The position numbers and the translations under genes are program-made. DNA of 41,691 nucleotides from Rhodothermales bacterium (GTDB taxonomy: Bacteria; Bacteroidota; Rhodothermia; Rhodothermales; JABDKH01), in contig JANQRN010000018.1 of the NCBI GenBank assembly GCA_028284545.1, positions 1 through 41,691 on the forward strand, given 5' to 3'. Within the stretch, counting starts at the first letter, position 1; each line of letters begins with the position of its first letter. This document shows positions 1 to 41,691 of the stretch, piece after piece. Under the pieces are notes generated by a model. The model searched no databases. It saw only the letters and a list, made by a program, of their open reading frames with translations, and was not told the origin of the DNA.

Positions 1-25
1 TTCTAATTTCTGCTGCCGGCAGCGA

Positions 26-1612
26 GTGCAGATCTTGCCAGACTCCAGCGCTCAGTCAGCGGCAGTCGTACAAACGCCCGCCAGCATTGATCCCCCAGAC
101 GGACCCCCACAACTGATCCTGGAACGCGTGAGCGTAGCGGAGTTGGACAACAACAGATCAGACCAGTCGCACGCACCAATCACAGCCGAGCACGAGGTCC
201 TCGTCGCATCGTTTTCGTCTGACGGCAACCTCCTGCATCGCAACGACGCGTGGATCAACGTATTCGGTTCCTCTGATCGCCCGTGGCAGCGCCTTTCTGA
301 TCAGGACCAGGGGCTGGCGGCCTCCAACATAAAGCAGGCCTCCGGCGGTCAACTCGTTACGAATGCGCTGTTCCTGCTTCACCCGAAACACTGGGAACAA
401 CCCCTACCAGTACTCCTCAACTTCGTCCCTATCCGGCTATCACCCAGCGCTGACGACCCGGCCGCGGGCGTAATGATCACCGGCGAGGTCCTCTCGGAGC
501 CGACGACCTGGATGAATAGCCAGACAACAGGCCACCGGATGGAGACGCTGGGCAAAATGACCATGGGTATTGCCCACGATTTCAACAACCTGCTTTCTGG
601 CATCCTGGGCCATACGGAGTTGTTGAAGGGCACGATCAACCCGTCTAAGCATCGCTCTGGGTCTGTCGAGCACCTCGACACAATTGAACGAGCGGCCCTG
701 GATGGCGCGGCCCTTGTCAGGAAGCTTCAGCAGTATATCCGCGATGAGAATCGCACGGCGTTCGAGTCAGTCGACATAAACGAACTCGTCGACGACAGCG
801 TCACGCTGACAAAGCCATACTGGTACAACGAGCCGCGGCGGCAGGGTATCAGCATCGAGACCGCCCTCGAGCGCGGCGAAGTCCCGAACGTCATGGGCGC
901 ACCGTCGGAGCTCAGAGATGTATTCGTGAACCTGATACTGAATGCCGTTCAGGCGATGCCACGGGGAGGCGTCATCACCGTTACCACTGAGCATGTTCCC
1001 GAACGAGGCGTGCTGGTCAGAATCCGCGACACCGGAACGGGCATGACCGATCGGGTCAGGGCCCGAATATTTGAACCCCTGTTCACCACCAAGGGCAAAC
1101 GCGGAACAGGGATGGGTCTGTCGGTATGCTACTCGACAGTGCAAGAGCACGATGGCGACATCGACGTTGAGACAAATCTCGGATTTGGAACGACGTTTAC
1201 GCTCACCTTCCCACCCGCACCGCGACAGGAGATTATCGAGGAGGAGACACAGTCGCAGACGGAGCTACCCGCGCGCCGAATCCTCGTCGTAGATGACGAG
1301 CCGATGGTCAGGTCAGTGCTGGCCCGTCTGCTCGGCCTCCGTGGACATGATGTTGTTCAGGCAGCGTCAGGGGCCGAGGCGCTGTCCTTTCTAGACGGCA
1401 ATGACGTTGATCTGGTGTTCACCGACCAGGGAATGCCCGAGATGAACGGTCGCCTTCTGGCGCGAAAGATCCGATCGAAGAACACGAGCCTGCCAATTGT
1501 GCTGCTCACGGGTGACACAGAGGCGGGAAGGCCTGATGATGACGTAACCGAAGTCATGGCGAAGCCGTTCAAGTTGGATACGTTGGAGGCGATCATCCAC
1601 GACTTGACATAG
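26..1612 (+). CDS. Hybrid sensor histidine kinase with C-terminal receiver
   Basis: A cytoplasmic-looking hybrid histidine kinase of about 528 residues. An N-terminal region (about 58-160) resembles a divergent PAS sensor domain. It is followed by a HisKA-type H-box, HDFNNLL, with the phospho-acceptor His at about residue 184. The HATPase domain carries the N-box (FVNLILNAVQAM), DTGTGM and GTGMGL motifs. A REC domain closes the protein (about 422-528) with VVDDE, acceptor Asp near 467 in FTDQGMP, and Lys near 513. The order PAS-HisKA-HATPase-REC is that of NtrB-like hybrid kinases without membrane segments. The listed start is a GTG, but the frame stays open to the window edge, so the true start could lie upstream. 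The signal and output partner are unknown. Confidence 0.9.
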   Translation: MQILPDSSAQSAAVVQTPASIDPPDGPPQLILERVSVAELDNNRSDQSHAPITAEHEVLVASFSSDGNLLHRNDAWINVFGSSDRPWQRLSDQDQGLAASNIKQASGGQLVTNALFLLHPKHWEQPLPVLLNFVPIRLSPSADDPAAGVMITGEVLSEPTTWMNSQTTGHRMETLGKMTMGIAHDFNNLLSGILGHTELLKGTINPSKHRSGSVEHLDTIERAALDGAALVRKLQQYIRDENRTAFESVDINELVDDSVTLTKPYWYNEPRRQGISIETALERGEVPNVMGAPSELRDVFVNLILNAVQAMPRGGVITVTTEHVPERGVLVRIRDTGTGMTDRVRARIFEPLFTTKGKRGTGMGLSVCYSTVQEHDGDIDVETNLGFGTTFTLTFPPAPRQEIIEEETQSQTELPARRILVVDDEPMVRSVLARLLGLRGHDVVQAASGAEALSFLDGNDVDLVFTDQGMPEMNGRLLARKIRSKNTSLPIVLLTGDTEAGRPDDDVTEVMAKPFKLDTLEAIIHDLT

Positions 1613-1669
1613 CCACCACAGACACACTCGGAGGCGGCAAATCGGGCTACCGATATCAACTCCGACACA

Positions 1670-1692
1670 ATGTCAGGCGTTACATGTGACAT
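1670..1692. promoter_or_regulatory. Inverted repeat ATGTCA-N11-TGACAT upstream of lon
   Basis: A perfect 6-bp inverted repeat (1670-1675 and 1687-1692) lies 74 bp before the preferred lon start. It is followed at 1704-1711 by TAGTTTTT, which is near the Bacteroidota -7 element TAnnTTTG. It does not match CIRCE, the HrcA site. An operator or short hairpin is inference only. Confidence 0.3.
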
Positions 1693-1765
1693 GCCCTTTG
1701 GCCTAGTTTTTGACAAACGAGGGGTTCAGCTTAGCCCGCAGTCCTTCTGCGAACGCAAACAACTT

Positions 1766-4312
1766 ATGAGCGGCGACGCACCAAACAAGAAGTCCCCCAG
1801 ATTGATCAAGCTTAACCTGACATCCCAGTACCTCACGGCCGACGACGATCCGGAACAGAGCATCCCGCTCCCGACGGCCGATGAGGAGATGGCGATGAGC
1901 ACGTCTGACGTGCCCGCTACTCTTCCCGTCCTGGCGCTGCGGAATACCGTCCTCTTCCCCGGCGTCGTACTGCCAATCACGGTGGGACGGGACACCTCAC
2001 TGAAGCTGGTGAAGGACGCCTTTTCTGGCGACAAGCTCATCGGTGTCGTCGCGCAACGCACCCCCGAGATCGAAGACCCCGACGCTGAAGACCTCTACGA
2101 GATAGGAACGGTCGCGACGATTCTGAAACTGATCAAGATGCCAGACGGCAGCAAGTCGATCGTGATTCAGGGCAAGCGTCGATTTGCGGCCATCGAGTAC
2201 ACTCAGGTAGATCCGTACTTCAGGGCGCGCGTTGAGACGCTGAATGAGCACGTCGGCGATGACGACGTGGAACTCAAGGCGCGCATTCGTTCGATAAAGG
2301 AGCTTGCGATCCAGATCGTCAACATGTCTCCCAATCTGCCGAGTGAGGCGGCCTACGCGATTCAGAACATCGAGTCGCCGACGTTCCTGATCCACTTCAT
2401 CGCCAGCAACCTGCAAATCGATGTCGAGGACAAGCAGACACTTCTCGAGACAATACCGCTGCTCGAGCGTGCCGAACTGGTGATGGACCACCTGGAGCAC
2501 GAGTTGCGGGTGCTTCAGCTCTCGGAAGAAATCCGGTCTCGCGTCAAGACAGATGTGGACCGACAGCAGCGCGAGTATCTGCTTCGCCAGCAGATGAAAG
2601 CGATCCAGGACGAGCTCGGCGAATCCGACGCGTCTATCGGTGACATTAGTGAGCTTCGCGAACGGGCCGACAAGAAAGACCTGCCCGAGGAAGTCGCCAA
2701 GGTCTTCGACAAAGAACTGGACAAGCTTTCCCGCAGCAACCCGGCATCGCCGGACTACGCGGTGACAAGAAACTACCTCGACTGGATTCTCGACTTGCCG
2801 TGGAGCGAGTTCTCCAAGGACCAGCTCGACATCAACGAGTCTGAAGAGATCCTCGATGCAGATCACTACGGTCTCGATGCCGTCAAGAAGCGAATCCTCG
2901 AGTACCTCGCAGTCTTGAAGCTGAAGGGCGACATGAAGGCGCCAATCTTGTGCTTCTACGGTCCTCCGGGCGTTGGGAAAACGAGCCTGGGGAAATCGAT
3001 TGCGCGTGCGCTCGGACGAAAGTTCGTCAGAATGAGCCTTGGAGGTGTCAGGGACGAGGCCGAGATCAGAGGGCACCGCCGAACGTATGTTGGCGCACTA
3101 CCCGGTCGGATTCTGCAGGCAATGAAACGGGCCGGCACCAGCAATCCGGTGATCATGCTGGACGAGGTCGACAAACTTGGTGCGGATTTCAGAGGGGATC
3201 CGTCTTCTGCCCTTCTCGAGGTACTCGACCCAGAACAGAACCACTCGTTCAACGACCACTACCTTGAGGTCGACTATGACCTCTCCAAGGTGCTGTTCAT
3301 CGCGACCGCCAACTACGTCGAGCAGATTCCGCCGCCCTTGCGTGACCGCATGGAGATGATCCAGATCAACGGGTATACGCAGGAGGAAAAGCTCTCGATC
3401 GCCAAGCAGTACCTGGTACCGAGACAGACGGCCGAAAACGGGCTGAAAGCGAGACAGTTCAAGATTAAAGACGACGCGGTCATGCTCGTGATCGATGGAT
3501 ACACGCGTGAGTCGGGTGTCCGGCAGCTGGAACGCCGCATTGGGGCCGTCGCCCGCGGCGTGGCAAAGAAGATTGCGACCGGTGAGCGCAAATCGGCTAC
3601 GGTAAAGGCCTCCGATATCAAAGAGTACCTGGGCGCACGCAAGCACTTCTCGGAGGTCGCACAGCGGACCAAGGTGCCTGGCGTTGCTACAGGCCTGGCG
3701 TGGACGCCCGTCGGTGGAGACATTCTCTTCATCGAGGCATCGGTTTCACGCGGCACGGGGCGAATGATACTAACCGGACAACTCGGCGACGTGATGAAGG
3801 AGTCCGCGCAGGCGGCGCTATCGTACGTGAAGGCCAATGCAAAGGACCTCGGCATCCCCGCTGACGCTTTCCGCTACTGGGATGTACATGTCCACGTCCC
3901 CGCTGGTGCTGTTCCGAAAGATGGTCCCTCGGCCGGGGTCGCAATGTTGTCGGCTCTGGTGTCGATCTATACGCAGCGATGCGTGAAGTCTACCGTCGCG
4001 ATGACCGGCGAAGTGACGTTGCGGGGTCTCGTGCTGCCCGTGGGCGGTATCAAGGAGAAAGTGCTCGCAGCGAAACGTGCCGGCATCAAGACCGTTGTGC
4101 TGCCTGACAAGAACCGAAAGGACATCGAAGAAATCGAGGGAGGAGCGTTGAAGGGACTGAAGATCCAATACGCTACCGAAATGCAGGAGGTGCTGGACGC
4201 CGTGCTGTGCGTCAAAGCAGCGAACAAACCCGAAACGTTCTTTCGCGTCACAGAGAAAGACGGGCGACGAGAGGTTGTCGAGTCAATCTATTCAGGCGGG
4301 TCGGTCAACTAG
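1766..4312 (+). CDS. lon: ATP-dependent Lon protease
   Basis: LonA-type cytoplasmic AAA+ protease that degrades misfolded and regulatory proteins. From the ATG at 1766 it is 848 aa, close to the usual 780-850. The N-terminal LON substrate domain starts near residue 54 ([14 protein letters not shown]). Walker A GPPGVGKT is at about 399-406 and Walker B IMLDEVDK near 466. The C-terminal protease domain has the catalytic Ser722 in DGPSAG and Lys765 in GGIKEK. The frame is open back to an ATG at 1670, giving 32 extra residues, but the shorter form starts just before a typical polar Lon N-terminus and leaves room for a promoter, so I prefer it. The stop codon overlaps that of the convergent small gene within a CTAG. 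Confidence 0.97.
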
Positions 4313-4581
4313 TTGGACGCGTCAGTCTCCTGTCCACCGGTAGACGAGCCCGATCGTCTGCTTTTCTCGCGCTTCTCCTCTTTCAGGATTCTTGCGTCAT
4401 CTACGTTCTCATCGAGGCCGTCCCGAAAAGCCTTCTCCGACTGGACTACCACATCAGCGACGTGATTCAGCACGCGATCGACGCCAGTACCCACGGCGCG
4501 GGCCGCTGCCCCTCCCGCATAGACAAGCTTGCCCAGCAGGTTGAGACGCCTGAAGTCGATGTCTCGCCGTTCTTCCGTCAT
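4309..4581 (-). CDS. Small helical protein, possibly phasin-like
   Basis: A 90-residue protein with no recognised motif. The middle (about residues 14-55) is a run of Ala, Val and Gly with regularly spaced charges (KLVYAGGAAARAVGTGVD), suggesting one long amphipathic helix. The C-terminus is highly charged and probably disordered. It begins 6 bp after the stop of the upstream 105-aa gene, so the two are almost certainly co-transcribed. The start ATG has only a weak ribosome site. The helix has a loose resemblance to the first helix of polyhydroxyalkanoate phasins, but this is a guess from composition. The stop codon overlaps that of lon, tail to tail. Confidence 0.65.
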   Translation of the reverse strand: MTEERRDIDFRRLNLLGKLVYAGGAAARAVGTGVDRVLNHVADVVVQSEKAFRDGLDENVDDARILKEEKREKSRRSGSSTGGQETDASN

Positions 4582-4587
4582 CCGAGA

Positions 4588-4905
4588 TCAGCTGTCGCCC
4601 TTGTCCCCCGATGACTTGCGCGTTCTTTTCTTTGCCGTACTCTTGCGCGCCGACTTGCGCTTCGTTGAGGATCGTTTCTTGGATGCCGCCGACTTCTTTT
4701 TCGGGGCCGCCGCTTCACCTTCGGAATCGTCGTCACGTTCCTCAACAATATCCTCAAAGCCATCACTAATGGCATCAGATAGTCGATCTATCCCCTCCGT
4801 CAGGGTGGAAAAGACGGCCTCAACCATGAACCGCGCTTTCTCCTCAACTCTCAGCTCGTCAAAAGCTTCACGTGCTTCATCGAACGCAGACTTCCGGGTT
4901 GCCAT
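4588..4905 (-). CDS. Small protein with histone H1-like Lys/Arg-rich tail
   Basis: A 105-residue protein. The first 50 residues form a predicted helical domain (FDEAREAFDELRVEEKARF), followed by an acidic stretch (EERDDDSEGE). The last 35 residues are almost only Lys, Arg, Ser, Ala and Thr (KKRSSTKRKSARKSTAKKR), as in bacterial histone-like tails. The ATG at 4905 is chosen because AGGAAGG stands a few bases upstream. The frame is open further upstream, but that extension looks non-coding. A basic tail suggests binding to DNA or another polyanion. Pairing with the tail-less 90-aa protein recalls PhaF/PhaI phasins, though no phasin domain is evident. Function unknown. Confidence 0.75.
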   Translation of the reverse strand: MATRKSAFDEAREAFDELRVEEKARFMVEAVFSTLTEGIDRLSDAISDGFEDIVEERDDDSEGEAAAPKKKSAASKKRSSTKRKSARKSTAKKRTRKSSGDKGDS

Positions 4906-4952
4906 ATTTCCTTCCTGTAGATGGTACGGATCTGAGCCTAGTGGCGCAGGAC

Positions 4953-4964
4953 GTGGGATCCCAC
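4953..4964. promoter_or_regulatory. Perfect 12-bp palindrome GTGGGATCCCAC
   Basis: A perfect 12-bp palindrome lies in the 144-bp divergent gap between the minus-strand small-gene pair (start 4905) and rsgA (start 5050). Its position, 48 bp upstream of the small-gene start, suits an operator, but no regulator is known. Chance occurrence cannot be excluded. Confidence 0.3.
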
Positions 4965-5049
4965 TCCTGACCGCCGGGGTTCGCCTTGTAGACGGAAATT
5001 CAGACATCAAGGTTTCACCAGGTCGGAAGACGAAATTCGGGTTGGTTTC

Positions 5050-6048
5050 TTGACTGGCAAGATCGAATCGGACCAGCGGGCGGCCGGCGAAGACCTCGTT
5101 CGCGGCGTTGTGGTGAAATCGACCGGTAGTCAATACGAGGTTCAGGTCGGCAACGAGATTCTGAAGGCACGATTGCGGGGCCGGCTGAGATTGTCGCACA
5201 AGGGTGAAACGAACCCCGTTGCCGTCGGCGACCGCGTCTGGTTGCGAAGAGGAACGCAGACCGCAGACGCCACGGCGCCCGAAGCCGCACTGGAGCGTAT
5301 CGAGCCGCGAGAGAACCGACTAGTTCGGCGCGCGGCCGGCCGGCGCGTGGGACTTGAGCAGGTCCTGGTGGCCAACGTCGATTTCGCGTGGGCCGTCCAA
5401 TCGACGCTCCTTCCGAAGCTGAATCCGGGGTTCGTGGATCGGTTTCTCGTGATGGCGCAGCACGAGGGAATCGAGGCCGGGCTCATCGTGAACAAGGCCG
5501 ACTTGCTCACAGAGACAATCCGCGATGCGGTCGCGTTCTGGACTGATCTCTACTCCGAGCTCGGTTACCCTGTACGCTACACCAGCACAAAGGAGGACAC
5601 CGGAATTGACGAACTGCGACGAAGCCTTGCGGGAAAAACGACAGTACTGTCGGGACCGTCTGGAGTCGGGAAGTCTTCTCTTATAAACGCGATCGATCCG
5701 CGGCACCGGGCTCGGGTTGGCGACGTTAGCGAAAAGACCCGGAAAGGACGGCACATTACAAGCAACGCCACCCTGTACACCCTGCAAGACAGCGGGCGGC
5801 TGATCGACACGCCAGGATTGCGGGAGTACGGTGTGATCGACATCGAGCCATGGGAGCTAGGCCACTACTTCGTCGAATTCCTGCCGCATCTGCACTCGTG
5901 TCACTATCCGAACTGCACCCACGATCACGAACCGGGATGCGCGGTGGTCGATGCGATGGAGCGAGGCGAAATAAGCGACGTCCGCTGGGCTAGCTACCTG
6001 TCCATTCTGGGCTCGATTCAGAAAGGGGACGCAGACGTGGGCAGGTAG
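5050..6048 (+). CDS. rsgA: Ribosome small-subunit assembly GTPase RsgA
   Basis: Circularly permuted GTPase that helps late maturation of the 30S ribosomal subunit. An N-terminal OB-fold (about 18-100) is followed by the permuted G motifs: NKAD (G4) at 148-151, then GPSGVGKS (G1) at 202-209, then DTPG (G3) at 253-256. The C-terminal zinc site has the expected Cys284, Cys289, His291 and Cys297. Length is 332 residues, normal for the family. The start is a TTG with only a weak upstream ribosome site; a GTG a little further in is possible but would trim the start of the OB-fold. It is divergent from the small-gene pair and convergent with topA, with a 13-bp gap. Confidence 0.95.
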   Translation: MTGKIESDQRAAGEDLVRGVVVKSTGSQYEVQVGNEILKARLRGRLRLSHKGETNPVAVGDRVWLRRGTQTADATAPEAALERIEPRENRLVRRAAGRRVGLEQVLVANVDFAWAVQSTLLPKLNPGFVDRFLVMAQHEGIEAGLIVNKADLLTETIRDAVAFWTDLYSELGYPVRYTSTKEDTGIDELRRSLAGKTTVLSGPSGVGKSSLINAIDPRHRARVGDVSEKTRKGRHITSNATLYTLQDSGRLIDTPGLREYGVIDIEPWELGHYFVEFLPHLHSCHYPNCTHDHEPGCAVVDAMERGEISDVRWASYLSILGSIQKGDADVGR

Positions 6049-6061
6049 TCGGCGATACGGG

Positions 6062-8752
6062 CTAATCGCTGTTCTTCTTCGCCGACTTCTTCTTCGCGAC
6101 TTTCTTCTTGGCGACCTTCTTCTTTTTTGCTGTCTTCCGCTTGGCCGTCTTCTTCTTGGCAGTCTTCTTCTTCGCCGCCTTCTTCTTCGTCGCTTTCTTC
6201 TTGCCTCCCTTCTTGGCCTCCTTCTCGGCCAGTAGCACCAGCGCCTCTCCCAGCGTCACTTTTTCGACTTCCGCATCTTTCGGCAGCGAGGCGTTAGTCT
6301 TCTGATGCTTCACGTAGGGACCATAGCGGCCGTTGAAGATGGCAACCGGGTCACCAGATTCCGGGTGGTCACCGAGTGACCGAAGCGGTTTGTTGCGCTC
6401 CTCCTTCTTGAGGATGAGTTCGAGACCCCTGTCAAACTGAATGTCGAAGAGATTGTCGGGGTCCTTGATCGAGGCAAACGTTCGCTGATGCTGCACATAC
6501 GGCCCAAAGCGCCCGATGCTGACCTGGATGTCCTTCCCGGTCTCCGGATGCGGACCGAGCTTGCGAGGGAGGTCGATCAACTGCAAGCCAACCGCGAAGT
6601 CCACCGCTGCAGGGTCAACTCCTTTCGGAACGGAGATTCGTTTCGGTCTACCCTCTTGCTCGTCATCACCAAGCTGCACGTAGTGTCCGTACGGGCCACG
6701 CTTGAGCAACACGGGCATGTTGTGCTCTGGATGAATGCCGAGCACCTCGTCCTCACGACCGGCACCAGAGAGCAGTTCATCCAGCAGTTCTTCGGTAACG
6801 TCACCGGGTGCGAGGTCGTCGGGCAGTGAGGCTCGCGCCGGCTTGTCCTTGCCCTCAATTTCCTCTTCGATGTACGGACCGTATCGGCCCACACGAACGA
6901 TGTGCCTACCCCATTGGGGAAAAGCGACCTCAGACACGCCGCGAGCATCTATGGAGTCCAGCCCCTCATCGGCCTTCTTCGACAGTCCGTCTTCGCCCTT
7001 GAAGAACTCCTCCAGAAACGGCTTCGAGGCAACCTCGCCGTCCGCGATTTCGTCGAGCACACCTTCCATGCGCGCGGTGAACCCCGTGTCCACCAGGCGC
7101 TCAAATTGTTTTTCCAACAGGTTGTTCACCGCGAAGGCGGTGAAGGTTGGAATGAGCTGTGACCCCTTCTTGCGAACGTAGCCTCTTCGAACGATCGTAT
7201 CCATGATGGAGGCATACGTACTCGGCCTACCGATACCCTCCTTTTCCAGAACGCGGATAAGCGATGCCTCCGTGAATCGCGCCGGCGGCTTGGTCTCATG
7301 ACCAACGGGCTCCACAACGCGACAGCCGGGTGCGTCGCCAACCGCGAGCGGAGGCAAGGGATTCTCCTGATCCTCTAGCGCAACGGATGGATCATCCGAT
7401 CCCTCGACGTACGCCCGGAAGAAGCCGGGAAAGTCAATACGCTTCCCGGACGCGCGAAAAATGACCTCGTCGTCACCCACATCACTCTTCACCATGACCG
7501 TGGTGAAGCGCAACCTGGCATCAGCCATTTGCGTCGCGACTGTTCGCTTCCAAATCAGGTCGTAGAGCGCACCCTCTACGCCAGTGAGCCCAAGCTCGTC
7601 CCGCGTTTTCATCTCGCTCCCCGCCGGCCGAATCGCCTCGTGGGCCTCCTGCGCGTTGCGGACCTGACCCGCGTACTGGCGGGGCCCATCGCTCAGATAG
7701 TTCGACCCGTAGCGACTCTCGACCGCTGATCGGCACGCCGAGACCGCCTCTGCCGAGAGATGTGTCGAGTCGGTTCGCATATAGGTGATGAATCCCTGCT
7801 CGTAGAGGCGCTGTGCCGTCCGCATCGTGTCACGTGCCGACAGGTTCAGCTTGCGGCTACCCTCCTGCTGAAGGGTCGACGTTATGAACGGAGCCGACGG
7901 CGTACGCGTCGAGGTGCGATCCTCAGCGCTGTCAACGACCCAGGACTTGCCCGGCAGGCCTCCGGCCAGCGCTGTAGCCTGGGCTTCCGACAAGATTGTC
8001 AGGTCGGTACCCAACTGGAGACCGGCCTTCAACATGCCCGTTTCGTCGTCGAAGTCCTTTCCGGTGGCGAGCCGCAGGCCGTTCAGCTTGACCATTGTCG
8101 CGTCAAAACCAACACCGCCTTTCTCCAACTCTGCCCGCAAATCCCAGTAGGAGGCCGGGACGAACGCGATTCGTTCCTTCTCGCGCATCACGACAAGTCG
8201 AACAGCAACGCTCTGCACCCGCCCCGCGGACAACCGAGGCGCGATCTTCTTCCAGAGCAGCGGAGAAATCGTATAACCGACCAGTCGATCCAGTATTCGG
8301 CGAGTTTCCTGGGCGTCTACGAGATTGTAGTCGATCTCGCGCGTGTTCTCGAGCGCGTCGAGAATCGCCGACTTGGTGATCTCGTGAAACACCATGCGGC
8401 GAACCGGGACCTTGGCGTTCAAGACGTTCACCAGATGCCACCCGATCGACTCGCCTTCGCGATCTTCGTCCGTCGCGATATACAGCTCGTCGACAGACTT
8501 GACGAGATCCTTCAGCTTCTTGACAATCTTCTTCTTGTCGCTCGGGATGACGTACAGCGGGTCGAAGTTCTCCTCTACGTTGATACCCAGACGCGACCAC
8601 TTCTCTTTCTTAAGCGATGCCGGGACTTCCTTTGCGTTCGCAGGGAGATCGCGGATATGCCCCATGCTCGCCTCGACCCGATAGTCGCTTGGCAGGAACT
8701 TGCTGATAGTCCTCGCCTTGGTGGGTGATTCTACGACTACGAGTCGCTTCAT
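6062..8752 (-). CDS. topA: DNA topoisomerase I with Lys-rich C-terminal tail
   Basis: Type IA topoisomerase that relaxes negative supercoils. The TOPRIM domain opens the protein (KRLVVVESPTKA; DEDREGE). The active-site Tyr is about residue 324 in TYMRTDS. The C-terminal half carries repeated modules marked by GRYGPYI, RGPYGHYV, GRFGPYVQ and GRYGPYVK. These look like the non-zinc topoisomerase C-terminal repeats; the four-Cys zinc fingers of the E. coli enzyme are absent. The last 45 or so residues are nearly pure Lys/Ala/Thr. The ATG at 8752 is chosen because it directly precedes the conserved N-terminus; an in-frame TTG at 8785 adds 11 unconserved residues. Length is 896 aa. An extended -10 promoter lies upstream. 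Confidence 0.97.
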   Translation of the reverse strand: MKRLVVVESPTKARTISKFLPSDYRVEASMGHIRDLPANAKEVPASLKKEKWSRLGINVEENFDPLYVIPSDKKKIVKKLKDLVKSVDELYIATDEDREGESIGWHLVNVLNAKVPVRRMVFHEITKSAILDALENTREIDYNLVDAQETRRILDRLVGYTISPLLWKKIAPRLSAGRVQSVAVRLVVMREKERIAFVPASYWDLRAELEKGGVGFDATMVKLNGLRLATGKDFDDETGMLKAGLQLGTDLTILSEAQATALAGGLPGKSWVVDSAEDRTSTRTPSAPFITSTLQQEGSRKLNLSARDTMRTAQRLYEQGFITYMRTDSTHLSAEAVSACRSAVESRYGSNYLSDGPRQYAGQVRNAQEAHEAIRPAGSEMKTRDELGLTGVEGALYDLIWKRTVATQMADARLRFTTVMVKSDVGDDEVIFRASGKRIDFPGFFRAYVEGSDDPSVALEDQENPLPPLAVGDAPGCRVVEPVGHETKPPARFTEASLIRVLEKEGIGRPSTYASIMDTIVRRGYVRKKGSQLIPTFTAFAVNNLLEKQFERLVDTGFTARMEGVLDEIADGEVASKPFLEEFFKGEDGLSKKADEGLDSIDARGVSEVAFPQWGRHIVRVGRYGPYIEEEIEGKDKPARASLPDDLAPGDVTEELLDELLSGAGREDEVLGIHPEHNMPVLLKRGPYGHYVQLGDDEQEGRPKRISVPKGVDPAAVDFAVGLQLIDLPRKLGPHPETGKDIQVSIGRFGPYVQHQRTFASIKDPDNLFDIQFDRGLELILKKEERNKPLRSLGDHPESGDPVAIFNGRYGPYVKHQKTNASLPKDAEVEKVTLGEALVLLAEKEAKKGGKKKATKKKAAKKKTAKKKTAKRKTAKKKKVAKKKVAKKKSAKKNSD
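6065..6220 (-). repeat. Low-complexity coding repeat for the TopA basic tail
   Basis: A run of near-repeated CTTCTTC-type units (plus strand) encodes TopA tail pentads of the form AKKKT, AKRKT and VAKKK. It is an in-frame, low-complexity tract prone to length change and sequencing error. Basic tails of this type raise DNA affinity in actinobacterial TopA; the same role here is inference. Confidence 0.8.
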
Positions 8753-8876
8753 TGCGTCGACGCTAGCTGGTGGGCCCGACTTCAAAGGGCGTCGGGGGGC
8801 GGATTTGAAACGGGGCCTGTCACGCGGTCGACGCCAGGACGTTCCTCAAACCTCGCAAATCGGCCCAAAGGGCGAG

Positions 8877-8885
8877 ATTATACCA
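8877..8885 (-). promoter_or_regulatory. Extended -10 promoter (TGGTATAAT) for topA
   Basis: On the minus strand a perfect TATAAT (8882-8877) is preceded by TGG, making an extended -10 element, about 125 bp before the topA ATG and just after the stop of the upstream small gene. No good -35 is seen, as expected for an extended -10. It implies topA can be transcribed on its own, with a fairly long leader containing CTCGC/GCGAG arms. Confidence 0.4.
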
Positions 8886-8902
8886 GCTTTCGACTGTACT
8901 CG

Positions 8903-9226
8903 CTAGCCGCGGCGAGTAGTTATCGGCCTTTCGTCAGGTGCAAACGGGTCGTCTTCGTCAAGTGGCGCCTGTAGCGCTTGTCTGGCTTTCCCTTCCAACC
9001 GTCGCGTCTCCACCAACGGCCCACTTCCGGAGATTTCTTCGCGCACGATCCTGCGGAGCATATCCTCAAGCTCGGATGTGCGCAGCGTCTGACCGTCCGA
9101 CAGCCGGCGCGACGACGAACCCGTTCCGAGCTTGTGCTCGCGCCTGAAACGCGCGTAGTCAAGCAGCATCTTCGCAAGGATTAACAGCGAGCCGAATACT
9201 ACGGCGACGATAAAGACTTCGTCCAT
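8903..9226 (-). CDS. Small membrane-anchored protein of unknown function
   Basis: A 107-residue protein with one N-terminal transmembrane helix (about residues 4-22, FIVAVVFGSLLILAKMLL), then a basic patch (ARFRREHK), a short helical segment (SELEDMLRRIVREEI) and a polar tail. The layout, TM then charged coiled segment facing the cytoplasm, resembles PspB-like envelope-stress proteins, but no clear family signature is present, so no name is given. The ATG is well supported by an AGGAGGT ribosome site a few bases upstream, unusually strong for this window. It is followed by topA on the same strand, but with a likely separate promoter. Confidence 0.75.
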   Translation of the reverse strand: MDEVFIVAVVFGSLLILAKMLLDYARFRREHKLGTGSSSRRLSDGQTLRTSELEDMLRRIVREEISGSGPLVETRRLEGKARQALQAPLDEDDPFAPDERPITTRRG

Positions 9227-9264
9227 TTCATACCTCCTGGAGCGACACGGCTGGGATGGTCTTA

Positions 9265-9282
9265 GACGGCGAGCTTGCCGTC
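9265..9282 (-). terminator. Hairpin after gcdH (possible terminator)
   Basis: GACGGC and GCCGTC form a perfect 6-bp stem with a 6-base loop, 36-53 bp beyond the gcdH stop in the direction of transcription. There is no U-tract after it, so intrinsic termination is doubtful. It sits between the fix operon and the next small gene. Confidence 0.3.
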
Positions 9283-9317
9283 ACATGCGCTACGGTCGGG
9301 TTAGGCGCAGGTTGCGT

Positions 9318-10529
9318 TCAGACGTCATTCCCCCGAGGGACGAAGGACTGGATTCCCGTGATTTCCCTGCCGAGAATCAACCCGTGAATATCGTAGGTCC
9401 CCTCGTAGGTGTTCACGCTCTCCAGGTTCATCATGTGGTGCACAACGCGGTACTCTCCGACGATGCCGTTTCCGCCCATCATATCCCGCGCCACGCGAGC
9501 GATCTCTAGAGCCCGGCCACAGTTGTTGCGCTTTGCCAGGGAAATCATCCCTGGTGCCGCTCGGCCCTCGTCCTTCAGCTGTCCGAGTCTGTGCGCGAGG
9601 AGCTGCATCTGAGCAATCGTTGTCAACATGTTGGCCAGTTTTGTCTGGACCAACTGCATTGAGGCAAGCGGGTAACCGAACTGCTTACGCTCCGCGACGT
9701 AACGCCGGGCCCTGGCATAGCAGTCCTCAGCGGCACCCAGCGCTCCCCAGACTATCCCATATCGCGCGTTGTTCAGGCACGAGAATGGACCCTTGAGTCC
9801 GGTGATTTCTGGGAAAACGTTTTCGTCGGGCACAAAGCAGTCTTCGAGAACGATCTCTCCGGTGATGGAGCCCCTGAGCGACATCTTGTAGTGCGTCTTG
9901 GGAGCGCTGAACCCTTCCATCCCTTTTTCGACGAGGAAGCCCCGGATTACACCGTCGTCACTTCGGCTCTCCTTCGCCTTCGCCCAGACAACGGCTACGT
10001 CGGCGATCGGCGAATTCGTGATCCACATCTTCGCGCCGTTAAGCACCCACCCGCCGTCGGTCCGCATCGCTGTCGTGACCATCGAACCCGGGTCAGATCC
10101 GTGATCTGGCTCCGTAAGGCCGAAGCACCCGATGAGCTCGCCGGTCGCGAGGCCTGGTAGAAACTTCTTTCGCTGCGCCTCGGTGCCGAAGTCCAGGATC
10201 GGGTACATGACCAGCGAAGACTGGACGCTGCAGAACGACCGGTATCCCGAATCGACGCGCTCCATCTCTCGCGCGACGAGCCCGTATGCGGTGTAGCTCG
10301 CACCGACGCCACCGTACTCTTCCGGAACCGTAGAACCCAGAAGGCCCAGTTCCCCCATTTCCCGGGGAATCTCCAGGTGAAACACCTCATCGTGGTTCGC
10401 CTCGAGGGCTCGCGGCTCCAGGTGACCTTGCGCGTACTCGCGGGCAGTCTCCATGATGAGCCGGTCTTCCTCGCTGAGCATCGACTCAAAGAGGTAGGGA
10501 TCTTCTGTGTTGAATCTTGCCTTAGCCAT
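9318..10529 (-). CDS. gcdH: Acyl-CoA dehydrogenase, probably glutaryl-CoA dehydrogenase
   Basis: A 403-residue FAD acyl-CoA dehydrogenase. The family signatures are [15 protein letters not shown] and [12 protein letters not shown], and the catalytic Glu is at about 376 in [16 protein letters not shown]. That motif, GREITGIQ and the overall pattern match glutaryl-CoA dehydrogenase, which oxidises and decarboxylates glutaryl-CoA to crotonyl-CoA in lysine and tryptophan breakdown. Substrate is inferred from overall likeness; another short acyl-CoA is possible. It lies 8 bp after fixX and is the last gene of the fixABCX operon, so the electrons it removes probably pass to the ETF encoded beside it. 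Start ATG at 10529. Confidence 0.92.
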
Positions 10530-10537
10530 AAAGGGGT

Positions 10538-10840
10538 TTATCCGAGTTGCCAGTTAATCCCGCGACCCTGCTCAGGGTCAGGGTATCGCCAGGTGACGGC
10601 ACCCTGATCGCATGCATACATGCATGTGCCGCACTCGATACAATCCTCAAACTGAAAATGAACGTCACCAGCTTCGTCGAGCGTGTAACAGTTAGCCGGA
10701 CAAACGTACGTCGTACACTTGTGCGGACACCCGCCGTTGCAGATCGACGTATCAACGTCGATGTGCGCCTGTGCCGCTGACCGTCCCTGGTTGCGGTACG
10801 CGACCTTGCCGAGCCGCTCCGATATCGAAAGCTGTTTCAA
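10538..10840 (-). CDS. fixX: FixX-type ferredoxin, partner of FixC
   Basis: A 100-residue ferredoxin-like protein with two Cys clusters: CNGGCPHKC...CPANC (about 34-51), then [11 protein letters not shown] (about 67-77). The second has the CxxCxxCxxxC spacing of a [4Fe-4S] site, as in FixX and the C-terminal domain of ETF:quinone oxidoreductase. It should relay electrons between FixC and the quinone. The start is a TTG 15 bp after the fixC stop; no better start is available upstream. Gene order fixC-fixX-gcdH supports the role. Confidence 0.9.
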
Positions 10841-10855
10841 TAGAGTAACCGACGT

Positions 10856-12178
10856 CTAAAGAGAACGCGCGGCTTTGTAACCGAGCTTCGCCATTTCCCA
10901 CATAGAGGCGTGCTGCTTAACCGCCGCCTTCATCATGTCACGCGCTTTGGGAGTAGGCTCGTTCCCGATCCCGAAAAACTGCCGCCCAAATTCGCACAAT
11001 ACGTCGGGCACCTTCTTGTACATCGTCTCGCTGTGAAAAACCTCAACCGCACTGTGAAAGCTCCGCAAGTCCCGCATCAGGTACGAATCGTCTAACGCCT
11101 GCTGATATGCCGCCAGCGTTCCCGAGTCAAACGACTCGCTTTCTCTTGCTGATAGAACCGTTCCAGCGGCCAGGATGCCGGACCGCATTGCGTAGTCCAT
11201 CCCCTGGATGGCCTTCCCCGAGTTCAGCAGCAGGTGAGCCGCCTCTCCGGCCACGAGAACGCCGTCTGCGTATAACCGTTCCGGCACAGCCGTAACATCG
11301 CCGGTCGAAACCACGTGCGCTGAGTACTCCAGGACCTCCCCCCCTTCGATCATATCTGCCACGACCGGATGGGACTTGAAGTCGTTCAGAATGTCGTACG
11401 GCTTCTGCCGCTTTTCCCGTAGGTCTTTCATCGCGAGTACGAGTCCTATAGACACGGAGTCGCGATTTGTGTACAGGAACCCACCACCCTCAACACCCCG
11501 ACTGGCATACCCCACAAATTCGTTCGTCAACCCCGACAGGCCGCGAAGCTGAAATCGTTCTGCGAGCGAACTCTCCGGGAAACGGATCACCTCCTTTACA
11601 CCAACGGCGACATGGTCTGCCGGCACGTGGGCGGGCTCCAACCCTATCTGCCGCGTAAGCAAGTTGTTCACACCCTCGGCGAGAATCACGCAGTTCGAGT
11701 GGAACACCTCGTCGCCCGTTCGAATGCCGACGACACGTCCGTCCTCCTGCACGAGCTCCTCAACAAGTATGTCTGTCGCAAGCAACGACTCTTCGGCGTT
11801 GGACCCCGCGTCAATGACCGACTGCACCTGCGAAGCAAACCATTCGTCGAATCTGGCACGGAGGACCGTCAATCCCATGTACGGCGTCTCGTCGAAATCG
11901 GCGGACTTGAAGTCGACCGAGAACGCGGACGTCTCGTCCATCAGCGTCAGTCGTCGGTGGTTGACGAAGCGCTCGAAACCCGCTTCAGCCTCCCAATAAT
12001 CCGGCACGAGACGCGCGAGGTCGGTTCCCCAGAGAACACCGCCAGAAACATTCTTGGCTCCGCAAAACTCACCTCGCTCAAGGAGCAGAAATCTTGCATC
12101 GGCGCGCGCCAACACCATCGCCGCACTCAATCCAGCAATACCGCCACCGACGATGATGCAGTCGAACCGTTCTTCCAT
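10856..12178 (-). CDS. fixC: FixC, ETF:quinone oxidoreductase flavoprotein
   Basis: A 440-residue FAD oxidoreductase of the FixC/ETF-QO family. The N-terminal dinucleotide motif GGGIAG (about 11-16) is followed by LLERG and FCGAKNVSGG, and a second FAD contact AGEAAHLLLNSGKAIQGMDYAMRSG lies near residues 315-340. Unlike mitochondrial ETF-QO, the Fe-S domain is a separate protein, FixX. It accepts electrons from ETF (FixAB) and passes them to the membrane quinone. It starts 3 bp after the fixB stop, so translation is probably coupled. Confidence 0.93.
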   Translation of the reverse strand: MEERFDCIIVGGGIAGLSAAMVLARADARFLLLERGEFCGAKNVSGGVLWGTDLARLVPDYWEAEAGFERFVNHRRLTLMDETSAFSVDFKSADFDETPYMGLTVLRARFDEWFASQVQSVIDAGSNAEESLLATDILVEELVQEDGRVVGIRTGDEVFHSNCVILAEGVNNLLTRQIGLEPAHVPADHVAVGVKEVIRFPESSLAERFQLRGLSGLTNEFVGYASRGVEGGGFLYTNRDSVSIGLVLAMKDLREKRQKPYDILNDFKSHPVVADMIEGGEVLEYSAHVVSTGDVTAVPERLYADGVLVAGEAAHLLLNSGKAIQGMDYAMRSGILAAGTVLSARESESFDSGTLAAYQQALDDSYLMRDLRSFHSAVEVFHSETMYKKVPDVLCEFGRQFFGIGNEPTPKARDMMKAAVKQHASMWEMAKLGYKAARSL

Positions 12179-12181
12179 GCG

Positions 12182-13165
12182 TCAGGCTGTCTTGGCGGCG
12201 CGGATCTGCTCGATCAGGGCCGGTACGACCTTGAAAAGGTCTCCGACAACACCATACGTCGCGTAGCCAAAAATGGGCGCGTCAGCGTCCTTGTTGACGG
12301 CAACGATGACATTGCTGTTTGCCATGCCGGCAACGTGTTGAATCGCGCCAGAAATGCCAAGCGCGAAATACAGCTGTGGTGATACGACCTTGCCGGTCTG
12401 CCCGATCTGGGCGGTGGCGGGATACAAGCCGGTCTCCACTACCGCTCTTGTTGCACCGATTGCAGCGTTCAACTCAGAAGCCAATGCGGCGACAAGTTCT
12501 CGTCCCGACTCGTCTTTTACTCCTCTCCCGGCTGAAACAACTACGCTTGCCTCCGCCAGATCGACCGCATCGCCACCTGAGCGAACGACCTCCCGCATCT
12601 CCTGCCTGACCTGCGAAGCCTCAAATTCGAACGCGAGCGGGACATGAGTTGCAGCTCCCGGCTCCGCAGCAGGCTGCGCGTTGTAGCTGCCGCTTCTGAC
12701 GGATACAAGCACACGCCCTGCCGCGCTTTCCGTCCGGGCCAACTTCTTCGCCGCCATTACCGGTCGCAAAGCTGACACACGACCATTCTCGTAATCGAAT
12801 GCCGCCACGTCGGGTATCGCAGCGGCTCCAAGGCGTATCGCCACGGCGCCCAGGACATCCTTTACGGCTTCGGTCGAGGCAAACACAACAACCGATGGGT
12901 CAGACTCGGCCGTGGCCGCAACCAGAGCAGCCACAACCGGCGGGTTCAGCGCATCGACAAACAGGTCTGACGTGACCGTCAACACCCGGTCAACACCGAA
13001 GGCCGCCAGCGCACCGATATGTTGTTCGGGCGACGAATCCATGACGAGACAATCCAAACGCGCATCGTGGGCACGCGCGATCTCTCGCGCGCGCGAGAGC
13101 GACTCAAGCGACGAACGCTTGATGCGCGACGCGTCAGTAGCAATTACCGCAAGAATTGACGTCAT
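12182..13165 (-). CDS. fixB: Electron transfer flavoprotein alpha subunit
   Basis: A 327-residue ETF alpha. The C-terminal FAD-binding domain shows ATAQIGQTGKVVSPQLYFA, GISGAIQHVAGM and VAVNKDADAPIF, all hallmark motifs. With FixA it forms a soluble heterodimer that carries electrons from acyl-CoA dehydrogenase to FixCX. The ATG at 13165 follows the fixA stop by 43 bp with a weak ribosome site. The N-terminal half is the usual variable Rossmann-like domain. Confidence 0.95.
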   Translation of the reverse strand: MTSILAVIATDASRIKRSSLESLSRAREIARAHDARLDCLVMDSSPEQHIGALAAFGVDRVLTVTSDLFVDALNPPVVAALVAATAESDPSVVVFASTEAVKDVLGAVAIRLGAAAIPDVAAFDYENGRVSALRPVMAAKKLARTESAAGRVLVSVRSGSYNAQPAAEPGAATHVPLAFEFEASQVRQEMREVVRSGGDAVDLAEASVVVSAGRGVKDESGRELVAALASELNAAIGATRAVVETGLYPATAQIGQTGKVVSPQLYFALGISGAIQHVAGMANSNVIVAVNKDADAPIFGYATYGVVGDLFKVVPALIEQIRAAKTA

Positions 13166-13208
13166 CTGTGATAACCGGCGGGTTCTTTAGAATCCGATGA
13201 TGGCGCTA

Positions 13209-13934
13209 CTACAGCACCTTCGCTTCATCTTTCAATCGTCGGGCTAGCTCCGCCGCAACCTCCTCTGGTTCGCCATCAAGAATCTCTCCAGGCGGACGCG
13301 CTGGAACCGGCTCAAACCCGGTAACTGATGTGTCGGACTCAAGGTTAGCCTTGTCCGGCGAGGCAACGGCGATCTTCTTTCTCTTTGCCGCCATGATTCC
13401 CTTCAGCGAAGGAATTCGCGGATCGTTCATGTCGTTGGAGCACGTGACAAGACAGGGTGTCGGAAGATGAATGACCTCGCGACCGCCGTCTCCCTGCCGC
13501 GTTACAACCAGACCGCCGTCTATGTCCAGCCCAACCGCGTTGGTTGCGAACGGCAAGTCAAGCAGGGTGGCAAGCATACCACCGGTCAGGCCGGCGTCCG
13601 TGTCTTGCGCCTGCTTTCCACACGCGATGACGTCGTAAGAGACGGTCCCAAAGAACTCAGCCAGAATCCTCGCTATCGCTCCAGAGTCCAATACCGACAG
13701 GTCCTCCACCTGAATATGCGTGGCTTCGTCTGCCCCCATTGCAAGCGCCTTGCGAATCGTCTCGCTCGCGCCATCCGGCCCTACCGACACGAGGTGCACT
13801 TCCCCGCCATGCTTCTCTCTGAGTACGAGGCACTCCTCGACGGCCGAGGCATCGTACGCATTCAGGACCATCCTGCCCATGTCTACAGACGCTGACACGT
13901 CGGGGACTTGCTTTATGCAGACGTAAAAAACCAT
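13209..13934 (-). CDS. fixA: Electron transfer flavoprotein beta subunit
   Basis: A 241-residue ETF beta. It begins MVFYVCIKQVPDV, the family N-terminus, has NAYDASAVEECLVLRE, and carries the nucleotide-loop segment CGKQAQDTDAGLTGGMLA. In electron-bifurcating ETFs this loop usually reads DGDTAQVGP or similar. Here it looks closer to the plain AMP-binding form, but I cannot settle that by eye. It is first in the fixABCX-gcdH operon, with a predicted promoter and palindrome about 85-115 bp upstream. Confidence 0.93.
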   Translation of the reverse strand: MVFYVCIKQVPDVSASVDMGRMVLNAYDASAVEECLVLREKHGGEVHLVSVGPDGASETIRKALAMGADEATHIQVEDLSVLDSGAIARILAEFFGTVSYDVIACGKQAQDTDAGLTGGMLATLLDLPFATNAVGLDIDGGLVVTRQGDGGREVIHLPTPCLVTCSNDMNDPRIPSLKGIMAAKRKKIAVASPDKANLESDTSVTGFEPVPARPPGEILDGEPEEVAAELARRLKDEAKVL

Positions 13935-14017
13935 TCGGATCGGTGGCGGTAGACCAGGATAGGAGCGCCAATTCCACGGGCACTAAATGTATGGCCCGGG
14001 ACGTTTCTGAGGCGCGA

Positions 14018-14048
14018 AAAAGGTACAAAATGTACCCCTGCTCAAAAA
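14018..14048 (-). promoter_or_regulatory. Bacteroidota-type promoter for fixA, with overlapping operator
   Basis: Reading the minus strand, TTTTTG (14048-14043) is followed after 17 bases by TACCTTTT (14025-14018), one base from the Bacteroidota TAnnTTTG element, at a spacing within the known 17-23 range. The palindrome at 14022-14036 fills the spacer and overlaps the -7 element. Confidence 0.4.
14022..14036. promoter_or_regulatory. Operator-like palindrome GGTACA-AAA-TGTACC
   Basis: A perfect 6+6 bp inverted repeat with a 3-base spacer lies in the 144-bp gap between divergent fixA and the 14079 gene. It overlaps the predicted fixA promoter, as expected for a repressor site. Size and symmetry fit a small dimeric regulator such as a TetR or GntR type, but no regulator gene is in the window. 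Confidence 0.5.
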
Positions 14049-14078
14049 CTATTTTTTTCCCGTTGTTACCTTGCCGAG

Positions 14079-14582
14079 ATGAAGCAATCCCTCGCTTTGC
14101 CCGCCGTCCTGGCTGCCATACTGGCCGCGTACGCCCCATCGGGAGAAGCCCAGTCAAGAACGGTCAGGTTCGGAACGGGCACCCACCTCATGGTTAGTAC
14201 CGTCGACGGCGTTGGCCTCGGCCTCACGGGACGGGTCTCGATGCCGCTGAACGACGACCTCTCCCTTGCCATCGGGTCAGGCTTCACCGGCTTCCTCTTT
14301 GGGGGCACCGAAGACGCCGAATGGCTGCTCACTCCGCAGGTTTCGCTGATCGTAACCCTGCCCGGCATCATGAAGGCTCCGTACTTCGCGTTTGGTGCGG
14401 GCGGCTACCTCCCGCTGGGTGACCCTGGTCGCGATCGTGCGGGACCGACAATCAACTTTGCCGCCGGGTACGTTCGGGCGCTTTCGCAGTCGTCTCTCTA
14501 CTACGAAGTCAACCCGATGCTCATTCTTGAGGACAACCGAATCGACATCGCCCTGCCGGTCCGAATCGGAGTGATCTTCTAG
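14079..14582 (+). CDS. Secreted outer-membrane beta-barrel-like protein
   Basis: A 167-residue protein with an N-terminal signal peptide (about 1-24, hydrophobic core LPAVLAAILAAYA, likely cut near GEA/QS). The mature part alternates hydrophobic and polar residues with many Gly, Tyr and Phe (GLGLTGRVSMPL, PYFAFGAGGYLPLG, INFAAGYVRAL) and ends in IF, typical of a small eight-strand outer-membrane barrel. No specific family recognised. It ends 14 bp before hemW and probably begins that operon. A possible TACCTTG promoter element lies about 10 bp upstream, too close to the start to be convincing. Confidence 0.75.
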   Translation: MKQSLALPAVLAAILAAYAPSGEAQSRTVRFGTGTHLMVSTVDGVGLGLTGRVSMPLNDDLSLAIGSGFTGFLFGGTEDAEWLLTPQVSLIVTLPGIMKAPYFAFGAGGYLPLGDPGRDRAGPTINFAAGYVRALSQSSLYYEVNPMLILEDNRIDIALPVRIGVIF

Positions 14583-14596
14583 CAGCCCCCAGACCC

Positions 14597-15742
14597 ATGG
14601 CCGGTATCTACATCCATGTGCCGTTTTGCGCACGGCGGTGCACCTACTGCGATTTCTACTTTGTGACAACAGCAAAGTCGTACGCGCCGTTCGTGCGCGC
14701 CCTGTGCGGCGAGATCGGTGCGTACGCCGGCCGGTACGGCTCCCGGGAGCCCGTCAGTACCGTCTACTTCGGTGGTGGCACGCCGTCAAGACTCCCCCTG
14801 GAAGACCTCAATCGAATCCTGGCAGAAATTGAAGCCGGCTTCGACACCTCTTCGCTCGATGAGGTCACGATCGAAATCAACCCGGATGACGTAGATGGCG
14901 CGTACCTGCGCGGCCTGAAGGCAATGGGCTTCTCTAGGGTCAGCGTCGGGATACAGTCATTCTACGAGAGCGACCTGAACTTCATGAACCGGAGCCACAC
15001 CGCTGAACAGGCAAGCTCCGTCCTGGACGCGGTTGCCGAGACGTCGTTCGACTCATATTCGGTCGACCTGATCTTTGCGCTGCCCAACCAGCCCGAAGAA
15101 TACTGGGCCGCCAATCTTGAACGCCTCGCCTCACGACCCGTACCTCACATTTCGACCTATTCGCTCACCGTTGAAGCCCGTACACCGTTGGCGCGCATGG
15201 TTCGAGATCACGAGGTGCAGGTGGTAGATGAGGATTCGCAGGCGGCGCAGTATCGCTTTGCCATGGACTACCTGCGCGGCGCGGGATACGAACACTACGA
15301 GATCTCGAGTTTTGCGCAACCGGGTCATCGCGCCGTCCACAACCAGGCCTACTGGGCGCATAGCAACTATCTCGGCTTCGGCCCTTCGGCGCACTCATTC
15401 TGGAATGAGCGTGGGCGGCCACAACGATGGGCAAACATCCGAAACCTGAATCGATACGTCGGGCTGCTGGAAAACCGTACAGACCCGGTCGAATTCCGCG
15501 AAGTCCTGGACGCCGAGACGCTGGCAAACGAGCACATCATGCTGCGACTTCGGACGACAGAGGGACTGAGCCTGGAGACGCTCGAGTCCGCCTACGGGAT
15601 CGACTTGTACGACGAGCGCGTAGACGATCTCGCGTGGTTGGAGTCAGAGTCATTGATTCAGCCGATCCGAAACGACGTTGTCCGGCTAACTGAAGCTGGC
15701 CGGACGGTTTGCGACATGGTGACGACAAAACTTATGGTCTGA
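14597..15742 (+). CDS. hemW: Radical SAM heme chaperone HemW
   Basis: A 381-residue radical SAM protein of the HemN/HemW family. The cluster motif is Cys11-x3-Cys15-x2-Cys18 (CARRCTYC), followed by YFGGGTPS and GVQSF. The HNQAYW motif at about 250-255 marks HemW, a heme-binding chaperone, rather than the coproporphyrinogen dehydrogenase HemN, which also has an N-terminal extension missing here. HemW is thought to deliver heme to respiratory enzymes. It is often misannotated as oxygen-independent coproporphyrinogen oxidase. The start ATG follows the 14079 gene by 14 bp. Confidence 0.93.
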   Translation: MAGIYIHVPFCARRCTYCDFYFVTTAKSYAPFVRALCGEIGAYAGRYGSREPVSTVYFGGGTPSRLPLEDLNRILAEIEAGFDTSSLDEVTIEINPDDVDGAYLRGLKAMGFSRVSVGIQSFYESDLNFMNRSHTAEQASSVLDAVAETSFDSYSVDLIFALPNQPEEYWAANLERLASRPVPHISTYSLTVEARTPLARMVRDHEVQVVDEDSQAAQYRFAMDYLRGAGYEHYEISSFAQPGHRAVHNQAYWAHSNYLGFGPSAHSFWNERGRPQRWANIRNLNRYVGLLENRTDPVEFREVLDAETLANEHIMLRLRTTEGLSLETLESAYGIDLYDERVDDLAWLESESLIQPIRNDVVRLTEAGRTVCDMVTTKLMV

Positions 15743-15759
15743 TTTTGACGCCCCGACGA

Positions 15760-16269
15760 ATGAACGGCATTCCCTCGCGAGCCGTACTCGCTGTGCTGCT
15801 CTGCGTATTTGCGCTGGGCTGTGCTCAGAACGACTCCCCGCCCCCATCTACCGAAGAACCCAAGTTCACGGTTGAAGGCGAACTGCGGTTCATCGGTGAG
15901 GACGGCGCCCTGATCGCACGAATCGCAATAGAGCTCGCGGAAACACAGGAGGAGCAGAGCACCGGTTTGATGGGGCGTCGATCTTTGCCCGCCCTCGGAG
16001 GAATGCTGTTCGTAAACGACGAGCCGAGGATGCAGCACTTCTGGATGAAGAACACTCCGCTACCGCTAGACATCATCTTCATTCGAGATGACCTGACGAT
16101 AACGAACATCGTCAAACGGACGCGTCCCTTATCATCCGACTTTATCGACTCGACCGAGGAAGCTCAATACGTTCTGGAGGTTCGCGGCGGTTTCACGGAT
16201 CAATATGGAATCGACGAATCGGCCAGGGTCGAGTGGCGCCGACTAGAGGCCAACGAACTGTCAAGCTAA
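15760..16269 (+). CDS. DUF192 family lipoprotein (first copy)
   Basis: A 169-residue lipoprotein with signal peptide and lipobox ALGC (Cys near residue 21). The rest is a DUF192 domain with the hallmark GLMGRRSL, GMLFV, FWMKNTPLPLDIIFI and a final GGFTDQYGI-type segment. DUF192 proteins are small extracytoplasmic proteins of unknown function. The ATG at 15760 is preferred because it begins directly before the signal peptide, 17 bp after hemW; an upstream frame inside hemW is open but implausible. A related copy follows 3 bp downstream. Confidence 0.9.
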   Translation: MNGIPSRAVLAVLLCVFALGCAQNDSPPPSTEEPKFTVEGELRFIGEDGALIARIAIELAETQEEQSTGLMGRRSLPALGGMLFVNDEPRMQHFWMKNTPLPLDIIFIRDDLTITNIVKRTRPLSSDFIDSTEEAQYVLEVRGGFTDQYGIDESARVEWRRLEANELSS

Positions 16270-16272
16270 ACG

Positions 16273-16803
16273 GTGACGCAAATCTTCCAGTCAAACTCCC
16301 CCTTGCGATCTGCCGTACTCATCGCAGCCGCCCTCGTATTCGCAACAGGTTGCGGACAGCGTTCTGGCTCATCAGGTGGATCAGGCGTATCGAAATCAAC
16401 TAGACCAGCACAACAGGACGTGCCCTTCAGAGCCGACGGTGAGCTGGTGTTCGCGAGGGGTGGCGATGAACTCACGAGTATTTCGATTGAGATTGCGGAC
16501 AACGACTCCAGCCGAACGCGCGGATTGATGCAGCGCTCTTCACTCGCTGACGGCACGGGAATGCTTTTCATCTTCCCGACCATCGACTACCAGTCGTTCT
16601 GGATGGCAAACACGCAGATATCCCTGGACATCATTTTCGTCGCGGATGACTCGTCCATCGTGGACATCCACAAGTACACGCGGCCCCTGTCGCAGGACAA
16701 CGTCGGCGGAACGCAGCTCTCTCGATTCGTAATCGAGGTGCCTGCCGGATACGTGGACACGCACGGTATCGTCGAGGGAGACCGTGTCACATGGAGCCGC
16801 TGA
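16273..16803 (+). CDS. DUF192 family lipoprotein (second copy)
   Basis: A 176-residue lipoprotein, starting at a GTG 3 bp after the previous stop. The signal peptide ends in lipobox ATGC (Cys near 27), then a Ser/Gly-rich linker, then a DUF192 domain: GLMQRSSL, GMLFIF, FWMANTQISLDIIFV and PAGYVDTHGI. It is clearly paralogous to the first copy (shared GLM-R-SL, SLDIIF/PLDIIF and TRPLS), yet many positions differ, so the duplication is old. Function unknown. Confidence 0.9.
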   Translation: MTQIFQSNSPLRSAVLIAAALVFATGCGQRSGSSGGSGVSKSTRPAQQDVPFRADGELVFARGGDELTSISIEIADNDSSRTRGLMQRSSLADGTGMLFIFPTIDYQSFWMANTQISLDIIFVADDSSIVDIHKYTRPLSQDNVGGTQLSRFVIEVPAGYVDTHGIVEGDRVTWSR

Positions 16804-16808
16804 GCGCC

Positions 16809-16824
16809 TCGGGCTAGAGCCCGA
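16809..16824. terminator. Convergent hairpin between DUF192 gene and erpA
   Basis: TCGGGCT-AG-AGCCCGA forms a strong 6-7 bp stem in the 10-bp gap between convergent genes, overlapping the erpA stop. It could end transcription from both sides, but lacks a T-tract on either strand. Confidence 0.4.
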
Positions 16825-17146
16825 AAGACTCGCCGCAGGCACACGTACGCGCGGCGTTGGGATTTGCAAAGTGGAAACCTTTCCCTTCCAGACCGTCCGA
16901 GAAGTCTAGCTCCGTACCATCCATGTGTAGGCGGGCCTTCAGGTCCATGACGACCGTCAAACCGGCTATTTCTCGCTGCTCGTCGGTCTCGCCGAGCGTC
17001 GTGTCCCAGCCGAGATCGTAAGTAAGGCCTGAGCATCCGCCCTGTTTGACCGCTACCCGGAGGTAGGTCGCTGAGGCGTCAATTCCCTCGTTCTCGGCGA
17101 CTTCGAGGAGCCGCTCCGCAGCACGGTCTGTAATTGTGAGGTCCAT
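16814..17146 (-). CDS. A-type iron-sulfur carrier (ErpA/SufA/IscA family)
   Basis: A 110-residue HesB/IscA family protein. The three conserved cysteines are present: Cys38 in GGCSG and Cys102 and Cys104 in TCACGESF. These carriers take Fe-S clusters from the scaffold and insert them into target proteins. It is divergent from sufB across a 202-bp gap, so it likely serves the SUF machine as SufA or ErpA; family members cannot be told apart by sequence alone. Confidence 0.93.
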   Translation of the reverse strand: MDLTITDRAAERLLEVAENEGIDASATYLRVAVKQGGCSGLTYDLGWDTTLGETDEQREIAGLTVVMDLKARLHMDGTELDFSDGLEGKGFHFANPNAARTCACGESFGL

Positions 17147-17219
17147 TCAGCTTATGGCGATGAATCGGTCCGATCTTAACACAATTCGACCGCTCCAATG
17201 ACGAGTCGAAGGAGCAGCC

Positions 17220-17248
17220 TTTAAATTCAATCGTAGAACGAATCTAAA
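17220..17248. promoter_or_regulatory. Imperfect inverted repeat upstream of the suf operon
   Basis: TTTAAATTC and GAATCTAAA are inverted copies matching at 8 of 9 positions, separated by 11 bases, so centres are 20 bp (two turns) apart. It sits between the A-type carrier and sufB, about 100 bp before sufB. A site for an Fe-S-sensing Rrf2 or similar regulator is possible; no such gene is in view. Confidence 0.35.
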
Positions 17249-17280
17249 TAAGGACAGTTTCGTTAACTTCCGCCCCTCAA

Positions 17281-17311
17281 TCCGCCCACCTATGATCTGA
17301 CTACGGGCGGA
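17281..17311 (+). promoter_or_regulatory. Stem-loop in the sufB leader
   Basis: TCCGCCC (17281-17287) and GGGCGGA (17305-17311) form a perfect 7-bp stem with a 17-base loop, ending 37 bp before the sufB ATG. A TATGAT sequence at 17291-17296 lies in the loop and could instead be a -10 element. Role uncertain. Confidence 0.35.
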
Positions 17312-17348
17312 ATGGTTCCAAACACAGCAGCTTCATCCAGAGCATTTC

Positions 17349-18809
17349 ATGAGCGTCAGCGAAAAGGACTTTCTCCAGGAGGTCGCAGACAGCGACTACG
17401 AGTATGGCTTCGTCACCGAGATAGACGCCGATACCGCTCCGAAGGGCCTAAGTGAGGACACGGTCAGGCTCATCGCGTCAAAGCGAGACGAACCCGCCTG
17501 GCTGGTTGAGTGGAGGCTAAAGGCGCTGCGGCACTGGGAAGCCATGCGTGATGACGAGGCCTACCCGCAGTGGGCCCACCTGCACTACCCCGAGATTGAT
17601 TTCCAGGACATCAGCTACTACAGCGCGCCAAACAGTAAGCCAAAGTATGAGAGTCTCGACGAGGTAGATCCTGAACTGCTACGCACGTTTGACCGACTTG
17701 GCATTCCGCTTCAGGAGCAGAAGGTACTGGCGGGCGTCGCGGTGGACGTCGTTATGGATTCTGTTTCGGTCGCGACAACGTTCAAGGACGAACTGGCCAA
17801 ACACGGGATTATATTCTGTTCCTTCGGCGAGGCCATTGAACAGCACCCTGAGTTGGTCAAGAAGTACATCGGCTCCGTGGTGCCCTCCACCGACAACTTC
17901 TACGCGGCGCTGAACTCCGCGGTTTTCTCTGACGGTTCCTTCTGCTACATCCCGCCGGGCGTTCGGTGCCCGATGGAGTTGAGCACGTACTTTCGCATCA
18001 ACCAGGCGGGGACGGGTCAGTTTGAACGCACGCTTATCATAGCTGACGAAAACAGTTACGTCAGCTACCTCGAGGGGTGCACCGCGCCGCGACGGGATGA
18101 GCACCAGCTTCACGCTGCGGTGGTAGAGATCATCGCAATGGAGGGTGCCGAGGTGAAGTACTCCACAATACAGAACTGGTATCCTGGTAGCCTGGACGGT
18201 CGCGGAGGCGTCTACAACTTCGTAACAAAGCGTGGTATCTGTAACGGTCGTGGAGCCAAGATTTCGTGGACGCAACTCGAAACAGGAAGCGCAATCACGT
18301 GGAAATACCCCAGCGTCATCTTGAAGGGTGACGATAGCGTTGGCGAGTTCTACTCAGTTGCTTTTACCAAGGGCAAGCAGCAGGCGGATACTGGCACCAA
18401 GATGATCCACCTCGGGCACAACACGAGCAGCACGATCATCTCAAAGGGAATCAGCGCCGGAGAGAGCAATAACAGCTACCGTGGCCTCGTCAAAATCAAT
18501 CCAAAGGCACGCAACGCGCGCAACTTCTCGCAGTGCGACTCGCTCTTACTTGGCGATCGCTGCGGAGCACACACGTTTCCCTACATCGAAGTCCAGAACT
18601 CAAGCTCCCAGGTAGAGCATGAGGCTACGACGTCAAAAGTAGGAGAAGACCAGATCTTCTACTGTAATCAGCGCGGAATCGGCGAGGCCGAAGCGATCAA
18701 GCTAATCGTGAATGGCTTCTGCAAAGAGATTCTAGCGGAGCTTCCGATGGAGTTCGCGGTCGAGGCGCAGAAGCTCCTCGCCATCGAACTCGAAGGTAGC
18801 GTTGGGTAG
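17349..18809 (+). CDS. sufB: Fe-S cluster scaffold subunit SufB
   Basis: A 486-residue SufB, the core scaffold of the SufBCD complex on which Fe-S clusters form. The region [21 protein letters not shown] and the Cys at about 396 in [17 protein letters not shown] match the conserved assembly site. [24 protein letters not shown] is typical of the C-terminal half. Length is normal. It leads the operon sufB-C-D-S-(E-T). The ribosome site before the ATG is weak. Confidence 0.97.
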
Positions 18810-18871
18810 TCATTAGTCGTATAGACATAACCGGAACGTCGCTGATCAGCACTCAGCAGTCACGAAAATAA

Positions 18872-19636
18872 ATGAGCATGCTTCAAGTAAAGAACCTTCA
18901 CGTCGAGATCGAGGGAACAGCGATCCTCAAGGGTCTCGACCTGACGATTGCACCAGGCGAAGTGCACGCGATAATGGGCCCGAACGGTTCCGGAAAAAGT
19001 ACGTTGGCCTCCGTTCTCGCAGGCCGCGAGGAATATGAGGTCACCGCTGGTGAGGTGATGTTTCTGGGAGAGGACCTGCTGGAAATGGAGGTTGACGAAC
19101 GAGCCCGAGAGGGCGTCTTCCTCGCCTTTCAATACCCGGTCGAGCTCCCGGGAGTGAGCATGTCCAACTTCTTGCGGGAGGCCGTCAATTCCGTACGCGA
19201 GCATCGGGGCCAGGAATCACTGTCGGCCGTTGACTTCCTTCGCGTCATGAAGGAGAAGGCCGCCCTGGTGGAGTTGAATCCGGACCTCAAGAAGCGGTCT
19301 GTCAACGAGGGCTTCTCGGGCGGAGAAAAGAAACGCAACGAGATCTTCCAGCTCGCCATGCTGGAGCCAAAGCTCGCAATCCTCGATGAGACCGACTCGG
19401 GACTCGACATCGACGCGCTGCGCATCGTCGCCGATGGCGTCAATCGGATGAGGGCTGAGGATCGTTCTTTCCTTGTCATCACCCACTACCAGCGCCTCCT
19501 TAACCACATCGTTCCCGATGTCGTACACGTCCTTCTCGACGGTCGCATCGTTCGGACCGGAGACTCTTCGCTCGCGCTGCGGCTTGAAGAACAAGGATAC
19601 GACTGGTTGAAAGAAGAACTTGCCACGCCCGCCTAG
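18872..19636 (+). CDS. sufC: Fe-S assembly ATPase SufC
   Basis: A 254-residue ABC-type ATPase. Walker [10 protein letters not shown] is near residues 34-42, signature [10 protein letters not shown] near 149, Walker [13 protein letters not shown] near 169. The EKKRNE variant of the signature and ETDSGLD are specific to SufC. It powers the SufB/SufD scaffold. A second Met two codons in is an alternative start. A 62-bp gap from sufB contains the 10-bp palindrome GCTGATCAGC. Confidence 0.97.
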
Positions 19637-19643
19637 AACGAAC

Positions 19644-20960
19644 ATGAGTCAGATCACCGATCGTTTTGTCACGGCTTTCAAGCTGCACGACGGCACTCAC
19701 TTGAACGGAAGCAACGAGCGACTGCGTGAACTTCGGCGTTCTGCGATCGAGTCGTTTGGAAAGCTCGGTCTGCCGGGCAGGAAGAGCGAGGCGTGGAAGT
19801 ACACGCCCATCAGTCGATACGTCAGGGATGACTTTGCCATCGATCTTGCCGGCAGAGGTGCTGCTGACAGCGACGTAGTAGACGTTAATTCGTTGCGCAT
19901 TCCGGGCATGGATGGTCCGCTTCTCGTCCTTGTCGACGGAGTCTTCTCAAGTGAACTGTCGCGCACCGACGGACTGCCGGAGGGCGTCGTAGCGGGATCC
20001 CTGAGGTCTGCTCTCGCGGAGCAACCAGAAATTGCCGAAAGCTATCTGGCGTCATACAACGACATTGAATCCCAACCGTTTGAAGCGCTCAACACGGCAT
20101 TCATTCAGGACGGTGCGTTCATTTCAGTCGCGGACCGAACCGACGTTGCGGAACCTCTGGAGATTTTGATGCTGACTTCCGCCGAGGCGCCACGTTTTCT
20201 GCAACCCCGTATCCTAATCCAGGCCGGCGAGAACGCCGGGGTGCAGGTCGTAGAGCATCAGCGATCGCTTGGCAATGCCGCCTGCTTCAACAACTCTCTT
20301 TGCGAGATATATGCTGCGCGTCATGCACGCGTCTCGCACATCCGTCTTCAGGACGAAGGGCCGAACGCTTATCACGTTTCAACCACACGCATTCGGCAGG
20401 ATGGCGAAAGTGACGTATCGACGTTTACGGCCACACTTGGCGGCCGCCTGATTCGTAACAACCTCAGTTTCCTGCCTGACGGCGAACACTGCACGTCACA
20501 CTTGAATGGCGTTTTCGTCGGCACCGGCGATCGGCACATAGATAATCATACGTTTGTCGATCACGCCTGGCCCAATTGCGAGAGCAACGAGTTGTACAAG
20601 GGAATCCTTGACGACAAGTCGATCGGCGTGTTCAATGGTAAGGTCTTCGTTCGCCGCGATGCGCAAAAGACCAATGCTTATCAATCGAACAACTCGGTAG
20701 TCCTTTCAGAATCGGCAAAGATGTTCGCCAAGCCGGAGCTGGAGATCTACGCCGACGACGTCAAATGCAGTCACGGAGCAACAACTGGCCAACTGGACGA
20801 GGAAGCAGTGTTCTACCTCAGGTCCAGGGGAATCGACGCAAAAAGCGCCCGGACCATGATGCTGAATGCGTTCGCGGGTGAAGCGCTTGATCTCATCTCC
20901 GTTGTACCTGTGCGAGAGCACGTCGAAGCACTACTCGAAAGGGAACTCGTGAAACTGTGA
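19644..20960 (+). CDS. sufD: Fe-S cluster assembly subunit SufD
   Basis: A 438-residue SufD, paralogue of SufB and partner in the SufBC2D complex. The N-terminal helical part has GRKSEAWKYTPIS, a family hallmark. The C-terminal beta-helix has KCSHGATTGQLDEEAVFYLRSRGI with the important His near 377. The ATG at 19644 is 7 bp after sufC; an in-frame TTG inside sufC is less likely. Its stop overlaps the sufS start. Confidence 0.96.
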   Translation: MSQITDRFVTAFKLHDGTHLNGSNERLRELRRSAIESFGKLGLPGRKSEAWKYTPISRYVRDDFAIDLAGRGAADSDVVDVNSLRIPGMDGPLLVLVDGVFSSELSRTDGLPEGVVAGSLRSALAEQPEIAESYLASYNDIESQPFEALNTAFIQDGAFISVADRTDVAEPLEILMLTSAEAPRFLQPRILIQAGENAGVQVVEHQRSLGNAACFNNSLCEIYAARHARVSHIRLQDEGPNAYHVSTTRIRQDGESDVSTFTATLGGRLIRNNLSFLPDGEHCTSHLNGVFVGTGDRHIDNHTFVDHAWPNCESNELYKGILDDKSIGVFNGKVFVRRDAQKTNAYQSNNSVVLSESAKMFAKPELEIYADDVKCSHGATTGQLDEEAVFYLRSRGIDAKSARTMMLNAFAGEALDLISVVPVREHVEALLERELVKL

Positions 20961-22204
20961 GCGACCTCATCGAGATACCAGAGGCTCCGACGGCTACCGC
21001 GGCTGCGGTATTGAGGCGCGATTTCGCGAACCTCCGTCAACGCGTGTACGGTCATCCGCTGGCATACCTCGACAACGCAGCAACCACGCAGAAGCCGGAC
21101 ATCGTCATTGACCGGATTCATCGGTTCTACGCTACCGAGAATTCGAACGTGCACAGGGGTGTTCACTATTTGTCGCAGCAGGCGACCGACGCATTCGAGC
21201 AAGTCAGGGCTACGGTAGCGAACTACATCGGCGCCAGCCCAAGTGAGATTGTGTTCACGTCGGGCACAACGCACGGCGTCAACATGGTCGCCTCGGGAAT
21301 GGCCCAGCGGCTTCAACCAGGCGACGACGTTATTGTCTCGGCCCTTGAGCACCACGCCAACATCGTCCCGTGGCAAATTGCGTGCGAGCGATCTGGAGCC
21401 ACGCTCAGGGTCATTCCAGTCGACGACGGTGGGGTCCTCGACCTTACCGCCTACGGAGAGTTACTCAGCGACCGGACAAAGATCGTAGCCGTCGGTCACA
21501 CCTCCAACGCAATCGGCACGATCAATCCAGTGTCCGAGATTAGCAGGCTTGCGCATGAGGCAGGAGCTGTCGTCCTGGTTGATGCCGCACAGGCGTTTGC
21601 ACACGGACCAGTAGACGTCGAGGAGCTGGGTGCCGATTTCCTGTGCTTCTCGGGGCACAAGATGTTTGGTCCCACCGGCACCGGCGTCCTGTTTGGGCGG
21701 CGTGATCTGCTTGAGGCCCTTCCTCCTTTTCAGGGCGGTGGTGACATGATCGACACGGTGTCGTTTGAAGGCACCTCGTATGCTGACGTACCGCACAAGC
21801 ATGAAGCGGGTACGCCTAACATCGCGGGCGTCCTGGGATTGGGTGCAGCAATCGAGTACTTGCGGGGGCTTGATTGGGAACTGATCCAGCGCCACGAGAA
21901 TTGGCTTCTCGAAACGGCTACGGAACAGCTTCGTCGGCTCAGCGGAATCACCATTGTTGGTACTGCGCCGAATAAAGCCTCTGTCGTGAGCTTTGTGCAC
22001 CACAAAGCGCACCCATATGATGTGGGTACCGTCCTCGATCGTATGGGTGTTGCGGTACGGACGGGCCATCACTGTGCCATGCCGCTGATGGAGCGATACA
22101 GTTTGCCGGGAACGGTACGCGCATCCTTTGCCCTGTACAACAACGGAGCAGACATTGAGGCGCTCCTCGCGGGCATGCACAAGGTCGAATCTCTCTTCTC
22201 TTAG
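20957..22204 (+). CDS. sufS: Cysteine desulfurase SufS
   Basis: A 415-residue PLP enzyme of the group II desulfurases, which takes sulfur from cysteine for Fe-S assembly. The PLP Lys is near 235 in FSGHKMFGPTG. The persulfide Cys is near 373 in RTGHHCAMPLM, as in SufS. It starts at a GTG overlapping the sufD stop (GTGA), so translation is coupled. The fused SufE domain in the next gene would be its sulfur acceptor. Confidence 0.96.
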   Translation: MSDLIEIPEAPTATAAAVLRRDFANLRQRVYGHPLAYLDNAATTQKPDIVIDRIHRFYATENSNVHRGVHYLSQQATDAFEQVRATVANYIGASPSEIVFTSGTTHGVNMVASGMAQRLQPGDDVIVSALEHHANIVPWQIACERSGATLRVIPVDDGGVLDLTAYGELLSDRTKIVAVGHTSNAIGTINPVSEISRLAHEAGAVVLVDAAQAFAHGPVDVEELGADFLCFSGHKMFGPTGTGVLFGRRDLLEALPPFQGGGDMIDTVSFEGTSYADVPHKHEAGTPNIAGVLGLGAAIEYLRGLDWELIQRHENWLLETATEQLRRLSGITIVGTAPNKASVVSFVHHKAHPYDVGTVLDRMGVAVRTGHHCAMPLMERYSLPGTVRASFALYNNGADIEALLAGMHKVESLFS

Positions 22205-22219
22205 ACCGACGATTCCGCT

Positions 22220-23047
22220 GTGGCGGCAGCACTGGCGATGACAGCAGAAATCTCAGATCGTGGCGCAGAAATCGTCGAAGAGTTTTCACTCTTCGATGAC
22301 TGGCTTGGTCGGTATGAATATCTGATCGAACTGGGTAAGTCTCTTCCCCTGATCGACGATACCCACAAGACCGACAGTTTCAGGATTAGGGGTTGTCAAT
22401 CTCAGGTCTGGCTGAAGCCAGAACTGACCGACGGGCGGATGTTTTTCAAAGCCGACAGCGACGCCCTGATAACCAAGGGTCTGATAGCGCTGCTCGTTCG
22501 CGTACTGGATGGCCAGTCGCCCGAGGCTGTAGCAGATGCCGACCTGGCGTTCCTCGACGATATCGGGATGAACGAGCACCTGTCGCCGACGCGCAAGAAC
22601 GGGCTCAGTGCCATGATTGATCGCATTCGAACGTTTGCGAGTGCGGCGGCAGCAACGGGCCATCTGCCAGACACTCCGGCTGACGGAGAGAACGATACGG
22701 AAGCCGGTGAATCTGACGCGAGTGCAGCCGACGGATTCGATGCTGACACGATGCGCGACAACGTAATTGAGGCTCTGAAGCTCGTTTACGATCCGGAAAT
22801 ACCGGTTAACGTCTTTGACCTCGGCCTGATCTATGATGTGTTGGTATTTCCCGATCGCTCGGTCAAGATTGTCATGACGCTGACCACCCCGAACTGTCCG
22901 GCAGCGGGCATTCTCCCGGCTCAGGTCGAGACGCGCGCCGCGAATGTCAGCGGCGTCTCCGAGGCACGCGTCGAATTGACGTTCGACCCACCCTACACGC
23001 CAGACCGGATGTCGGAAGCGGCCAAACTGGAACTCGGATTCATGTAG
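22220..23047 (+). CDS. SufE-SufT (DUF59) fusion protein
   Basis: A 275-residue two-domain protein. Residues about 10-145 are SufE, with the sulfur-accepting Cys near 59 in RGCQSQVWL and DSDALITKGLIALLV. An acidic, Ala-rich linker follows (about 147-172). Residues about 175-275 are a MIP18/DUF59 (SufT-like) domain: EALKLVYDPEIPVNVFDLGLIYDV, and TTPNCPAAG with Cys near 226. SufE passes sulfur from SufS to SufB; SufT aids maturation of Fe-S proteins. The frame runs on through the linker with no stop, so the fusion looks genuine. The start is a GTG, or an ATG 18 bp later. Confidence 0.92.
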   Translation: MAAALAMTAEISDRGAEIVEEFSLFDDWLGRYEYLIELGKSLPLIDDTHKTDSFRIRGCQSQVWLKPELTDGRMFFKADSDALITKGLIALLVRVLDGQSPEAVADADLAFLDDIGMNEHLSPTRKNGLSAMIDRIRTFASAAAATGHLPDTPADGENDTEAGESDASAADGFDADTMRDNVIEALKLVYDPEIPVNVFDLGLIYDVLVFPDRSVKIVMTLTTPNCPAAGILPAQVETRAANVSGVSEARVELTFDPPYTPDRMSEAAKLELGFM

Positions 23048-23062
23048 CGCCGCTCGCGTTTG

Positions 23063-23731
23063 TCAATCTTCGGGCCTGCGGCGCACGCGCAACTCGTTTG
23101 CGAGCTCATCAACATCGTCCGGTCGCACTTCGACCCCGTGCTGACGCAGAATCTCCCCGCATTGCGCGATTGCGTCTTCGAACCCCGCCGCGATGTCGCC
23201 TTGCTTAATCCTGTCGACGAACAGGTCCACGACCTCGACCCACTCCTGTTTGTCGACGACCCGGTTGATTCCCTCGTCGGCAAGGACCTCGACGCGATGC
23301 TCGAAGGCGGATACGAAGATGAGAATGCCGGTCCGCTCCCGCGTAAGGAACACCTCCTCCTCAACAAATGTGCGAAAGGCCTGCAGTCGCGCCATCCGTT
23401 TGAGTCGACGCTTGCCGGTCATCAGCCGGCGCAGGCCAGGCCAAACGCGCACAAGAAGGGCTGCGACGATTCCCGCAGTGAACACGAGCGCACTCACCAG
23501 CTCAACCTCGTGTAGCCACGCTCTCCCCCAGCCGTCATAAGACTGGAGGGCCAGTAGGGCAAGCAGCAAGGCCACCAGGGCACCGATGACCGCCGCGCGC
23601 AGGTAAGCAACGCCATAGGTATCAGACTGCGACATCAGGCATGCAACGATCTCACCCGAGGTCTGACCTTCGGCGCGGCCAACCGCCGCCTGAACGCGGT
23701 CTCTATCCGAATCGCTGAGTTTGATGGACAT
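23063..23731 (-). CDS. TPM-domain membrane protein
   Basis: A 222-residue protein. The N-terminus (DRDRVQAAVGRAEGQTSGEIVACL) is the start of a TPM domain. Two transmembrane helices follow (about 45-62 and 77-98), then the rest of the domain (EEEVFLTRERTGILIFVSAFEHRVEVLADEGI). TPM proteins occur in photosystem repair, membrane protein stress and cell-surface contexts; their bacterial role is poorly known. It is last in the HU-TPR-modAB-TPM operon and converges with the sufE-T gene. Confidence 0.85.
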   Translation of the reverse strand: MSIKLSDSDRDRVQAAVGRAEGQTSGEIVACLMSQSDTYGVAYLRAAVIGALVALLLALLALQSYDGWGRAWLHEVELVSALVFTAGIVAALLVRVWPGLRRLMTGKRRLKRMARLQAFRTFVEEEVFLTRERTGILIFVSAFEHRVEVLADEGINRVVDKQEWVEVVDLFVDRIKQGDIAAGFEDAIAQCGEILRQHGVEVRPDDVDELANELRVRRRPED

Positions 23732-23746
23732 GTCGATTTCGGCTGC

Positions 23747-24442
23747 TTACAGCGAGGTACCCGGCTGATCAGCCCGGTACATCCGTCGAACAAGAACTGA
23801 ATGTACGGCAATACTGATAAGGGAGAGCGCGACAGAAGCAGCGGCGAGTCGCCAAACTGTGATCTCCCCGCCAGCCTGATTAAACGCACTGTATATCGCG
23901 AGCGGCAGCGTCCGCGACACCCCCGGGATATTGCCGGCGAGCATGATCGTGGCGCCAAATTCGCCGACCGCTCTGGCGAAAGCAAGCACCACTCCCGCCG
24001 CGATACCGCGGGCCGCAATCGGAAGGGTGACATATCGCAGCACATCAAATCGCGTCGCCCCATAGACGAACCCAGCAGATTCCATGTCGGGGTCAATCTG
24101 TTCGAAGGCGGTTCTGATGTTCTGTAGCATCAAGGGAAACGAAACTACCGCAGCAGCAAGGGCTGCACCCCCCCAACCAAACGCCAACGGAAAACCAAGC
24201 TTCGCGAAGGCACCCCCTATCCACGTCTGTGGGCCAAGCAAGTACAGCAGCAGCAAGCCGGTCACAACGGGTGGCAGCACCAGCGGCAGTTGGACCAACG
24301 CCTCGAACAGAAACGGCATCCGAAGCTTCTTTCTCGCCAGCAAGTAGCCCAGCGAAATTGCGACAGGCAACGAAACAGCCGTTGCAACCAACGCGATCCG
24401 CAACGAAAGCGAAACAACTGACCACTCTGCACTGCTAAGCAT
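23747..24442 (-). CDS. modB: Molybdate ABC transporter permease ModB
   Basis: A 231-residue inner-membrane permease with about five hydrophobic helices and the cytoplasmic EAA loop (ESAGFVYGATRFDVLRYVTLP), followed by AFARAVGEFGATIMLAGNIPG, characteristic of ModB. The ATG at 24442 is chosen; an upstream TTG would add 13 odd residues. The first codons overlap the modA stop by 8 bp. No modC ATPase gene follows, so the needed nucleotide-binding subunit must lie elsewhere. Tungstate or sulfate as substrate is possible. Confidence 0.9.
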   Translation of the reverse strand: MLSSAEWSVVSLSLRIALVATAVSLPVAISLGYLLARKKLRMPFLFEALVQLPLVLPPVVTGLLLLYLLGPQTWIGGAFAKLGFPLAFGWGGAALAAAVVSFPLMLQNIRTAFEQIDPDMESAGFVYGATRFDVLRYVTLPIAARGIAAGVVLAFARAVGEFGATIMLAGNIPGVSRTLPLAIYSAFNQAGGEITVWRLAAASVALSLISIAVHSVLVRRMYRADQPGTSL

Positions 24443-25199
24443 CACTACGCACCGTCGAGTCAGCCCGCATAGTGAAACCAAACGCCCGCCACGTCCCGTG
24501 TTGTGCTTCGCTGGCGACGAAATTCAAGAACGCGGCTGCGGCCTCTGGCATCTGGCTATTGATGATCGCCGCACCGACGTACCGAACAACTGGAGCGCAC
24601 CCGCCTTCGAATCGCGTAATCCGAAAGCCATCTTCCAGAGCAGAAGCATCTGACACGTAAAGGACGGCAGCCGGAACTGCCTCCGTACGCAGCATTCTCA
24701 AAGCCGCCCGCGCATCCGAGGTCGGAACGATCCGCCCGTAGACTTCCGTCCATTCCCCGGTGCATTCCAAGAACGATCTTGCATACGTTCCGATCGGTAC
24801 GTGGTCAGGATCGCCAATCGCAACCCTGCCACCGGGACTAGCCCCAATCCGGCGGTATAGTGCCAGCTCATTAGTCACGGGCAAGTCTACAACGCCATCA
24901 AGTAACTGCAGGGAGTCGAGCCTTTCGACCCATCCCGGATTAGCGCTCAGCATGACATCCGCCGGCGCGCCGCTCTCGATCTGCCGTGCAAGCACCGAGG
25001 TTGCGGCCGTCGACAAAACAACGCGGTGCTTAGGATGATGGTGGGCGAAGGAGTCAGCAAGCGCAAGAGTAACGTCGGTTAGCGACGCCGCCGCGAAGAC
25101 GTTCAGCGTACGAACACGATCGCCGGCACCACACCCAAACAGCACGCCCGATAGCAGTAGCAGAACTAGCAGGGTGGCTCGCGACGATCGGGCGTTCAC
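24435..25199 (-). CDS. modA: Molybdate-binding lipoprotein ModA
   Basis: A 254-residue periplasmic-binding protein anchored as a lipoprotein (lipobox LFGC, Cys near 23). The mature start LNVFAAASLTDV, and STAATSVLARQIESGAPADVMLSA, are classic ModA oxyanion-binding motifs, with a later VAIGDPDHVPIGTYAR segment. The start is a GTG overlapping the stop of the upstream TPR gene (GTGA). With ModB it should import molybdate for molybdenum-cofactor enzymes. Confidence 0.93.
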   Translation of the reverse strand: MNARSSRATLLVLLLLSGVLFGCGAGDRVRTLNVFAAASLTDVTLALADSFAHHHPKHRVVLSTAATSVLARQIESGAPADVMLSANPGWVERLDSLQLLDGVVDLPVTNELALYRRIGASPGGRVAIGDPDHVPIGTYARSFLECTGEWTEVYGRIVPTSDARAALRMLRTEAVPAAVLYVSDASALEDGFRITRFEGGCAPVVRYVGAAIINSQMPEAAAAFLNFVASEAQHGTWRAFGFTMRADSTVRSDA

Positions 25200-26116
25200 G
25201 ACGTAGACATCCGCTGGCGAACAGTCTCAGCGGCAGACTCGGCTCGGCGATATATGGGATCGTCGGGATTTGCGATCAATCGCTTGACCTTTTCAAACTG
25301 CGCCTCGGCCGCCTCGTACCTGCCAATCTGGAATAACAAGTAACCTCTGTTGTAGTTCGCCTGGATGTGCGTGGAGTCTGCCTCCAGTACCATCGTGATA
25401 TTCTGGATGGCCTCCATCGGACGTAACGGATCATAGAAGAAGGCAAGTGCCATGTCAGTTCGCGCGTCCAGATTGTCCGGGTTAATCTCGAGAGCACGTT
25501 CGTAAGCCGTGATCGCCTTTCGGGCAAACGCCGTACGTACCGCCGAACCCTGCAGCTCCATGTGATCATAGTACAGGTTGCCAGTTCGCACCCATTCAAG
25601 CTCTGAGTCGACCATCCGGGCGATTTCTTCCTGGGCCTCAGCGGCGAGGTCCAGCCTGTTCTCTCGCACAAAGAGCGCTACAAGCTCGCGGCGTACGTCA
25701 ATCGTCTCGAGTCCGGTGGCGGTACTAATCCGATCTCGAATTGCCGCCTCCTCAGCCGCCGCCTCACCAGTAATTGGCGCGGCTATGGGCAATTCGGTTG
25801 GGGGCACAACCGCCGCTTCTGGGCTCGACGAGGATTTGCTGACGACCGTTATCAGGTACAAACCGCCCACGAGAAGTGCAGCGCCGACGGCTACAAGCAC
25901 GGCGCTCCGGGCCGCCGCCTCCCCGGATGATTGCTCTGCAGATTGCGCTGGCGCGGAGGAGGACGCTCCTGACGGATCAGGCGACTCCAATACAGAATCG
26001 AAAGACTCTTCTGCCGGATCGACGGTCGCCGTAACTTCCCAGCCACACAGATCACATACATCTGCGTCTGCGGGCATCTTCGCTCCACACGCAATGCAAA
26101 CGCCAGCATCCTTCAT
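25196..26116 (-). CDS. Zinc-ribbon and TPR membrane protein
   Basis: A 306-residue protein. The N-terminal zinc ribbon has Cys7-x2-Cys10 and Cys21-x2-Cys24. A Ser/Ala-rich linker leads to one transmembrane helix (about 72-92). The rest is likely outside the cytoplasm and contains at least two to three TPR-like repeats (AFARKAITAYERALEINPDNLDARTDM, then QANYNRGYLLFQIGRYEAAEAQFEKV). Such architecture suggests a scaffold; function unknown. It lies between HU and modA with 15-bp and overlapping junctions, so it belongs to that operon. Confidence 0.85.
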   Translation of the reverse strand: MKDAGVCIACGAKMPADADVCDLCGWEVTATVDPAEESFDSVLESPDPSGASSSAPAQSAEQSSGEAAARSAVLVAVGAALLVGGLYLITVVSKSSSSPEAAVVPPTELPIAAPITGEAAAEEAAIRDRISTATGLETIDVRRELVALFVRENRLDLAAEAQEEIARMVDSELEWVRTGNLYYDHMELQGSAVRTAFARKAITAYERALEINPDNLDARTDMALAFFYDPLRPMEAIQNITMVLEADSTHIQANYNRGYLLFQIGRYEAAEAQFEKVKRLIANPDDPIYRRAESAAETVRQRMSTS

Positions 26117-26131
26117 CTACAACAGCACCAG

Positions 26132-26425
26132 CTACCGCGAGGCCCTGGCACCTTCGTCCACGGAGTCACGAAACTCGCGAGAGGCCTTGAAGATTGGTAC
26201 GTACCGCTCTCCGATCTTGACAGCCTCGTTCGTTCGAGGGTTGCGCGCCGTACGCGGCGCGCGATGCTGGACCTGGAATGATCCGAAACCGCGTAGGTGT
26301 ATCGTCTCTCCTGCAACAACTGCCTGCTTTACACTCGCGATGAAACCGTTGATTACCGCTTCCGTTTCCAGCTTCGTGAGTCCTGTAGCAGAGGAGATCT
26401 GGTCAACAATGTCTGCCTTGGTCAC
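26132..26425 (-). CDS. HU-family DNA-binding protein
   Basis: A 97-residue HU/IHF-type nucleoid protein. It opens with TKADIVDQISSATGLTK and has the DNA-binding arm RGFGSFQVQHRAPRTARNPRTNEAVKI. It bends DNA as a dimer. The start is a GTG with AGAGGA upstream. The tail GARASR is slightly longer than E. coli HU. It is first in a five-gene minus-strand operon. Confidence 0.95.
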   Translation of the reverse strand: MTKADIVDQISSATGLTKLETEAVINGFIASVKQAVVAGETIHLRGFGSFQVQHRAPRTARNPRTNEAVKIGERYVPIFKASREFRDSVDEGARASR

Positions 26426-26504
26426 TGTTTTCCTCTGTGCTTACCGCTGTACTATTCCCCTTCCTCGCTCTTTCCCCGCGCTATCCCCCTACCTCTTCAC
26501 CCGC

Positions 26505-26512
26505 TACCTTTG
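26505..26512 (+). promoter_or_regulatory. Bacteroidota -7 element TACCTTTG
   Basis: An exact match to TAnnTTTG lies about 162 bp before the lipoprotein ATG (26674). No clear -33 TTG is found at the right distance. If used, it produces a leader of about 155 bases that includes the two hairpins described separately. Confidence 0.35.
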
Positions 26513-26596
26513 CCGCAACAACTTCTCGCCCGCTACGGCTTCCCTCCTTCATGCCGGGCCCGCGTGGAAATCCTTCGCGTCGCACACCAATGGGGC

Positions 26597-26640
26597 GCCG
26601 GAGGGTTATCCGGCTTAGCCTCCCGTCACGACCTGACGGG
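26597..26640 (+). promoter_or_regulatory. Two tandem hairpins in the leader of the ppc operon
   Basis: GCCGGA and TCCGGC (26597-26602, 26609-26614) form a 6-bp stem with a 6-base loop. Then CCCGTCA and TGACGGG (26622-26628, 26634-26640) form a 7-bp stem with a 5-base loop. Both are perfect and only 7 bases apart, 34 bp before the lipoprotein start. Neither has a U-tract. They may be an attenuator-like or protein-binding element. Confidence 0.4.
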
Positions 26641-26673
26641 CAATATACTCAAACCAACGTTTGCCCACTGTCA

Positions 26674-27459
26674 ATGATCCGACGAGCAAAACCCCACATG
26701 GCCAACTTGCCTGCGACTATACTCGTCGCAGCAATATTGTACGGCTGCAGCGAGCCGCCTCTCGACGACAGAAGGCAGGCAGAAGAGATCATTGCCGCAG
26801 CAATTGCCCATCAGGGTGGCAACCTGCTGGATCGCGCGAAGATCGAGTTCGACTTTCGCGGTCGCCAATACCGGATTTTGCGTGACGATGGCGTATTCCA
26901 GTACGAACGACTATTTGAGGACAGCACGGGTAGCGTCCGCGATGTAGTCAACAACGACGAGGTCTTTCGTGAGATAGATGGAGTCCGGGTCGAGCTAGAC
27001 TCGATCAAACACCGATCTGTTTACGTGGACGTGAACTCCATTGTCTATTTCGCGCTTCTGCCCTACCAACTCGCCGATCAGGCCGTGCAGCCGCGGCACC
27101 TAGGCATGTCCCGCATTGACTCGGTCGACTATCACGAAATCGAAGTCACATTCCGCCAGGAAGGCGGCGGTCTCGACTACGAAGATCGGTTCGTCTACTG
27201 GATCAGCTCGGAACCGTCCGTGATCGGCTACTTGGCGTACTACTACTACACTGACGGCGGCGGGTCTCGTTTCCGGAAGGCCTACAATCGACGTCGCGTC
27301 TCCGGTATTGCGTTTGCGGACTACCTGAACTATTCGGCGCCTGTGGACTCACTGTATACCGACATCCATCAGTTCGACTCGTTCTACCAATCCGACAGCC
27401 TGACGCTCGTTTCCGAGATCAACCTGGATGACATTCGCGTCGACCTACTAACCGACTGA
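26674..27459 (+). CDS. DUF6503-like lipoprotein
   Basis: A 261-residue lipoprotein. The signal peptide has positive charges (MIRRAK), a hydrophobic core and lipobox LYGC (Cys near 25), which supports the ATG at 26674. The open frame extends upstream to 26437, but that part is Pro/Ser-rich and non-coding in appearance. The mature protein (AEEIIAAAIAHQGG, then FDFRGRQYRI and later YYYYTDGGGSRF) resembles the DUF6503 lipoproteins common in Bacteroidota, probably with a curved beta-sheet fold. It precedes ppc by 5 bp, so the two are co-transcribed; a functional link is not known. Confidence 0.8.
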   Translation: MIRRAKPHMANLPATILVAAILYGCSEPPLDDRRQAEEIIAAAIAHQGGNLLDRAKIEFDFRGRQYRILRDDGVFQYERLFEDSTGSVRDVVNNDEVFREIDGVRVELDSIKHRSVYVDVNSIVYFALLPYQLADQAVQPRHLGMSRIDSVDYHEIEVTFRQEGGGLDYEDRFVYWISSEPSVIGYLAYYYYTDGGGSRFRKAYNRRRVSGIAFADYLNYSAPVDSLYTDIHQFDSFYQSDSLTLVSEINLDDIRVDLLTD

Positions 27460-27464
27460 TTGCA

Positions 27465-30254
27465 ATGACTGATGTACGCGAGGCCGGTGGAGACTCGGAC
27501 CGCAACCACTTCTTGTCGGGGGCAGACTTTGGGCTGACAGACGCGCTTTCGACCGCAATTGCTCTACTCACGCAGGCCCTGCACGAGATTGCCGCCACGT
27601 TCTACGATGACGATGTGGTCGGACTGATCGATGAGCTGCACGAAGCGTTCAGCGTACGCTCGTTCAGCGATGTTGCGGAGGACTACCTGCCCCGATTGTC
27701 CGGCCTAAGCAACGAGACACTGACCGATGTACTCAAGGTCCTAACCACTCTTTTTCATCTCGTCAATCAAGCCGAGAAGCAGGAGATAATCCGGATTAAT
27801 CGTCAGCGTTCGCGTAGTGGCCGCCCAGAGTCCATTGAGCAAACAATCGGCGAACTGAGGCGAAGGGGGTTCTCGTATGAGCGGGTCGCAGCAATAATCG
27901 GGACGCTTGACATCCAACCAACGCTGACGGCCCATCCGACAGAAGCGCGGCGGCGCAGCATCCTGTACAAACAGCAGCAGATCGCCGACACGCTGTACAC
28001 GCTCGGGAGCGCGGATATTACTCCGCAGGAACGACAGGATGCACTCGACAGAATTCGGGCGCAGGTCAGGTTGCTGCTCACGACGGACGAGATCCGATCA
28101 ACAGACGTTCGTGTAGAGAACGAGGTTGAGCACGGGCTTTACTTCTTTCGCGAGACGATTTTCGACGCCGTTCCGGAGATCGCAGCCGACATCAAGCGGG
28201 CGATGCTGAAACACTACGGGCAGACGCCAAACGTTGAGAGACCGCTTCGCTATCGGTCGTGGATAGGCGCTGACGCCGATGGAAATCCGTATGTGACACC
28301 CGAGGTGCTCGAGCAAACGGCGGTGATGCAGCGCAGCGAAGCGATTACGCTATTCACCTCTCGCCTGCGGGCACTCCGAAGAGAGCTCTCGATTTCAGAT
28401 CGGCAGCTGGAGATTCCTGAGGCACTATCTGCATCCATCCGGGAGGACGCCGCGACCGTGAATCTCCCGGCTCGCGTCCTCGAGGTCTACCAGCACGAGC
28501 CCTTCAGGCTGAAGATCAGCTACATGATGGCGCGCCTACGTGCATTGTCTGGTGACTCAGGAATTCTCAGGGACAGTGACGAAAACCGTGTCATCTACTC
28601 CGACGAGATGTTCGTCTCTGATCTAACGCTGCTCGCCGACAGCCTTGACCAAAGTGGTCAGGGGGAGCTGGTGCATTCGGGCGGCCTCAGTGCTTTGTTG
28701 GTACAGGCTAAGTCTTTCGGGCTGCACCTGATGCGGCTGGATATCCGTCAGCACTCCGGAAGAATTGGTGACGCAGTGGCTGCGCTACTCGCGGTAAGCG
28801 GAGTCGAAAGCGACTATGCAACTCTGCCTGAAGCTGACAGAATCGCATTGCTGGAGAGAGAGCTGAACCAGCGCAGGCCGCTTCTGCCGCCGGACGAGGA
28901 TTTGCCAACCGCGGCCCGTGGACCGGTTGATACCATTCGCGTGCTGAAGTCAGTGCTCGGCAGGGACCCAAGCGCAGCAGGCACCTACATCGTATCGATG
29001 ACGCACAGCGTCTCGAATCTCCTCGAGGTCCTGCTGCTGGCAAAAGAGGCGGGTCTCTGGAAACTCTCCGAAGACGGACCTCGCTGCCCGATCGAGGTTG
29101 TGCCCCTGTTCGAGACCATTGAAGACCTCGCAGGTGCGGCGGACTTCCTTGAGCGGTTGTTCACCAACGCGACATGGTCGGCCTACCTCCGCGGACGCGG
29201 CATGCGTCAGGAGATCATGCTCGGCTATTCCGATTCGAACAAGGATGGCGGTTTCTTCATGGCCAACTGGTCACTGTATCACGCACAGCACGAGATCGGA
29301 GTTGTTTGCCGAAAACACGGCGTACACTTTCGGCTCTTTCACGGCCGCGGCGGGACCGTCGGCCGTGGCGGGGGGCGCACGTTTGAGGCAATCGTCGCGA
29401 TGCCGCCGGCGCCGCATACTGGCGCCATACGGTTCACGGAGCAGGGAGAAGTCATATCGTTTCGCTACGCTCGCGGACCGATAGCCCATCGACATCTGGA
29501 ACAGGTGGTATCAGCCGTGATCCTGGCCGCGGCTGACGGCGGCGACACCAAGGCGATGCCTGTGCCCTTCGCCGAAGGCGACGGCGACACGATGGAGTAC
29601 CTTCAGCAAATGGCGGATGCGTCCATGGTCGCCTACCGCGACTTGATCGACGACACGACGTTCTGGTCCTGGTACATTGGAATCACGCCGATTGCCTACA
29701 TCAGCCGACTGCCAATCGCGTCCCGGCCTGTCTCCCGTTCCTCAGCGAGCGAAGTCGACTTCGACGGACTCCGAGCGATCCCCTGGGTATTCGCATGGAC
29801 ACAATGCCGCTATATCGTGCCGGGGTGGTTTGGGGTTGGTGCTGCGCTTCGAGCGGTGCCCGAGGAGCAGGTTGTCGCGATGCGCCGATGGTATCAGGAG
29901 TGGCCGTTTTTCCGCGCGATAATCAACTCGGCGCAGCGAGAGATGTCGCGGGCGAGACCTCGCGTCGCAGAGGCATACGCCCGCCGGCATCCGAATGGTG
30001 AAAAGCGCCACAAGGCGATCCTCGCCGAGTTTGATCTCGCGCGACGGGCAATCCTTGATGTCACGGCGCAGGAGGAGCTTCTGGATAACTCCCGCGTCAT
30101 CCAGCGATCAATAGCGTTGCGCAACCCACACACAGATATCATCAATCTGGTTCAGCTGGAGCTGCTCCGTCGGGCTGACAAGGGCGAGGACGTGCGGAGT
30201 GCCCTCTTTCAGAGCATCAACGGTATTGCAGCCGCAATGCAAAGCACCGGCTAG
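27465..30254 (+). CDS. ppc: Phosphoenolpyruvate carboxylase
   Basis: A 929-residue bacterial PEP carboxylase, which adds bicarbonate to phosphoenolpyruvate to form oxaloacetate and refill the TCA cycle. Active-site motifs are TAHPTEARRRS (His near 157), GYSDSNKDGGF (Lys near 593) and FHGRGGTVGRGGG (His 626, Arg 628). It ends in the family's usual NGIAAAMQSTG. Length is normal. It converges with the pilB-like gene, with a 22-bp gap. Confidence 0.97.
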   Translation: MTDVREAGGDSDRNHFLSGADFGLTDALSTAIALLTQALHEIAATFYDDDVVGLIDELHEAFSVRSFSDVAEDYLPRLSGLSNETLTDVLKVLTTLFHLVNQAEKQEIIRINRQRSRSGRPESIEQTIGELRRRGFSYERVAAIIGTLDIQPTLTAHPTEARRRSILYKQQQIADTLYTLGSADITPQERQDALDRIRAQVRLLLTTDEIRSTDVRVENEVEHGLYFFRETIFDAVPEIAADIKRAMLKHYGQTPNVERPLRYRSWIGADADGNPYVTPEVLEQTAVMQRSEAITLFTSRLRALRRELSISDRQLEIPEALSASIREDAATVNLPARVLEVYQHEPFRLKISYMMARLRALSGDSGILRDSDENRVIYSDEMFVSDLTLLADSLDQSGQGELVHSGGLSALLVQAKSFGLHLMRLDIRQHSGRIGDAVAALLAVSGVESDYATLPEADRIALLERELNQRRPLLPPDEDLPTAARGPVDTIRVLKSVLGRDPSAAGTYIVSMTHSVSNLLEVLLLAKEAGLWKLSEDGPRCPIEVVPLFETIEDLAGAADFLERLFTNATWSAYLRGRGMRQEIMLGYSDSNKDGGFFMANWSLYHAQHEIGVVCRKHGVHFRLFHGRGGTVGRGGGRTFEAIVAMPPAPHTGAIRFTEQGEVISFRYARGPIAHRHLEQVVSAVILAAADGGDTKAMPVPFAEGDGDTMEYLQQMADASMVAYRDLIDDTTFWSWYIGITPIAYISRLPIASRPVSRSSASEVDFDGLRAIPWVFAWTQCRYIVPGWFGVGAALRAVPEEQVVAMRRWYQEWPFFRAIINSAQREMSRARPRVAEAYARRHPNGEKRHKAILAEFDLARRAILDVTAQEELLDNSRVIQRSIALRNPHTDIINLVQLELLRRADKGEDVRSALFQSINGIAAAMQSTG

Positions 30255-30276
30255 CAGTCTTCCGGAGACCGGGGCA

Positions 30277-32415
30277 TCACGAACCGGTGATTCGAAGCAT
30301 CTCCTGGACGGAAGTATCACCGAGCTTCGCGATCTGCTTGGCAGAGTCCAGGAGCGAGAGCATGCCTTCGCTTTCCGCCTGTGCACGAATGGCGGCTTCA
30401 TCAACCGTCTCTCCTGACGCCAAAATCTGGCTGCGGACTTCGTCTGAAAAATAGAGCGTCTCAGCTACCGCACGACGCCCCTTGAACCCCTGTCCGCTAC
30501 ATGTCGGGCAGTCGTCTCGATGACCCGGGCCCATAAACGAAGTCTCGTTCATCTCCTGTTCCGAGAACCCGAGGACCTTGAGCAAATCTTCCGACGGGGT
30601 CTCCTCCACCTTGCAGGTCGGGCACAGTTTTCGGATCAGGCGCTGCGCGACCACAATATTGATCGCGTAGGCGATCAGAAACGGCTCGATCCCCATCTTG
30701 AAGAGCCGACTCACCGCACTGGGGGCATCATTGGTGTGCAGGGTCGAGAAAGTGAGGTGTCCCGTGTTCGCGAGTTTGATCGCAAGTTCAGCTGTTGGGC
30801 GATCGCGCATCTCGCCGACCATGACGATGTCGGGGTCATGTCGCAGCAACGCCCGAAGCGCACTCTCCATATCCAGGTGATGGCTCAGCTTGACCTGTCG
30901 GACACCTTTGATCAGGTACTCCACTGGGTCCTCGATCGTCAAGACGTTGACCTTCGGCGTGATTACCTGGTGCAACGCCGCCACGAGCGTCGTGCTCTTT
31001 CCGGACCCAGTTGGCCCCGTCAGGATCACCATCCCATGCGGCTGCCTGATCGCCTGCTGGAATCGCGACAAAGCTGACTCTAACATCCCGACGCCGCGCA
31101 GGTCGGTGAGCACCTTACGATCATCCAGGACTCGAATGACAATACTCTCTGCGTTGACCCCGGGCGTGTGACTCGCGATCGGTAGAATCGAAACGCGGTA
31201 TCTGATTACGGTATCGCCGATGCGCCGCTGAATGAACCCGTCTTGTGCGGTGTCTTTTTCGAAACGATCAACGTTTTTCGACTTGTCCTTCACGACAGCG
31301 AGGAACGACTCAGGATGAATGCGCTCTTCTTTGTGCCACATCTCCAGCTGGCCGTCGACACGAAAGTGTATTTCGATCTGGGCACCGGGGTTCGGAAAAA
31401 TATGGATGTCTGACGCCCCAAGGTTGACGGCTTCAACGAGTGTTGCTTCAAACAGGTTGATGAGCGAGGAACGGTTTATCTCCGCTTCAAGCTCTTCGTC
31501 GTCGACAAGCTGCTCCTGCTTCGTCTCGTAGTTCGCACCAATATCGTAGACGAGCGGATTGTCGTTGAGGCGCTCGAGATACTCGTTCTTGGAGAGAAAA
31601 CCCTCCGTAATCAGGCCGCCAATCAGCGACTCTGACGCGTAGTAGAGCTCGAACCGCTTGAGATTCAACTCGCGCAGAAGCTTGTGCACGTCGGGGCGAG
31701 TCGGGTCGTGGGTTGCCATGATCCACTTCGTCTCGCCGGTACGACGATCAACCTCCTGGCCCACCGGGATGACAAAGAGCTCCAGCATTCGGGAGATGTC
31801 TTCGTCCGCGAAGAAGCTTACGATCTTCTCGATGAAGATCAGCGCCGCGCGACGCGAGACCTGCCCGTGTGGGAACCGGTATACCGAAGCCGCTTCCGCG
31901 AATATCTGTTCGCGATTGATGTCTGGCAGGAGTGTCAGCATTCGCCACAGCGCGACGTGGTATCCCTGCTCTCGTACACGCTTCCATTCGTCTACACCTT
32001 CTCGGAGCTGTTCATCTGTAACGAGTTGCAAAGAGACGAGCCGGTTGACCACGCGGTCACGAACGATCGTACCATCCACATCGATTTCACGCTCGGCCTC
32101 AACATCGGCGGGAATGTTCTCGTCCCCCGGGATCGCTGTCTCAAGATCCGGAAGAGAGTCGACGACCTGTGCGTCAACCGGTTCGAATTCAACGTCGCCC
32201 TCGAGTGCACCGTCGCCCTCAAGTTCGTCGTTCACGAGAGACGGCAGCACCCAGCCGCCATCCTCGGTGTCCATGCCCTCGGCTTCTGGATCTTCGACAA
32301 AGCCCTCGCCTTCGATGATCGGCTCGAAACCCTCCAATTCTTCTTCGCCCTCGAGCAAGTTCGCAATCTTGCCAAGCTGAGCCTTGATGTTCTGAATTGA
32401 AGACTTGACTGCCAT
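30277..32415 (-). CDS. PilB/GspE-type secretion or pilus assembly ATPase
   Basis: A 712-residue hexameric ATPase of type IV pilus or type II secretion systems. A region of about 90 residues at the N-terminus is strikingly acidic (repeats of EGEE, EGDVEFEPVD). Then comes an MshEN-like domain (about 110-330) and the catalytic domain: Walker A GPTGSGKSTT with Lys near 473, GEMRDRPTAELA, Walker B-like DPDIVMVGEMRD. Four cysteines (CPTC...CPTC) form the zinc site. The ATG at 32415 is chosen; an in-frame start 60 bp upstream is less likely. No pilin, PilC or secretin gene is nearby. Confidence 0.92.
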   Translation of the reverse strand: MAVKSSIQNIKAQLGKIANLLEGEEELEGFEPIIEGEGFVEDPEAEGMDTEDGGWVLPSLVNDELEGDGALEGDVEFEPVDAQVVDSLPDLETAIPGDENIPADVEAEREIDVDGTIVRDRVVNRLVSLQLVTDEQLREGVDEWKRVREQGYHVALWRMLTLLPDINREQIFAEAASVYRFPHGQVSRRAALIFIEKIVSFFADEDISRMLELFVIPVGQEVDRRTGETKWIMATHDPTRPDVHKLLRELNLKRFELYYASESLIGGLITEGFLSKNEYLERLNDNPLVYDIGANYETKQEQLVDDEELEAEINRSSLINLFEATLVEAVNLGASDIHIFPNPGAQIEIHFRVDGQLEMWHKEERIHPESFLAVVKDKSKNVDRFEKDTAQDGFIQRRIGDTVIRYRVSILPIASHTPGVNAESIVIRVLDDRKVLTDLRGVGMLESALSRFQQAIRQPHGMVILTGPTGSGKSTTLVAALHQVITPKVNVLTIEDPVEYLIKGVRQVKLSHHLDMESALRALLRHDPDIVMVGEMRDRPTAELAIKLANTGHLTFSTLHTNDAPSAVSRLFKMGIEPFLIAYAINIVVAQRLIRKLCPTCKVEETPSEDLLKVLGFSEQEMNETSFMGPGHRDDCPTCSGQGFKGRRAVAETLYFSDEVRSQILASGETVDEAAIRAQAESEGMLSLLDSAKQIAKLGDTSVQEMLRITGS

Positions 32416-32552
32416 CGACGTGCCATGAAATGAAATGCGACAAGGGTGCCCCGCGCTCTGTATCGACCGTCGCAAACAGCCACTAAAGGATCAGAAAACG
32501 GGGTTTTCCCAATCAACCCGCGATCCCTGGAGGCCGGCGATTACACCGGGAT

Positions 32553-32615
32553 CCGGCTTAACTATCGATTTGAGACGTCGATAATCTGTTAACAGGTCCT
32601 TCACAACCGGCTTAA
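32553..32615. promoter_or_regulatory. Repeats in the divergent pilB-like/coiled-coil promoter region
   Basis: CCGGCTTAA occurs twice in the same direction (32553-32561 and 32607-32615). Between them lies a perfect inverted repeat TATCGA-N9-TCGATA (32563-32583). The set sits in the 211-bp divergent gap. These look like regulator binding sites. Confidence 0.4.
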
Positions 32616-32626
32616 GTATTCCCGCC

Positions 32627-33058
32627 ATGGAGTCCATCGCTCTTCAGTTGATCCTTCAGCTTCCAATTGTCGCGTTGCTTTTTTTCGCTGCATTCCTATT
32701 TCGTGGATTGCAGCGTGAGCGAACTACCCTCGCTTCAGCAGTTCAGGATTTCGAAGCCCGCGTCAGCGGCGAAGCAGGTGGCGGTATGGACCCGGCACTT
32801 GTGGCAGAACTGAAGACTATCAAAGAACGCGTCGAATCCGCGCTGAATAGCATTGAGTCAGATTCCGAGGAGCGCGAAAAGACTCGCGAGTATATGGCCA
32901 ACCAGAAGACGGCGCTGAAGGAGTTTGGCCGTGTCCTGTCGAGAACCTCGGAGCAGACCTACGGTGAGCTACAGGCGATGGAGACGCGGATTCGGAACAT
33001 CGAGACGTCGCTTACAGACAACGGGTTCGAGTTGGACTCTGTCTCCGAAGCCGCGTAG
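32627..33058 (+). CDS. Single-TM coiled-coil protein of unknown function
   Basis: A 143-residue protein with an N-terminal transmembrane helix (about 6-24, LILQLPIVALLFFAAFLF) then a long charged helical region with heptad-like spacing (ALVAELKTIKERVESALNSIESDSEEREKTREY...). No family recognised. The shape recalls RmuC- or PspA-associated membrane coiled coils. Divergent from the PilB-like ATPase, tail-to-tail abutting the DAO oxidase gene. Confidence 0.75.
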   Translation: MESIALQLILQLPIVALLFFAAFLFRGLQRERTTLASAVQDFEARVSGEAGGGMDPALVAELKTIKERVESALNSIESDSEEREKTREYMANQKTALKEFGRVLSRTSEQTYGELQAMETRIRNIETSLTDNGFELDSVSEAA

Positions 33059-34216
33059 TCAGCCTCGGAAAAGGCGCTCGACAACCGGGTGCGTTCGCTG
33101 ACCCATCGCGACTTCTGCGACGGCTCGGCCAGCGACGAACGCCATACTCATTCCGTGGCCAGAGAACCCTCCGATCCACGTCACAGGTCCTCGATCCGGC
33201 AACACTCCGAGGCGCGGAAGTTTCGTTTCCGTGAAGCCCATCGTGCCACTCCATCGACCCGACACGTTGAGCCCGTTAGCCCAGGGAAAATGCGTTGTGA
33301 CGTACTCGACAAGGTCTTGCTGCAGTGGCGCCGTCGTAGCATCTTCGAAACCTCTCTCGGCGAGTTCGTGACGGTTCCGAGCACCTCCCACCAGGACACA
33401 TCCATTCGGCTCCTGACGTACGTAGTAGTACCCTTCGTGTGAATAGACCGGCAGCTTCAACGTGTACGGGACGGGCTCGGTAGACAGCATTTGAGCGCGA
33501 ACGGGCACGACCGTACCTGTCACCTCAGGCAGCAATTGCGACGTGGCCGCGTTGACGGCGACAACTACGCGACGCGTATCAACTCGCAGACCGTCTGCGT
33601 GAACGCGACAGCCACGTGGACCTGACGTGATCTCGTGCGTCTTACGACCCTCAAGAATACTGAAGGCGGCGCCGTTTGCTATCGCGTGAGCGCAAGCGAC
33701 TGGATCCAATGTCGCGCCGGTCGGTACGAACAGCCCACCAAAGAAGCCCTCGCTGTGAAGCCGGGTATTCGTCTCAGTTGCGTCCAGGTACGTTGCTGTG
33801 TGGCCGGCATCTGACAGCAGTGATGCCGACTCTTCAAGCAGCTTGGCTTCGCGTACACTGCCCGCAACGGTTGCACTCCCCGAGCGACGTGCGCGTAGCT
33901 CTTCGTCTCCAAGTGTGGACAGGAGTAGGTCGCGATTCTCAAGCGTGTATTCCCAGAGCGCAACGGCATCGTCCATACCGAACCGATCTACGTCCTCGGC
34001 AAACGACGTGGCGTGGCCCTGGATCAGAAAGCCGGCATTCCTGCCAGAGGCTCCACTTGCCACAAGTCCGCGTTCCAGCAGAATGACCTTTGCATCCGGA
34101 TCGAGGCGCGTGAGCCAGTGAGCGGCTGACAGACCGGTCATTCCACCTCCGACAACCACGACGTCGACATCGTCGAGCCGCTCGACATTGCGCTTCTGCC
34201 AGAAAGACCGGGTCAC
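33059..34216 (-). CDS. DAO-family FAD-dependent oxidoreductase
   Basis: A 385-residue FAD amine or amino-acid oxidase-like protein. The N-terminus VVVVGGGMTGLSAAHWL (about 19-35) is the Rossmann FAD motif, followed by LLERG and SGASGRNAGFL, and the C-terminal WIGGFSGHGMSMAFVAGRAVAE is the second FAD contact. It resembles gamma-glutamylputrescine oxidase (PuuB) and glycine oxidase types; the substrate cannot be told. The GTG start overlaps the upstream reductase stop (GTGA). Confidence 0.85.
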   Translation of the reverse strand: MTRSFWQKRNVERLDDVDVVVVGGGMTGLSAAHWLTRLDPDAKVILLERGLVASGASGRNAGFLIQGHATSFAEDVDRFGMDDAVALWEYTLENRDLLLSTLGDEELRARRSGSATVAGSVREAKLLEESASLLSDAGHTATYLDATETNTRLHSEGFFGGLFVPTGATLDPVACAHAIANGAAFSILEGRKTHEITSGPRGCRVHADGLRVDTRRVVVAVNAATSQLLPEVTGTVVPVRAQMLSTEPVPYTLKLPVYSHEGYYYVRQEPNGCVLVGGARNRHELAERGFEDATTAPLQQDLVEYVTTHFPWANGLNVSGRWSGTMGFTETKLPRLGVLPDRGPVTWIGGFSGHGMSMAFVAGRAVAEVAMGQRTHPVVERLFRG

Positions 34217-35220
34217 GAGCCCTCGTTAACGTCAACTACAATGCGACCCTTCACCTTGCCAGACGTGATTTGTTCACTCATCTCGGTGACTTGATCGAGT
34301 CCAACCACCCGCAGCATACTTGCTGCAGCCTCGTCTGCAAGCATTTCACTGATCCGACGCCAGGCCACCATGCGCGTTGGGTTCGGGCACGTATTCGAAT
34401 CGATCCCGGCGAGGGTGACACCTCTAAGTATAAAGGGGAAAACCGTTGTGGAGAGTGACGCACCACCGGCAAGTCCGCAGGAAGCGACAACACCGTGTCG
34501 TCCGGTCTGTGACAAGACAGCTTCGAGCGTGGTCCCCCCAACGGAGTCCACGGCCCCGGCCCATCGGGCCGAATCGAGCGGACGGGCGGCACCGGCCGAC
34601 AAGACGTTCCGATCGACAACCTCTTTGGCGCCAAGACCCTTCAAGTACTCATGCTGATCAAGTTTTCCTGTACTGGCGACAACTTCATATCCGAGCCGGG
34701 AAAGAAAGAAAACTGACAGGCTTCCAACGCCACCGCTTGCACCGGTGACGAGGATTCTGCCGTCACCGGGGGCGGGACCCAGCTCCTCGATTTGCATCAC
34801 CGAGAGCATCGCTGTAAGGCCCGCAGTACCCGCGAGCATCGCAGTTCGAGGCCCCATTGACGGCGGCAATTCTACGAGCCATTTATGATCAAGAAGCTGG
34901 TATCGCCCATAGCCCCCCCACCAGTTTTCACCGATACCCCATCCCGTGCCAATCACTGACGTACCGGCTGCCAACGAGCCGGTCGAGCTGGAGACGACCT
35001 CGCCGACGAGATCGATGCCCGGAACGAAGGGGTAATCTGCCCGCACGATCTTTCCTTTCCCCGTTACGGCGAGACCGTCTTTGTAGTTCAGGCTCGAGAA
35101 GCGAATTCGGACGAGCGTATCGCCCTGATCCGGCAGATCGCTAATTGACAGCGTCTCAATCTTTGCCGTCGGACGATCATGTCCGCCGTCGTTACGAAGC
35201 ACAAGAGCGGAGAAGTCCAT
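34213..35220 (-). CDS. AcuI/YhdH-type NADPH-dependent acrylyl-CoA reductase-like protein
   Basis: A 335-residue medium-chain reductase without the structural-zinc cysteines. Marks are SLNYKDGLAVTGKGKI, PFVPGIDLVGEV, VTGASGGVGS (about 158-167) for NADPH and the C-terminal GKVKGRIVVDV. This fits the YhdH/AcuI family, which reduces acryloyl-CoA to propionyl-CoA and detoxifies it. Substrate is inferred from family likeness. It lies between a lipoprotein gene (5-bp gap) and the oxidase gene (overlap). Confidence 0.88.
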   Translation of the reverse strand: MDFSALVLRNDGGHDRPTAKIETLSISDLPDQGDTLVRIRFSSLNYKDGLAVTGKGKIVRADYPFVPGIDLVGEVVSSSTGSLAAGTSVIGTGWGIGENWWGGYGRYQLLDHKWLVELPPSMGPRTAMLAGTAGLTAMLSVMQIEELGPAPGDGRILVTGASGGVGSLSVFFLSRLGYEVVASTGKLDQHEYLKGLGAKEVVDRNVLSAGAARPLDSARWAGAVDSVGGTTLEAVLSQTGRHGVVASCGLAGGASLSTTVFPFILRGVTLAGIDSNTCPNPTRMVAWRRISEMLADEAAASMLRVVGLDQVTEMSEQITSGKVKGRIVVDVNEGS

Positions 35221-35225
35221 GTCTA

Positions 35226-36350
35226 CTACTCGTCGGTACTAAAGACTGTGTCGCGCCGGGCCGGGCGTGGATCCGGGCGTGGGAGAATCCGATCAAGCTC
35301 AATTTCTCTTCCGTCGAAACGCTGCTCCCATCTTCTGATGCCCCGCTCGTTTCCGCGCAGCAACGAAACCACAGGGTCGGTCCCGTCTTCGGCGACGCGC
35401 ACGCCCGCCTCCAACTCGAACCACCTGCTGCGAATGAACGAGCTTTGCCACGACAGCGACAACTCAATATCGTAGATGCCCGTCTCCCTATCATACGACC
35501 AGCTGTTCATGAACAGGTAGATATTCGGACCAACCGGGAAGGTGCGAAGCAGGTCCAGCAAGCGCGAGCCGGCCTCCTCGACAAAGTACCCTGCCTCCAG
35601 CTCTCGTGTTTGCTCAGTCTTTGCCTCGACAATCGTATCACTGACCCAGATCGGAGATGTAATGTTGAACGCGGAACTGTACACCTCAAATCGCACCGTG
35701 GCCTCGTCGGCATCGAGCAGCTGTGCCAGCAGGTTGCGCCTGAAGTCGGCATTGTGCGTGAGGTTTGTCAACTTGAAGCGTCCCCTCCGATTCGGCAGCG
35801 GGACCGTGATCGGCTCTCCGCGTTCACCAAGGACGCGAACGGTGAGGTGATGTTCAGAGTCAGTCGGCATATCGATCTTCTCCCATGCGGAGTCAGGAGC
35901 CGTTGCGCCAAACGCCAGCCTTCTACCTTCGTATGAGAAGCGATATCGGCCAAGGTCATAGTCTCCTTTTTCGGGGTACACGAGGTCGCTGGTAACCTCC
36001 ACGCGTTTGGGCGACGCCTCAACACCACCCTGGCTGCAGACCACCTCACGGCCAAAGAAACCGCAGACCTCGATGAGCGCCCGCTCCCGGTCTCCAAGGT
36101 CTCGATCAGGCACAGCGACAACGCTGTCAGTCCCAACGAAAAGCGTGTCGAATCCCGCGCTGAACAGGCGGACTGCAACGGAATCTGGGACGGCCGGAGA
36201 CGGGTCGGAGAACGCTTTGTCTGTCCTGTAGTCTACGCTGACGAGGACGGAGTCCCAGCTGGTACGTTGCAACTTGATGTCAGAGGCCACATAATCGGGC
36301 CTGGAACACCCGGAGAGGACAACGATCAGGACTATTAAGCAGTACTTCAT
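35226..36350 (-). CDS. Lipoprotein of unknown function
   Basis: A 374-residue lipoprotein. The ATG at 36350 gives a good signal peptide with lipobox LSGC (Cys near 15), so the open upstream frame that overlaps the Nudix gene is rejected. The mature part has beta-strand-rich stretches (DSVLVSVDYRTDKAFSD, HLTVRVLGERGEPITVPLPNRRG) and no known motif. It is probably an outer-membrane-anchored periplasmic protein. Part of a four-gene minus-strand set: Nudix, this, AcuI-like, oxidase. Confidence 0.8.
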   Translation of the reverse strand: MKYCLIVLIVVLSGCSRPDYVASDIKLQRTSWDSVLVSVDYRTDKAFSDPSPAVPDSVAVRLFSAGFDTLFVGTDSVVAVPDRDLGDRERALIEVCGFFGREVVCSQGGVEASPKRVEVTSDLVYPEKGDYDLGRYRFSYEGRRLAFGATAPDSAWEKIDMPTDSEHHLTVRVLGERGEPITVPLPNRRGRFKLTNLTHNADFRRNLLAQLLDADEATVRFEVYSSAFNITSPIWVSDTIVEAKTEQTRELEAGYFVEEAGSRLLDLLRTFPVGPNIYLFMNSWSYDRETGIYDIELSLSWQSSFIRSRWFELEAGVRVAEDGTDPVVSLLRGNERGIRRWEQRFDGREIELDRILPRPDPRPARRDTVFSTDE

Positions 36351-36384
36351 CCGGATAGAACGAGTGACGAACCGAAAAACGTGT

Positions 36385-36954
36385 TCAGTCAACAGAGATA
36401 AGTCCGTCGCTGGTGGCCTTTAGAATCGCTGCTACGTGTGTTGCGTGCGCAAGTTCACCCGACGCGATCAGTCCATCGAGCTCGCGTATGGGTACGACTA
36501 CCACCTCCAACTCCTCGCTAGGGTCGGGTTTTGGGTCTTCAACTTGGACCGCACCCTGGGCGACCACTATGTGACCGGCGTTTGTGATGCGAGAAGGATC
36601 CGCGTATAGCTTTCCCATTGGAACGAAGTTCTCGGCCCGATAGCCCGTCTCCTCGACCAACTCCCGTTGCGCCGCGTCGAGCACGCTCTCATCCGGCTCA
36701 ATCGCCCCGGCTGGTAGCTCCAGGGACACCCGATCGACAGCATGTCGAAACTGACGTACCAGTACTATCGCGGGTTCACCGACGTGTGACTTGACGGGGC
36801 ATATGATGCAAACCCAATCTGGCATCTCGAGAACGTGATACTCCTCGAGCTCGACACCGTTGGGCAGCACGACATGATCCCGGCGAAGTCTCATCCACCA
36901 TCGCTCGAGTAGGTATTCTTGGGTCTTGACCAACCAGGGTCCGGGCATAGGCAC
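36385..36954 (-). CDS. Nudix hydrolase, ADP-ribose pyrophosphatase type
   Basis: A 189-residue Nudix hydrolase. The Nudix box GAIEPDESVLDAAQRELVEETGY (about 82-104) has all catalytic residues. The surrounding sequence (LPNGVELEEYHVLEMP, VLVRQFRHAVDRVSLELPAG) is that of ADP-ribose or ADP-sugar pyrophosphatases. A GTG at 36954 and an ATG two codons later (36948) are alternative starts. An exact Bacteroidota -7 element lies upstream. Confidence 0.93.
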   Translation of the reverse strand: MPMPGPWLVKTQEYLLERWWMRLRRDHVVLPNGVELEEYHVLEMPDWVCIICPVKSHVGEPAIVLVRQFRHAVDRVSLELPAGAIEPDESVLDAAQRELVEETGYRAENFVPMGKLYADPSRITNAGHIVVAQGAVQVEDPKPDPSEELEVVVVPIRELDGLIASGELAHATHVAAILKATSDGLISVD

Positions 36955-36985
36955 TCAACGCGGATCGTTGCAAGTCGCGGCGGCA

Positions 36986-36993
36986 CAAAGGTA
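36986..36993 (-). promoter_or_regulatory. Bacteroidota -7 element TACCTTTG upstream of the Nudix gene
   Basis: An exact TAnnTTTG on the minus strand, 32-38 bp before the two possible Nudix starts, is well placed to be the promoter of the four-gene set. No exact -33 TTG is seen at 17-23 bp. Confidence 0.45.
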
Positions 36994-37058
36994 CATCTAC
37001 TGGCCGAGGAACGTGGCTGGCTCCAGCGAGTGAAACCAAAATCTAACGCAAACACACT

Positions 37059-38204
37059 ATGAACGACCTGCAATCCGCCACCGCTGAGACACAAACCGAC
37101 CAGGACTTCCTGCCGATCAACGGGACCGACTATGTTGAGTTCTTTGTCGGGAATGCCAAGCAGGCGGCATACTTCTACAAGCAGGCGCTGGGATTCGAAA
37201 TCGCGGCGTATCGTGGACTCGAGACGGGTGCCACAGACGTAGTCAGCTACTTGCTTACGCAGGACAAGATCCGCTTTGTCTTCACGAGTGCATTGCGCTC
37301 CGACAGCGAGGAGGGAAAGCGCGTGGGCAAGCACGTGATGGCCCACGGGGACGGTATCCGCGACATTGCCCTCTGGGTTGATGACGCCGAAAAGAGCTTC
37401 AATGAAACGATGGCGCGGGGTGCCACCGCCGTTGCAGAGCCGCGGCGGATCGAGGATGAGCATGGTGCCGTTGTAACGGCCTCAATCGCAACCTACGGTG
37501 ACACCATTCACACGTTCGTTGAACGGTCAGATTATCGAGGGGTGTTTCTGCCCGGATTCGAAGCGGTCAGCGATTCCGGGCCACCCACCGTGCCTATCGG
37601 GCTGAAGTACGTCGACCATTGCGTCGGTAATGTCGCGCTCGGCGACATGAACAAGTACGTCGCTTTCTACGCCGACGTGCTCGGTTTTCGACAGCTGGTC
37701 TCGTTCGACGACAAGGATATCTCAACGGAATACACCGCGCTGATGTCCAAGGTCATGTCGAACGGTAATGAGAGAATCAAATTCCCTATCAACGAGCCGG
37801 CGAAGGGACGGAAACGTAGTCAGATCGACGAGTATTTGGAGTTCTACGGTGGTGCGGGCGTTCAGCACGTTGCACTGGCGACAGACGACATACTGCACAC
37901 CGTGTCGGAAATGCAGTCGCGGGGCATCGATTTCTTGACCGTTCCGACAACGTACTACGAGGAGTTGGAGGAACGCGTCGGCAAGATCGACGAACCGATC
38001 GACCAGCTGCAACGACTCGGGATTCTCGTGGATCGCGACGACGAGGGCTACCTCTTGCAGATCTTTACCAAACCAGTGCAAGATCGCCCGACGGTCTTTT
38101 ATGAGGTGATCCAGCGCCGTGGCGCGCGCTCCTTCGGGAAAGGAAACTTCAAGGCGCTATTCGAGGCGATAGAGCGCGAACAGGCCCGCCGCGGCACACT
38201 CTGA
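37059..38204 (+). CDS. hppD: 4-hydroxyphenylpyruvate dioxygenase
   Basis: A 381-residue Fe(II) dioxygenase, which turns 4-hydroxyphenylpyruvate into homogentisate in tyrosine breakdown. Two vicinal-oxygen-chelate domains are seen. Predicted iron ligands are His near 187 (YVDHCVGNV), His near 270 (GVQHVALATDD) and Glu near 349 (FYEVIQRRG). The C-terminal FGKGNFKALFEAIEREQ is highly conserved in the family. It is 37 bp upstream of hmgA, which uses its product. Confidence 0.96.
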   Translation: MNDLQSATAETQTDQDFLPINGTDYVEFFVGNAKQAAYFYKQALGFEIAAYRGLETGATDVVSYLLTQDKIRFVFTSALRSDSEEGKRVGKHVMAHGDGIRDIALWVDDAEKSFNETMARGATAVAEPRRIEDEHGAVVTASIATYGDTIHTFVERSDYRGVFLPGFEAVSDSGPPTVPIGLKYVDHCVGNVALGDMNKYVAFYADVLGFRQLVSFDDKDISTEYTALMSKVMSNGNERIKFPINEPAKGRKRSQIDEYLEFYGGAGVQHVALATDDILHTVSEMQSRGIDFLTVPTTYYEELEERVGKIDEPIDQLQRLGILVDRDDEGYLLQIFTKPVQDRPTVFYEVIQRRGARSFGKGNFKALFEAIEREQARRGTL

Positions 38205-38241
38205 TTACCTGTAATCCGCATCACTTTGAACGACTACCTCC

Positions 38242-39414
38242 ATGCCGCACTACTACAAGCTCGGACGCGTTCCTGCGAAGAGACACACACAGTTTCGAAA
38301 AGACGATGGCGGCCTGTATGCAGAGGAGGTCATCGGTGCTGAGGGATTCAGCGGCATCTCGTCAATAGCCTACCACCTGTATCCCCCGACCGTCGTTGAG
38401 CGACTTGAGGAACCCACCAGGTTCGGGCCGACCTACACTGACCTCGACTTCTTGCGCCACCGCCATATACTGGGCTCCGACATCACCTCAGCCGGGGACT
38501 GGCTGGAGAGTCGGCGGTACGTCATGGGAAACGCTGATGTCGCACTTGCGTTGGCAGAACCCACCGAGAATGCCGAGTACTTCTACCGGAATGCCGTTGC
38601 CGACGAGATGGTGTTTATTCACGACGGGTCGGGTACGCTTGAGAGCCCATTCGGCACCGTCGCGTTCGAGCAGGGTGACTATGTACACGTCCCGAGGACG
38701 GTTACGCACCGCTGGCGTTTTGACGCAGGGGTAAAGTCACGAGTACTCGTAATCGAGAGTTTCTCTGAGATCAGGTACCCAAAGCGATACACCAACACCA
38801 GCGGTCAACTGCTGGAACACTCGCCGTTTTGCGAGCGAGACATTCGGCCACCGAGTGATCTGGTGACAATTGACGAGACGGGTGAGTTCGAGGTACGAAT
38901 AGCGAAGCACGGATACCTGCACCCAATATTTCTTCGGCACCACCCATTTGATGTCGTCGGCTGGGACGGATATATGTACCCGTACGCGTTTTCCATCAAG
39001 GACTTCGAACCCATCACGGGTCGGGTACACCAGCCGCCACCCGTGCACCAGAATTTTGCGGGGCGCAATTTTGTGATCTGCTCGTTTGTCCCCCGGAAGT
39101 ACGACTACCACCCGAACGCGATACCGGCCCCCTACAACCACTCCAACATCGATTCGGACGAGGTATTGTACTACGCCGAGGGTGATTTCATGTCGCGCAA
39201 GGGCGTATCAAGGGGTTCATTCACACTCCACCCTGGTGGCATCCCGCACGGCCCGCATCCGGGTACCGTCGAGGCTTCGATCGGGAAGGATGCCACTGCC
39301 GAGCTGGCGGTCATGGTCGACACATTTCGACCACTCCGACTCACCGCAGACGCGCTCGAGGTTGAAGATGAGGACTACATGTACTCCTGGAAGGAGGAGC
39401 ACGTCGCGGGCTAA
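38242..39414 (+). CDS. hmgA: Homogentisate 1,2-dioxygenase
   Basis: A 390-residue cupin dioxygenase that opens the homogentisate ring to maleylacetoacetate. The short bacterial type is recognisable from NFAGRNFVICSFVPRKYDYHP, then NHSNIDSDEVLYY (His near 300, Glu near 307) and HPGGIPHGPHPG (His near 336 and 339), which supply the iron site. It follows hppD directly; the third enzyme of the path (maleylacetoacetate isomerase or fumarylacetoacetase) is not in the window. Its stop overlaps that of the convergent gene (CTAA). Confidence 0.95.
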   Translation: MPHYYKLGRVPAKRHTQFRKDDGGLYAEEVIGAEGFSGISSIAYHLYPPTVVERLEEPTRFGPTYTDLDFLRHRHILGSDITSAGDWLESRRYVMGNADVALALAEPTENAEYFYRNAVADEMVFIHDGSGTLESPFGTVAFEQGDYVHVPRTVTHRWRFDAGVKSRVLVIESFSEIRYPKRYTNTSGQLLEHSPFCERDIRPPSDLVTIDETGEFEVRIAKHGYLHPIFLRHHPFDVVGWDGYMYPYAFSIKDFEPITGRVHQPPPVHQNFAGRNFVICSFVPRKYDYHPNAIPAPYNHSNIDSDEVLYYAEGDFMSRKGVSRGSFTLHPGGIPHGPHPGTVEASIGKDATAELAVMVDTFRPLRLTADALEVEDEDYMYSWKEEHVAG

Positions 39415-40955
39415 GCTGCTTCGCCCGCAGCGCTGTGCGCACGTGCGGGTTGTCGCCTTATGGCCCCTCGCGCCGGGGCGGCGTACACATCGCTGCGGAA
39501 CGAGACCGTCCCTCTTATGCCGATTGCGCGTGTAATCTCCATGCCGATCCACCTTGCAGAGACCTGATCGGGGATCCGCTCAGCCAGCGAGATAGTCTCG
39601 CCTGATGTCATGCGCGCGGCCAGCCGATAGCGTTCCCGCATTCCGATATCAGCGACGGCCGTGACGATGATCTCGTCGACCGAAGCAGAAGTTATTTGAC
39701 GGGTGCGCTGGATGCGGCCGAGATTTCTTCGGAGCGTGATCCAGTTGCGATCAGCGATGAGCCTGCGCTCGATTGCCACAAGGCGAAGTGCTTCGGTCAG
39801 CGGGATGATCGTGAACGCGCCAAGCACGAGCGGGACGATGAAATGGATCTCCTGTCTACCAACAACCGCAGTCGCGGCGGCCCAGAGGATTGCGAACTGG
39901 ATCAGGATCGCTGCGAGCCGTTTCTCGCGGCCGCGGCGGAAGATCAGTGTAAGTTTGCCGCCCCCCGACGACACTTCGATCCCCGGCGCCACCACCGTTC
40001 CCGGATTCGAAACAGCAATTCGTTCAGGCCGATACACAGCGGATACCGGTGAGGTCTGATCGACATCGTCTTCGGCCGCGTGAAAGACCGGGAAGGAAAA
40101 GGTAGCCTTGTAGCCAGCAACGGACTTGTCCTTCGCAGTAACTGAGACCTCCCACACGATGCGATCAGCCGTGTTGCGCACCGATGACTCGGGAACGTCG
40201 TCTGGCATCGTAAACGAAAATGGTACGGCGAGGAATCCGGGGTTTGTCCGTGACTCCACGCCCGAGAAGTCGGCAACATCTCTCCACACGATTATCTCAC
40301 GGCGGGAGCGAGAGTGGCGAACGTCGGGTCGAACCTCGCGCCGGCAGGTTACCGAGACGCGGAACGTGCTGCTGGCGTGTTTGCTGCTGATGCCCGTCTC
40401 AATTACGGCTCCCATCCCTGAGCCAGGGACCACGGGCGACGCCTCAAGTTGTAGGGCGCTTGCGCCAAACCGTCGCCAGGTGACCAGGGACTGCAGGGCA
40501 AGTCCGGCAAGCGCCAGTCCGATAACGGTTGCGACGGGCAGCATCCATCGGATCTCAGGATCCATATCGACCCATTGCTCCCCGGTGAGCAACGCGACCG
40601 CGATCGTGAGTGCGATCCAGAGCGCAGCGACGGCAGTTATGGTAAGCGGAAAAGACTGACCGGCGACTATCCGACCCGACTCCCAGTCTGGCCGCCACTT
40701 CCACGGGACGTTGGGATGCGTTTGGAAGCGATGGAGCACGTCTGACTCACGTCGGCAAAAGCGCCAGGCGGACAGTATCGCCAACAAACCTGCGGCGGTT
40801 GTGGCCATGCCGGCGATTGTGAGTGCGGCGGCCCGCTTGACGTCGCCGTCAACTCCCGCGTTCAGGCCGAGGTACTCCATCCAAGCGCCGGCGGCGATTG
40901 CGACTACTGTTGCGCAGGCAACGACAGCAAGGTATACCCGAAAACGCGGATTCAA
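39411..40955 (-). CDS. Large membrane protein with a DUF3592-like signature
   Basis: A 514-residue protein. Four N-terminal hydrophobic helices (about 8-25, 43-62, 103-124, 139-158) surround a short cytoplasmic or periplasmic segment with HPNVPWKWRPDWESGRI, which resembles the DUF3592-type motif. A large soluble domain rich in beta strands (about 180-330) is followed by a pair of hydrophobic helices (about 350-370 and 376-394) and a polar tail. Start is a TTG with little ribosome-site support, so the true start may differ. Function unknown. Confidence 0.75.
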   Translation of the reverse strand: MNPRFRVYLAVVACATVVAIAAGAWMEYLGLNAGVDGDVKRAAALTIAGMATTAAGLLAILSAWRFCRRESDVLHRFQTHPNVPWKWRPDWESGRIVAGQSFPLTITAVAALWIALTIAVALLTGEQWVDMDPEIRWMLPVATVIGLALAGLALQSLVTWRRFGASALQLEASPVVPGSGMGAVIETGISSKHASSTFRVSVTCRREVRPDVRHSRSRREIIVWRDVADFSGVESRTNPGFLAVPFSFTMPDDVPESSVRNTADRIVWEVSVTAKDKSVAGYKATFSFPVFHAAEDDVDQTSPVSAVYRPERIAVSNPGTVVAPGIEVSSGGGKLTLIFRRGREKRLAAILIQFAILWAAATAVVGRQEIHFIVPLVLGAFTIIPLTEALRLVAIERRLIADRNWITLRRNLGRIQRTRQITSASVDEIIVTAVADIGMRERYRLAARMTSGETISLAERIPDQVSARWIGMEITRAIGIRGTVSFRSDVYAAPARGAIRRQPARAHSAAGEAA

Positions 40956-41369
40956 CGCTCTGCCTGAAGAGTGGGACGGCGATCACCGCTGGTATCGGCT
41001 CGACAAAAACGCGCTTAACGACAATCGCGGGTACGTTTTTCCGGCCACCCGGACAGACAGTTCGTCAATTTTTGTCGAAGCTGCCTCCGGCGCCCAATTT
41101 CCTGCCTTGCAGCGGGTTAGGCAGCCTCCGCGCGCTCTGGCATGCCATTGGCGTGGTCAAAAAGCGCGAATCGCGGATACAAGTACCTCGATCATTCAAT
41201 TGGTCAATTGTGTGTTCTCGGGTCTTTTTGTAGAATCGAATCGCCGTTGCCTCCAAAACGAGTGTTTCGCCCACCCCCACCCGGAGCCTTCTGCTTAATA
41301 ACGGCGCGTTTGCGCCGATACCCTTGCGGTTGTGTCTCTGAATATTGTTTACGGCGAGGAGAACTGTCC
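40956..41369. other. Non-coding region with several repeats
   Basis: About 410 bp with no convincing gene. It holds a 10-bp inverted repeat TCGACAAAAA / TTTTTGTCGA (41000-41009 and 41069-41078); a direct repeat TCAATTG-G-TCAATTG (41196-41210); a TTGTGT-N17-TAGAAT promoter-like pair (41208-41236); and a CGGCGC-GTTT-GCGCCG hairpin (41302-41317). These could belong to promoters of the two divergent genes, but no role is shown. Confidence 0.5.
41208..41236 (+). promoter_or_regulatory. Sigma70-like promoter TTGTGT-N17-TAGAAT
   Basis: A fair -35/-10 pair at ideal 17-bp spacing, 134 bp before the final gene. A TCAATTG direct repeat overlaps the -35, as an operator might. A hairpin follows in the leader. 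Evidence is from consensus only. Confidence 0.35.
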
Positions 41370-41691
41370 ATGAGCTTGACTGACTCGATTGCTCGGTTCG
41401 TGGTGCGCTGTCTGCGCCCAAACAGTGCTCGTGTCCTTGAGTCCGTGAACGATGCTCGAACTGCGCTGGGAATTCCGGTGCTTGAGGAACTACCGGTCGG
41501 CCTTCGTGGCGAGTTTGATCGCTGCCCGCTGGCGCGGGCGCTGCCGGGTGTTGTCGGTGTTGACGGCGTTGCCTTCGCCGTTCCCGATCAGGCTGTCGCG
41601 GTGGCGAACGTTTGGCGCACAACCATCGAGTTCTCGCCGACCGGCGTTTTCATCGCCAAGCTTCCCCGGTCGCTGCGACGCTTCGTCCAGG
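41370..41691 (+). CDS. Partial gene of unknown function at the window edge
   Basis: The first 107 residues of a protein cut by the window end. The ATG at 41370 has a good GGCGAGGAG ribosome site about 9 bases upstream, and the frame has no stop to the edge. The sequence (MSLTDSIARFVVRCLRPN, later VVGVDGVAFAVPDQAVAVANVWRTT) is not recognised. It has no signal peptide or clear TM helix in the visible part. Confidence 0.6.
   Translation, partial: MSLTDSIARFVVRCLRPNSARVLESVNDARTALGIPVLEELPVGLRGEFDRCPLARALPGVVGVDGVAFAVPDQAVAVANVWRTTIEFSPTGVFIAKLPRSLRRFVQ

Follow-up and report, generated by a model that had tools for sequence, protein, structure and literature searches.

In Fe-S biology, genetics assigns the poorly understood SufT to maturation, but the chemistry of this factor is uncertain. 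SufU is an analogue of SufE. For E. coli it is established that SufE is loaded with persulfide by SufS and delivers it to SufB (accessible parts of PMC11408855 and PMC8593673), and an active-site Cys together with an Arg is named as universal for SufE in the former. For M. tuberculosis, the accessible part of PMC9045647 describes a SufT that dimerises, contacts SufS, SufU and client proteins through its one conserved Cys and is reported without bound Fe or cluster; earlier work mentioned there had seen no contact of this SufT with other Suf proteins.

Fusions of SufE or DUF59 with other Fe-S factors are known. The plant plastid proteins SufE1 (SufE-BolA) and SufE3 (SufE-NadA) carry an Fe-S-related domain C-terminal to SufE within the same chain, and the BolA part of SufE1 binds glutaredoxins according to the accessible text of PMC5890173. 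DUF59 is N-terminally joined to an Fe-S factor, e.g. a U-type scaffold (S5), in architectures S1-S9 and in the Oligotropha Nfu-SufT protein; in the part of that published DUF59 survey that is accessible (PMC4982691), SufE-DUF59 is not among the nine architectures. The window (the whole stretch of 41,691 nucleotides that was analysed) holds a gene in which SufE is followed by DUF59. This arrangement resembles the plant proteins, whereas the partner domain differs and the plant proteins are those of a eukaryotic organelle; by analogy, SufE1 is the nearest precedent.

The fused gene and its two domains

The fused gene sufE-sufT spans 22220..23047 (+) and encodes 275 aa from a GTG, although an in-frame ATG at 22238 aligns better with the N-termini of the relatives and is the probable start (269 aa). 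Pfam placed both domains in this single uninterrupted frame. The SufE domain (PF02657; 22274..22633, residues 19-138) scored 155.8 bits against a cut-off of 27 (E 5e-46) and covered positions 1-120 of the 121-position profile. The NCBIfam SufE equivalog NF006792, which we take to be a narrow enterobacterial-type model, scored 96.6 bits, below its cut-off of 160. The predicted persulfide acceptor Cys59 (22394..22396) lies in a GCQS motif, and both this residue and Arg125 were invariant in 11 aligned fused proteins; from its position in LSxxRxxGL, Arg125 is taken to be the equivalent of E. coli R119. Like E. coli SufE (1mzg, 8vbs), the domain is full-length and has the active-site Cys, the LSxxRxxGL Arg and the same fold (Foldseek, TM on target 0.88 to 1mzg). 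The E. coli protein stands alone, whereas here DUF59 follows C-terminally.

The DUF59/SufT domain (PF01883; 22754..22972, residues 179-251) scored 56.5 bits against a cut-off of 23.5 (E 3.5e-15). Its match to the SUF-associated DUF59 model TIGR02945 (NCBIfam) covered residues 178-275 and positions 2-99 of the 99-position profile, with 135.6 bits narrowly below the whole-protein cut-off of 143.4. Folds 3lno and 3cq2 were matched, the former with a TM on target of 0.89. Membership in SufT is indicated by the single conserved cysteine (Cys226 in NCP, 22895..22897, from codon position and the alignment of fused proteins), the DPE motif and the suf-operon context. M. tuberculosis Rv1466 and S. aureus SufT have the DPE motif, the Cys-Pro, the terminal position in the suf operon and the fold in common with it; they differ in that the present domain is joined to SufE and stays below the TIGR02945 cut-off.

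The two domains are connected by about 36 aa (residues 143-178, 22646..22753), of which 10 are acidic and none basic. AlphaFold2, run on an 80-row alignment, gave two confident domains (mean pLDDT 90.2, pTM 0.60), and pLDDT fell below 50 only in residues 157-170, so that the middle of the linker is predicted to be disordered. In a phmmer search, solved SufE and DUF59 chains matched separately and none of the 13 sequences spanned both.

The suf operon

On the same strand, the fused gene is preceded by sufB (scaffold, 17349..18809; TIGR01980, 628 bits), sufC (ATPase, 18872..19636; TIGR01978, 371.8 bits), sufD (19620..20960; TIGR01981, 278 bits) and sufS (cysteine desulfurase and upstream partner, 20957..22204; TIGR01979, 542 bits), and it thus closes a sufBCDS-(E-T) gene order. 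Since sufD runs 4 bases into sufS and 15 bases separate the sufS stop from the start of the fused gene, these genes likely form one operon. A divergent A-type carrier of the SufA/IscA/ErpA family lies at 16814..17146 (-) (TIGR00049, 103 bits; PF01521). The earlier note on this DNA had described the last gene of a suf operon as encoding SufE and DUF59 in one protein, with cysteines near 59 and 226 and an acidic linker, and on each of these points it agrees with our results.

Fusion in related genomes

The genome studied here (G000) belongs to a family (f1) represented by six genomes. The same fusion was found in G296, which is of the same genus (78% identity), and in G299 from another genus (66%); in the remaining three (G297, G298, G300), sufE and sufT are adjacent separate genes. 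Both related fusions run in one frame, and no stop was found in the linker of either G296 or G299. G296 and the named locus L056 (Rhodothermia bacterium isolate Co_bin.317) are apparently one assembly, so that two independent genomes, not three, support the fusion.

Between G000 and G296, synonymous change is near saturation throughout the gene (0.6-0.7). Nonsynonymous change (pN) reached 0.54 in the linker, against 0.13 in SufE and 0.07 in SufT; the linker also contains a 9-codon in-frame indel. The frame is maintained while the linker drifts, and constraint acts on the domains, not on the linker. Basic residues are lacking from all three linkers of the family, which measure 36, 27 and 19 aa and contain 10, 9 and 5 acidic residues.

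These comparisons bear on two rival explanations. The assembly is a draft in 326 contigs, and an assembly or sequencing error might have deleted the stop between two genes; because G296 and G299 carry the fusion, with linkers that differ from each other's and from ours, this explanation is rejected as virtually negligible. The GC3 of the linker (0.53, vs 0.65 for the whole gene) also speaks against it. Alternatively, a separate SufT might still be made, either by translation from a start codon within the linker or by linker cleavage. The window does have an ATG as the last linker codon and the predicted disorder would favour cleavage, but the start-like linker codons of the three genomes are misaligned (ATG 35 in G000; GTG 0 in G296; GTG 1 and ATG 4 in G299), and we consider this very improbable.

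Distribution in the phylum

Fusions were called by reading the DNA and not by the open-frame length of the matches, because the latter reads through stops. The survey covered the host phylum plus plasmid records. From the order of the window, 99 genomes were searched and 87 loci read (86 and the window); seven of these were without one of the domains at the locus, and of the 12 genomes left unread, nine had weaker matches outside the listing and three had no match. Among the 80 genomes with both domains at one locus, only three carried the fusion, all from f1. Two sets of candidates were rejected on reading: G303, open over 342/342 positions, has two ORFs in the DNA, and a stop separates the two genes in all nine of L006-L014.

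An even sample of the phylum gave at least 3 fused genomes out of 296 (9 stop-separated and 3 fused genes among the 12 full-length matches listed); the true figure may be higher, as split matches would escape this search. Among 30 loci read in the order of G059 (123 genomes searched), three were fused, as were five of 30 in the family of G478 (79 genomes searched). The named loci, restricted to the best 80 of 589 relatives by a ranking that favours fusions, included seven. Altogether, 13 further fused genes occur in the phylum beyond f1, making 16 distinct ones, and ten besides that of the window were confirmed by Pfam. Plasmid records with a match numbered 291, and coverage of the query stayed below 80% in each. 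A Chlorobiota-centred search sampled the same phylum as the even sample and added no fusions.

The expectation in the earlier note that the two genes are normally separate is borne out by 77 of the 80 order loci with both domains. On rarity the outcome is mixed: the fusion is not unique, with 16 genes and several origins, nor is it common, with 3/80 order genomes. As to whether it had already been described, no earlier account of a SufE-SufT fusion was found in the open-licence literature, although automatic domain annotation of the architecture may exist. We regard the SufE-SufT (SufE-DUF59) architecture as probably new.

The motifs GC[QT]S, DPEIP and [NTS]CP are kept in all 16 fused genes. 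Linkers range from 14 to 54 aa, and outside f1 they are not specially acidic but Thr/Ala-rich or mixed in composition; linker acidity characterises family f1 and not the fusions as a whole. In the fused protein of G382 (L212:1501-2361:-), the linker holds a run of about ten threonines, unlike the acidic f1 linkers.

That the single DUF59 cysteine persists in 16/16 fused genes would be expected if Cys226 accepted sulfur from Cys59 within the chain, which would make SufT a second sulfur carrier. Against such a direct relay, the pTM of 0.60 gives no fixed domain arrangement, and a persulfide on any SufT was not found reported in the accessible parts of the literature consulted. We consider it improbable.

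Origins of the fusion

Trees were calculated from concatenated domain rows with the linker omitted. At least 8 changes between the fused and the unfused state were required on a tree of 84 rows (12 fused) and at least 10 on a tree of 113 rows (16 fused); these counts do not separate gain from loss. A single clade of all 12 fused rows was rejected (p 6.6e-5). For the three fusions of f29, a common clade was not rejected (p 0.266), and the event counts accordingly lean high. The f1 trio formed one clade, although its support of 93/70 is not strong. Conservatively, we count five independent origins: f1, f29, the family of G478, L061 and L072. Because separate genes are widely spread, they are presumably the ancestral state.

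The likely route to the fusion is seen among the unfused loci. In 10 of the 77 separate pairs of the order, sufE and sufT share a frame and are divided by just one stop, and the same holds for 14 of the 25 separate loci read in the family of G478, a share inflated by a listing that favours full-length matches. The single-stop loci of that family are L241-L244, L246, L249-L252 and L255-L259. In G372 and G086 (L205, L206), SufE matched in pieces, as if with an insertion, and one stop precedes sufT.

The main rival to a functional reading, possible though we hold it only tentatively, is neutral fusion: the stop between in-frame, co-transcribed neighbours was lost by chance, both domains still work and the cell is not affected. 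The commonness of the one-stop state among separate pairs agrees with this, as do fused genes with unfused near relatives (such as L068, next to L069/L070 in the tree) and a linker that is unconstrained in sequence and variable in length. However, the fusion was retained across two genera of one family, and no other readable suf pair was fused in the 80 named loci. With loci lacking one member of a pair set aside, the fused counts in this set (best 80 of 589) were 0/25 for B-C, 0/25 for C-D, 0/29 for D-S and 0/49 for S-E; the corresponding 7/79 for E-T is an overestimate, as the ranking is biased towards full-length matches.

Within the window's own order, family f8 has SufS and SufE fused in each of its 14 readable genomes (L164-L173, L176, L178, L180, L181), as ORFs of 567-627 aa with sufT separate. 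G304 from another family (L043) likewise has a SufS-SufE fusion and a separate sufT, its 445-aa ORF being cut by the contig end. The f8 ORFs resemble the present gene in that sufE is fused to a suf neighbour, but there it is the left neighbour. As sufE is fused to sufT or, in f8 and G304, to sufS, it is the fusion-prone member, with either neighbour as partner.

Proposed function

The reading we favour, with a probability of roughly 0.55, is one bifunctional SUF protein that arose by loss of the stop between in-frame co-transcribed neighbours and whose tether holds SufT at the sulfur relay. By family resemblance, Cys59 of the SufE domain would receive persulfide sulfur from SufS and hand it on to SufB, and the DUF59 domain would act as a SufT-like maturation adaptor via Cys226. 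Once the stop codon between sufE and sufT had been lost, the former intergenic gap would have become the flexible acidic linker. The tether would set a 1:1 ratio and keep SufT at the SufS/SufE/SufBC2D relay, so that a contact which is transient for separate SufT proteins could become permanent.

The gene has one frame, intact domains and a linker, the fusion arose repeatedly and independently, and relatives display the unfused, ancestral-like state. We infer that both activities are retained and that the tether is beneficial. Against the favoured reading, separate genes serve most relatives well, three of the six f1 genomes are unfused, the linker evolves fast, and the earlier work on M. tuberculosis had seen SufT contact no other Suf protein. 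By analogy, a tether between SufT and SufE would fit the published contacts of the M. tuberculosis SufT with SufS and SufU (PMC9045647); the suggestion in the earlier note that the fusion could tether late assembly to sulfur delivery would agree with these contacts as well.

A bolder and, in our judgement, unlikely proposal is that SufT works as a partner dedicated to sulfur donation rather than mainly as a late cluster carrier. It might sense the SufE persulfide or aid its discharge, coupling release to client loading; recurrent fusion would then record that contact, and the fused family would represent a locked version of an otherwise transient SufS-SufE-SufT complex. For the role of SufT, several origins with the same domain order and both active sites kept suggest that it works closely with SufE. 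The fused genes further provide ready-made single-chain proteins in which the two cysteines are separately mutable.

Other SufE and DUF59 proteins and neighbouring genes

The own genome contained two SufE and two DUF59 matches in all, the fused gene included. Since the other SufE is joined to a MocA-like domain and the other DUF59 is an ApbC/Mrp-type carrier, no further SUF-type SufE or SufT was seen in this assembly, which is 81% complete, so that separate copies could be absent from it. In this second SufE protein (L002:838-1887:-, contig C198), encoded divergently from xdhC, the SufE domain retains its Cys and has a MocA-like molybdenum-cofactor nucleotidyltransferase as its fusion partner. 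No other SufE-MocA-like protein in one open frame was present among the matches listed from 114 order genomes, and a link to Mo-cofactor sulfuration is possible.

Beside the A-type carrier gene of the window, the adjacent ORFs 15709-16269 and 16273-16803 (+) resemble a pair of paralogues encoding small, lipoprotein-like DUF192 proteins, the second assigned by its PF02643 match and the first by eye.
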